From Owenia fusiformis (lineage: Eukaryota > Annelida > Polychaeta > Sabellida > Oweniidae): DNA of 64,000 nt. The notes beneath the pieces were generated by a model, which was not told the origin of the DNA, did no database searches, and was given only the letters and a program-made list of their open reading frames with translations. The position numbers and the translations under genes are program-made. Of the stretch, positions 1 through 64,000 are shown piece by piece (position 1 is the stretch's first letter; every line of letters begins with the position of its first letter). The DNA is taken from contig CAIIXF020000008.1 of the NCBI GenBank assembly GCA_903813345.2, forward strand, positions 5,587,341-5,651,340, given 5' to 3'.

Positions 1-839
1 TTGTTTTTTTCATTTTGATTCTTTTCATATGTTGATTTATTATCCCATCGAAGTCTTAAATAAAGTTGATCCTTGTGCGAGCCCTACACTTATCTATTTT
101 GTCAGAAACTGATATAATACATGTAGTTATTCCGTGGTATAAAAATCATTTCAAAGGTAAAAAGGAAGAATGTCATTGACTTTGGAAGAGAAAGTATTAT
201 ATGGTCAGAAATATCCAATTTTTACCATAACTGTTTCACATTTCAACAACTAATATGCATTTTATTTTGCATGTTTTCCTGCAATTATTTGTAAAAATAG
301 TTTTAAATCTTACACTTTTGACTGGAAAGTGAAGAGACAATGAACAAATATACTCTTATTATTGGTCACATTTGGTATCATCACCCAAACAGATATCGGG
401 ATTTTTTTTAGTCCAGGCATATGAGGACACTAGTGTGAATTAAATGGTCATATTATATGTTGCTTGATTAAGCTAAACATATGTTGAACCTGCTTTGGCC
501 ATTAAACTTTAAGTTTGCTTTAAATTTGGATTTCAGGAAACATATCCGCCTACTGATCCAAGTCAGAAATACTAGAGAAAGTAACTCTCATGAAAATCTT
601 CGTCAGTGTGACTGAAGATTACTGATTGCAGCCATTAAATTAATGACCTCATATTAGGATATCCTCTACTTACAACTATTATTTTAAAAAATGTATATTT
701 TTCAAACTCATCTTTTTGACAGTCGCACCTTAGTGCAAGCTGTTTAGCCCTTTTGTGTCACTGTTTTGACTGCAGACAAGTAAAAATGAATAGATAATAG
801 ATCAATCTATAATGACTATATTTAAAGTCAACGTAGCTG
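1..839. other. AT-rich non-coding DNA, probable MLH3 5' intron
   Basis: No convincing exon is visible. MLH3 must begin upstream, because the first exon seen (3580) starts in the middle of the ATPase domain. I looked here for an exon carrying the N-terminal GHKL motifs (a helix with E..NS.DA, then DNG.GM) and did not find one. Confidence 0.5.
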
Positions 840-2220
840 AATTTTTTTTTAAGTGGCAAGATAATGAAAAACAATACCCATGATATATTTCCTAACTTAT
901 ATACAAGGCATATTGAATTACATAAGTATGATACAAGAGAATCCTTTGGAAGAAAGATGCTTTCATTTTCCGGACCATTTATTTGGAATGGCCTCCCTTC
1001 AGAAATTAAAAATCAAGGTCGAGTAAATGCCTTAAATCTAAATATAAGAAACATATTTTGGCTTTGTATACACAAAGGCTGGTATCGAAAGATTTCTGCT
1101 GTGACGGAGCATGCTATTTTTCATAAAAACACTAAGAATGCTTCACGATTTATTTTTTAACTCATATGTTTCGTTATATCAAAGATAATTACTTACTCCA
1201 TGCAATCGATATATCATTTGGGTGTAACCTCCACTTCTGTTTGAAGTCCAATAACGCTAGGAGTAAAATCTATTGAAAACGGCGCCAGAGTATCAAACTC
1301 TAAAATGTACCATTTCTTTTTTAACATTTTAATGGCATGATATAGTGACACGATAATATTAACATATGTTTTCAGCATAACTCTGAATGTATTAATTAGA
1401 TATTAATGCATTGGGTCTTTTAAATTTTTTTATAAAAAATAATATTAATATTTTTTGTCCGCTGTGACGGAGCATTTTCACAGTTATCATTTGCAACTGC
1501 TCCGTCACAGCGGACAAAAAAGTTAAACAATATTTTTTATAAAAGAATTAAAAAGACCAAATACATCAACATCTCATTTATACCTTCATAGTTATGCTGA
1601 AACCATGTGTAAATATTATCATGTCACTATATCGTGCCATTAGAAAGTTAAACAAGAAATGGTACATTTTGAAGTATGATACTCCGGCGCCATTTTCAAT
1701 AGCTTTTCTTCCCAGCGTAATTGGACTTCAAACAGAAGTGAAAGTTACCCGCAAATGATATATCGATTGCATGGAGTAAATAATTTTGTATGGTATAACG
1801 AAACATATTAGTTAAAAAATAAATAGCGAAGTATTCTTAGTGTTTTTATGAAAAATAGCATGCTCCGTCACAGCGGACAAATATTTCGATACCAGCCTGT
1901 GATACATGATTTCATTTTACACTTTTCATATTCATGTATTTTATATAAAAATGATATACAAATATAACTCGAAGCCTGGGTACTGGACACTAAACCTGTA
2001 AATATTTATATCTGTGATGCACCTCCCCCACCAACACTTCCTCTTCGATCTTCTCTTAGACAAAATTTAATCTTGATATGTTTGATAATTCCTTGACCTT
2101 ACCTTGTTCTTAATATTCGTAATATTATGCTTTAACATGTACGGGTATAAACATCAGAAATGATGTCACCTGTTAAACCTTATATTATTAAGGAATAAAT
2201 TGAATTGAATTGAATTGAAA
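840..2220 (+). mobile_element. 3' end of a non-LTR retrotransposon, split by an inserted palindromic element
   Basis: The frame at 864-1160 encodes a short C-terminal piece with the pattern seen at the end of many LINE reverse-transcriptase proteins: a YDTRES-like start, then FSGPFIWNGLPSEIK. The 3' untranslated part continues after the insertion (1907 onward) and ends in an ATTGA pentamer repeat at about 2190-2219, a typical CR1/L2-like tail. The middle (1073-1901) is a separate inserted palindrome. The copy is heavily 5'-truncated and inactive. Confidence 0.65.
1073..1901. mobile_element. 829-bp palindromic (foldback) element, 5-bp target duplication ATACA
   Basis: The two halves are imperfect inverted repeats about 400 bp long meeting near 1490. 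The ends read CAAAGGCTGGTATCG on the left and CGATACCAGCCTGTG on the right, and both are flanked by ATACA (1068-1072 and 1902-1906). The 15-base motif CCGCTGTGACGGAGC or its close variant occurs four times, once near each end and twice around the centre. No transposase is present, so the element is non-autonomous. It sits inside the LINE tail described above. Confidence 0.8.
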
Positions 2221-2514
2221 TTGACTATGAGTCAATTTATAGTAACCTACCCCAACATAGGTTTAGCCTTACTAAGCCACTTAGAAAGCAATTTTGCACA
2301 TACTAAATTCAATGTGGAAAAATAATCCTATATGGCTATGATATGTGACCCATGTAAAAGTCGAAGAATATGTAAAAGAATATGTGAAATGTGTAATAAC
2401 TTAAAAAATGTACCTTTGTATAAAACCAGCAAGTCAAACACACTTGCAATCACTTCGCCAGCTTGATCAAGAGTGTCAATACATATGTCTAGCGCTTGCA
2501 AATAAAAGATAATT
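1907..2514. other. LINE tail followed by non-coding DNA
   Basis: Bases up to about 2220 are the LINE 3' tail. The rest shows no frame, RNA gene or repeat that I can name. Confidence 0.4.
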
Positions 2515-3412
2515 CACTGGCGTTTAACGTATCTCAAACATCATGCCTAGTAGCACAAAACTCACGGCACATGTATCTCTATGTTTTTTTTATTAAATCC
2601 TTTATATAATTCATTTGGTGTTTTTTTTCTAGCACAAGTAATGTGACTTTAATCAGTATACTGGTGATTCAATAAACTCCGGGCTACAAATTAAGCATAC
2701 ACGTTGATCGGTGTGTGAGTAACTTTGCATATTGTAAGATTTTCAGCAGATGCCATGTATTTCCTATGAGCAACTTTAAAGTAGAATTTAAGGTAAGTTA
2801 TATTCATTTACACCTCCATTTTGAAAATATATACGACTTGGGCTTTATTTATATAGAACATTGGTCAGATAGTATATTTGTAAGATTTGTTGGAATAAAT
2901 TAGTCATAAACTAAGATTTAATAAACTAAGATCTTTAAAATTGAACCCTTCAAAGACTGTATCATGTCCAACGTACTTGGGTAGGTGGGTATGAGGTAGG
3001 AGGTTTTTTATACAAAGCCTTATTTATTTGCGTATGGTATACGATTATATATGTATTTGTTAAAATAACACTAGCTGAAACACTTGAGAATTATTTAGCT
3101 TTGAAACGTAGGTGTTACATCATTAGGTTTTCAAACAAAATCTACCCCTTCTCCCCATCCTAATGGTGTTGGAAATGTGGATTTCCCACTCAATGAGGAT
3201 ATTCCTCAGGCATGTAGTTCATAGGGGATTTTAGCGCTCCATTTGTCACAACTTAATTGAAGCATCTTGTTCTTGATCAAATGCAGATCATTCATGGTTG
3301 AGAAAACCATCAATGAATAAAAACAAAGGATTTAATAAAACTCCATAGAGATACATGTGCCGTGAGTTTTGTGTTACTTGGCATGATGTTTGAGATACGT
3401 TAAACGGCAGTG
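2515..3412. mobile_element. Non-autonomous DNA transposon with ~65-bp inverted ends, 5-bp target duplication TAATT
   Basis: The left end CACTGGCGTTTAACG and the right end (reverse complement CACTGCCGTTTAACG) are inverted repeats that continue for about 65 bp with few mismatches (2515-2583 and 3342-3412). The flanks are TAATT at 2510-2514 and 3413-3417. The 898-bp body has no transposase; short frames such as 2715-2903 look meaningless. It lies in the MLH3 intron just upstream of the giant exon. Confidence 0.8.
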
Positions 3413-3579
3413 TAATTGGTTTTATTGCCTTGAATTCACTATTGGGTATTTGACTGTACAGTAAAGTTGACTGGCTTGGTTCCCAATCATTTAAAGGCTA
3501 GTATTCTTAAACCATTAAAGGGTGATGTTATTAACACATGGGTTACAGATACTATGTCTATGACTGTGTTTCTTTTCAG

Positions 3580-6500
3580 ATATCACTCCAGTAAATGTCA
3601 TACAGTATCTGACCTTGGTCAGCTATGTTACTTTGGCTACAGAGGAGAGGCATTAGCCAGTATCACAGATGTTTCCCAGACACTTGAGGTGTCCAGTCGT
3701 CATAGAGACAGTAAACAAACCTACAGTACCACCTTCACCAGTGGTTGCCAGGGACAGGTGTTGAAATGTAGCACACAGCGCCCAAGTTACGGCACAACCA
3801 TCACAGCACATAATATATTCTATAATCTACCAGTAAGGAGAAAAGCCACAAATGCTGTACTGGAAGTTGAAAGAATTCGGCAAAGACTCAAAGCTATTGC
3901 TTTGATCCATCCTTCAGTGTCTGTTTCACTACGTAATGATGGATCTGGGCAGATTGAGCTTCATACTCACAAGAGTAAATCAGTATTAGGGGTGTTTACT
4001 CACATTTATGGGCAGGAAAGATCAAAGGAAATGGTTGAATTAAACTACGAATCTGGGAACATTAAGGTTCAAGGTTTTGTTGGAAAGTCTGGACACAACA
4101 AGAAAAATATTCAGCTTATCTACATAAATAGCCGCCTGGTATTAAAAACAAAACTTCATAAACTTGTAAACAGATTGATTTCAAGATCTCTCATTACAAA
4201 TGGAAAATATGATAGTCCAAAACCTGACCAAATTGATACAACAGCAGCAATTAAATATGGTGTATTTGTCATAAATATAATGTGCCCGCACAATAGCTAT
4301 GATATCACATTTGACCCTGCTAAAACACATGTTGAGTTCCATGATTGGGATGGCATAATGATCTCTTTGGAGGAAGCTGTGAATGGCATGTTAAAAAGGG
4401 AAAACCTATTGTCTGTAAATTCTACAGGAGGCATTCTAACTGGAGATATTGAAGATGGCGAGAACATTAAGAATGATGGAGCGAAGGATTGGGTATGCAG
4501 CTTTGAAATAGGAAAGGAGATACATACTGAAAATATCCGAAATAATCTTCAGTCCAAAAAAGTACATAGAATGAGCAACTCTGCTCTGATGTCAAGTACA
4601 CCTCAACTATTGAAAGCTTCAGAACCAGTAGCATGTGTGACCTCAGACCAAGTGTGCAACACTTTGGTCCACTTTTCTGAAACCTCAAGTGAATTTGACA
4701 GCACAACAAAGCAGTTAGTAACACCTTTTCAGTCTTCCGAGCACATATGTGAAACACTGATGCAAAATGTCAAAGACACACCTGTTCAAATTGATGAGGC
4801 TATAGGGGAAAAATTCGAAATTGACTTTCATGAGGATCCCTTACTGTCTACTGAAAATACCCTACCACTCTGTGAAACCCAAGCCACCAACACGGAAGAG
4901 GCAATTCCTTTGGCTCAAATGCATACATCAACTAAAATTCCTCAGTTGACACAGAGTCCAATGAACTCATTTGATGCTTTAGGGCTAGGATCGTATAAAT
5001 CTCAGAATCAAAGAATCTGTCAAAGTTCATTGGACACCATGGATCTTGATTATTTGATATCTCCACATGGGCATGAAAATATGAACATCTATGAAGATGA
5101 AATGGGAGATGAGACTGAAATGGATGATGCTGAGACAGAAACTGATAATGTTGAATGTCAAGGTTATATTTCACCAGGGTCCTCCATAAGAGATGTTAAT
5201 ATGAGACACTCACATACACAATCAAGAAACACAAATACTCAAATGAGATATCCATATACACAACTTGGATACTCAGATAAAGAAACAAGAGACTCGAACA
5301 CAGGATTAGGAAACTCTATACAGAGTAACTCAGACATAAAAACAAATCTCTTGAATAAACAACAGAGAAACTCGAATACACAATCAAGACACTCATATAA
5401 ACAAGTGGAACACTCAGATGAATTAATAAAACCAATAGATGGGAACACTATAATAAATAGTGAATATGATAAACAATCCTTGAAAAGAAACAGTCCTAAA
5501 TTAAAATGTAGTGTGGCTGTAGGATTATCTATGCAGTTTCAATCTTCAGCTTGTTGTAGTAGTAGATTGAGCAAGCCAGACTCTGCTCAAATGCAATCAC
5601 TTGGAGATTTCCGAAAGACAAATGAAAATGTAAAACACATATCTAGTACATCAGATAAAGATAGAACTCACCCAACATTTCAATATGTTAAAGGGCTTAC
5701 ACCATTTTTAAAGATAAGAGAAAGATTGTCAAAATCACAAGGCAGTTATTTTAATAGAGTTCCTGAATCTAACAAAGGAGCACAAGATCGAACTGCAAAA
5801 ATAATTGATAGGAGGAGCAATAAAGGTGAAAATCAAATGGAGAACATTGAGGATGTGATGGCTAACAAAGAAGACAGACATAACAATAACCCTAGGGAGT
5901 ATAGAAAAAGAAGAAATCAAAATCAAAACAGCATTGGAGTAAACAGATTTGGAATTGGAAGCAGGGATAGGTTTACAAGTAAAACTAAATCTCACCAACA
6001 TAGTGATGATACATTGAGTAGTTGCAACAACAGTGATGACGTTGGTTCCAGGAAAAAGATTTCATTACTGAACAGAGCCAATGAATCCAATATTTTGAAC
6101 CATAGGTCTGAAGATATTGAAAATGAGTATGAAAAGATACCTGAATCTTACTTAAGGAAAGAATCAAGAACTAGACATAATGAAGATAATGATAAAGTTA
6201 TTAGTTGTAAAGCCAGCAAGAACCAATGCATTTTGAATGAGCAAACAATGCTACATGTTAAACCCCTGATAGAACTCTACAACTCTACAGTCACTACAAG
6301 AGGTTCACACAATCAGTCAGATCATAGACATCCAAAGACAACATCTCATAGAGGACAACAACATGCTGGTAATCGAACAAGCACAAAGAGAAGAAAAGTT
6401 CTAACTAACGAATCATTCTTTCAAACTGCTCAAGATATTAACTTTGAGGAAGCAATGTATAACTTGACAAAATTGAAAAAGCAGTCATCCAAACCTAAAG

Positions 6501-9500
6501 CAAATAAGCTGCTAGCTGTGGATTTTAGCAAGTTGCCAGTTACTAACCATTCATGCCAAACACTGGCATGTATGACAAAGAACTATCCAAAGCCAATTAT
6601 TTCAACTATTGCCAACTTAAAAACAGCATCAAATAATTCAGACAGCCAAGCTCCTGGAACGTACAGCAAATCGTCAAACTGTGATGATGGCACAAAACAC
6701 CTTCACGCTGATCCATGTAGCAATTACCAAACAACATTTCATCAAAAGCTAGCTGAGCCATTAATTGACACTGTTGGTTCCAGTAACCTCACTGTTGGAG
6801 AAACTGATGTGCCAAATGATTTCCAAGATGTATTCCATCTGCCTCCTGATGGAGAGACTCACAATAAATTCTACAATTTATCAAAACAAAGTTTTTATGA
6901 TCGTAATGACACATTTCCATTGGCACATGAAAGTACCAAATCATTTCCCTTTACCAGTGAAGTTGCAGAGTCATTTCACCTAAACAATCTAAGTGCATTT
7001 GGCAGTGAAACAATGAATACCAACAGTGTCTTATCAAAACTAGTATTTGACAATGAAAATAGCCTACTTAACAATGTCATATCTGGACACTGTGAAACCA
7101 TCTTCCCTGAAAGAGTTAATGTTGTTAACATTACGGACCCAGTAGCAAGAGAAGAACCTCCACTCAGTGACCCTGTAGAAAGCCATAAACCTTCTCTGAC
7201 AAAATCAGTAGAAAATCAGGAACCTGTATTAACAAAGCCAGTAGAAAGGCCAGAACCTCCAGAACCGGTAGAAATACAAGAGTGTTCACCAGTAAGCTCA
7301 TTAAAAAGACAGAAACTTCTTTTAACAAAGATGAAAGAAAGACAAAAAACTACCCCTACCATGTATGTAGAAAGAGAGGAACCAGAAGTAACAAATTCAG
7401 TAGAAAGGCAAGAACCTCAACTTCCTTTTGAAATATACAAGGCTTTTCCAATCCAAGCAACACAAGGGTTCAGCTTTATAGCATTCCCAAGTCAACAAAC
7501 ATCTCAGGGTTTTAAGACTGTGGAACATGAGAGTTCTATAGCAGAGAATGGCAGTTTCACTGACTGTCAAGGTCACCATTATCACCAACAGGACCAGCAT
7601 CAGCAACAGGGCCAGCATCACCAACAAGACCAGCATCACCATCAGGACCAGGATCACCAACAAAACCCACATCACCACCAACAACAACTGCATCTCCAAC
7701 AAGATTGGAATCACCAACAAGACAAGCATCACCAACAAGATAAGCATCACCAACAAGACCAGCATCTCCAACAAGATCAGCATCTCCAACAAGATCAGCA
7801 CCACCAACAAGACCAGCATTACCAAAAGGACCAGCATAACCAACAAGACCAGTATTTCCAACATGATCAGCATCCCCAAGAAGATCAGCATCACCTACAA
7901 GACAAACATCATCAACAAGGTCAGCATCCCCAACAAGGCCAGCATCACCAACAACACCAGCATTACCAAAACCACCATCACCAACAAGATCATCATCACC
8001 AACAAGACCACCATCACCAACAAGATGAGCATCACAAACAAGACCAGCAAAACCCCGAAGATTCCCATCTCAAGCATCTTCAAAATCAGAATCCAAACAA
8101 ACATGCTCAAGTCATAGAAAGTGAAAATGTGATCGATAAAATTGTTGTTCCAATTGATCCAGGAAAGGCATTAGGAGGGTCTAATGCCAGTAGTAAAGAT
8201 GAAAAGGTTTCTGTTGATGATGCATTGAATGATAAAGACAATAAACAAGTTGTGAATGGTGTGAATAATCCATTGGATGATATAGTTGATGATTGTACAA
8301 CAACCAAGCCTGTTGTAAATGAAGCCAGTCATAGTAAAGGCCAGGCCACATGGATCTGTCAGCTAGAACCTAAAACAGGTTAGAGGCACACTTTTTGTTG
8401 TTTTTGCTTTGTGTATCCTCTTTAAAAAGTATATTGTAGGTTTATCTCAAAGCTCATGTAGCTTGGATGATTATGGCATAGATGTACAAATGGGGAAAAT
8501 AAAGAAACATTTAACTTGAAGGAATTCTGAATTTTAATAAAATCAATATCATAATTTCAGGTCGGACCATGTATGTTAATTTGGCAACAGGACACTCATC
8601 ATATGAAAGACCATTGCTCTCAAACCAGTCATTACATAGTTGCCCAAGTAAGTAGCACTGTCCTAGCAAGTATACCTTGGGTTGTCGAGTTGGCCGAGAG
8701 GGCTTGAGCGCCAGCACGTTCAAGCTAGGCGAGTAGGTGCCGTAACCACTAGGTTGCGAGTTCGAGACGCGTTTGCTCCTTGAGTTTATTCATTCATTGA
8801 TTAATGACTTGAAGTTGAAGATTGAATAATATAAATTTCACAGTTGCATTTTTTTCTGTATGTCATCCATTTGATGTACTATGATGTGTCTACCATTTTT
8901 TTAACAGAGAAAGTGAAATGTTAGGCAATTTTCAATTATTTAGTTTTTATATTTTCCAGATAGGCCTTTATTTTCGATAGTAGAGAACAAGTCAATGCAG
9001 CGCCTACTGACCCACAATGCAGTAGAATTTCTACCGAGATCTAAAGGAGAACGTAGTTTTGGAAAGAAAATACAATGTGGAATAAACAATGCTAAAAGAA
9101 ATCAGCTTAAGCCAAACAATGGAACCACAAGGGCTGACATTATAGAAGGAAAGATAGGCAACAAAAGCATCAAAGACAACAACATAGAAGATCAAGATGA
9201 TTGTAGTGACAAAGTGGATGGGGAATGTGAAAAGGAAAATCTTCCTATTTCACCAGGTCCACAGTGTATTAAGTCCATGCTGGATGAACATGTTGCTGAG
9301 ACTGGTGTGCAAGATACAACAAAATGGAGATCAAATACAGGTTTGGTTTTTGATTGGTTGTTTGTTTATTGTTTGGTAAGGTCATGACTCGAGATTTGGA
9401 CTCGGCTAAAGCTTAATTATTCAAGATACCCATGTAATTGAAAAGGCAATTCCAACAAATTGAAAATGCGATGTGATTTGTTTTAATCATGAACATATAA

Positions 9501-12500
9501 CTATTGAGGATTGAACACTAATATCATCTTAAGATATATCAGAAAGCTCAGCTGTTAAAGTATAGATCATTCTTCTAAAAGACATTTGCTTTGATCACAA
9601 TTTTACTTTGCCATTACTTCAATGATGGTTCTATGATAGAATGAAATATGTTATTTCCACCAATACAAGCTAAGAGTTTCAACAGGGGAAGTTTAACTGG
9701 GAATGGATTCATCAAAGGATAAGTTTCCCCTCCAATCAAGAGACCGAGAAGCCTTTAGTTGTATACCAGTAGATAGGGTGCCAGTACAAATGTTGATGCC
9801 TTAAGTGAGTTTTTCACAAAAAGTGCAAAACTTATTGTACAATTTGATTGTGATTCGATAATCCTCTGAGATGTTTTCATATATTCCAGCCAGGGACTGT
9901 ATTGTTAAAGATCTGATGTTGAACTGGGAGAATCCAGTGTTCAAGGTCCCAGAACAGAGAGTCCTCAGTGCTCATATACAGGACCTTTCTCGCCGAAATA
10001 CCAGGACTCTATCTACCCTGCAAGCCATAAAGTTCACCAAATCTCTCTTCACAAATCTTAAGGTAATGCTGTAGGTAATCAGCTTGATTAACTGATAATG
10101 ATGAACTGATATATTGATGAATAGAGAATATAGCCTCTTCTTTCGATAAGCTTCCCGTATATTTGTTAAAATGAAAATCTCCCTTTTATAAATGTGTGAC
10201 GATCTAAACTGTACCAATGTTATATAAAAGTTAGAGGTGTTGACACAACGACCTCGAGCCTTTGAACCCTTGAGTATTATTCCGGGATCGAGCCTTTTAT
10301 ACTAAATGGTGAGCAACACCAGAAACGAGCATTCGATTTGCTAAACGATATGCGTCACCCTTTAACAAGATGTTGAACATATTCAACTTGTTGATTTTGG
10401 TTTCAATACTTCTGATGTGCATATCATATGCACCAACTGGGTAACGAAGGGCTACTTTGGAGTATGTTCCACATTGGATCTAATGTTACATACTCTTCAT
10501 GCTTGTATAAAAATGTACATGTCATTGTTAAAGGTACTCTATTTCAGGTCTTGGGTCAGTTGGACTGTAAGTTTATATTGTGTGTGGCAAAGGAGGGTGG
10601 GGCTGCCTCTAGAGAGAATGAACTGATTGTTGTCATAGACCAGCATGCTGCTCATGAAAGAGTCCGCCTCGAGGACCTTATAGCAGGTAGGACCTTAGAG
10701 ATGTTTTGACCTTATAGTTGTTAGGACCTTTAATAGCAGACAGGACCTTATAGTTGATATAGAACCTTGTAGAAAACAGGGTAGAACTTTCAAGTGGGTA
10801 GGGCTGTGAGTGGACTGGACCTGGTAGATATTTCATTTGGATAAGTTTTGCATCTCTAATTCTAGTTTTATTATGTCACCGCCACTACAGTGGTTTCAGT
10901 AACTTTGTGTACAAGAGGCAGATGAAAAATACAAGAGGCGGTATTAAAAATAACCAATTTTACGCTCCCGACAACGCAAATTCTTATTATTTTAGAGTCC
11001 ATGGACTGAAAGAAAGATGTTCAAGGTTTGTCAAAGTCATTTCCACGTGTGATGTGGCAAGACATGGGCTCCACAAAATAACACCTGGAACTGTGGAATG
11101 ACTAGGGCAACTTATATAGAATGCCATTTACCTTTTTTAAGATAACTTACCCTTACAGAGGTTGCATTTCACAAATCCAAATGCACCTGTTGAATTGAGC
11201 ACTTTTGATATAAATCAAAATCTAGAATTGTCATTATTAAAATGAGAGTGATGTATTAATAGATGATTCACTTGTGATTATGTGTATATCAGATACATTT
11301 TAGTTTTTTACCTCCTCTAGAGGGTACAGGGTGTTCCAAAAGTAACAGGACTGGTGCTGGTATTTTGTTAAATATACACCAATTGTCTTCAAAATTTTAC
11401 ATAATGTACCTTCATGTTTTGTAACTAAAATTGCCGAATTACATAATTTTTGTCGAAACTGATCTAGAAATCGGCCGATGACTATTCATCGGCCGGCGCC
11501 CGGCGCATATGTGGCCTAGGCATTAGAGAGAGACCGAGGTGGGAGATATCCCCCTCCCCTCTACACCAAACTTGTTCTTACTACGTTTTCGAAAATTGCC
11601 TGAAAGGCCTCCTCACACATTATTAAGGAAAACATATCTACACATTTTGCGCATTTAACCATTTTTTCTCGAATAGGTATTCTGCCATATCCAGCTCCTG
11701 ATCATCCAGTATTTGTTTAATATTGCTCGCAGAAATGATGTTATTAGTATTATTACCACCGTTAACACGGTGCCCATGTCAAGCTGCGCGCCTACTTAGG
11801 CGCGCAGTTTGTTTCGATCACAAACTGCGTGCCTAAGAACATTGCATCATTTAAGTTGGAGTCTGTATTTTGAAACGTAATTTAAACATTTATCCTGCAT
11901 TGTTTTCCTGTTCAATGCGTTCATTCTGTGGCGAATATACGAATCTTGCAAATACTAGCAAAAACAATGTGCAAATGAATCTAAGTTTTAAAACATAAGC
12001 AGATTAATGGCACTTTCGTCACTGATTTAACGGGAATTTATACGTAAATCGATCTAGCACTTTAAACATAAACGACAAATACTTTAGACTCGTTTTATAT
12101 TTAATTCCTTACACATTTATCATGTATAATTCAAAATATTTCGAGATAAAAGAGATAATCAGGAGATTAAAAAGAAATAAATCACAAACTGCGCGCCTAA
12201 TTTAGCCAGAAATTACAAACTGTGCGCATACACTATTAAAACTACATATTATCATTGGAATTTCTACAGAGGCACGTGTAGGTGTTTTTCATGTAGCTTT
12301 GGAAATTTTGCTTTATCGTCAGATTTTATGAGATTTTCATATTGAAAGTCAAAATGTATAATAGAAGTGACAATTAAGTTGGGAACGAAAAAAACTTTTA
12401 TTTTCAGATCACCATCTTGGTGGATGGACTCTCATAGTGTTTCAATTATGGGGTTCTACTATTAGACACATATCTGCCTTGTATGGCGCTTTTGTTTTCT

Positions 12501-15500
12501 AATAATACAAAACAAGCTTGGATAGGCAAGCAGTTTGGAAATATTAGGCACGCAGTTTGGGAAATACATGTGAATTAAATCACGTTTATGGCGTATTATC
12601 GTTTTGAACACAAACTTTGCTGCTTTAATCAGATGGAGTGATCCTATATATTCTAGCATACACAGACACAATGGCTGAATAAACGGCAAATGGCGATAAA
12701 AAGACATAGATATAACTTTACACTCTAAATTTTGAACACAGAAGTTACTTAAGACCCTTATATTGAGATAACTAGGTTTACATCGGGAAAAACATTGAGT
12801 ACTATGAGTAAATTAAGTTCATCTTCAAAGAATGGTACTATCTTTAGAACTAGACTAACCTTGTATTTTTCGTATTTTGGCTCTTTTTGGGAGTCGTGTC
12901 CTCCCCGTCTCACATTTTGAAATATGCGCGCAGTTTGTCAGAGTTTCAAACTGCGTGCCTAGTAGGCACGCTGCTTGACATGGGCATCGTGGTTAATGAC
13001 CAGGACTGAAACAGCAAGAAAATCTTACGCATTGAACGATATCTAATTTCACGGGGAAAATTGCCGGTGTAGAATATATTCTAGACCGGTCCATATGGAC
13101 CACCACTATGACGTCACATATTTCTCAGGTCGATATAATAAAATAAACGCCTTCTAAACTAGCACTAAAACCCCTAGAACTGGCCCGGCAAGGTGGTAAT
13201 AATAGATGATAAACTTCTCAATATATAGAGATTATCCTATATGAGGTTCAGGATATTGGGATTATCCCGAGGCCAATATAATATATTTGCCCGAGGGCCG
13301 CAGGTCCCGAGGGAAAATATATTATATTGGCCAAGGGATAATCCAAATATCCTGAACCGACTATAGGATAATATGTTTATCCCATACCAATCTTGGTCAT
13401 CTGGTTCACATTGTTCAATCGTGGAAATATTTTAGAATATTCACGTCCAGTTTTGTTTTCTTGGCCGTGGGCGGACTTGTTCTCTCAAATATTCCCACAT
13501 TTATTTTCTCGAATTTTTGATTGATTAAGTGAATGCTCCTTCCCTTTTTTTAAACTATCAAACAGATCCAGATTGTATGTGTTTTCTCCATTGTCGTTTA
13601 CAGTCATTACGCGAACGTTACAAATTATGAACAAATATGCGAGCGGCGATTATGACGTAGCGGGCAGATATACTATATCTGCCCGCTTGGAGCGGGACGT
13701 ACAGCTATATCTGCCCGCTGATGAAAATATAAGTTTTTACAAACCGGCTTTATGTACCTGTAACACATCAAAGTATGGGATAAAAGAAATTACCCTCATA
13801 AGACATTGTTGCAAGGTGTGTTGCAATGAATGTGACATCCCACATTCTCAGGCCCGCATTATGCATTCTCAAAGAAAGCCATCATGATAAATCTCATTTC
13901 TTCTCAGCCCTGAGATGATTCAGGTGAAATTGAAAGATGCTATTATCAGAATGGAAGAAAGCATATGTTTGCATTGATGGTGTATAGATAGTTATTTTAT
14001 ATACTCGTAGTGTTTTTAGTTGTACGTGGAAACATATTCTAACCAGGAAGGATATTGCAACTTTTTTCAAGATCCTAAAGTTGCAATTTTCGTTATTATG
14101 TTTCATTGTAAAGACGCACCTGTGAAAGTGTGTCGCTGGTACAAAGGCGTAGTTCTAGTTCTAAATACATTTAAGATTTTTAAACTTGTATGTGAAGGTG
14201 TAGAATTATGGACCTGATGGATTTTTTCTCCCATTTGTACTGTTAATACTTGGCCTGTTGAGTATATAAAGGTATACATGTATACAAGTGGAGGTTCAAA
14301 CCTACCCCCATCCACACATACACTTTTTATCATGCTTAAGTAACTTCGCATTGTAATTACAAGGGTGTTATAAACGATACACCAGGGTGATAAGGTAGGG
14401 GTACAATATAGGGCCCAAATCTTGAGAAAGAGTCGAAGGCATGCGAGGCAAATCCTGGAAACTCGGGGTCGGGAAATCGGGGTTCACTGTTTGGTTCCGT
14501 TGACACCTGTGCGAAACTACATTCATAATTTATCAGACAGTCGCTTTGATAATGTTTCTTTATCTTGTCTGCGACTCGATAAAGAGGATTATTAAAGCTC
14601 ATCAAGAATGGACGATCTTGCACAGGTTCTCATATAAGAACCTCTATATCTTTTTAACACCAATATAAAGATTGAACAACGGACAAACTATGTTAAAAAT
14701 AAAATGTTATATCTAATGTGCCAATTCAATGATTTAGCATATCGAAAATATTTTCAACCTAAGTGACCACATCGTGACATCACTCGGGGGCAACATTTTT
14801 CAATGTCAATCTTTTCTAAATATGCTAAACTTAAAAAATAAACCAATTTTGACTGTCTAACCAGGTTAAAAGGATGAATATATTATGTTTTTAATATTAC
14901 TTTACCATTGGTTTCAATGAGAATTAAAATTTTGAAATGCATCTTTCCCTGAACCACTTTCATGCATGGATGAGTTCATTGCTCGCTCATCTATCAACCA
15001 ATTTTCTTGATTTTTTTCGGCAAAAAAACAAGTGTGGATGATTGCTATGCATCGGTGTGAATTATCGCTTTAAAGGATAAATGTGACATCTTAAAGTTAG
15101 TTTTAAATAAATTCACGATATTTTGAACAAAAAGTCTTCAAAAACATTTTTGAAATTAATAAAAAGTTTCACATTTCACACTTTGATAACATTGGATAAG
15201 ACAACAATATAAGCCAAAGAGGTTTGAGATTGTTACTCAAAAAGTAAAATGGTCCCAATTGTACAAAAAGCAGCAGCATTAGAAATTCAAGATGAAAATG
15301 AATCTGATACTCGTGTGAGGTGCTTATGTGTTGAATACTAGATGCTAGTGCCTAGTTGCCTATGTGCTTATACAGAGACTGAATGAGTGGCGTTCGTGCT
15401 TTTGATATCAAGTGGCGTTCTTAGTGTGACCTAGGGGACATATACTGTATCTGAGACAATACCGTTATTCAGCAATGTGTATTATTCAGCAATGTGTATT

Positions 15501-18500
15501 ATTCAGCAAAGTGGGACAACGTCGTTATTCAGCAATGTGTATTATTCAGCGAAGTGGGACTCTCACAGTACATGTTGCAGTGACAACATGCCATCAACAT
15601 AGTGTGGTGATGTTATAGTGGCACTCAGTATTTTATATGACACTGGTATTTTGATAGAGTAAAATATGTACAATTAAGATATTAAACCCTAAATAGAGAC
15701 TCTTGAGTTGTAAACATATCAAGATAATGATCATATGCGAGTATATATTATATTTGTCTTAACCCAAAGCTTTATGTAACTACATGAACCGACTTTATAG
15801 AACGTTACATTGGTGACTGGTTGGACAGATTTGTATCAATCATACATGTAACTGCATGTCCAGTGGAAAATAACCAACTCTGATTATACCAAAGGTTGGA
15901 ATTTGAATTATCATGCACATGATAGTGGTCAGATAGTGATCTAAAATGCATAGCCCAAACGGGTAAAAAATTGGATGGTGTTTACTACTATAATGAGATC
16001 AGGTGATCTTTACGATTATAGTGAGTTTCCCTTGCAGAAACTGAGGTACAAATCATAGACAAGGAAGTGCAAAACAAGATCGCTGAATAAAATAAAGGAT
16101 AGTCTATAGAAGACTTTTAATTTTCCCCAAAAACCTAGACAATATTTGACTTCTAACAAGCGGCGGATTATCGAAAACAAACGGCGATTTCAGACACTCG
16201 CCCCTGCTATTGAAAGCCCTGCACTAGTGATGACATACTGTTGTAGTTTCCACATTTTTTGCGGATATGTTTGGTGGTTGGGGGGTGGCAGTCTGCATCT
16301 GTATCAAATAGCAGGTGGTGATATTTTGCATGTTAATGCCTTGTTGTAAATGTTTTGAATTTCTCTTCTAGAAGCCTATGAAGAGACAGCTGGTTGTAGA
16401 CAGGTCCGTAGTAGCAAGGTGGATCCTCCAATGCATATAGACTTTTCCCTCAGAGATATTACTTTGCTAAAAACCTTCAAATCAACCATGGAAAATATAG
16501 GTAAGATTTTAGAATTTCATTAGCCATGCAACGTTGAACATCTAGTAATACTAGCCTGCTCAACGATTTGTGTTCTTGAAATGATGATTCTAGTGATCCC
16601 AGTGATTTATGACTATTGCAGAATTCAGTCTGGACAATTATTGCTATTAATCAATACCATAGAATCTGATTAGTCAAACTGACTTGATGCTACAGGGTGG
16701 TCAAAAAAATGGAAACCCTTACACCATTTCCTCATATATTTGTCATTTTAAGAAATAATTCCCTGATATTTTGCACATTTGTACATCATTCAATTTCCTA
16801 CCAGCCTACTTTGTTTCATGACAATCAGATTGATAGTCACAATGTTACAGCACTTTACAGAACATGCCCTAGTGGCCAATATTGCCCTGTCGGGCCACCT
16901 GCATTCGCTGTCCAAAATGTCCCTACCTGTAGGGATATGGCAAGGAAAAAGTGTATGAGAATGACCTCTGGACAATCACAAACCTCAAAAGTGAGATCAT
17001 CCATATCATTCAGGCCATACCTGCTGAGGAATGCATTCGGCCCATTAATAACTGTGCAGGTTTGCCTACAGCGCGATGATGGCCAAACTTGAGGCATGTT
17101 ATTCAAAGTGCTGTAATATTGTGACTATCAGTCTGATGGTCATGAAATTGGTAGGGTGGTAGGGTGGTAGGGAATTGAATGATGTACAGATATTTGAAAT
17201 ATCAGGGACTAATTCCTTAAAATGACAAAGATATTAGGAAAATGCAGGGTTTCCATTTTTTTTGACCACCCTGTATTATATCTTGTTCTTCCACTTGTTC
17301 AAGGTATAAGATACCACAGTTTAAAGAAGGGTGCGAGTGGTATAGAGATCTCTGGTCTACCTACATGTATACTAGAGACTGAAATGAGTAAGGAGCGCAT
17401 CCAGGGTGTCATAACAGACCAGCTAGAAGTCCTCACTGAGACGCAGGGAGCCTTAGGGACGCTACCAAAGTGTATCAGTGATGCTCTGAACTCTCAAGCA
17501 TGCCATGGTATGTCACCTTAGGTAACCCTCTATTGACTATCCACTATCCATGTGTGCATGTCCCGGATCAAATTGATTCATCGAAACAGGATCATCGCTT
17601 CTCCCCTCCCCTTATTTGTGCACAGTACTCTCTATGAAACTATCCATTGAAGTTTAGAAAAAATTAATTGAATTAAATTTCACAAATTTTCCAGAATATT
17701 TGTCTTTTGTAGGTGCTATAAAGTTTGGAGATGCACTTAGCCTGGCAGAGTGTAAACTGCTTGTTGATCAGCTGTCTGAGTGTAACCTTCCTTTCCAGTG
17801 TGCGCATGGTCGTCCCTCTTTAATACCACTCTTAGACCTCACACATGCTGCAAACACTCTCAGACTACAGGTACATGACACAATAGCTTAAAGCCTCTTG
17901 TTTTCGTTTTTGTGTACTGGATATGTTGAACTGGGAATAAGATTAATGTTTCACTATTTTATCTCTCATACATGTACATGTACATTCAATTAGTCCATTA
18001 TTCATGGAAGAAAATCTTAAAGGCCCCCTTGCAAATACCATTGTGAAGGGCATGCAATTTCAACAATAAAATGTCATTTCTAAATGTTTTAGCATATTAA
18101 AAATTTGAAAAAAAATTCTGTCAATCCTTTCTAAATGCGTTAAACTTTCAAAAATAAACCAATTTTGATTGTCTAACTAGGTAGAAAAGAAGAATATATA
18201 TGATGTTTTAAATATTAATGTGCCATTGATTTCTGAGAACTTAAATTTTAAAATGCATTTTCTCTAAACCACTTTCCTGCATTAATGAGTTCATTCCTTG
18301 CTAGTTTATCAACCAATTTCCTCAATTTTTTCGACCAAAAAATGGAAGGACGAAGGCTATTCATTGTGTGAATTACCACTCATTAAAATATATGTGTGAC
18401 CTCTAAAATTTAGTTTCAAATACAATATACGCCAAAGTGGTTTAAATGTTATATGGGGCCTTTAACAAAATGGATTTCACTGCATCTTTTAGTTATTTCT

Positions 18501-18631
18501 TTGAATAATGAAGAAAAATGCATAAAGGTGTCAATCTGCTATAATTTCAGCCAGACAAAAAGCACTCAGAGAAGCCAAACATCCAAAGACTAAAGAAGTG
18601 TATGGAGCATTCTGAGGCTGATATGAACTGA
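3580..18631 (+). CDS. MLH3: DNA mismatch repair protein MLH3 (5' exon missing from window)
   Basis: MutL-family partner of MLH1, acting in mismatch repair and meiotic crossover formation. Exons: 3580-8378, 8561-8647, 8960-9340, 9890-10062, 10548-10686, 16372-16500, 17304-17507, 17713-17870, 18551-18631; all introns are GT/AG and phases agree. The first exon opens inside the GHKL ATPase ([10 protein letters not shown], then [19 protein letters not shown]), so nucleotide-binding motifs I and II lie upstream. A very long polar linker follows. The C-terminal endonuclease is intact: [12 protein letters not shown] at the end of the 10548 exon, ACHGAIKFGD across the 17507/17713 junction, and FQCAHGRPS. 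Those motifs separate MLH3 from PMS2. The visible part encodes about 2050 residues, against about 1450 for the whole vertebrate protein; the excess is linker. The stop is at 18629-18631. Identity is near certain; small exon edges are less so. Confidence 0.95.
5190..5440 (+). repeat. MLH3: Degenerate S/N/T/Q repeat in MLH3 linker
   Basis: Inside the giant exon the protein repeats a loose 12-to-18-residue pattern around [16 protein letters not shown] and DSNTGLGN. It is low-complexity and presumably disordered. It precedes the stronger H/Q array at 7560-8070. Confidence 0.6.
7130..7430 (+). repeat. MLH3: PVE/VERQEP repeat in MLH3 linker
   Basis: Several short degenerate units of the type [16 protein letters not shown] and SVERQEPQ follow one another, encoded by related blocks containing GTAGAAAG. 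This looks like an older expansion in the same disordered linker. Confidence 0.55.
7560..8070 (+). repeat. MLH3: Coding 18-bp minisatellite encoding His/Gln-rich hexapeptides in MLH3
   Basis: About 28 units of a CACCAACAAGACCAGCAT-like 18-mer encode HQQDQH variants. The unit length is a multiple of three, so copy-number change keeps frame. Other frames of the same DNA are also open (Thr/Asn/Ile-rich forward, Leu-rich reverse), as expected for a stop-free unit. I read only the His/Gln frame as protein because it is continuous with MLH3 on both sides. Confidence 0.92.
8681..8790 (+). repeat. tRNA-like SINE head or tRNA pseudogene in MLH3 intron
   Basis: TGGCCGAGAGG at 8691-8701 matches an A box of Ser/Leu type, and GCGAGTTCGAGAC at about 8756-8768 resembles a B box, about 55 bp apart. 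I could not fold a clean acceptor stem or define an anticodon, so a SINE head or decayed tRNA is more likely than a working tRNA gene. It starts about 35 bp after the 8647 exon end. Confidence 0.5.
10063..10547. other. MLH3 intron without recognisable content
   Basis: AT-rich intron between the 10062 and 10548 exon edges. Nothing stands out beyond short frames. Confidence 0.5.
10671..10830 (+). repeat. MLH3: Degenerate repeat copying the 3' edge of an MLH3 exon into the intron
   Basis: The exon ends ...GGACCTTATAGCAG followed by donor GTAG. The next 140 bp of intron repeat GGACCTTATAG- or GACCTTA-type blocks about five or six times, some followed by GTAG-like or TTAG triplets. Spacing is irregular (about 20-30 bp), so this is an old or degenerate tandem expansion of an exon edge. 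Confidence 0.6.
11323..11520 (+). mobile_element. One end of a Tc1/mariner-type element (fragment)
   Basis: TACAGGGTGTTCCAAAAGTA is the usual look of a TA-flanked mariner-like terminus. I find no matching inverted end downstream, so the other end is lost or diverged. The remaining bases to 11765 show nothing recognisable. Confidence 0.4.
11766..12991. mobile_element. 1.2-kb inverted-repeat element with RSS-like CACGGTG/CACGATG ends, target duplication GTTAA
   Basis: Left end CACGGTGCCCATGTCAAGC and right end (reverse complement) CACGATGCCCATGTCAAGC continue as inverted repeats of about 50 bp, each holding a small palindrome around GGCGCGC or GGCACGC. GTTAA flanks both sides (11761-11765 and 12992-12996). 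At least seven subterminal copies of a CAAACTGCGCGCCTAA-like motif are present, pointing inward from both halves (for example near 11815, 12182, 12216, 12520, 12545, 12926, 12945). No transposase is visible. It lies in the large MLH3 intron. Confidence 0.8.
13227..13375. repeat. Near-perfect ~150-bp palindrome
   Basis: Arms run from TATCCTATATGAGGTTCAGG to its inverted match ending near 13375, with GGATTATCCCGAGGCCAATA in the middle of the left arm. The loop is a short GC-rich CCGCAGG. It would fold into a long hairpin. No protein is present. Confidence 0.75.
13640..13740. repeat. Small cluster of inverted GCGGGCAGATATA motifs
   Basis: GCGGGCAGATATA and its inverse TATATCTGCCCGC occur three times in about 70 bp, making a short hairpin. 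Probably the remnant of a foldback element. Confidence 0.5.
14650..15235. repeat. Diverged copy of the 18021-18461 miniature element
   Basis: Long stretches match the 18-kb element in direct orientation (for example AATAAACCAATTTTGA and GAGTTCATTGCTCGC-like blocks, then GCCAAAGAGGTTTGA). Ends are eroded and no clean TTAA sites remain. Confidence 0.65.
15464..15562. repeat. Short tandem repeat TTATTCAGCAATGTGTA
   Basis: Five units of an 18-to-20-bp TATTCAGCAATGTG-like motif, in two blocks separated by GTGGGAC(AA). Intronic. The rest of 15563-16371 holds one dispersed-repeat fragment only. Confidence 0.7.
16220..16348 (+). repeat. Dispersed repeat family copy (GGTGACATTTTGCATGTTAA type)
   Basis: Ends in GGTGATATTTTGCATGTTAATG. 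Other copies: 20506-20655 (minus), 43485-43548 (start only), 50945-51100 and 61671-61722 (end only). Full copies start TATGTCACCACCAC. A short non-coding element of unknown class. Confidence 0.65.
16693..17273. mobile_element. 581-bp Tc1/mariner-like miniature element, TA target
   Basis: Ends CAGGGTGGTCAAAAAAATGG and its inverse, flanked by TA at 16691-16692 and 17274-17275. The inverted arms are long: a second pair containing GTCACAATGTTACAGCACTT recurs inverted at 17105-17125. No complete transposase. Inserted between two MLH3 exons; the right end is only 30 bp from the exon at 17304. Confidence 0.85.
18021..18461. mobile_element. 441-bp miniature element with TTAA target sites
   Basis: The ends are AGGCCCC and GGGGCCT, flanked by TTAA at 18017-18020 and 18462-18465. 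TTAA targets are used by piggyBac and Kolobok transposases. No coding frame. A diverged copy lies at 14650-15235. It is in the last MLH3 intron. Confidence 0.8.
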
Positions 18632-18671
18632 AAAAATATCTGCTTAAACTGTTTCCTGTGATACAGAGAAT

Positions 18672-18677
18672 AATAAA
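18672..18677 (+). terminator. MLH3: MLH3 polyadenylation signal AATAAA
   Basis: First AATAAA after the MLH3 stop, 41 bp downstream. A normal position for a short 3' UTR. Confidence 0.6.
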
Positions 18678-18767
18678 GTTGGGCGACTTAAGATGTATGA
18701 ACTGATAGAAGCTCCAGTTTTATATTGAAAGACTGGCGTTTATTTCTAGAGTTGAAATGATGAGTTA

Positions 18768-19270
18768 CTGTAAAACGGGTATTGTTAGCGAGGGGTAATT
18801 GTTAGCGATTGTTAGCGATCGCTATAGTTTCGCTAAAAATTCAATTCGCTAAAATAAACCGGGGTTAAAATAAACCGGGCGCTAAAATTCGCAAATTCCC
18901 GGGAAACTACATGAATACTATAGTATTTAAAGAGCTTTTCGTTCAGTGCTCGACTTCCGGTTTGTAATTTGAAAAATGTAAATATTTTTAAATCGTATGT
19001 ATTTAAATGCTACCGTGATTTTGTGATTAGTCAGATGAGATTACAGTAGTTTGGACCAATACCATGTGCGTTAGAAGTCTTACATTTTGAAAATTCCTCT
19101 GTCATGTCCGTAATTCATTCTTCTGCCATAAATGATAAAATTTCTAATGCATTTCTCTGATTTGATTTTTTAAAGATTAATCTTCATTTCGCTAAAATTT
19201 CCCGCGCTAAAACCCCCTAAAATTGAAAAATCGTTAAAATTTCCCGGTGTCAAAATTACCAGTTTCACAG
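18768..19270. mobile_element. 503-bp TA-flanked miniature element with TTTAGCG subterminal repeats
   Basis: Left end CTGTAAAACGGGTA and right end (reverse complement) CTGTGAAACTGGTA are flanked by TA at 18766-18767 and 19271-19272. CGCTAAAA-like motifs recur near both ends in inverted orientation (about 18820-18885 and 19185-19240). No coding frame. It sits just after MLH3. Confidence 0.7.
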
Positions 19271-19272
19271 TA

Positions 19273-20505
19273 TCTGATTAAATATTTAGCTGGAACTAAG
19301 AATGTTTCTTAGTACTGCAGTAGTGAACATGTTGGGGTTCTCACAGGTATTTGTATTCTATCAGGTATTTTTATAAATCCTTGATTAATACAAAAATCTC
19401 CATAACTGAATCATGTTAGACCCCCATTTGCACACGCAGTTCTGTGTATAACATAATAAAATGTAAAAGTATTCTATTGTAAATGTATATGTAGAATTAA
19501 GACTTCTGTTGACCAATCTAGTCCAGAAATATACTAGTCCCAAAGATGCCAACTCCAGTTAAATTGAACTTGTGAACTTTTTCAGGATTAAAATATTCTG
19601 GGTTCTGCAAAACAGGTGTTTGCTGTACTTGACCCAGAATCTTGTTTCCTGTTTAGTGATTAAATTTAAAGCCTCGATGTATTCTTGTGATTTATTGGAA
19701 CATATTTTCATTTTTTTGATTTGTTTCATGTCACAATGTTTTAGGTTAAACTAGATTTTAGGTTAAACTATGTACATGTCACATAGCATTAAGTTCATTT
19801 TTTTAATCTAAAACATATGGTTTTAAGTTATTTGGAATATAATATTTTTCTTATATGAAAATATGGCCATATAACTACTAGTATTTATTTTTTAGAATAT
19901 CTGATGACATTTCATCCCTTTATGTTCATAAATGATAGATTACAGACCTATTAATTTTGGACAAGACAAACAAGTAATCTTCACATTTTGTAAAGTATAT
20001 TTATACTCACAATCAACTGATCCTCATTTTATAACATATATATCTTTATCAATAAATATGCAAATTGTATTATGCCTTATATACAAAAAGTATGTACAAT
20101 ATATTTACAGCTGTTATAAAGAACTAATTGTTTTGTTGTTTTTGAAACTAACAAATAGAAGTCTTGAAAAATAAACTTGTAAAACAATGAAATAAAACTT
20201 TTACAAAAATGGAAAAAATCATGTACAACATGCAATGGAAAATCATTATACTATATATAGAATATACAAGGTAACTCAAAAAGGGAGCCCCAAATCCCTT
20301 GACTCTTGAATTAAACTTGTCAAATATCAATGATATCAATTTAATTTTTCAGGTACATTATTTGTATTTCACGTATGGCTGATAACTGTATTTTGCATGA
20401 GCATTTAACCATTTACCTTTAAGTCAGTCAATGGTAGGAATTTTCACAATATACATAAGAAATTACCTAAAAGCTTTACCTAAAAATCACGAGTCTTGAA
20501 CTTTC
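19273..20505. other. Intergenic AT-rich DNA between MLH3 and FAM177A 3' ends
   Basis: No gene, RNA or clear repeat seen. Short frames here are random. Confidence 0.5.
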
Positions 20506-20655
20506 AACTACAGAATGACATGAGGCATTAACATGCAAAATGTCACAACCTGCCATTTGTGACAGATACCAAACACCAACCACGGAACACTTTCCACAAA
20601 AAAGTATGAGACTATAACAATATGTCACTACTTCTGTGGTGACATCATAACCAGA
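20506..20655 (-). repeat. Dispersed repeat family copy, minus orientation
   Basis: Reads in reverse like the 16220 and 50945 copies: CATTAACATGCAAAATGTCA at the left, then a TTTTTTGTGGA-like core inverted. Confidence 0.65.
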
Positions 20656-20996
20656 CAAGTGTAATACATGTTTTATAGAAAAAAAATATTTTGGTATTTA
20701 AGTTAATAATATGACTCTCCCAGCGACATCTATGTTATGCATCTAAAAACGTCTACAGCTGTAATAATCAGATCCAGTTTAGAATATCAAATATAGCAGA
20801 GTTTACATTCTAAGGTTCATTCACATTCTTCAGGTAACGTACTTTATCGTATGATCTGTAAAATGAAGCCCTCTGATTGGTCAGTTCTTGTGCTGTACCA
20901 ATCTGTATTGCTACTGAGGTTGTCCCCGTTGATCATCTCTGTCGCAATACAGAAATACAGAAGCAATACAGAGGATCACACAATAAAAACGTTATT

Positions 20997-21122
20997 GAAT
21001 GATTTGAAGTGCAATACAGGATATATTCTGCCTCGATATTTTGTATTGGCACTCGACTTTGTCTCGTTCCAATACAAAATTTCTCGAACAGAATATATCC
21101 TGTATTGCACTTCAAATCATTC
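20997..21122. repeat. 126-bp hairpin with perfect 34-bp arms
   Basis: GAATGATTTGAAGTGCAATA at 20997 is repeated inverted and ends at 21122. The outer 34 bp match exactly; the inner part is also paired around TTGTATTGG/CCAATACAA. The same short peptide (ending NTGYIL) can be read on both strands, which only reflects the symmetry. Confidence 0.85.
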
Positions 21123-21312
21123 ATAGTATTTCAAATGTGGATTTACAGCTTTCTCATATCTCCTCAATATATTTTATACTTCTATACGCACTGCCCATCC
21201 CTTCACTTTTAAACTCCTTTAGAATTGTTCCGCATTGGAATATGTAGGCCTATTGCATCAATGCAATGCTATTGGTATTAGGTGTTCACCTCCTGTTTAA
21301 CGTCCTATCTAC

Positions 21313-24300
21313 CTAAACTTTTGGAGTTTCCCCTAAGGTCTGTTCAGTTGGGTGTGCAGTACTGTCATGACTAGAGTTGGATTGACTGGTAGTGTTACTA
21401 ACACCATCCTCCATTGATCTTACTTGAGTTATATGTACCTCCTCTTGTACCAAACGCTCTTTTTCTAACTCCTTACGCTCTTCTTCCTCCTTAAATACAA
21501 ACAGAATCTTGTCAGGGGATGTAGAATTTTGTCAGTGGATTTAGAATTTTCTTAGAGTATTCAGAATCTTGACAGGGGAGAGATATCTGACAAGGGAGAT
21601 ATCTGACAGGGGAGATAACTGACAGGGGAGATAACTGACATGGTTTTGTATTAAAGTACAACTAAACATTCATATTTGTGAAAAAAATAAGAAAATTGAA
21701 TTACTAGTAATGTTAAATGTGAAATATGAATATGTGTTAATGTGAAATAAAGACATGTATAACCCACCTCTTCCTTGATTCGATGAAACTCATCTATTGC
21801 ATACTGGTATTTAGGAGATGTGATGCCAAAGAACCAAGCAAGCTTTTCACCACAGAAGTCTGCAGCTGAAAAAATATTGTCAAAGATAAATTATCAGAAT
21901 ACACAATAGACAAGACAGGGTAAGAGAATGAATCAACACTTGAAAACAAATATTTAATCCTTTATCAATTTTTCCAAACAGTTTAAATTTATAAAATGTC
22001 CAGCTATTTTCCCCATTGATGAAATCAAGTAAAATGGAGAGGAGAAGATAAACACTAGATCTGTATATAATATTCCTTTTTAATAATCATCGAAGGTGAA
22101 CACTGTGTCTACTTGTACAGTGTACATGGACATGAAGATGTAAAGAGGTCCCTCTAAAACAACTTTCATCCAGAATAAAAGAGAATCAGATCATAATTTA
22201 CACATGTATTAATTATACATAAAATATATATCTCAGACATGTCTGCCAGCCATTCCTAAATTAGAATAAATAAAATAGATATCTCAATAATTGCTTTGTT
22301 CAACCTGTTTCATGAAATTCAAATACATGTTCAATATTTATCAATTATCAATTATCATTTGAAATCATTACCAGTATAAACTGTGAATAAAACCGTGTTT
22401 GCCATTTACTCACCAGCCAAAGATCTGAAGGCTCCTGCTACAGTCCAGTACCAAAACCATGGGCCCCAAGTTAATGATTTCTGCAACAGTACAAATAATA
22501 AAATTTGCATTCTTTTTAGATAACATAAATAGAAGATATCCTATGATTTATGAGTGATATGATTTTTATCCACGAATGGATATGATATCTGCACGAGCGA
22601 GAGAGTGCAGACATTAATATCCATGAGTGGATTGAAATCATATCACGAGTAAATCATATTAGGATGTTCTTTTTATTCCATAGTTAAAGTCATCATCAGA
22701 ATCGTCGGAAATTAAGTGATTTAATTCGAATTTTCCAAACGATCTGGCAATATTAACACTTAGCCTCGTTTTGAGTTTTGAGTAGCAAAAATCCATAATT
22801 CATAGCATATGGTGCCGTATGTCATGACTTAAACACCGTATGCTATGGTTAAGTGAAAATTTGTCAAAAATATCATATTTTACCACTGATTACAAAAATA
22901 CCGATTTATTTTGACATGTTATCCTATGAATATCATGCTAACTATGGAATAAATAGAGGATATCCTATGATTTATGAGTGATATGATTTTTATCCACGAA
23001 TGGATATGATATCTGCACGAGCGAGCGTAGCGAGAGAGTGCAGATATCAATATCCATGAGTGGATTAAAATCATATCACGAGTAAATCATAGGATGTTCT
23101 TTTTATTCCATAGTTAAAGTCATCATCAGAATCGTCGGAAATTAAATTATTTAATTCGAATTTTCCAAACGATCCGGCGATGTTGACACTTAGCCTCGTT
23201 TTGAGTCTGAAGTAGCAAAAATCCATAAACCATCGCATACGGCGCCGTATGTCATGGCTAAAAAAATGTATGCTATGATTAAGTGAAAATTTGTCAAAAA
23301 TATCATATTTTACCACTGATTACAAAAATACCGTTTTTTTTCACATGTTATCCTATGAATATCATGCTAACTATGGAATAATATTTAATTAACTATAGTG
23401 GAACCTGTATAAACACCTTTCTAATCCCAACACCTGTTAATGTGAAAACTTTTTCTTGGTCTCCCACATATTAAGAAGAAATCGAACTCCCATGCCATGC
23501 AGCCTCTTGGAATAGACACTGCAGTGCGTCAGTGGGCAGATGCAGAAATAACCAAAAAGACTAGTCTCGGTTTGGAGAACGAAATTCATCAGTCTACTGC
23601 ATGTTACACCTGCTTTGGACAATTTTGACTTTTTTACATATTTTAGATTTAAATGTCCTCTTTTGAAAATCCATAATTTAATTTGACTGATATTTCTATT
23701 TTTTCATAATAAAATTATTAGCGCAGTACACTGATGAACTTCTTTCTCCAAATCAAGACTTGTCTTTTATTGAATCAGTCTATAACTACACGTTACGCCT
23801 GCTTCAGACAATTTTGATATTTTTACATCTTGTAGTTGTAGATTTAAATGTCCTCTTTTGAATATTCATAATTCATTTTGTAATTTAATTTGGGTGATAT
23901 TTCTATATTTTTCATAAAAAAATTATTAGCCAAGGAGATTGTTCTCCAAACCGAGACTTGTCCTTTGGTGAAAATAGTACCTTGTTTTCCCCATACCCTG
24001 TAGATTTATTCAATTTTGCTATCATTATTTTGTCAAAATATTCATAACTTACTGGATCCACTTGTGGCTGATCCACCTGATCTTCGCCCTCCTCTTCATC
24101 TGTAGAATACTCCTCTAGAATACCATCACTATAATTGAATACAGAAAATGGTTAATTGCAGAGTTTTGTGAATTATAGTTTTATGACAGGATATTAGTGA
24201 TATTTCACACATAGCTACGCAAGGTGTGTCCAATTCTAGCCAATCAGAACATGTTATTTCATATAACTGCATTCAATTATATAACCAACGATCCAACCAA

Positions 24301-27300
24301 TTTGAAGATTCTGATGAAACTAATGAACCAGCTCCAAGCAAGTCTACTGGTTCAGTCTATTTCTAAGAAATTAGGGGAGTTTGGTAAATTTAAGTTCATG
24401 GAAATCGTCTTCCTGGAGATAAAACAATCCATCGAAAAGTTTCCAATCTGAACACATTGAGAAGGTCAAGAGTAAGTCCCTTAATTGTAACCAAAAATTA
24501 CCTGAAACCTACACAAATGTTACAAAAATTGGAGGCTATAACAATACAGGCCCATCCGAATGATTTCCCAATGGGCTGGTGACTTGCATATGCCCCTACC
24601 CAAAGCTTTGCCAGCACAGAGTGGTCGCCCCCAACACCCCTCTCCCCCTCTTCAGACAGGCTTGCAATATGGCTATGACATTTAAACCTTGTTACACCCC
24701 AGTATATAGAGAATTAATATAGCCTAGCAGTCTATTATTAAGAGTCTCTACACCAAAAGACAAAACATGTGAATATTACTATCTTAAGAAGCATTACAAA
24801 ACAATGGTCAGTGATCTCCCCAAAGAAGGTCTTCAATACTGTAGTTGCAAAACTCACATTTTTACAAAATTGGTCAAATTATGCCACTTCTTCATGATTT
24901 TTAAGAACATTTTCAAATGAGTAAAAATGTGTTTTGGGTGCTTGTCATAGCTCAAGTATGAAACTTAGAACAGAATCCACTTGTTACAATGATGAGATCA
25001 CTGATAATGTGTTATAGCCAATGTCTTATGTTTTCAAAACATTACACCTGTTCTTGGAAGATTCCCTATTAATAAAAACATTCTTACCCCCTTCTTGGTA
25101 AATGCAAAATATAAAATGGAATTCAGGCTATAAAATAAAGTGTTATAATCTAAACTTTGAAATTACTTCAGTATACATCTCATTTTATACAGAGAACCAC
25201 ACAAAAGACACATGTAAGATACTTACTAATACACAATCATAGATGGTGTGATTTGATCTCAAAACTATAGAGATACAGCATAAACCCAGGTAAAGTTTGG
25301 TACCCTTAGGTAGCCTGACTATTCCTTAGATACATATGATCCAAATTATGCTAGTAGGTAGTAGTTGGTAATATACTTGAAGTAAAACTAGAATGGTTCT
25401 CGATAGCAGTTGCTCATCATGTCTAAATAACAATTACAGAAGGTCTATACTACAAGACGATGCCTTTTAGACTGGCAGATAAATCAACAAAAATGTACTA
25501 CTTAAATTTTGTTTACCTAAAATGCAATATTCTCCGAGGTTGTTTCTTTTTTCTTTTACCATCAGCTGTAAGCTCTTCAAGGGGGATGTTTGTAAACTCG
25601 TTCTGATCACCATTCTGTAACCAAAAGTGTATTTTATATTTTAACTATTTTACTTCTTTAAGTCCACTAACCACTGATGGACATTGAAGCGTATATTTTG
25701 AACTAAGCATGGTATTTTAAAGAAGGCTAAAAAATCACAAAATCATAAAAGTTTAAACAAAAAATTACAAAATCATAAAATGTTGCACAAAAAGTAAGAA
25801 AATCCTCCACACAAAAAACTATGTAGCATATGCCTATTATTATATGGATAACATAAATTGTTGACAATTTAATAAGTTGTCCATAAACACACGCATATTT
25901 TCACTGACCAAATTCATTTATTACATCCAATGATATAAGAAATGAAAAGCTTGTTCCATAAGGGTCCATACCAACTTTTGTCAAAAATTAGATTGTGTAA
26001 GTAAAAACTTGGCCACAATATCCCCAAGGGTCCACATTTTAGTACATTTATTTTAATATAAGCCTACATTAATACTTTCTGGTCTATTAAACCTGACACT
26101 GCTGGCCAAAATCTCTAGAATCAGCTTTGGCGGTGTATCGATTAATCATGATCGTTGCATACATGTACATGTATGTCGATCATTTTGCTGTTGTTAGTGC
26201 ATGAGAGTATTGTGAAAGCCCATGACCAGGATAGTCTTATCAGCTTATATCCAATAGACTGAATTTCTTGAGAATTCAGTTGGGTTACATCAACCTTAAG
26301 TGTTCTGTTACGTTATATTTCGAATAACACTAAGAGATATATTGGCTGACTTTGTCCAGTTTATTTCAATATGGCGTAAGCCCCGATCATGACGTAATAC
26401 AAAATAAGTATGGCTTGCCAGCCCAACAATACAATCAGACAATTACATGACATCTCCCTTTTTTCTTTTTTGAAGTATTTTATGAGTCTATGTTTAAATG
26501 TTCAAAAGTGTCTACAATTTTGAGAGTCTTCATCTGTAGATGTATATAGCAGGGTATAAAGTCAATATTCACTGCTTATGAGTCCATGTCTCAAACCTGT
26601 ATTCACCCTGTGCACTTATCATGTTGAATACGGTAGTAGAAAATACTGTATGCTGATTTTGTTTTTCTTATACACATCTCTAACAAAAGATTGTCTTACA
26701 TATAATCAATACAAATGTTTAAAATAAAACATGCATTATAAAACGTAATCCACACCAATCTGTGCTGTTTGAACATTTTATAAAGATCATTATCTAAACA
26801 AACGTTAACTACGGTATGTGTACATTATTATGAGCTTTAGTCATTTAATGTCTAAATGTACACTACTGTCTTTTGAGTCTTGACAGTTTATGTGCATGAA
26901 AAGTATTATTTCAAGTTACATAGTCTTTCAGCCATTTTGGCTGATTTACAATCCTCTTTGATTTCCTTAATGGAGAACTAGAACTTGGTTCAGTGATAAT
27001 AGAGCTATGAGAGACTGGTGTAGTATTACTAGTAAGTGGAACATTATTAGTATTTTGACCACCACCATCTATCCCTCCCTCCTTGGGATGTTTACTCGAG
27101 AAAAACACCATTGGTTTAAGCATTTTAGAACCCCGTTCAGGAGTTGGAGTAGGATCATGGCCTGTTGGCATCAAATGTCTACGATTTCTCCTGAACAAAG
27201 TTCCACTGTCACTTTTGATAATGTATGACCTAGGAGTGTGAGCTTGATTGAGAACCTTATATGGTTTACTCCATGCCTTTTCCTGATCAAGCTTCACTCT

Positions 27301-30300
27301 CACAGACTGTCCAGGGGACAGTTTCTCAAGTTTTCTTGCACCATGAGATCTGTTAAAATGTTTGGCATACAGTGATTTTGCTTTAGCATCATTGTTTTGA
27401 ACTTCCTGTTTATCAGGCCAATTTGGGTTTAGATTCTCAGGCGAAACTGGCAGTTTAGTTCTGATTTGTCTACCATAGAGTAATTGACTTGGCGTTTTAC
27501 CTGTAGAACTGACTGGAGTGGCCCGATAATTCATAAGGGAGCTTAAGGGGTCTTCTGATTTGAGAATACGTTTGGCAGTTTGGACGGCTCTTTCTGCGAG
27601 ACCGTTACTTTGACTGTATCTGGGACTTGATGTTACATGTTTAAAATCAAACTCTTTTGCGAAATCTGCAAATTGTTTTGAGCTAAACTGTGGTCCATTA
27701 TCTGATACTAACACTTCAGGGATACCATTCCTGGCAAATATCTTTTTGAGTTTGTTTTTGATTTGAGTTGTTGTGACACTACCCCTAACATGAGCAATTT
27801 CTAGATACCGGGAATAGTAATCAACTGTGACTAAATATTGCTTCTTGAAGCATTCACATAAATCAGTTGCTAATTGTTGCCAGGGGCGATCTGGTAATTT
27901 TGTTGGAATTAATGGTTCACTTCTCTGTTTAGGTTTCAAAATTTGGCAGTGCTTACATTTGGCCACCAATTCTTTGATTTGTGATGTAAGCCCTGGCCAC
28001 CATACTGTCGCATTAGCGCGTTCACGGCATTTGTGAATTCCGAAGTGACCCTCATGAATTTGATCAAGAATATTATTGCGACATGCAGCCGGTATAGTGA
28101 TACGGTTACCATACATAAGTATGTCATTGACAACACTCAAGGATTCTCTACAATCATAGTATCGCTTGGCAACTTCTTTCACGTCTTTGTAATATTCCGG
28201 CCAACCATGAAGAACATAATTCATGACTGTTGAGATTTCGGGATCAATCTGTGACAAGTCACGAATATTCTCAAGACGCGACTTCGCGACTGGTAGGTTA
28301 TCATATATGAAACTCTCATATTCCGTCACACTTTCTACAGTGTTTGATTCCATGCTACTAAGCGGTTTTCTAGACAAAGTGTCTGCTATGACTAATGTCT
28401 TTCCGGGTCTGTATTCAGCGATACAATTAAACCTCATGAGACGAATTAGCATTCTCTGGCATCGCACCGGTGTTTGATCAAGATCCTTTTGATTTATAAT
28501 TGGCACCAGAGGTTTGTGATCAGTCACATATACAAATGATTCTAGTCCGACCAAATACTGACTGAATTTTTCCATTGACCACACCCCTGCCAAAAGTTCC
28601 TTTTCAATTTGAGCATAGCGGCGTTCGGCATCAGTTAATGAACGAGAACAGTAATGAACAGGAAACCAATCTGTTCCATGCTGTTGCTCTAAGACACCGC
28701 CTAACCCGTAACAGCTACTGTCAGCACTAACACGCGATGGCTTATTGATGTCGTAGTATTTTAGAACAGGCTTACTACTTACCTTCTGTTTCACTGTTTC
28801 AAAGGCATCCATTTGTGCTTTTCCCCATGTCCAAATTGTGTCTTTTCTCAAAAGTTCATTCAATGGGTGAAGCATTGTAGATAAGTTTGGTATAAACCTA
28901 CCTATCCAATTTATCATGCCTAAGAATCGTCGTAATTCTTCAACATTTTCAGGAATTTCCATTTCCACTATCGCGGCGACTTTAGCTGGGTCTGGCGAGA
29001 CTCCATTAGCGCTAATTTTATGCCCTAAAAACACGAGCTCAGGCTTCCGGTAATGACACTTCGCCTTGTTGAGAACTAGACCGGACTGTTTGATTCTCTG
29101 TAAGACTTGTTTGAGATTTTTATCATGATCTTCTACATTCTTACCATGAACGATAATATCATCCATGAATACTGCTACTCCAGAACAATTTTGCAAAATG
29201 CGCGACATTTCTCTTTGAAAGATTTCTGGAGCAAGCGATATGCCTTGTGGCATTTTCTTGTATACATAACGACCGAAGGGTGTTATAAACGTTGTTAAAC
29301 GCTGACTTACCTCGCTAAGTGGCACTTGATGAAAACCTCCTGTGGCGTCGAGGGTTGAAAAGACAGAACTTCCCGAAAGTTTCTGTAATATACAGTCAAT
29401 GGTTGGTAAGACAAATCTCTCGCGCTTAACGGATTTATTAAGTTTTCTAAAGTCAACCGTCACGCGAATTTTTCCTGATTTTGAAACTACCGGGACCATG
29501 GGTGAACACCACTCAGTAGGCTCAGTTATCTTGGCAATAACACCATTGGATTCCATTGATTCGAGTTTTTCTTGTAATGGTTTCATTATAGGAAATGGAA
29601 CGCGCCTAGGTACCACAACAGCATATGGTTCAGCATCTTGCTTCAACTCAATTTTGACAGGCTCACATTTCATTGTACCCACTTCCCCATACAATTCATT
29701 ATCATTTATGGGGTCTTTTACATGACCTGGCATTTCAGAAGTATTGTTACTAGGGGGCATTGGAATTTTATTTCTATGGTTACCAGGATCAGAACCATTT
29801 TTACCTGCCTCGCTCTGAGAGGTCTGAGTTACAACATGTACATTTTTAGTAACTAGATTCAACATTTTAGCAGATCTGCGACACAATAAGTTATCACACT
29901 TTGGCCCATTTAATACAAATATTCTCATTGAGAATTTGGTACCATCAAGATTGCTATTTGTTATAAAGTAACCTCTTGTATCTATTACCCCACCTACTGA
30001 CTTCAGTGGAGGACCATCATGCCTTTGTAACCTAGGTTTTGGTGTAAGGCATTCATATGCTTTGTTACTCATAACATTTACATCAGCGCCTGTGTCGATC
30101 TTGAAACTCATCAATTTACCACAAATGGGTAAGGTCACACGCCATGGTGGCTCTGTGTGCCTATCTACAATCAGTGACTTGGCAGAATCAACCAAATGCA
30201 CAAGCTCACCTACATGAAACTCAGTAGTGTCAAGATCGGCATCAGCACATTCATCATAACATTCATGTACAACTCTTTTATCAACAGATTTCTTATTTGA

Positions 30301-31876
30301 TTTACACACACTTGAGAAATGATTTAATTTCTTGCAATTATGACAGGTTTTCCCTTTAGCAGGGCATTTATCATTTCTGTGAATGTAGCCACATCTGTCA
30401 CACTTGTGTTTGTCTGCTTTGTGTTGTGCCTGGTCTTGTTTTCTGTAGTTTTGTCGTGTAGCTCTCTGTTGCGGGGGTCGATTACGAACAAAATCAACGT
30501 TACTTGTATCAGTAGGTCTCCCTTCAGCTTGAGACTGTGATATTATAAGTTCATGACTACGAACTAGTTCAATAGTTTTCTCTAGAGTGAGATCACACGT
30601 CATGGCAAGTGTCTGGACTCGCTCTGACAAGTCTCTGTCTTTGATGGAAACGATGATCTTATCGCGAATCATTTCGTTTCTGTCAACGAATGAACAATGT
30701 TGACTCAGTTTATACAAATCTCGGATATATTCCTCCATTGTTTCTGACTCTCCCAGTTGTCTAAGGTTGAAGACCCTTCGTTCATGAATAATGTTTATCT
30801 TTGGCACAAAATAGTTATCAAATTTGCCCAAAACGGCATCAAAATTGTACCTGTTGTCTGGCGGATCAAGTATTTGGCCATCTTCAGCAACTGGTAAGGG
30901 CTCAAACGTAAACTGTTTGTATATGTCCTCTGCGGATTGGCCCATAATATATATAAGTTGACTGACTTGTGTAATATCATCCTCTTTGTTAAGTTTTGTA
31001 GCTAGCCTAAACCTCAGGAACCTTTCTCTCCAAGCAATCCACTCATTGGGTTTATCAAAGTTAAAAGGGTTTGGAGGCTGTATCTTGGCCATTATAATAA
31101 TCCAAAGATGACAATATAATCACGATAGTTAATACACAAGAGTAGAAGTACAGTTCACAAGTTTAAATATCAGTTGGACTCAAATTCTTACTGTAGTACA
31201 GCAGCAATGACGCAATCCATGTCATTTGCATATCTCCGCGAAGCAATGGCGTAATCCGTGTCGTGTGCACATATCAGCAAAGCAATGATGTAATCCGTGT
31301 CGTGCGCAAAATGTCATGCTCGAAATTTGCACAAAATTTCACCGGCAATCAAAGTTAAACACCAAAATACCTCTAATCTGGTCACTTTCAGACAAGTTTT
31401 ACATGTCCTACTTTTTCTCTGTGGTTTTATATCCCCGTAGGCTCGCATCCAACGTTTGACACCATGTTCTGTTACGTTATATTTCGAATAACACTAAGAG
31501 ATATATTGGCTGACTTTGTCCAGTTTATTTCAATATGGCGTAAGCCCCGATCATGACGTAATACAAAATAAGTATGGCTTGCCAGCCCAACAATACAATC
31601 AGACAATTACATGACATTAAGATTAGGGATCTTTCATAGAGATCCAAAGATCCCTTGAACAACAAATGAATTCAAATGGATTAAAAAAGTGACTTTTTAA
31701 AAAAAACATAATTGAGTCTTTATTCGGGAATAAAACATTGATCTCGTGTTGTATTTCTAAAAACATCTTGTTGAAGTTTTCCTTATTTGACATACCTGCC
31801 CTACTAAGTGTGACATATCGACGTCATTTGGAGAAATAGTGGAAGAAGTTCTATTTTCATATTTTGCAGACGCCAT
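21313..31876 (-). CDS. FAM177A: FAM177 family protein (FAM177A-like)
   Basis: Small conserved animal protein of poorly understood function (linked to Golgi in recent vertebrate work). Exons on the minus strand: 31796-31876, 25517-25614, 24053-24128, 22414-22480, 21768-21865, 21313-21489; total 597 bp, 198 residues, close to the vertebrate length. Family landmarks in order: a basic KRKKKQPRRILHF segment, EEYSTDEEEGE, LTWGPWFWYW, then DFCGEKLAWFFGITSPKYQY and a Glu-rich coiled tail. The start ATG at 31876 lies in a good context (ACAATATGG), and all splice phases agree. The last exon is long and ends PKV then TAG. Intron 1 (6.2 kb) holds a complete LTR retrotransposon. Identity is strong; UTRs are not defined. 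Confidence 0.93.
21497..21645. repeat. Minisatellite GACAGGGGAGATAACT in FAM177A last intron
   Basis: About seven units of a 16-to-22-bp motif around TGACAGGGGAGATA, from degenerate on the left to near-identical on the right. Confidence 0.7.
22528..23385. repeat. Tandem pair of ~430-bp foldback units in FAM177A intron
   Basis: Copy 1 (about 22528-22950) and copy 2 (about 22951-23385) are direct repeats, each beginning ATATCCTATGATTTATGAG. Each starts with a 140-bp hairpin whose arms contain GGATATGATATCTGCACGAG and its inverse, and each ends AACTATGGAATAA. They differ at scattered bases, so the duplication is not brand new. Confidence 0.8.
23590..23960. repeat. Two-copy direct repeat, ~110 bp
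   Basis: GATTTAAATGTCCTCTTTTG and following bases occur at about 23647 and 23841, each ending AAATTATTAG. A GTTTGGAGAACGAAATT block at 23572 also recurs inverted at about 23949. Non-coding, in FAM177A intron 3. Confidence 0.6.
24186..24300 (+). repeat. Dispersed repeat fragment (GCCAATCAGAACA type)
   Basis: The block AGCCAATCAGAACATG..ATTTCATATAACTGCATTC also occurs at 36050-36140, and inverted at about 55050-55115. The rest of 24300-25516 (FAM177A intron 2) shows nothing I can name. Confidence 0.6.
26301..26452 (-). repeat. 3' LTR
   Basis: Identical over 152 bp to the 5' LTR at 31465-31616 and bounded by the TTAAG duplication on its outer side. Confidence 0.95.
26911..31092 (-). CDS. Gag-Pol polyprotein of Ty3/gypsy retrotransposon (1393 aa)
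   Basis: A single frame from ATG at 31092. The order is gag (about 1-230), two zinc knuckles (C231-C243 region and C250..C263), aspartic protease with FKIDTGADVNV (about 330-340), reverse transcriptase with FMDD at 642-645, RNase H starting near SADSS (790-793), and integrase with an HHCC finger (about H1013-C1049) and catalytic D1077, D1131, E1167. Protease-RT-RNase H-integrase order is that of Ty3/gypsy. There is no frameshift between gag and pol and no envelope frame after the stop. All key residues are present, so the copy looks potentially competent. It is antisense to TMEM62 and runs in the same direction as FAM177A. Confidence 0.95.
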   Translation of the reverse strand: MAKIQPPNPFNFDKPNEWIAWRERFLRFRLATKLNKEDDITQVSQLIYIMGQSAEDIYKQFTFEPLPVAEDGQILDPPDNRYNFDAVLGKFDNYFVPKINIIHERRVFNLRQLGESETMEEYIRDLYKLSQHCSFVDRNEMIRDKIIVSIKDRDLSERVQTLAMTCDLTLEKTIELVRSHELIISQSQAEGRPTDTSNVDFVRNRPPQQRATRQNYRKQDQAQHKADKHKCDRCGYIHRNDKCPAKGKTCHNCKKLNHFSSVCKSNKKSVDKRVVHECYDECADADLDTTEFHVGELVHLVDSAKSLIVDRHTEPPWRVTLPICGKLMSFKIDTGADVNVMSNKAYECLTPKPRLQRHDGPPLKSVGGVIDTRGYFITNSNLDGTKFSMRIFVLNGPKCDNLLCRRSAKMLNLVTKNVHVVTQTSQSEAGKNGSDPGNHRNKIPMPPSNNTSEMPGHVKDPINDNELYGEVGTMKCEPVKIELKQDAEPYAVVVPRRVPFPIMKPLQEKLESMESNGVIAKITEPTEWCSPMVPVVSKSGKIRVTVDFRKLNKSVKRERFVLPTIDCILQKLSGSSVFSTLDATGGFHQVPLSEVSQRLTTFITPFGRYVYKKMPQGISLAPEIFQREMSRILQNCSGVAVFMDDIIVHGKNVEDHDKNLKQVLQRIKQSGLVLNKAKCHYRKPELVFLGHKISANGVSPDPAKVAAIVEMEIPENVEELRRFLGMINWIGRFIPNLSTMLHPLNELLRKDTIWTWGKAQMDAFETVKQKVSSKPVLKYYDINKPSRVSADSSCYGLGGVLEQQHGTDWFPVHYCSRSLTDAERRYAQIEKELLAGVWSMEKFSQYLVGLESFVYVTDHKPLVPIINQKDLDQTPVRCQRMLIRLMRFNCIAEYRPGKTLVIADTLSRKPLSSMESNTVESVTEYESFIYDNLPVAKSRLENIRDLSQIDPEISTVMNYVLHGWPEYYKDVKEVAKRYYDCRESLSVVNDILMYGNRITIPAACRNNILDQIHEGHFGIHKCRERANATVWWPGLTSQIKELVAKCKHCQILKPKQRSEPLIPTKLPDRPWQQLATDLCECFKKQYLVTVDYYSRYLEIAHVRGSVTTTQIKNKLKKIFARNGIPEVLVSDNGPQFSSKQFADFAKEFDFKHVTSSPRYSQSNGLAERAVQTAKRILKSEDPLSSLMNYRATPVSSTGKTPSQLLYGRQIRTKLPVSPENLNPNWPDKQEVQNNDAKAKSLYAKHFNRSHGARKLEKLSPGQSVRVKLDQEKAWSKPYKVLNQAHTPRSYIIKSDSGTLFRRNRRHLMPTGHDPTPTPERGSKMLKPMVFFSSKHPKEGGIDGGGQNTNNVPLTSNTTPVSHSSIITEPSSSSPLRKSKRIVNQPKWLKDYVT
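31205..31312. repeat. Three-unit tandem repeat in retrotransposon leader
   Basis: AGCAATGGCGTAATCCGTGT-like units repeat three times at about 50 bp between the 5' LTR and gag. Part of the untranslated leader. Confidence 0.65.
31465..31616 (-). repeat. 5' LTR
   Basis: Promoter-side LTR of the minus-strand element, identical to the 3' LTR. The primer-binding site adjoins its inner edge. Confidence 0.95.
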
Positions 31877-32115
31877 ATTGTTTTGATGATTCAACCCGGA
31901 AGTAATTTTTCATAATCATTACAAATATGACTTTATTAGACTTCAAAATGAAGATAAAATTATAAAAATGCGCGCTGTATATATATGATAAAATAGACGT
32001 AAGTAAAATAAGAGAAAAATACATTTATAAACATCTCGCGCTAAACGAGATCTCGTTTTCAACATGGAGGACACCGGGTTAAATCTTTTTGAAAAATACA
32101 GATATTATTGAATTA
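31877..32115. promoter_or_regulatory. Shared divergent promoter of FAM177A and TMEM62
   Basis: Only 239 bp separate the two start codons, which point away from each other. CCGGAAGT (31896-31903) is an ETS/GABP-type site common in housekeeping bidirectional promoters. CAATATGGCG over the FAM177A start matches the YY1 core often found at start codons. No clear TATA box for either gene. Transcription starts are not known. Confidence 0.6.
32064..32111 (+). CDS. Upstream ORF ahead of TMEM62 (15 aa)
   Basis: An ATG in good context (AACATGG) opens a 15-codon frame, MEDTGLNLFEKYRYY, that ends in TGA at 32109-32111, four bases before the first TMEM62 ATG. If the mRNA starts upstream of 32064, it would dampen or tune TMEM62 translation (inference). 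Confidence 0.4.
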   Translation: MEDTGLNLFEKYRYY

Positions 32116-35100
32116 ATGATGGCCACGCGGCCCAGGCTAATATTTATAGCATTGATAGTATGTGCCATACTATTTTGGACATTATTAGGCATATTTGATT
32201 TCATCAAGGTGGAAATCGACCGAAATATAGATGGTCATGTGCGTAGTAATTCTCCTCCGTTTCCAGACGACAGATTTCATCACTTATTTTGGGTTGTCCA
32301 GGTGAGCTTCAATTGATTTAGCACTATGTATTGCTTGATTCGACATATTAGTTAAACAAATCGAATCATTTACAAAAAGCATTTACTTTTGTATTCTCTC
32401 TGCAGATAGATCTACAGTCAAATTTTTTATTCTGTCAATCAGTTCATATGGTTAGAATAAGGAAAGAATGTGATGTAACCACGTGTCTACTTACTAGCTT
32501 GTTCTATGTCATCCATCGGACTAGGTTACATCGTGGAACGCAGCCAAACACGACAATGAAGCCAGTATTCTGTACTGGATAAAGCATAAGAATGAGATTT
32601 TATAAGAAATAATATACCGAAGGCCGAAGGCCTGAGGTTATTATTTCTTATCAAATCGAATTCGAATGCTTTATCTTACTTAAATCATACACATTCTTAT
32701 TACAGGTAAATGGTATATTGCAGGTAAATGGTCAATGATCTAATCTGGAAAATTTTATTTCTTTTGTGTTGACTATTCAAACTGTGAATTTTGCAAACTC
32801 AAATCAGGCTCACAATGACCCTGGCTCTTATTGGTTAAAATTTGTTGTTATATAGCCAATTAATTGTAACAACAAAAGGAGTTGGTTGCATTTACCTCAT
32901 GAGTGTGAGTTGATGTAAGTGACTGAGTGGGCTATAATTAGTCTAGCTGTCAGTGCACTACAGGTGACTGTCCAGTCCAGAACATTGAATTTGAATACAG
33001 CAGAATATTTGTAAGTAAGATAAGATCAATGATGTAGATAATTGATAAATTGTTTTATTCTAAAGAATGCACAGTAACAAGAGAAGGGTACATGTATTTT
33101 TGTATATTGTTTTTATGGAATGAAAACTATCAAAAACTGTCAATGGTCATTTATGTCTCACTTGTTTTTGATAGCTTGCCAAGTGTACATTCTTTAAAAA
33201 CAATAGAAAAATAATGCACTTTCCTTTTGATAAAACCATACATTCTTAAAAATAAACCACAGCAAATTCTATTGTGTTGCTACCCAAGTGGGATTTAAGA
33301 GGTTATAAAATCTAAATCTAAATAATTTCCCATTTGCAGCCCCTTGGAGATTTCCGGAATTGAACAAAGTAGCGAACGTTCCGATCTTTCAACTTTAGTT
33401 CGTTGTTTTTTCACCACCTTATGTGTACTGTTTTCATTTAGGAGGCGGTCTTATTTGAATGCATCATTACAGGTCTTTATGAATCAATAGATCAATAAAC
33501 AGCTCTAAAAATACAATTTAGCAGTTTCTTTCATTGCGTACTGCGCATGTTAGGCACGAAAACAATTTAGCAGTTTCGTTCGTTGCGTAATTGGGCCTTC
33601 TATAATCAGTAGCAAATGCTCGGAAAACATTTTCCAAAATATTTACTTCCGATTTCCTTGAAGACATGATTGGGTGACACGTCATTGACACGTGATAAAG
33701 TCACATGATCGATACAGTAACTAGTCACGTGATCAGATCATCAGACATGTGTCACGTGTCAGTCACGTGAGCTTGCAAAATGGACGATCCAAATTTCCAA
33801 AAATTCGGCTAAGATCAAGATAGATATGCTGTTGCCTTCAGCGTCCTGTTCGGCTGCGTTCCACGATGTAACCTAGTCCGATAGATGACATAGAACAAGC
33901 CGGTAAGTAGACACGTGGTTACATCACATTCTTTCCTTATTCTAACCATATGAACTGATTGACAGAATAAAAAATTTGATTGTAGTCAGCTTTTTAATTA
34001 TCAAGGGTGGAGGTAGGGGGGTAAACTATATATCCAACAGTCTGATTCAAAATTCTATTTAGTATTTTGAATTCAAAAAACAAGCAATCAAATGACCATA
34101 TTGCAACAGTTATGAAAAAATAGAAACATATGTACAGTGGGGATCATAAAGAATTGCAAAAGCTATGAAAATTACATGCTGTCGCACATGTAATGAATTC
34201 TTACCTTAGTGTATTCAGTGCTCTATTTTCTCCGTCTTAGTAAGTCCAAATATAGTGGAATTTGTGTCCCTAATGACAAATAAGAACTTCAAAAGTTGAA
34301 TTGGATATTCACATGTTATGCCGACTCTTCAAATGTTGAGGTGATTTTGTCGGCCGATTGCGCCGGAACGGAGGATTGGCTCCCAGAATGCAACATGACA
34401 CGTGCCAGCTTTCAAAATGCTGTTCCACCATTTTGAAACCTGTCATGAGAAAATACGGTTAACTGATGTTGCATTCTGGGAGTCAACCGTCCTTGGATAA
34501 CAAACATGACGATTCATGAAAACATTCATTCGATTTGGTAGGGATTTATCCATTATTTGCAGGTATGAAGCTTTGGATTCATTTATTGTGCTACTTTAGT
34601 GAACGGGAATTATTTTTCTACCGCTTGGGAGAGTTTGAGACATGAAACTTGGAAATAAGCTCATTGTGACAACTTGTGAACGTTGAGTTTTATTTTTGTC
34701 CCCCACTCTACTGCCCTGTCAACCTTAGTCTATATCCAATATACTGAATTTCCTGAGAATTCAGTCTATTGATCATTATGTCTCTCCTGTGGGAAAAAAC
34801 AGGAAATTTCCTGCACACAATTATCAATTTTAGGAAACTTCACTTCCAAAAAATAAGCATTATAACAATTCAATTAAGTAGTAAGGTACAATTAAATGCT
34901 ATAAAAATTAACACAGCATATTGTCAAATGGAAATAAAGCTAGGAGAAGTAACAAATATGCAAATTAATTTACCCAGTCGGCCATTTTGAATGGCACTTC
35001 CTATGTAAACAAATAATTTTCGATCCCATATTTTAAATAGTTTTTCAGACTCTCTCCTGTGGGAAAAAACAGGAAATTTCCTGCACACAATTATCAATTT

Positions 35101-38100
35101 TAGGAAACTTCACTTCCAAAAAATAAGCATTATAACAATTCAATTAAGTAGTAAGGTACAATTAAATGCTATAAAAATTAACACAGCATATTGTCAAATG
35201 GAAATAAAGCTAGGAGAAGTAACAAATATGCAAATTAATTTACCCAGTCGGCCATTTTGAATGGCACTTCCTATGTAAACAAATAATTTTCGATCCCATA
35301 TTTTAAATAGTTTTTCAGACTAGAGGATATAGTCTACTGTCAACCCTCACGCATTAGGCTTGATTGTCACGCATTTGCTGGAAAAATAGAAATCACGCAT
35401 CAATTTAGCGTGTATGATCAAATATCACGCAAATCACGTATTTTGTTGATATTTTTAAAAATCGTTTTTTGTGAAATGCCGATACTGTAAAAAACCGAAC
35501 GGCGAAAAAAGCGAACGCATTCCATTCGGTCTTTGCACGCGATTGCTGTTTATGTCACGCATTTGGTACAAAATATGTGTGTATATCACGCATTTGTTTT
35601 GAAAATATTTACACCTACCCCCCCCTGGAAAATTTTTTTAGGTGTCCAAAATCTGCCAGGTCTTCACTGAAGCTGTCCAAAGTTTGAAGGAAAGTGTTCA
35701 ACATTTGGAATTCACTCATGTTAGATGGTCCCAAGTTGACAGCCCTGTATGTACTAGGCATGCCCGTAGCTAGCTTTTGATCCATCATACCATAGACTAC
35801 ATTCATTAAACAATGTTTCAGATATCTGATATTCATGTCAGCAGATTTCACGATCCCAAACGAGTACCAGATTTTACAAGATTATTAGAAGAAGATCTGA
35901 AAGTGATTGATCCTCATTTGGTGCTTGCCACAGGTAAGTAAAAGGTGAAGAAATGCCATGACTTTATTACATAATACTGTCACGAATTGGGTAATAGAGT
36001 TTTCTCAACAGTTCTGATTAAGTATATATAACTTATATTAAGATGTTGTATTCACACATATCTAGGCAAGATTTGTCCACTTCCAGCCAATCAGAACACG
36101 CTATTTCACGTAACTGCATTCCGTTATATAACCAATAACAAACTGAAGGTCACTAGTTAAATGGTTGTCATGGTGATGACTAGACTCTTCAAATTGAAAT
36201 TGATACTTTGCCAGCTTTACCCTTGCAAAAAGTGTCATTGAAAATGTGTTGTTTTATTGATTTCATATCTTTTAGATGATTTTGTAGAAAATATTTTGCA
36301 ATGTGTGAAAATAATCAGAAAATAATAATAATCAGAAAATTTTTGATTAACACTCGGGGCTCTGCATCTCTCGCAAATTTTGAAAAGCAAAACCTTCAAG
36401 GAATGGCCATTCCACATTGCAGGGCTTAAAGTCCAGTCTTGAGTCCAGGGCTCAAATTCTTAATTCCACGCCCAGTGATCGTGAAAATGGGACGGAGGGG
36501 GGAGCAAGCAATTTCTGGTAGAAAAATGAACAAATCTGCAAAAATTATTTTTTCAAGAAAAGGTTTATGATTTAATTGCTAAACGAATAGGCGCATGGTA
36601 TGGTAAAACATGTCACCTATTCTACGAATTTTTTTTAGCTGATTCTCTTCTTAGGTATAAGATCTATTAAAAAAGGTGCAATGCCACCAACGTGCAAAAG
36701 TCAATGTTTTTGCTTTAAATCAAGCATCAACGGTCTACACAACCTGCAATAAATATTTGTAAGTGACATTATCATCATAAAATTAATGACCTTAATGACT
36801 TTACAAAATACATTTCTATACGTTGTATAAAAAATAATCGAAAATAATTAAAATGGGCCGGAGGGGGGAGGGGACGGAGGGGGGGGAGCAAAATGTCTAT
36901 ACGACATGATGAGAGATGTTACTTCACTTTATATCCAAATTTTCCCATTTTCTCCTCAATTACAATGGGTTAGGAATTGATAACAAGTTGTATTTGTAGT
37001 TAGATTTATTTAGGATTATCAAAATCTTGGAGGAGAGCGTTTATCTTTTTATGTGTATAATAGTTTTTATTTTTTGAAGACTTATCATAAAAATGTAGAC
37101 ATCGCATCATATTTCTATTTGGACATGCAAGTTTTCGAGTAAGCAGTTACTAAAGTTGTTTCATTATTAACCTCGCTACCAGATATCTAGTATATGTTAA
37201 TATTTTTGATTATGTTGGTCTTCAGCAGATGTAGAATTTAGACTAAATAATCTGTCAGGAAGTTTCCCAATTAGTGTACCCAATCATACCATTGGCACAT
37301 CGCCTATTACGCCAAATACTGTACTGTACTTTGCATATACGAGGGGTGATCCAAAAGTCTTGGACGCCCTGCTCTAACTTTGCGATTTTCTAATATAATT
37401 ACATGAAACTTTCAGATAATAAGGATCAACATCTTAACAACTTTGTGTGTAAGTTTCAACAGAAAATAATATAATTTAGCTACTTTTCTAAATAGTTTTT
37501 GATACCGGGTCCCTGCCACCCGGAACGGTATCTAAATATAGCAAATCACGTCACAGCTGTTTTAATATGGCAAATACTTGAAGTGCAGATGCACAACCTA
37601 ACACCAGTCATGATATGAGAGAATTTCCGATTTTCAGTCTGAGTGTCATCTGCTATCATCATCTTCACATATTAAAACCTACTTTTCATCATATTTTCCT
37701 TGAATTTGAACACATTATTCATACCGCTTTACCATGGAATGAAAGTCATTTATGAAACCGCCATTGCTTATGTGATACAAATGCTGCTGGAGTGCCACTC
37801 TAAACCTCATCCAATGAGTAAAAAATATTTTCTTTCAACCCTCCTTTCAACTAGGAGAAAAAGAAGAAAATCACATGGAGCCATATCTAGACTGTATCGT
37901 GCATATGGTCAATAATAGTGAAAATATAATGTAGTATTCTTTGTTCCACTTTGATTTCTTTCATGTTCTGACTTTCAGCAGCCATCTTGGAGAAAGAATG
38001 AGGGTTGATTTTCTGATGACAATTTTTTAGAACTTGACATATACGGCCATTGTTATATGTGATATTATGATAAAAACACAATTAATTGGTTGCCTGATAA

Positions 38101-41100
38101 CAAAGAGAGTAAACTAATATGGTTTAACATTCAAAATTTAAGGAAAGATAGTGGTCAAGACTTGCAAACCGAGTCAAATAGCGGCAACATTTAAGGCTAA
38201 AAGTTGCCATGTGCGAATACCGTTCCGGGTGGCAGGGTCACTATATTAATAACTATTGAGAAAACTACATAAAATATATCATTTCACCATGAAATTAATA
38301 CACGAAGTAGTTAGGTTGTTGGTCTGTATTATTGGAAAGTTTAAAGTTATTTTATCAAAAACCAACAAAATTAGAGCAGGGCGTCCAAGACTTTTGGATC
38401 ACCCCCCGTATTTTCTCACATTAAGTGTAATATATGTATTTATTATGCAATATGCATCTCACATTTAGTGCAATATATGTATTTATTGTAACATTTGTCC
38501 TTGACCATATGCATTTTGCAATTCACATTTAGTGCAATATATGTATTTATTGTAACACTTGTCTTCGACCATATGCATATGCAATTCACATTTAGTGTAA
38601 TATATGTATTTATTGTAATATTTGACCATATGCAACATGTTACTCACATTAAGTGTAATATAAGTTAAAGTTGCCCTGTTTGGTGACCTAGGCTGGAAGC
38701 CCATAGAAACATTGTTGGAAAAGAGCATGATAAATTACTATATTTACCTGAAGTCCCTTAACAAAGACAACTTACATGCAAGGTTACTTAACGACATGGA
38801 AATAAGAGCCCAGAAGGGTAAGCAAATGGGTTGGGATTTCATTGGTAGTGTCTATAGAATCCTTAACAAATATGATCTAGATTTTAATACTGATTTTAGT
38901 GATCTAAAACAGATGTTTGAATGTAATATGTCTGATAAGCTGAAAAGCGATTTTAGTGACAGTGTTAATAATATGACTAGTCTTAAAACCTATGTACATT
39001 TAAAGAACAGATATGGCAAGGAGGAATACCTTCGAACATTCTCGAATGACTTCCTAGGATGCAAATATAAATTCCTTGCAAGGAGTGGTAGATTCAAATT
39101 AAGATCTGAAACCTGTAAATGGAGAAATCTGAGTAATGATCCACTGGACGATAAATGCACATATTGTAACTTGAATAGCGTAGAAGATATGACACACAGA
39201 CTCTTAATATGTCCCCATTTTAACGATTACCGTATACTATTTTATAACTCAATCACTTATATCGATCCAAATATATGTACTCTGTTTTTTGCTTTAACAA
39301 TTGAACAGAAAATTGTTTGGATTTTGGGAGATGGAGCAATGATTGGAGGACATGACTTTTTTTGTAAATTTGATAAAGTGTCAAAGAATTTTTTAAAACA
39401 GATTTATAGTCATAACTTTTAAAGTAAAGATGTAACCATTTTAATGGATATTTTACCTGGATGCACCTAATTTTAGTGTGCCACTGTTGTAAAAGTGTAA
39501 TTCCAAATAAATAAATAAAAAAAAAAAAAAAAAAAAATATATGTATTTATTATGCAATATGCATCTCACATATATGTATTTATATGCAATATATGTATTT
39601 ATTGTAACATTTGTCCTCGACCATATGCATTTTGCAATTCACATTTAGTGCAATATATGTATTTACTGAAACACTTGTCTTCGACCATATGCATTTTGCA
39701 ATTCACATTTAGTGCAATATATGTATTTATTGTAATATTTGACCAAATGGGTGACACTATATATATATAAAGTATCAAGTAACATCTCATATCATATCTT
39801 ATAGACATATTGCTGCCCCCCCTCCGTCCCCTCCCCCCTCCGTCCCATTTTAATTATTTTCGATTATTTTTTATACAACGTATGGAAACATATTTTGTAA
39901 AGTCATTAAGGTCATTAATTTTATGATGATAATGTCACTTACAAATATTTATTGCAGGTTGTGTAGACCGTTGATGCTTGATTTAAAGCAAAAACATTGA
40001 CTTTTGCACGTTGGTGGCGTTGCGCCTTTTTTAATAGATCTTATACCTAAGAAGAGAATCAGCTAAAAAAATTCGTAGAATACGTGACATATTTTACCAT
40101 ACCGTGCGCCTATTCGTTTAGCAATTAAATCATAAACCTTTTCTTGAAAAATAATTTTTGCAGATTTATTCATTTTTCTACCAGAAATTGCTTGCTCCCC
40201 CCTCCATCCCATTTTCACGATCACCGGGCGTGAATTCTTGCAACATAGATAAAAGTAAAACCAGTTTCTACGTAAGCCAAATCTGACTGAGACTGCATGG
40301 CCTACTGGTTAAGATTAGCATATATGTGTATATAAAGGGGTTTTAGCATGAGAGGGTAATAGATGAGACTAAAGAATTACATTGAAATGTGTTTGAAAGT
40401 ACTTTTTTTACTTTTACATTAGTCTAGCTACAAGTCCTTGTGAGCCCCCCCCCCCCCCACTACACACCTTCCCTGTATGAGAAGTCAAGAAGTGGGAGCA
40501 CTGGGAGGTGGGAAACATGGGCTTGTAGCTAGACTAACTTTACATGTTCAGTTCATGTAAGGAGGTTTGGTTTAATTGATCTCAATGTGAATTTTGAAAC
40601 AACTTCAGGAGATCTCACTGATGCCAAGAGTCTAGATGGGATAGGCTCCACACAGTACAAAGATGAATGGCAGCAGTATAGAGATGCCTTACAAAAATCT
40701 GGGGTCCTTAAGTGGACTAAATGGCTAGATGTCAGAGGAAATCATGGTGAGAAACTGAATGTGGCTGTACACAATGATATTCTTGTGCTTTGTTGGGCAA
40801 TATACATAGAATTATATTTAAAAAAAACTTGCAATTAAAGATATGCCCTAGTTATGCCATTCGCATTAGAAGTACACATTTTGTAAGATTTTGGATTTAT
40901 CTAAACATTAGTCTATACAATGTACTTTATTATACTTTATGATACTATACTACACAACACTACATTCCATTCCACTGTTGCATCTCCATGATTTCAGTTT
41001 TATTGACTTTACAGTATTTGGTATGATTTGGTTTCAGATGCATTTAATGTAGCGGAATTGAAAAGTGATTCAAATATGTTCAGGTATGTTTGAAAATGAT

Positions 41101-44100
41101 TTAAATTATTTTCCAAGCATTGAAACAAATGCGTACACTAAGTTGAAAATGAAGAATGTTGAAAATCTGATATTTTAACCTGATGTTCCATAAAAATCTT
41201 TCACTCTGTTTTTAAAATGCATTGGAGGAACACTACAGAATGGTTTTAATTTAATATTTTAACAAGCATTACTTATAATTGTTGTAATCTTGATGTCATG
41301 TTACATGTGATTTGTTAAACACAGAATTCTAAAATCCACCACTGCAATCGCAAATACATACACACAAGTATGAAATATAGATGGCATACTAGTTAGCTCC
41401 ACCCCTCCAATTATAATATAAATATGAAATTACGAAGTTCATGATCTCTGTTTTACTTTTTAGAACACATTCAGTGAAGGGCCGTGAAGAGCAATACAAC
41501 TATATAGAAAATGTGCATATAGATGGCAGCACTTACAGCTTTGTTGCCATGGATGCATGCCCAAAGCCTGGACCAAAAAGACCTTTCAACTTCTTTGGAG
41601 TCTTATCAAATGTAAGTTTGAGGCTACCACTTCCTTAAAGTTCTATATCCATGGCTATGGGTCCCTTTACTGGTCATTTAAATGGCATAACTTAAATATT
41701 TGAACCTGCAGTTAGTAAGTCCTGCAATTTCGCCCACTACGTAAAGTATGTCTGAATTTCTCAGATATCACTTATGCTGTACATATAGAAACAGAGAATT
41801 GATGAATTACAGTAAGGAGTTTTGATTTGACATATATGCGTTTTCATATATATGAAATCAATAACTGGTGTATGTAAAACTCCATGTATTATATTGATAT
41901 TATAAATTACTTTGTAGGAATCTCTGACAGAATTAGAGGAACTATCCAGACAGACTAAGAACAGCAACATGACAATCTGGTTTGGTCATTACCCCACATC
42001 AGTCATTGTTAGTCCATACCCAGGTGTTCGCCACTTTATGAGGTAACATATTGCTTCTATTTTCAAATTGAACCTCTAAAGTTAGTTGTATTGAAGCAGT
42101 TCAAACTAGTTTTTTTTTCTTTTTCAAATATAGTTTATTCCAATTTAGGTTTTTACGATACAGAAATACAATGATACAATTAATTACAATAATGTATAAT
42201 GAGTTATGTTTTAATCATTTTCCATTTGTTTTTAAAAAATACATTTTTACGAGTACAGATTTCAAAATTTAAAGTTTTAATAGTGCCTTCAAAATTACGC
42301 TAAATACCATTATTCAGTTCTTGAATATATGTTTTATATATAACAAATGACACAATACTTATAAAATAGTTTAAAAATTCAGTATGATTGTCATTTCCAT
42401 TGTAACCAATTATCAATTTTCTGTAAGTTACTCTTAACCCTGAGATATTATAAATATGTTTCCAAATGTTTTGAGAATATGAGCATGAAAATAACAAATG
42501 TTTCAAGGTACATAATTCATTACATAAACTACATTTGTAGGTTTCACTTTTACCAAATATATATAAATCACTAAGGCTAGGAAGAATATTGTTGATTATT
42601 TTAAAGTTGGAATTACCTATTTTCTTTTCTTTACAAATTATTTTTGTAGAGAAAAAGTTTTGCCAATTTATTTCATCATTGGCTTCATAGCAAAACTCTT
42701 GTTCCCATTTCCTTTTCATAAACCATTTTTCCGATCGTTTGTTATTTAATACTTTTTTTATAATCTCATGTGGCACAGATAATACTGATGCTGCATAAAT
42801 TAATTTTGGAATTGCCAGTGATTTAATCACTGTAACTTTGCCAAAAAGTGTAAAGTATCGGTTCTTCCAGCTGTCTAATATTTTTTCTACTTTTTTTACT
42901 CTATCTTCCCAGTTTAATTCATAACATCTTTGTTTGTTGTGTCCTAAAAAGATTCCTAAATATTTGATTGGTTCATCAGTAAAAGTTATATTTTCACATT
43001 TCTTTTCAAAGTCCTTATTTTTTCCAAGCCAAATGCCTTCAGTTTTTTCTATGTTTAACTTCAGACCAGAAAATTTTGAGAAATTGGAAATAGTATTAAG
43101 AGCATTTTTCAATGACTCTTTATCTTTAATGAAAAGTGAAGTATCGTTCGCATATTGGGACATCTTATATTCTTTACCATCAACAGTTATACCTGATATA
43201 TCATTATTTTGCTGAATTGCTAAGTTCATAACTTCGCAACATAAAATAAATGCCATTGCGGAAACGGGGCAGCCCTGCCGACATGAGCGTTCAACATCAA
43301 TATTTTTTGATAACCATCCATTTTGCTTAATGTTTAAGAAAGGTTTTTCATATAAAAGTTTGAGCCATTTGATAATCTTATCACTGAATTTAAATTTTTT
43401 CAACGTTTCATACATAAAATTCCACTCTATACTATCCAACGCTTTTTGGAAGTCAAAACTAGTTAGTGATTTTATACTTGTTATTTATCACCAAAAGTTA
43501 AGACATATTGTTATAATCTCCAACTTTTTTGTGGATAGTGTAAAATAAATTATATGCAAAGTTGATATGTCTACTTTCAGAGGAGCAACAGCCTACCTGT
43601 GTGGCCATCTACACACATTAGCAGGTCTTGTTCCCAACATGTACACCATGCAGAAGTCTGGGGGCCTGGAATTAGAGTTAGGAGACTGGAAAGACAATAG
43701 AAAGTAAGAGTCTACCTGTACATTGAGAGGTCCCAAACTCATCACATGCTCTTCTCTACTAAGCTAAAAACATTTCAGTGTTTTTTAAACAATATAAAAG
43801 TAAGGTCCATTCATTTATTCATTTATTATTGATAGAATATTCTACCATTCTACCGGGACTACTGGGAATTGTTCTAGCCCTTTTCTGTTTTAATTTACAC
43901 CAATATTGTACCACTGAAGAAATGAAGCAAGCTGTCAGTTTTCCTATGTCTGTGTTACCGATGGTGCAAATAGCCCAAATCATATAATAATCTGTGGCCT
44001 TACTTAGTATGTACATATTTTTTAGTAGACAATTTTGGAGGTTTTGCATTATTCTGTATGTACATCAAAATATTGTTCTTACACATTTAATAATAATGCT

Positions 44101-47100
44101 AATTATAGGTTCAGGGTGCTGGCCATTGACCATGATCTGATGTCCTTCACTGATGTCAGTCTGGATGATTGGCCCATCATTCTAGTCACCAATCCCAAGC
44201 ACGCCCTTTTTACTACTCCTCTACATGAGCCAACTGGCAGGATACGTCAATCATCACATATAAGGTACTCTTCATTAAGATCATAAGAGCGAGTAAAAAA
44301 GAGAAATCACAAGGAATTCACAGGCTTGTTCTTAACACTCTGAATTTGCTTATACTTCTTAATACCAGAGAATGAATCTTGAGAATGAGAAAAAATATGG
44401 AAAAGACAGAGAAGAATTTTAGTCCATGTTCTATGAATTCCTGATTCACATCTGATCTAGTCCAATATCTAAATATCCTGAATCTCAGCTCTAAATTTGA
44501 TAGGCCTCTGTCTGGGATCATCCTCTGAGCACAGGGCTCCAAAATCCAGAATATCTTTTTCCGTTTTCTTAAGAAGGAGGTACAGATTCTAGACACCTGC
44601 TTCTGTGCTTAGGAGGATGGTGTGGGACAACCCTGATCAATGATTGTGATATGCAAAGTGTTTTACACGTTTATGTCTTTTTTCAGGATACTAGTCTTTT
44701 CAAATAGTGATGTTGAGAGTGTCACTGTCTCTCTTGATGGAAAATACCATGGACTAGCTGTTTCTTCCTGGAAACCGTTATATGTGCTACCATGGCAACC
44801 ATCAGATTTCTCAACTGGAGTACACGAAATAGAAGTAACAGTAAAAGTAAGTGTGACAGCTAGTGTGAATGTTAGAGTAAGTGTGACAATTAGAGTGTGA
44901 CATTCAGGAGTATGTACGTTAACCTTCATAGCTAGATAGGCATTCAAATCTTAGAATGAATGTGCCAGTTTGAACAAATTTCCAAACCAATATTAAATTG
45001 CTTTTCCAGGACATTCTTGGCAATGAGAAGACCATAAAACAGCCATTCTCTGTGGACAATACCAAGTTATCATTTGATGTGCTTCCTAGGATGATACTCA
45101 TGGCCAACATGGCTTCAGTGGTAAGTTAATAGTTAAAAAGATTCTTTTTTCTGAATGGATACATTGACATACTCCAATTACATTTAAAATACTTGTACAA
45201 ATACCTATACCTCGTAGATCAAGAATGATTTAGAATGTAAATCCAATTATTATATCACAGCAGTTACTAAGTGATTATTTGTATTGAGAGAAAAAAAATT
45301 GTTGAATTTTTTATAAATAATGAGCTTTCTGCATTGTGCAATTTTGTAGCAGAAGAAAACATCCTGGCTGTCAATTAAATACATATGCATCTTTTTGAAA
45401 TTAAAATACCTAGCTGTGTATTTGTTCCCATTTAATTGTTTGGACCAATGGAAGCCTGTGAATTTGAAAATATTACAGTTTGTTTGAGAAATCATATCTG
45501 TTATAGACATTGGTGAAAAGGAAGGAACACTCCTGAAATTGAGACCTCTACCATGAGACGATGTACCACATCTCATCAATATGTTCATCATTGTATGATC
45601 CCTGTAGCTAAATACCTTGCCCTGGGATCATTGGATCAACCCATTTATTGTATATTTCAGATGCAAGTGCTGTTGGGTGCAGTGTACATAGTTTACATGT
45701 CTATTATATATTACAGATGGAAGTGCTATTTGGTGCAGTGTACATAGTTTACATGTCCATTATATATTTCAGATGCAAGTGCTATTTGGTGCAGTGTACA
45801 TAGTTTACATGTCTATTATATATCTCAGATGCAAATACTATTTGGTGCAGTGTACATAGTTTACATGTCTATTTTATATTTCAGATGCAAGTGCTATTTG
45901 GTGCAGTGTACATAGTTTACATGTCTATTATTTTTATATTTCAGATGCAAGTGCTATTTAGTGCAGTGTACATAGTTTACATGTCTATTATATATTTCAG
46001 ATGCAAGTGCTATTTGGTGCAGTGTACATAGTTTACATGTCTATTATATATACCAGGTGCAAGTGCTATTTGGTGCAGGGTACATAGTTTACATGTCTAT
46101 TATATATTTTAGATGCAAGTGCTGTTTGGTGCAGTGTACATAGTTTACATGTCTATTATATATTTTAGATGCAAGTGCTGTTTGGTGCAGTGTACATAGT
46201 TTACATGTCTATTATATATTTAAGATGCAAGTGCTATTTGGTGCAGTGTACATAGTTTACATGTCTATTATATATTTCAGATGCAAGTGCTATTTGGTGC
46301 AGTGTACATATTTTACATGTCTATTATATATTTCAGATGCAAGTGCTGTTTGGTGCAGTGTACATAGTTTACATGTCTATCATATATTTCAGATGCAAGT
46401 GCTGTTTGGTGCAGTGTACATAGTTTACATGTCTATCATATATTTCAGATGCAAGTGCTGTTTGGTGCAGTGTACATAGTTTACATGTCTATCATATATT
46501 TCAGATGCAAGTGCTGTTTGGTGCAGTGTACATAGTTTACATGTCTATCATATATTTCAGATGCAAGTGCTGTTTGGTGCAGTGTACATAGTTTACATGT
46601 CTATCATATATTTCAGATGCAAGTGCTGTTTGGTGCAGTGTACATAGTTTACATGTCTATCATATATTTCAGATGCAAGTGCTGTTTGGTGCAGTGTACA
46701 TAGTTTACATGTCTGTCATGTTGACCCTGAGGTTCTACTGGAGACACATAGCTAGTAAGTAAAAAATAAAAATATAGATAATGTGTGTCTTTCTTGGTGT
46801 TAATTATCCCACCGAACGAAGTTCGAGAGGGATATAGGAAAGCTGTCCGTCCGTCTGTCCGTTCGTCCGTCCGTCCGTCTGTTTGTCCGGGCGATAACTC
46901 AAATACCGTTTCACGGATTTGATTCAAATTTTATAGGCTTATGCCTTATGGGTGTAGGACCTCTGCTCGAGAAGGAATTTTCAATATGGCCACTGAATTC
47001 AAAATGGCCGCCATTTTTCGTAAAAAATGTAATCTCTAATAACTCAAATACTAGTTTGCAGATTTGGTTCAAATTTTATATGCTGATGCCTAGGGACAAA

Positions 47101-50100
47101 GGAGTTTCGCACAAAAAGAGATTTTCAAGATGGCCACTTAATTTCAAAATGGCGGCCATTTTTCGTAAAAATATGTAATCTTTGATAACTCAAATACCAG
47201 TGAACGGATTTGGTTCAAATGTTATATGATGATGCTTAGGGACACAGTAGCTATGTTCGACAAAACATTTTCAAGATGGCCGCTTAATTTCAAAATGGCG
47301 GCAATTTTTCGTAAAAAACGTAATCTTTGATAACTCAAATACCAGTGAACAGATTTGGTTGAAATTTTATATGATTATGCCTTGGGACACAGTAGCTCTG
47401 TTCAAGAAATAATTTTCAAGATGGCGGCTGATATTCAAGATGGCGGCCCATATTCATAATAAAAAACATAATCTTTGATAACTCGTATACCAGTGAACGG
47501 ATTTGGTTCAAATTTTATATGCTGATGCCTAGGGACAAAGGAGTTTTGCACAAAAAGAGCTTTTCAAGATGGCCGCTTAATTTCAAAATGGCGGCCATTT
47601 CTCGTAAAAATATGTAATCTTTGATAACTCAAATACCAGTGAGCGGATTTGGTTCAAATTTTATATGATGATGCTTAGGGACACAGTAGCTATGTTCGAC
47701 AAAACATTATCAAGATGGCCACTTAATTTCAAAATGGCAGCAATTTTTCGTAAAAAAACATTATCTTTGATAACTCAAATTCCAGTGAACATATTTGGTT
47801 GAAATTTTATATGATTATGCCTAGGGACACAGTAGCTCTGTTCAAGAAATAATTTTCAAGATGGCGGCTGAATTTCAAGATGGCGGCCCATATTCTTAAA
47901 AAACGTAATCTTTGATAACTCATATACCAGTGAATGGATTTGGTTCAAATTTTATATGATGATGCCTAGTTCACCATGGTATAAACTAACTTTGTGCCAA
48001 ATTTCATGCTTCTATCACAAAGTACACAAACATTTCAACATTTACACTAGCTATAATAAGCATAATATGTTTTGTTCGGTGGGATTTGCTACTCCGTGGA
48101 GTTGCTGTTTTTCTAGTTTGGATTGTAGATATTTAAGCCCTGTTTTCTGAGGATGTGATGATGTTTTGCCTATGTGTGAGGGGCTTTTATTTCACTATTA
48201 CAGTCTATGTAGTTTTAAGAAGATGTAATGTTGTCATAGTGTCAAAAATTAGTGCTTTCTAGAGAAGTAATGAGTAAAAATCAATCATTTTTATTTATTC
48301 CAATTATAATATTTGCGAGATTGCTAAATGTTATTGAATTATATTACAGAACTCTTGCATCAACTTTTCTAAGCACTCTCATCTGTTCATAGTTCATCTG
48401 ACTAGTAATAGACAGGTGGCTTGAAAGGCTAGATTTGCATTACAAATTGTCTTATTGTTGATTTAAAATATTATTTAATTCATGTATTTCTATTCTAGTC
48501 AGTGCAAGTCTTCCAAGCTGCCTAGTGAACTGCCTCAAGGTTTGGTCAACAAGGCTCTGTATGCTGGCTAACACTGACAAGATCTTTTATCCATTGATGA
48601 TATTCAACATTTACATTGCAGTTGGTAAGTTAATGCAGCAATTTTTATTTTATCATTTGACATTTAGCATGACATCTTTCCTCAATTTTAACACTCTTAC
48701 ATTAGATTGGTGGCAGATAAAGATTTTAGCTGAATTGTCAACTTAAAAATACTAAAGCATAAATGCCTGCTATCTTTCTAGTGTGTTTGTCTTCTAAAGG
48801 TAGTAATTGATTTTTATGTCTTGGCAACTCAACTCAAGTTAACCCAACCTATATGGAGGCCATGTTGAACGCTTGTAAAGTCATGTGTCATCTTCATGTA
48901 AGCTTTATACATGAGGTGAATACTGTTATTTTTGAAGTATTTCAGCTACATGTGCCTGTCCAGTGTTCCCCAATGCCTGGCACAGTAGTTCTATTGTGTT
49001 CTTGCCACGTCTTGGTAAAATGTCTAGTAGCTTCTCAACTTTCTTCTTCCTTGTTATTTGAGCCTCTATTTCATCCTTTAGGTCAGGGGTCAACACTCTG
49101 AAATATGCAATTTTTGATTATTGAGCATGGCACAATTATATAACATGATGCAATGTACATAATATGATGCAATGTATGTAACATGATGCAATGTATGTTA
49201 TATGATGCAATGTATGTAACATGATGCAATGTTTGTAATATGATGCAATGCATGTAATGCATGATGCAATGTATTAACATGATGTAATGTATGTAGCATG
49301 ATGTAAGGAATGTAACAACATGATGCGATGAATGCACGAATGTAACATGATGCAATGAATGTATGATTGAAACATGATGTAATGTATGTAGCATGATGCA
49401 ATGTATTAACATGATGCAATGTACATAATATGATGCAATACATGTAACATGATGCAATGTATGTAATACGATGCAATGTATGTAACATGATGCAATGAAT
49501 ATAATATGATGCAATGCATGTAATGCATGATGCAATGTATTAACATGATGTAATGTATGTAGCATGATGCCATGTATCTAACATGATGCAATGAATGCAT
49601 GCATGTAACATGATGCAATGTTTGTAACATGATGTAATGTATGTAGCATGATGCAATGAATTAACATGATGCAATGTTGTAGCATGATGCAATGTATATA
49701 ACATGATGCAATATAACAGATGAAATATATGTAAAACGATTCAATGTTTGTAACATGAAGCAAGAATGCATGATTGAAACATGATACAATGCACTTAACA
49801 TGATGCAACAAATGTAAGATAAAATGATAATCATCCTATCTAACATAAGACCTTGCATTTGATATAGAAACATAAAAAGATAACAGATTGCAAGAATCAC
49901 TCCTTGTTTTATACATATATGTACTTTAGTTCTTAGTCTTACATAATACTGTACATGGAATATTCTTACCCCAATTGTAATAAGTGACTCAGCAATGATC
50001 CAGGTTCAATCTCATCCCCCAGTGTGGCATAGTTGCTTCGTATCAGCTCTCTGTCTTCAGGGGGCATCAGCATATCTAAGCCTCCACCCTCAGTACTTAT

Positions 50101-53100
50101 GTGGTCTTCAATGAGGTCTTTAAGCTTCAATATATGATCCAAAGCTTCAGACTTCTTCTCAAAGATATCATCCTTGGTAATGGTGTGGTTAAGTTTCTGC
50201 AGGAAGGTTACAGCATCGACGTAAGTGACGCTTTCCTCAATACGATGTTTTTCTAGTTTCAACATGTGGTTGATACTAGCATCCCTAGATGCTGGGAGGT
50301 CTAATACTGTTTGGCCAAACTTGTTGGAAATGTTGACTCTGGCTTTATTCTGAAGCAGGATCTTCACGAGTCCTGGGTGCATTTCTTTCACTGCATAATG
50401 AAGGGCAGTGAATTCATCTTGGTCTTTGTTGTTCACGATGGATTTCACTTTCTCATTCTGTAGTAGATGCTCCAAAATCTCACATCTTAATGACTCTGGT
50501 AAATTTCCAACCACACACAGCACATGAAGAATTGTTTTTCCAGTTTTGTTTTGGACTGAGACATCACAACCGGCAGTGAATAGGGTATCTAACTTTGGGA
50601 TTGCACTTTTCCCATAATATAGGACAGCTAAATGGAGTGCAGCATATCCACTATCATTCAGTTCATCTAAGTTGCTTACTTTGCCACTTTCAATGATCAG
50701 TTCTAAATATTTAGGTGATCTACATTTCGCTGCTTCATGAAGTGCATTATCTCCATCCTCATCAGCGATGTTTGGATCAATGTTTTCCAGGGATATTAAA
50801 TATTTGAAAAGTTCTGGATGATCGTTCATTACTGTTCGTATAAGTACAGTTCTGCCTTGCTGACATTTAGCATTTACATCACAACCAGCTTCAACAAGCA
50901 TCTTGGAGACCTGCAAAATAGCAAAAGAATCATAAGTTCACTTTTTTTTATGTCACCACCACAAGTTGTGACATAGTGTTATAGTCTCAAACTTTTTTGT
51001 GGATGGTGTTGGGGATTAGGTGGTTTGTCTTTGGTGGTTTGTGTTTGGCATCTGTAACATATGGCAGGTGGTGACATTTTGCATGTTAATGACTTGTGTT
51101 TTCCTTACCATGTATATGTAGTATTAACATATGAATAAGGATGTTTTGTCTTGAACATTTTGAAGTAAGTTTAGTGTTTATTTTCTATACTAGACCAGAT
51201 GTTATTCTCATTCAGTTAGATAAAATATCATAAAGGATTTTGTGTCGTGAAATTTATTTGTCTTTACCTTCAGTTTTGATTCTTCTGTCATTGACAAATC
51301 GCTGCTAGTATTGTACAGTGGGGTGTCGTTGTATCTGTTATGATTATTGACATCACACCCTCGCTTAATGCATAACTCTATGACTTCTAAAGGGCTTTGA
51401 CTGCAAATAGCATGATTCAATATATTCGTTCCTTCCTCATCTGTGTACATTATATCACTTCCACCTCGTAATAATTCCTGGCACATTTCTAACTGAAGAG
51501 AGGATTTACCAACAGCCAAATCTATGACATCTCCATAAGGATCTGATGCAATATCAACCTTACTATCAACAAGTAACCTTATCATATCAAGATTGCTGCG
51601 GTAAACAGCATGCCTTAGAACTGTCCATTCTCTTTCATCAGTGGCATTAATGTCAAACCCAGCATCAATCAGTGATCTTGCTATATCAATATCATTGTGT
51701 TTTACAGCGATGTGCAGTACAGTGCATCCATCAGAGTCTCGCTGGTCTTTGTCTAGAGAATTTTTCTGTCTGCTCAATATTTTTTTCACTCCGTTAATCT
51801 TGCCCGCTTGAACTGCGTCAAGAATTGATGTTTCATCACCTAGATAACATAATGATCATGAATTATTCAATGAAAACTGACGAAACAAGGGTTTCCCTGT
51901 AAAGCGGTCACATAATATGTTTGCAGGGGTAGCATGATCTTATAGTACAGTGATTCATTGGCCATCTATTAAACAATACAAATTATGACAATTCGTATTA
52001 CAAATATGGTTGAAGTTTTAACATACCAAATTCATCATATTCCTCTACTTTCCTTGCCAGATCGATGCGTCCAATTTCTGTTAACAGCTTTGTTAGATAA
52101 GACACATCACTCTTTGAAACAGTTTCTTTAGAGACGAGAAGCTCAATTAGCTCTAGACCTTTGGCAGCTCCCTCTAGAATCCCTCGCTCAAACTTAGGAC
52201 CCCTTAGTAGCATCTTCAAACTTGCAATGTCATCTGCAATAAAACAACCTTGTGGATTGTGTTTGAATCAAAAGATAACAGTAAAAGATAACAGTAAGTG
52301 ATCCATTTGCTCACCATCCATTTCCATAGGTTAAGTTTAACCAAATAAAAATATTTTATTGGACTTAATAGTCTAGATAGAGATGCATAAGCATCCTTGG
52401 TAAATCATAAAATGACTCATTTGAAATATTAAACAAGTCATCCTGAAAACCCGTCATGTTAAGGAAAACCATTTAAAGGATGATTCATATGTGATCACCA
52501 CTTATTTAAGATCATTATTTTTATCATATCTTGAAGAATCATAGAACTATGTAATATTCATAATGCCGTCTGAAATATGTAAAGTGTATACTATACTGTA
52601 CATAAATGACCAATATCTACCATTAGTAGTAAATATTATTGTCGCAATAGAAATGAATAGAAGATTGAAATTCTTACCCTCTAAAAGATCATTTCCAATG
52701 TGGGTGATCAGTCTGTTGAATGGCTCAATTTTAACCTGTGTTGCCATGCTTCTGGATTGCACTAAAGATAAAATAAGAATTATTATCCAGTACTTGGACA
52801 GGTTTCACAAATCTTAAAGGTTAAAACTTAATAACACACTGAATGACCTTAGTTTTAATCCAAATGACCTAAAATCATTTTTGATGCGTTCATAATTGAT
52901 AAAAGTAACTATTTCCATATTATTTTCAATGAAACCTTTGGGGGCACCTTCAGGTACATTAGGTAATGGCTCCTTTTCAAATTTGACAAACAATTTTCAA
53001 AAAACATATTTCTAGATGTACTTTTACATCTAGATTTCAAATATGACATCACTTTGACTGAGACAGGTGATCACTAGAGAGAGATGTTCACTAAGACAGG

Positions 53101-56100
53101 TTTTACTGACAGTAATGATATTTCATATTTACAAAAAATATCCTGAACTTTATATGTATTGCTATCTGTACAGTGAATACTACAAACACATTTGAGCTGT
53201 GTTCCTTTTAGCTGTTTAATTATGTATCTATGTCTAGTCTTGGACTCGAACTTGGTCTCATTGTAATATATTAATAGTATGTCTCAAATATCACTCATTT
53301 TATGCTGTTTGATTTGATTATTGCAGTTAAGAATAAGATCTATATCAAACTTACCAGTTAGCTCTTTTCAAGCTGCTCGTGTACACAGATATGTAGTCTG
53401 AATATAAATGTAGTGTATACAGGAAGTGGATGTCTAAATTATCTCGTGCAGTGACTCACTCTCAAAGTCAGCTGTTGTATTCCAGACTAAATAAACATAA
53501 TACATGCACAGTAAAACCTTTATATCTGAACACCACTCTCAAGTTAAACACACACAAATGTGAAGAATTTTTAACACCACTCTTAAGTAAAACACCCCAC
53601 ACACAAATGTGAAGACTTTTCTGAAAATGTGAAGTTTTCATATAAGAAAACCTGTCTAATATGAACACTTTTCATAAAATATCACAAGTTTGATATGAAA
53701 TCACACAAATATTTTTTCTTGTTTTTATGATGTTCGAGCTTTGACAGCTCAAACCTTTCTTTCTGACATAACTAAGTGGTCATTTGAAATAGGAATTTGT
53801 TGAGAATTTGTGTTCACCCTTCTTTAAAATCCAGAATTCCATAAATTAGATTGAATTAAATGTGAACTTACCCTAATTAGAACACTTTTAGCCGATTCCT
53901 GGTAATGTTGTCAGGCTTTGTTGTGTGTTGTTTTGATGGATCAGTTTGTGTAGTGGTAGTAGTTGGCTGAGTCTGTGGTACTATTCTAGACTAAAGCAGA
54001 TTGTGTGTTAATTTGTTCGAATGAGGAAGTTTTATTAATGAAAACTGCAGGGTTAGCTGGTTATCCCAACCTATCACTGCTTTTCAGTTGAATCAACAGG
54101 ATGCCTATTAATCATAATGTAAAGATAATTCACCAACCAGCAGTCAGGCAAATAAAAATGAGGACAAGAGGATGATATCAGCCTTAAAAAGTACTTTGAA
54201 TCATGTGGGAAGGGGGATTGGCCTAATATAAACATTTCACAATTTTTGGAATGGACTTAAGATTACCAAGTTTTACTATGTGCCAAAAAGTGCACACCCA
54301 AAAAGTACACATACTAATTTATAACCTACAGATTTAGATATATGACACAAGTTGACTAAAAAATTTTAAGGTTTTTCATGCCTTTCCATGATCTTCTGGG
54401 TAGATATCACTGAAATCTCCAATCCCACTCTATTGTTTAAGACAATGGTCATTTCTATAAATGTATTGTTTAAGGATTTAAGCCCTGGACTCAATGCATT
54501 TGAACCTAGAATGAAGAAATCCTAGTTGTGAACTGATTATTATTCCTAAAACGTGTTGTTTCAAAGTTTAGGAAACAACGCCTGAGTGGAATGAATCAGC
54601 CACAATGCATTGAGTCTATGCTTTTCACACATTGCAAAACATTTTATACAATATCACTTAAAAGACACAAAATAACTTCAGAAAATAATTTCCCTTTTTC
54701 AAGGAAACTCTTTGCAAGGGTCAGGTTGTCACTTTGGCAACCACGCATTACAATATGTTTTATGTATATATCACTTAAAAGATATGAATTGACTTAAGAT
54801 AAGAATTTCCTTTTTTCAAGGAAACCTTTTGCAAGGGTCAAGTTGTAACTTCTGTTTGTTTCAGTCAGCATCATGGATTATAACCTTGACAACCATACAA
54901 CACTCACCATTAGACCTGCATAACATGTAGCTTGTTATTCCCTATGATATTATTTATAGATTTTTACTGAACTATGAAATTGATCAGCTTATTGGTTTCA
55001 TTAGTTTCGATAAAGTCTAAAAATGACCTGGGGTGCATTGGAGTAGTATATTGCAATACAATTATATGAAATAGTGTGTTCTGATTGGCTGGAATTGGAC
55101 ACACCATACCTGTTTGAATACTTTTCATTTGCTCTTATTTGATTATCCCAATGAACGAAGTTCGGTAGGGATATAGTGAAGCCCTCCGTCCGTCCGTCAG
55201 TCCGTCCGTCCGTCCGTCCGTCCGGAAGATAACTCAAATATTAGTCGACGAATTTTCTTCATATTTGGTGGAAAGATGTATATTGATGAATAGTTTTACG
55301 CAAAAAAAAATTTTTTCAAGATGGCCGCCGCTTTAAAAATGACGGGACTTTTTCGCAAAAATCATAAATTTTTCATTCTAAACCAAAGTGATCAATATTA
55401 TTGTTTGAAATTTTGGTAGTATATTCGCAACATCTATCCATTTCACATATATTCCGTGTTTTTCATCCTGACCCCCAGGGGCCGTGTATGGGGGGTCAGG
55501 AAAACAGACATTTTCGCTAATTTTTAGATCTTTCTTAAGTATAGCTTTATTATACTCAAATGAAAGGCAATTAAGAGTAGATTGCAAATATTGTATCTTT
55601 TTTCTGATTCGAGCCTCGTAAAATTCAAAATGGCCGTCTTATGTACGATTTCGCAATAATTTTTCGATCCCTTCAATGTATGGCTATATAATACTCAAAT
55701 TGAAGGAATTTTGGAGTAGATCAAAATTATGGTATTATTTTTCAGATTTTACCTCAGAAAATTCAAAATGGATTTTTTCAAGATGGCCGCTGCTTTAAAA
55801 ATGACGGGACTTTTTCGCAAAAATCATAAATTTTTCATTCTAAACCAAAGTAATTTATATTATTGTTTGAAATTTTGGTGGTATATTCGCAACATCTATC
55901 TATTTCACACATATTCCGTGTTTTTCATCCTGACCCCCAGGGGTCGTGTATGGGGAGTCAGGAAAACAGAAATTTTCGCTTATTTTTAGATCTTTCTGAA
56001 GTATAGCTTTATTATACTCAAATGAAAGGCAATTCAGAGTAGATTGCAAATATTGTATCTTTTTTCTGATTCGAGCCTTGTAAAATTCAAAATGGCCGTC

Positions 56101-57841
56101 TAATGTACGATTTCGCAATCATTTTTCGATCCCTTCAAAGTATGGCTATATAATACTCAAATTGAAGGAATTTTGGAGTAGATCACAATTATGGTATTAT
56201 TTTTCAGATTTGTACCTCAGAAAATTCAAAATGGCTGCTTTGCAGGAATTCGCAATTCTAAAATCTAAATTTTTCAATTTTAACCAAAGTAATGAGTATA
56301 ATTGATTGGAATTCGGTAATTGATATTTTGTTCGTTGGGATTTGCTACTCCGCGGAGTTGCCGTTATCTAGTTACCATGGCATTTGCTCACACATTTCCT
56401 GGAGCAAGTTTTTATCACAATGAACAAAGTTTGAGGGGATATAGCAAATACCAGTGGACAGATTTGGTTTAAATTTTATATTCTGATGCCTAGAGACTTA
56501 GAAGCTCTGCTCAGGACAACATTTTCAAGATGGCTACCCCTTTTCAAAATGACTGCCATTTTGCATAAAAAAACTCAATCTTTGATTACTCAAATACTAG
56601 TTGATGGATTTGGTTCAAATTGTATATGCTGATGTCTAGGGACAAAGGAGTCCAGCTTGAGATGATGTCAATTGAATTTCAAAATGGCCGCCACTAAAAA
56701 CGTAATCTCTGATAACTCAAATACCAGTGAGCAGATTTAGTATTCTATGTGCTGATGCCTTCAGATAAAGGAGCATTGCTCAAGAGTTTTTTAAGATAGC
56801 CTCTGCAGCTGTTTTACATTGTATCTTCTTTATATAAAGGGCAATTAATATATACATACATAACATGTTTTGTTCAGTGGGATTTGATAGTCCTTGTTGC
56901 TGTTTTCTAGTTCTGACATTGATATAATCTCTTAATATAGACAATACAGAATTGAGTTCTCAACATTGTTATATTTGTCTAATTACAGGTCCATGGTTCA
57001 TAGGGGAGCTGATAGATGGCCACATTGGAGCATGTTTTGTATATGGCCTCTATACAAATGGCACATTCATTCCCGGGAGTCTAGTCTATGCTTATGGTAT
57101 TTTACAGGTAAGGCAGTGTCTCTTAAACAGCATAAATTAATAGGAATATCATATGTTTTGAAAAGTTAACATTAATTTCCATGTGATATTTGATCAGTCC
57201 TTACAACAATTGGAGCCTTAGGGTTGCTACCTCACGATAGCCTTTGGTCATTCTTTGTTTTAGAAGGTTAGAAATTCTAGATTAAAATTATATGTTTCAA
57301 TGGCAGCATGGTATGAAAAAACAGATAAATATTCTGTATAATGAAAGATATAGTATTACAGGTGTCAGGGTGTGTGTGTATGTTTTCATTTTAAACATTC
57401 CATAGTGAGAAAAACAGTATGAATATATGAATCTTATTTGTCTTGAAGAACAGGACTTTGTAAAATTGAAATGTACAGGAGCACAGTGCATCTGAATTCT
57501 GAAACTTCTAATTTCAGATCGTGACATTCAACATTCCGCTGACTTTCTATCTGGCACGTTGCCTTGAATTCTACACAGCAAAATTCAAAAAGGAAACCCA
57601 GTCTACCAAACTGCATATAATCCGCCAAGACTGGCCGTTGTATCTGATACTACTTTGGCAAACCTGGTTGTCCTACCATGGATTCTATTTAGCCTATGGG
57701 GGCGTTGCGTTCATGTTGTGCCCAATAAGAACATGGTCTGTAGTGTTTGGAATAATATTGAGAAAACGTGCCATCACATGTGTACAGGAGAAATATGGAG
57801 TAAACATTAAAAATGGCGACCATAAACTTTCAAAAAGTTGA
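32116..57841 (+). CDS. TMEM62: TMEM62-type transmembrane metallophosphoesterase
   Basis: Membrane protein with an N-terminal calcineurin-like phosphoesterase domain; substrate unknown. Exons: 32116-32301, 35822-35933, 40609-40746, 41038-41083, 41464-41611, 41918-42042, 43581-43703, 44109-44264, 44687-44846, 45010-45120, 46673-46754, 48499-48624, 56989-57107, 57518-57841; total 1956 bp, 651 residues, close to the vertebrate length. A signal anchor spans about residues 5-27. Metal-binding motifs are intact: SDIH (64-67), GDLTD (100-104), GNHD (143-146), GH at 233-234, GHLH (260-263). A hydrophobic C-terminal half follows with several membrane segments. The start is ATG at 32116 or 32119. Intron 12 contains an antisense gene, intron 6 a LINE, and intron 10 a minisatellite made from the exon 11 edge. 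Confidence 0.95.
32415..33982. mobile_element. 1.57-kb TA-flanked element with ~135-bp inverted ends
   Basis: Ends CAGTCAAATTTTTTATTC and (reverse complement) CAATCAAATTTTTTATTC continue as inverted repeats through the GATGTAACCACGTGTCTAC and GGTTACATCGTGGAACGCAG blocks. TA lies at 32413-32414 and 33983-33984. It contains a nested ~100-bp palindrome (about 32580-32690) and a CACGTG cluster. No transposase found. TMEM62 intron 1. Confidence 0.8.
33690..33770. promoter_or_regulatory. Cluster of four CACGTG palindromes
   Basis: CACGTG at 33690, 33727, 33754 and 33765, three of them as GTCACGTG, plus a CACATG at 33703. This is the E-box core bound by bHLH-zip factors. It lies inside the element above, so it may be an element feature rather than a TMEM62 enhancer. 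Confidence 0.4.
34371..34493. repeat. Hairpin with ~27-bp arms
   Basis: GAGGATTGGCTCCCAGAATG at 34371 recurs inverted at about 34466-34493 (CATTCTGGGAGTCAACCGTC). The loop is about 70 bp. Confidence 0.65.
34726..35336. mobile_element. Miniature element with 12-bp inverted ends and 9-bp target duplication, internally duplicated
   Basis: TAGTCTATATCC at 34726 is perfectly inverted at 35325-35336, and CTGTCAACC flanks both sides (34716-34724, 35337-35345). Eight-to-nine-base duplications fit hAT or Mutator-type transposases. The interior carries a 270-bp tandem duplication (next entry). A smaller relative beginning TTAGTCTA lies at 40419. Confidence 0.75.
34781..35320. repeat. Perfect 2 x 270-bp tandem duplication
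   Basis: 34781-35050 and 35051-35320 read identically, both starting TCTCTCCTGTGGG and ending TTTTTCAGAC. Identity implies a very recent duplication, or an assembly artefact. Confidence 0.9.
35346..35600. repeat. Scattered TCACGCAT motif cluster
   Basis: TCACGCAT-like heptamers or octamers occur at least six times in 250 bp (CACGCATTAGG, CACGCATTTGC, CACGCATCAA, CACGCAAATCACG, CACGCATTTGG, CACGCATTTGT). Spacing is irregular. Non-coding, upstream of TMEM62 exon 2. Confidence 0.5.
37340..38408. mobile_element. 1.07-kb Tc1/mariner-like foldback element, TA target
   Basis: Left end CGAGGGGTGATCCAAAAGTC and right end (reverse complement CGGGGGGTGATCCAAAAGTC) are flanked by TA at 37338-37339 and 38409-38410. 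A second inverted pair, CCTGCCACCCGGAACGGTAT at about 37512 and its inverse near 38217, shows the arms reach at least 200 bp. The frame at 37700-37915 has no recognisable domain. Confidence 0.85.
38420..38660. repeat. ~65-bp tandem repeat, left block
   Basis: Units around ATATATGTATTTATTGTAAC, then GACCATATGCA and ATTCACATTTAGTG, repeat three to four times. The same units continue at 39538-39755, so the LINE at 38665 inserted into or beside this array. Confidence 0.75.
38665..39537 (+). mobile_element. 5'-truncated LINE, C-terminal RT-protein fragment with poly-A
   Basis: The frame 38712-39422 (open also just upstream, with [12 protein letters not shown]) matches the C-terminal region of some LINE proteins. 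It has a [20 protein letters not shown] metal-binding-like motif. It ends in an A-rich tail at about 39508-39537. No RT core is present, so it is a dead copy. Confidence 0.7.
39538..39755. repeat. ~65-bp tandem repeat, right block
   Basis: Three units of the array seen at 38420-38660, including TTCGACCATATGCATTTTGC. Confidence 0.75.
40419..40537. mobile_element. 119-bp miniature element with 16-bp inverted ends
   Basis: TTAGTCTAGCTACAAG is perfectly inverted at 40522-40537. The flanks CTTTTACA and CTTTACAT suggest an imperfect 7-8-bp target duplication. It includes a C-run of about 14 bases at 40446. It lies 72 bp before TMEM62 exon 3. Confidence 0.65.
42112..43463 (-). mobile_element. 5'-truncated LINE with reverse transcriptase domain
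   Basis: The frame 43439-42300 begins inside the RT palm ([12 protein letters not shown] when read from just upstream), has SCRQGCPVS, then YANDTS where YADD is expected, and a C-terminal [17 protein letters not shown] motif. The second catalytic aspartate is replaced by asparagine. The tail is a short A run (T run at 42110 forward). AAACTAGT-like sequence flanks both ends (about 42103-42110 and 43456-43463), giving a probable target duplication. L1/Tx1-like by motif. TMEM62 intron 6. Confidence 0.8.
43485..43548 (+). repeat. Dispersed repeat fragment (start only)
   Basis: TATAATCTCCAACTTTTTTG matches the front of the copy at 50945. It ends about 30 bp before TMEM62 exon 7. Confidence 0.5.
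44838..44901 (+). repeat. TMEM62: Small duplication of the TMEM62 exon 9 donor
   Basis: The exon ends GTAACAGTAAAA and the donor is GTAAGTGTGACA at 44847. GTAAGTGTGACA recurs exactly at 44877, with GTGTGA variants between and after. So a second donor sequence lies 30 bp into the intron. Confidence 0.6.
45641..46718 (+). repeat. TMEM62: 19-copy, 56-bp minisatellite made of the TMEM62 exon 11 acceptor plus exon start
   Basis: Each unit is a TATATATTTCAG acceptor followed by ATGCAAGTGCTGTTTGGTGC and the rest of the first ~43 bases of exon 11. Units start near 45661, 45716 and so on every 56 bp to 46673. The last copy continues into the true exon (TCTGTCATGTTGACC). Left copies have diverged (for example ATGGAAGTG, CCAGGTGC, TTAAG in place of TTTCAG), while the last six are almost identical. 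The unit is not a multiple of three. Confidence 0.95.
46801..48117 (+). repeat. Dispersed repeat with CCGTCCG block and ATCCCACCGAAC ends (copy 1)
   Basis: Starts TTATCCCACCGAACGAAGTT and ends GTTCGGTGGGATTTGCTACT, making short imperfect inverted ends. A CCGTCCGT tract follows the start. The body is about seven ~170-bp units with ATAACTCAAATACCAGTG and CAAGATGGCGGC. Related copies are at 55141, 56411 and 59890. No coding frame. TMEM62 intron 11. Confidence 0.8.
48926..52747 (-). CDS. DED-ankyrin repeat-CARD protein, nested antisense in TMEM62
   Basis: Exons on the minus strand: 52678-52747, 52027-52233, 51268-51839, 49970-50910, 48926-49097; 1962 bp, 653 residues; all junctions GT/AG with matching phases. 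Residues ~8-88 form a death effector domain: hydrophobic helices, KGLELIELL, and the [13 protein letters not shown] end with the RxDL motif typical of DEDs. About nine or ten ankyrin repeats follow (~94-500; for example [26 protein letters not shown]). Residues ~565-653, split across the last intron, match a [40 protein letters not shown], then [12 protein letters not shown] and [14 protein letters not shown]. The protein has no caspase, kinase or NACHT domain, so it looks like an adaptor for death or immune signalling (inference). The frame stop at 49969 disappears when the strong GTAAGA donor is used. A probable 5' UTR exon ends at 53355. Confidence 0.88.
49130..49815. repeat. ~700-bp tandem array of AACATGATGCAATGTATGT units
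   Basis: Thirty or more units of about 16-21 bp around ATGATGCAATG. Several frames are open on the minus strand (Leu-His-His rich), a side effect of the unit. It fills the last intron of the DED-ankyrin-CARD gene, between the two halves of its CARD. Confidence 0.9.
50945..51100 (+). repeat. Dispersed repeat family, fullest copy
   Basis: Starts TATGTCACCACCACAAGTTG and ends GGTGACATTTTGCATGTTAA. Partial copies occur at 16220, 20506, 43485 and 61671. It sits in an intron of the nested gene. Confidence 0.65.
52748..53399 (-). other. Probable 5' UTR intron and non-coding exon of the nested gene
   Basis: On the minus strand TATCTTTAG just before the coding exon (TGCAATCCAGAAGC then ATG) looks like an acceptor, and AGCTAACTG|GTAAGT at 53355 looks like a matching donor. 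So transcription probably starts near or beyond 53400. No coding sense is lost by this model. Unproven. Confidence 0.45.
53400..55140. other. Non-coding part of TMEM62 intron 12
   Basis: Contains a tandem pair of AAACACACACAAATGTGAAG-like blocks (about 53545-53610) and a two-copy ~130-bp repeat around CAAGGAAACTCTTTGCAAGG (about 54640-54840). No further exon found. Confidence 0.5.
55141..56374 (+). repeat. Dispersed repeat with CCGTCCG block (copy 2)
   Basis: Starts TTATCCCAATGAACGAAGTT and ends GTTCGTTGGGATTTGCTACT. It includes an internal ~470-bp direct duplication (about 55313-55768 and 55780-56235, both with CCGTGTTTTTCATCCTGACC). Non-coding. Confidence 0.8.
56411..56912 (+). repeat. Dispersed repeat, decayed copy (copy 3)
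   Basis: Follows copy 2 almost directly. Keeps TGAACAAAGTTTGAGGGGAT at the start, ATAACTCAAATACCAGTG in the body and GTTCAGTGGGATTTG at the end; the CCGTCCG block is missing. It ends about 75 bp before TMEM62 exon 13. Confidence 0.7.
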
Positions 57842-57980
57842 TGTTGAATTTTTAATTTATTTAACAATGCAGTATTTTTTATTGTAATGTGTCATACAGA
57901 TTGTTTTAGTCTATGCAGACCATATTATCTCATTTAAGCTCACTTATACAAATATACAACAATGTTCATATGTTCATTTT

Positions 57981-58695
57981 TATCTCACATGGTGAGCTAT
58001 TGCAATCACTCACTTGTCCATCTGTCTGTCAGTCCGTCTGTCTGTCTGTCAACAATTGGCCCATTTTAAAACCTCTGTCAATAGGATTCCCATTTTAAGT
58101 TGTATTTGTTCAACATCAATATAGAAAACCCCCCTATGACTTCTGGTTCAAAAGCTTGCCTATTTTCAAAATGGCCGCCATTTTTGTCTCGCGAAATTTA
58201 CTTTTGGACCATTTGCTTTGAAACCTGTGTCAATAGGATTACCGTTTTAAGTTATTTTTGTCCAACATCAATACAGAAAACTCACCTATGACTCCTGGTT
58301 CAAAGGCTCGCCTATTGTCAAAATGATCACTATTTTGTCTCCCAAAATTCATTTCCTAGCTTTACAAATAATTCCAGGTGTCCTGCATCGTAAAACGCCA
58401 TGTCACTGTAAAGAGTAGTTGTATGAAATAATTTTGTTACAAAAAATCAGCAAAAAAATTATATCCGTTTTTTTATTTTTGGCCATTTTAGTTAACATTG
58501 ATTTGTCCATCTGTCTCGCAAAATCCACTTTTGGACCATTTGCCTTAAAACCTCTGTCGATAGGATTCCCGTTTCAAGTTATTTTTATTCAACATCAATA
58601 TAGAAAACTCACCTATGACTCCTGGTTCAAAAGCTTGCCTATTTTCAAAACGGCCGCCATTTTTGTCTCGTGAAATTCACTTTTGGCCCATTTCC
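57981..58695 (+). repeat. Second dispersed repeat type (CTCACATGGTGAGC start, CTGTCTGTC block)
   Basis: Begins TCTCACATGGTGAGCTATTG followed by CTGTCTGTCAGTCCG-type repeats. Then come three ~220-bp units with CTGTCAATAGGATT and TATGACTCCTGGTTC. Different from the ATCCCACCG family but similar in build. Just downstream of TMEM62. Confidence 0.7.
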
Positions 58696-58992
58696 TAGCA
58701 AGACAAAGCAGTTGTACTATTTGGAATGTATATTTGGAGTTTATTTGAAACAATATGGTTGTTGATGTTGAGTTATATGTTATATGTCACTAGGTCCTTG
58801 CTGGCCAATGGTCTTAAGCTGCAGTCTATATTATATTATACACTCTGGCTGGTTTATTATTGCCTATGAGATCAAACAAATAAAGGGAGGCAATCTCACA
58901 TCACCACCCACTTGTAGCTCAATTTTAGATGTACTGTACCAGTAAATAGTATAACAATATACATGCTATACAATAATGTCATGTAGTATACA

Positions 58993-59527
58993 CACTGGTG
59001 ATCCGCTCGATTACGTTGGTTACCTAAACAGTTCGTTTTGGTAACAAAATGTCGGAACGTCGAAGGTACGATTTTTCTTTTTTCCTTATTTCACGCGTTG
59101 TAGGCAGAATCCCCACGACGTTTTTTCTCACAAACGTATATCAGTATCATATGTTTTAGAAAATGTACATGTTTGCGAAAAAATAGCTCAGAAGACAACA
59201 GAATCGTCGATTTAATTCCTCACTTAAGTTACATAAACGGTTTGGGTTAAAAGTGCAGATCTTAACTGTTTTTCGAAAAAACGTTTATGTAACTCAAGTG
59301 AGGAATTAAATCGACGATTCTGTCGTCTTCTGAACTATTTGTTCGCAAATATGTACATTTTCCTAAACATATGATACTGATACACGTTTGTGTAAAAAAT
59401 GTCGTGGGAATTCTGCCTACAACGTGTGAAATAAGGAAAAAAGAAAAATCGTACCTTCGATGTTCCGAAATTTTGTTACCAAAACGAACTGTTTCGGTAA
59501 CCAGCGTAATCGAGTGGATCACCAGTG
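58993..59527. mobile_element. 535-bp near-perfect palindrome, target duplication ATACA
   Basis: Arms of about 240 bp, starting CACTGGTGATCCGCTCGATT and ending in the inverse (GGATCACCAGTG), meet around a loop near 59260. ATACA flanks both sides (58988-58992 and 59528-59532). Inserted in an AT-rich degenerate repeat. No coding capacity. Confidence 0.85.
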
Positions 59528-59532
59528 ATACA

Positions 59533-59870
59533 TTTACACTGTACAATATACATGTATACTATACCATATACGTGTATGATATACGATATATCTGATGTAC
59601 AATATTATAGTATATATGTGGGATACAATAAACATTGTATGTGTATGCTATACAATATATGTATATGCTATTTTGTATCCTATGCTGCACAGTATAGATG
59701 TATGCTATACAATAAATATAAAAACCATACACTATGCATGCATGTTAAACAATATACATATATGCTGTACAATATACATCTCTGATATTCAATTAAATGC
59801 TACATGTTTATTATTTATGCTCTATAAAAACATGTATGTTATGCAAGATATGCCTACCTATACTACATGA
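59533..59870. repeat. Degenerate TATGCTATACAATATAC repeat
   Basis: Repeats a 16-to-25-bp motif around TATGCTATACAATATAC many times. The same kind of sequence lies left of the palindrome (58940-58990), so the palindrome split the array. Confidence 0.65.
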
Positions 59871-59889
59871 AGTATAAATAACCTAATGT

Positions 59890-60540
59890 ATTATCCCATG
59901 GAACGAAGTTCGAGGGGGATATAGAAAAGCCATTCGTCCGTCCCTCCGACCTGGCAATAACTCAAATACCCTTGGCCCATTTTGTTCATATTTTGTAAAC
60001 ATATTGTATGGGGGTAGAAGTTCTGCTCGAAAGCCGATTTTCAAAATGGCCGCTCAATCAAAAATGGTGACCATTTTAGTGTCGATCTTTTTTATTTTTA
60101 GGTACAATATGAAAAACTGTAATAGCAATATGTTTTAAATGTAAAAAAGTTATATAGGACATTAATAAAGCTAGAAATGTAGATCTTAAAGAAGCACATG
60201 GCAGTCATCTTGAAAAATGGCGGCCTTTACTCGCTATTTTACAATTTTTGCTGTAACTCGAAAAGTAGTGGAGCAATTTTGCTCAAATTTTGTATGTGAA
60301 TACTTTAAGCATGACACACTCTCTAATGACACTTTTGGTTTAAATGTATTTTACTATAACTCGAAAAGTAGTGGAGCGATTTTGTTCATATTTGGTATGT
60401 GAATACTATAAGCATGGCACACTGTGTAATGACACTTTTGGTTGAAGGCGGTCATTTTTCAAAATGGCTGCCATTTTTGCTATATACTTTGTTTGTAAAA
60501 ATGCCAGCCATGGCTGTTCGATGGGATTTGCTACGCTTTC
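59890..60540 (+). repeat. Dispersed repeat with CCGTCC block (copy 4)
   Basis: Starts TTATCCCATGGAACGAAGTT, has CGTCCGTCCCTCCG, then two ~110-bp units with CTCGAAAAGTAGTGGAGC, and ends GTTCGATGGGATTTGCTACG. Confidence 0.75.
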
Positions 60541-60791
60541 AAAGTGTAATAAAATAAATGACACTGACCTGTTGGTGATATGATAATTTAATATGAATTT
60601 GTTGACACTTAATGGTTAATTAATTTTAAGCCTCTGGGAATATAATAGCTTTTACTAAGCTATAACCAACTAGTTTACTTTCTGACTTATGAGGATGAAA
60701 TTTTCCACATATCAAAACATAACAAAACACGTTGTTTAACCGGTTTCTCATGTTATATTTCTTGTTAGTATAATTGATCTAGTACAGTTCA

Positions 60792-63700
60792 TTATAACTC
60801 TTCTTTCTGATCACTGTCTTGTTTCTTAATTAGGTTTTGAACAGTTTCACTCCAGAATTTCACACTGTCATCTCTGAATTTATTTAGAATGACTGAACGA
60901 AGTCTAAGACTTATAGCTTCATGATTGTCAGTGCTAAACTGTGGCCATTCCAACAGATTACCTCCATTTGGGTTGCTGGAAACAGAAATGGAGATTCCTT
61001 CACATATTGCAAGAGTTGATTTTATTTTTTGATACATTTTTAGCATAGATATATAATAGTAGGAGGTTATCCATATGATAAGTTATTTAATCTTTTTGTT
61101 TCATCCTGCTTGGTGGGAATTTTTTATGATTACATTATTCCTCATGAACATGGATTGTTCTTTGCACTTTATACAGTGTTTTATTTAAAACAATCCCCCG
61201 AGGGTATTAGTTCAAATATTGGAGCACAAAATTACAAGTTATCAAGTTGAATATGTAATAATGTACAATTAGTCTTACCCAGTCTTCCCAAAGTTTGTCC
61301 AGTATTTAAGCATCTGATTCTCAATGATCACATCATTATCGTCCCAAAGAAAAGTATCATCAGTGTTCATTGGGGACTTTGAAATGCCAAACATGTAAAA
61401 AATGTCATCCCCATGATCTGCCTTGATATATGCTGGGCGTCCATGGAATCTCAGATGCAGAGGGGAGTGGCTGAGCTCATATACAAAAACATCTGCTCCA
61501 ATTTCTGAAAAAGTAAAATTCTGAAGGTCTAAGGTCAAGGTTATCAAACTAGATCACAAAGAGTATCATCTAAGTTTCTCAAAGTTCTAGACTACCAATC
61601 AATATTTTTATTATTCTGCTTGATAAATCTATGTGTTGTGTATTTTAAACATGGTTTTTTTCATTTATTTTTAATTAAAACCAGGTGCTGACATGTTGTC
61701 ATTTTAATGCCTTGTTAAAATATGCAAGTGAAAGCCAAATCAACGTTTTAAAATTCCTTTAGATGGACGGAGGGGTCAAATTATCCATGACTGTTGATAA
61801 TTTGATACCAACCTTAAATGTAATTTTACCTCTCATTTCATTAGAGTAAGTAAGTAAGTAAGTAAGGTATTTATAAGAGTCTCACGCTGTACAAATTAAA
61901 ATACATTTTGATACTTGACATTTATGTGCGTTTGAGCGCAGCGACATTCGCTCATAAATGATTTCTTTAGGCGTTGTGTAAATGGAACAGGTGTACGAGT
62001 TGATGTTGAGTTGTTTTGCATGAGTGCATGTTAGAACGGAGTGTAACTTCATTCTGAGCTTTGCCACGTATCGAGACGCACTTTATTTTAATAAAATTAT
62101 TATGTTTTAGAACATTTACATGTCTTTGATTGATCGCGTACCTTTTCCGCATTAATTTGAGGTTTTTAATGGCCGAGATCAATTAATTTCGATAAATGTT
62201 AGTTTATATTTCTTTGTTAAGTCTTAACGTTCACATTTAGAGTGTTCTTTCATGCTATAAAGGGAATCATGTCATAGTATCGTTACCTGCGTACTTAATG
62301 TGACTTGTATTTACCATGTTCATAACAACATGCTGTTACAGAGGCTACTTTTTCAATAAATGAAAGTGGCAAGCTCACTTCCTTATAATTTGATATCGTT
62401 GTTCTGTTGCATCGAGCAAAGCAAAGAAAATTGATTAAAACAACAGCTCAGCTGGCTCCGACTTATGAGAGGCTTAGAATGGTGGAATAATAGACTTTAT
62501 GTTTCAGCACTATAGATATGTAAGTAGTAAGTATTAATATGAATAGGGAATTTACCTTTCAATGTATTTGCAGTCCTGAGCACTGGTATAGACAGTTATA
62601 TGCAAGTAGTAAGCGTTAATATGAATATGGCATTTACCTTTCAATGCATTTGCAGTCCTGAGCACTGGTATAGACAGTTATATGTAGGTAGTAAGTATTA
62701 ATATGAATAGGGCATTTACCTTTCAATGTATTTGCAGTCCTGAGCACTGGTATAGACAGTTATATGCAAGTAGTAAGCGTTAATATGAATATGGCATTTA
62801 CCTTTCAATGCATTTGCAGTCCTGAGCACTGGTATAGACAGTTATATGTAAGTAGTAAGTATTAATATGAATATGGCATTTACCTTTCAATGTATTTGCA
62901 GTCCTGAGCACTGGTATAGATAGTTATATGTAAGTAGTAAGTATTAATATGAATAGGGCATTTACCTTTCAATGCATTCGCAGTCCTGAGCACTGGTATA
63001 GACAGTTATATGTAGGTAGTAAGTATTAATATGAATAGGGCATTTACCTTTCAATGTATTTGCAGTCCTGAGCACTGGTATAGACAGTTATATGCAAGTA
63101 GTAAGCGTTAATATGAATATGGCATTTACCTTTCAATGCATTTGCAGTCCTGAGCACTGGTATAGACAGTTATATGTAGGTAGTAAGTATTAATATGAAT
63201 AGGGCATTTACCTTTCAATGTATTTGCAGTCCTGAGCACTGGTATAGACAGTTATATGCAAGTAGTAAGCGTTAATATGAATATGGCATTTACCTTTCAA
63301 TGCATTTGCAGTCCTGAGCACTGGTATATAGATAGTTATATGTAAGTAGTAAGTATTAATATGAATATGGCATTTACCTTTCAATGTATTTGCAGTCCTG
63401 AGCACTGGTATAGATAGTTATATGTAAGTAGTAAGTATTAATATGAATAGGGCATTTACCTTTCAATGCATTCGCAGTCCTGAGCACTGGTATAGATAGT
63501 TATATGTAAGTAGTAAGTATTAATATGAATAGGGCATTTACCTTTCAATGCATTCGCAGTCCTGAGCACTGGTATAGATAGTTATATGTAAGTAGTAAGT
63601 ATTAATATGAATAGGGCATTTACCCTTTAATGCATTTGCAGTCCTGAGCACTGGTATAGACAGTTATATGTAAGTAGTAAGTATTAATATGAATAGGGCA

Positions 63701-64000
63701 TTTACCTTTCAATGCATTTGCAGTCCTGAGCACTGGTATATAGATAGTTATATGTAAGTAGTAAGTATTAATATGAATATGGCATTTACCTTTCAATGCA
63801 TTCGCAGTCCTGAGCACTGGTATAGACAGTTATATGTAAGGAGTAAGTATTAATATGAATATGGCATTTACCTTTCAATGCATTTGCAGTCCTGAGCACT
63901 GGTATAGACAGTACAGAATCTCCAAACATTCTTGCTATAGCTAATGTCAGTTCATCTTCAGTTGGTTTCTTCTGAGGAAGAAATCTCTCAATCAGTGCTA
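60792..64000 (-). CDS. Type-B carboxylesterase family protein, C-terminal part (runs off window)
   Basis: Alpha/beta-hydrolase of the carboxylesterase/cholinesterase family. Minus-strand exons: 63872-64000 (partial), 61279-61504, 60792-60975; phases agree. The first visible exon ends DSVLSIPVLRTANALK, the position where this family has its P(V/A)..tA helix. The next starts ADVFVYELSH and holds KADHGDDIFYMFG, with the histidine of the catalytic triad in the H-G-D-(D/E) pattern. The junction makes YWTNFGKTGNPNGG, another family hallmark. The protein ends after LLEWPQFST and a short basic/acidic tail at TAA 60792-60794; no C-terminal anchor is seen. The nucleophile serine elbow lies right of the window. 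Specific activity cannot be told. Confidence 0.88.
61671..61722 (+). repeat. Dispersed repeat fragment (end only)
   Basis: Matches only the last 50 bases of the 50945 family (ATTTTAATGCCTTG). Carboxylesterase intron. Confidence 0.4.
61849..62180 (-). mobile_element. LINE 3' end with (TTAC)n tail
   Basis: On the minus strand, GTACAGCGTGAGACTCTTAT then AAATACC leads into TTAC repeats (forward GTAA/AAGT at 61849-61876), the pattern of a LINE tail. A short frame upstream (62067-61882) may be the end of its protein, but I cannot assign a family. Confidence 0.5.
62540..63912 (-). repeat. 17-copy, 82-bp minisatellite made of a carboxylesterase exon 3' edge plus its donor
   Basis: Each unit, read on the minus strand, is CTGTCTATACCAGTGCTCAG, then GACTGCAAATGCATTGAAAG, then donor GTAAATGCC and about 35 bp of intron. 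The copy nearest the true exon (63872-63912) is continuous with it; the other sixteen lie in the intron. Every copy keeps the GAAAG|GTAAATG donor apart from the GGGTAAATG at about 63625. CATTTGC, TATTTGC and CATTCGC variants mark subfamilies. The unit is 82 bp, not a multiple of three. Confidence 0.95.

What the first reader, a model, noticed from the sequence alone, without database searches (positions are those of the whole stretch)
48926..52747. A protein joining a death effector domain, ankyrin repeats and a CARD
The fifth exon (48926-49097) is not part of any long frame and is separated from the rest by a 700-bp satellite, so a simple ORF search would give a DED-less, CARD-less ankyrin protein. 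Joined by consensus splice sites with exact phase, the model yields DED (with RxDL), nine or ten ankyrin repeats, and a CARD split by the last intron. DEDs usually recruit FADD/caspase-8 proteins and CARDs recruit caspase-9, Apaf-1 or innate immune partners. One adaptor carrying both, spaced by a protein-binding ankyrin stack, would link two death-fold networks. I do not know of a characterised protein with this order.
Basis: partly seen in the sequence, partly recalled or inferred. Interest (0 to 1): 0.87.

Follow-up and report, generated by a model that had tools for sequence, protein, structure and literature searches.

The report
Worm DED–ankyrin–CARD adaptor gene
A marine worm gene encodes one protein that carries two different cell-death docking domains at opposite ends of an ankyrin-repeat stack, so it may join two normally separate death or immune signalling pathways.

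Summary
On the minus strand, five coding exons (52747-48926) splice with GT-AG sites and matching phases into 653 residues: DED (10-90), ankyrin stack, linker, CARD (570-652). Both death-fold domains pass Pfam's gathering scores. The window lies on the Owenia fusiformis (annelid, not mollusc) scaffold that carries P0001, a deposited partial protein identical to residues 1-609. An independent annotation thus already crosses the satellite-filled intron 4, though it stops inside the CARD. A second gene in the genome (33% identity) has the same ankyrin-linker-CARD part and the last two introns in the same places and phases, but no DED that I could find. Of 18 DED and 43 CARD matches in the genome, only this DED-CARD pair lies within 600 kb. 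Matches that look like DED-caspases, CARD-caspases and DED-bearing RIG-I-like helicases offer possible partners. Best reading: a bipartite death-fold scaffold adaptor. Its function is inferred. I found this domain order in no paper or protein search made here; those searches are limited. New variant of a known kind.

The parts
52678..52747 (-). Coding exon 1 (start codon; first helix of the DED)
   Evidence: donor GTAAG, phase 1
52027..52233 (-). Coding exon 2 (rest of the DED, with RxDL at residues 79-82)
   Evidence: 44.1 bits to DED on its own
51268..51839 (-). Coding exon 3 (first part of the ankyrin stack)
49970..50910 (-). Coding exon 4 (rest of the ankyrin stack, helical linker, first part of the CARD)
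49098..49969 (-). Intron 4, phase 2, holding a tandem repeat at 49133-49763
   Evidence: crossed by P0001
48926..49097 (-). Coding exon 5 (second part of the CARD, stop codon)
   Evidence: 36 bits to CARD on its own
52748..53355 (-). Possible 5' UTR: acceptor before 52761 and a donor at about 53354 (untested)
   Evidence: consensus sites only

Best explanation
A real, spliced Owenia fusiformis gene encodes a bipartite death-fold scaffold adaptor. Most likely the N-terminal DED docks onto DED assemblies (FADD-like proteins, DED-caspases or DED-bearing sensors), the C-terminal CARD joins or seeds a CARD assembly (a CARD-caspase or another CARD signalling protein), and the ankyrin stack between them holds a client or keeps the protein shut until bound. 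It would turn a DED signal into a CARD signal, or the reverse. Shown: gene structure, domain identity, a deposited protein across the disputed intron, a related ankyrin-CARD gene without a detected DED, and matches placed like DED-caspases and CARD-caspases in the same genome. Inferred: every binding event, the direction of signalling, the outcome, and the origin of the DED as a module joined at a phase-1 intron to an ankyrin-CARD gene (loss of the DED from the other copy is the alternative).
For: Both domains over cut-off, no enzyme domain found. DED resembles c-FLIP (29.4 bits whole chain, 24.0 best stretch), FADD (26.4) and caspase-8 (24.4); CARD best matches RAIDD (35.2 bits). P0001 joins DED, ankyrins and the start of the CARD in one chain. 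The C3 gene aligns collinearly through ankyrins, linker and CARD with two introns shared. The DED-CARD pairing is unique within 600 kb among 18 x 43 matches; about 0.008 such pairs within 10 kb expected at random. DED-caspase-like and CARD-caspase-like placements exist.
Against: No binding, expression or localisation data. P0001 ends inside the CARD, so the last 44 residues rest on the genome, the profile and the C3 gene. No orthologue in another species was found, so conservation of the whole architecture is unproven. The DED model is of low confidence and the complete CARD was not folded.
Confidence: 0.5

Rival explanations
1. A Caiap-like cofactor: the CARD self-oligomerises and the ankyrin stack binds and stabilises an active caspase; the DED only adds a second docking site.
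For: Caiap, a CARD plus 16-ankyrin protein of zebrafish, works this way (PMC5662874, abstract and passages). The Owenia genome has an ankyrin-CARD gene without a detected DED, so the ankyrin-CARD part can stand alone.
Against: In Caiap the CARD is N-terminal and there is no DED in the description I read; the order here is reversed. No sequence test of common descent with Caiap was made.
Confidence: 0.2
2. A decoy: with two docking domains and no enzyme domain it caps DED or CARD assemblies and damps caspase activation, as c-FLIP or CARD-only proteins do.
For: c-FLIP chains are the best solved-structure matches of the DED; no catalytic domain found.
Against: The FADD match is close behind (26.4 against 29.4 bits); the c-FLIP score is a whole-chain score (best stretch 24.0). 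Sequence cannot tell an activator from a decoy.
Confidence: 0.2
3. An artefact: two genes or a broken gene wrongly joined across the satellite.
For: Intron 4 holds a satellite of about 630 bp; the deposited protein is marked partial.
Against: P0001 is one chain from the DED into the CARD; frames are open and phases match; the C3 gene keeps the same exon 4 to exon 5 join.
Confidence: 0.04

Closest known systems
[quoted passage not shown] PMC5662874, abstract and passages)
   Same: Ankyrin repeats and a CARD in one protein without an enzyme domain
   Different: CARD is N-terminal, 16 ankyrins, no DED described; a vertebrate protein by that paper's account
FADD, RAIDD and ASC, two-domain death-fold adaptors (partly recalled; FADD and ASC described in passages)
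   Same: Two different death-fold domains in one adaptor; nearest solved-structure matches include FADD for the DED and RAIDD for the CARD
   Different: None of them, as far as I recall, has ankyrin repeats or the DED-CARD pair
Cnidarian DED-TRADD-N-ankyrin proteins (PMC8195603, passages)
   Same: N-terminal DED and ankyrin repeats
   Different: TRADD-N domain between them; CARD not mentioned in the passage
Owenia C3 gene (6685931-6683794, minus strand)
   Same: 33% identity (156 of 474 positions) through ankyrins, linker and CARD; introns 3 and 4 in the same places and phases
   Different: No DED found in the joined protein, in the fetched stretch, or on C3 in the genome-wide DED search

Membership tests
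DED family (Pfam PF01335) | Profile score over the gathering cut-off | tested here: met
   50.1 bits, cut-off 35.9
   RIDL at residues 79-82
CARD family (Pfam PF00619) | Profile score over the gathering cut-off | tested here: met
   51.9 bits, cut-off 23.9; the C3 gene 57.3 bits
DED and CARD families | Six-helix bundle fold | tested here: inconclusive
   P0001 model: helices at 8-17, 23-34, 42-58, 65-76, 80-89 but pLDDT blocks of about 40-69; CARD incomplete in P0001
Ankyrin repeat proteins | Profile score and solenoid fold | tested here: met
   Ank_2 164.1 bits, cut-off 27.3; confident stack and ankyrin structures in the rows shown
Bipartite death-fold adaptor | Two different death-fold domains in one protein and no enzyme domain | tested here: met
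Bipartite death-fold adaptor | Homotypic binding to an upstream and a downstream partner | not testable with these tools
   Needs binding assays
Caiap | N-terminal CARD followed by 16 ankyrins | tested here: not met
   CARD is C-terminal, DED N-terminal, about 11 ankyrin helix pairs

The most novel reading that the evidence does not exclude
In this annelid the RIG-I-like receptors carry DEDs, and this protein is the converter that turns their DED signal into CARD assembly on a MAVS-like protein or a caspase: an antiviral wiring unlike the direct CARD-CARD contact of vertebrates, made by joining a DED module to an ankyrin-CARD gene.
Probability: 0.1. Interest if true: 0.8.

Novelty: new variant of a known kind. 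Interest (0 to 1): 0.52.

Why it matters
One scaffold with both a DED and a CARD would couple two networks that, to my knowledge, are joined elsewhere by separate proteins. The related gene without a detected DED gives a natural comparison for how gaining or losing a domain rewires death signalling. It also shows that the deposited protein misses the second half of the CARD.

Tried and rejected
Mollusc origin: rejected; P0001 is from Owenia fusiformis and its contig length equals that of scaffold C8. Two-gene reading: judged unlikely from P0001 and the C3 gene. Orthologues: the DED-region search (237 candidates) and the residues 490-653 search (1,649 candidates) each returned only P0001. The full-length search scored 7,996 candidates, found 149 and listed 120; in those 120 rows I saw DED (PF01335) only for P0001 and CARD (PF00619) for none. 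These searches need shared five-residue words, so distant orthologues can be missed. Structure: P0001 aligned with 22 other proteins (of the 120 listed) gave a confident ankyrin stack, a low-confidence DED and an incomplete CARD; the 50 rows of the fold search shown (of 1,413 matches) are, by title, ankyrin-repeat proteins or complexes that hold them. The spliced 653-aa model was not sent for folding because it is not one of the sequences that tool takes. Papers: eight of ten searches bore on the architecture, two on the Owenia genome. The search for DED-ANK, CARD-ANK, ANK-CARD, ANK-DED, DED-CARD or CARD-DED gave one paper, Caiap; the search with oyster gave none. Passages of the Aplysia immunome paper show no such protein (PMC9334734). 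A paper sought on the origin of RIG-I-like receptors is not held. Relatives of the DED inside Owenia: best match L011 at 20.2 bits, below FADD's 26.4, which speaks against a special tie to the helicase DEDs. Locus translations read minus-strand matches on the wrong strand; redone.

Full report
What is there. The minus strand of 52747-48926 holds five coding exons; the four introns between them are GT-AG with phases 1, 1, 0 and 2, and the frame gives 653 residues. Pfam finds a DED at 10-90 (50.1 bits, cut-off 35.9), many ankyrin matches and a CARD at 570-652 (51.9 bits, cut-off 23.9). Single exons score less than joined pieces: exon 2 alone 44.1 bits to DED against 56.1 for the joined 98-aa piece; exon 5 alone 36 bits to CARD against 53.5 for the joined 91-aa piece. 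The two programs differ, so this comparison is rough. A tandem repeat fills 49133-49763 of intron 4.

Is it one gene? The protein database holds P0001, 609 aa, 'unnamed protein product, partial [Owenia fusiformis]', identical to residues 1-609. It reads 12 residues past the last junction and ends without a stop inside exon 5. Its contig length, 39,264,044, equals that of C8, in which the window lies. In the passages I saw of the genome paper, gene models combine RNA-seq assemblies, curated junctions and Augustus, and 31,678 of 31,903 filtered transcripts had RNA-seq support (PMC9977687). That P0001 comes from that gene set is inferred, and I saw no reads.

The related gene. A search of the genome with P0001 (136 matches; 72 of 304 candidates scored) listed three exons of the gene itself and then a match on C3 (E 6.6e-35, 35% identity to 269-593). 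The many other matches are ankyrin stretches of 26-42% identity that I did not follow. Just downstream of the C3 match lies a CARD match. The C3 locus joins into a 560-aa protein; BLASTP aligns it to residues 218-651 at 156 of 474 identities (33%), through ankyrins, linker and CARD, and TBLASTN aligns the earlier part from residue 97 as well. Its CARD scores 57.3 bits. Its two introns match introns 3 and 4 of the window gene in place and phase, which is independent evidence that exon 5 belongs to the gene. No DED was found there: none in the joined protein; no DED match on C3 at E <= 1; and an Owenia DED profile run on 502 open fragments of the fetched 20-kb stretch gave nothing below E 0.14, while it found the window's DED exon at 1.3e-23 among 459 fragments (that exon was among the sequences the profile was built from, so the control is weak). 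A diverged or distant DED exon is not excluded. The DED was gained by one copy or lost by the other; the phase-1 intron at its end suits exon shuffling, which is inference.

How rare is the pairing? The genome gives 18 DED matches (10 over cut-off) and 43 CARD matches (40 over cut-off) at E <= 1, exon by exon, among the candidates scored. Within 1 Mb there are two DED-CARD pairs: the present gene, and one 684 kb apart on opposite strands. About 0.008 ordered same-strand pairs within 10 kb would be expected if matches fell at random.

Possible partners. Two DED matches start 6.5 and 7.4 kb before caspase matches on C7, and a weak DED match (E 0.06) starts 5.0 kb before one on C2; CARD matches start 0.8, 2.1 and 14.2 kb before caspase matches on C1. 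Two of those three CARD matches are short or weak. These are placements on one strand, not proven genes. The three best DED matches precede helicase frames: DEAD and ResIII over cut-off in 3 of 3, Helicase_C in 3 of 3, RIG-I_C over cut-off in 2 of 3. They look like RIG-I-like receptors with a DED.

Mechanism. The DED resembles c-FLIP, FADD and caspase-8 chains (29.4, 26.4 and 24.4 bits; c-FLIP's best stretch 24.0); the CARD resembles RAIDD (35.2 bits). Within Owenia the nearest DED of 17 others compared is that of L011, a helicase-linked one (20.2 bits), and the nearest CARD of 8 compared (of 43) is that of L006 (30.0 bits). With no enzyme domain found, I read the protein as a scaffold adaptor that couples DED and CARD assemblies, the ankyrin stack being the client-binding or regulatory part. 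Caiap is the nearest precedent for ankyrins and a CARD acting on a caspase: its ankyrins bind the active caspase and its CARD self-oligomerises (PMC5662874, abstract and passages). Sequence alone cannot say whether the Owenia protein activates, stabilises or damps. The antiviral converter is the boldest reading that remains; the weaker match to helicase DEDs than to FADD speaks against it.

Novelty. DED with TRADD-N and ankyrins is reported from cnidarians (PMC8195603, passages), CARD with ankyrins from Caiap, and wide shuffling of death-fold domains from amphioxus (PMC2575513, passages) and Apaf-1 relatives (PMC2246300, passages). The order DED-ankyrin-CARD turned up in none of the eight paper searches on it, judged from listings and the passages read, and in none of the three protein searches beyond P0001, whose CARD is cut. 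Both are limited: open-licence papers, and word-based matching of single sequences. I rate it a new variant of a known kind.

Noticed in passing
L009, L010, L011 with L028, L029, L027 (G000 C7:10187469, 10209894, 20143381): The three best DED matches of the genome precede DExD/H helicase frames; RIG-I_C passes its cut-off in 2 of 3. They look like RIG-I-like receptors that carry a DED.
   Followed up: partly
L006 (G000 C8:31002559-31002804): One 408-aa open frame joins a CARD (55.8 bits) to a Ras-family GTPase domain (122.5 bits).
   Followed up: partly
L017 (C9:26773326) and L020 (C4:3689185): L020: DED (30.0 bits, below cut-off 35.9) before an NB-ARC match (28.7 bits, over cut-off) in one frame. 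L017: DED (33.9 bits, below cut-off) in a frame that ends in a glycine-rich kinase-like stretch by eye; Pfam found no kinase there.
   Followed up: partly
L005 and L008 (G000 C3:16995140 and 16970499): Long frames with two CARD matches each; Pfam on L005 adds an NHL match (28.4 bits). L008 was not scanned with Pfam.
   Followed up: partly
window 44029-44897 (+), perhaps on to 57807: Weak matches to the TMEM62 Ig-like domain (16.3 and 23 bits, cut-off 27) on the plus strand; exon-like plus-strand frames lie on both sides of the DED-ankyrin-CARD gene, which may sit antisense in an intron of that gene (inferred; the frames at 48462 and 57568 had no Pfam match).
   Followed up: partly
window 3434-8380 (+): Open frame of 1,649 codons with a DNA mismatch repair match (56 bits in its first 400 residues); MLH3-like by recall.
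   Followed up: partly
window 61278-61553 (-): Carboxylesterase-family exon (41.3 bits).
   Followed up: no
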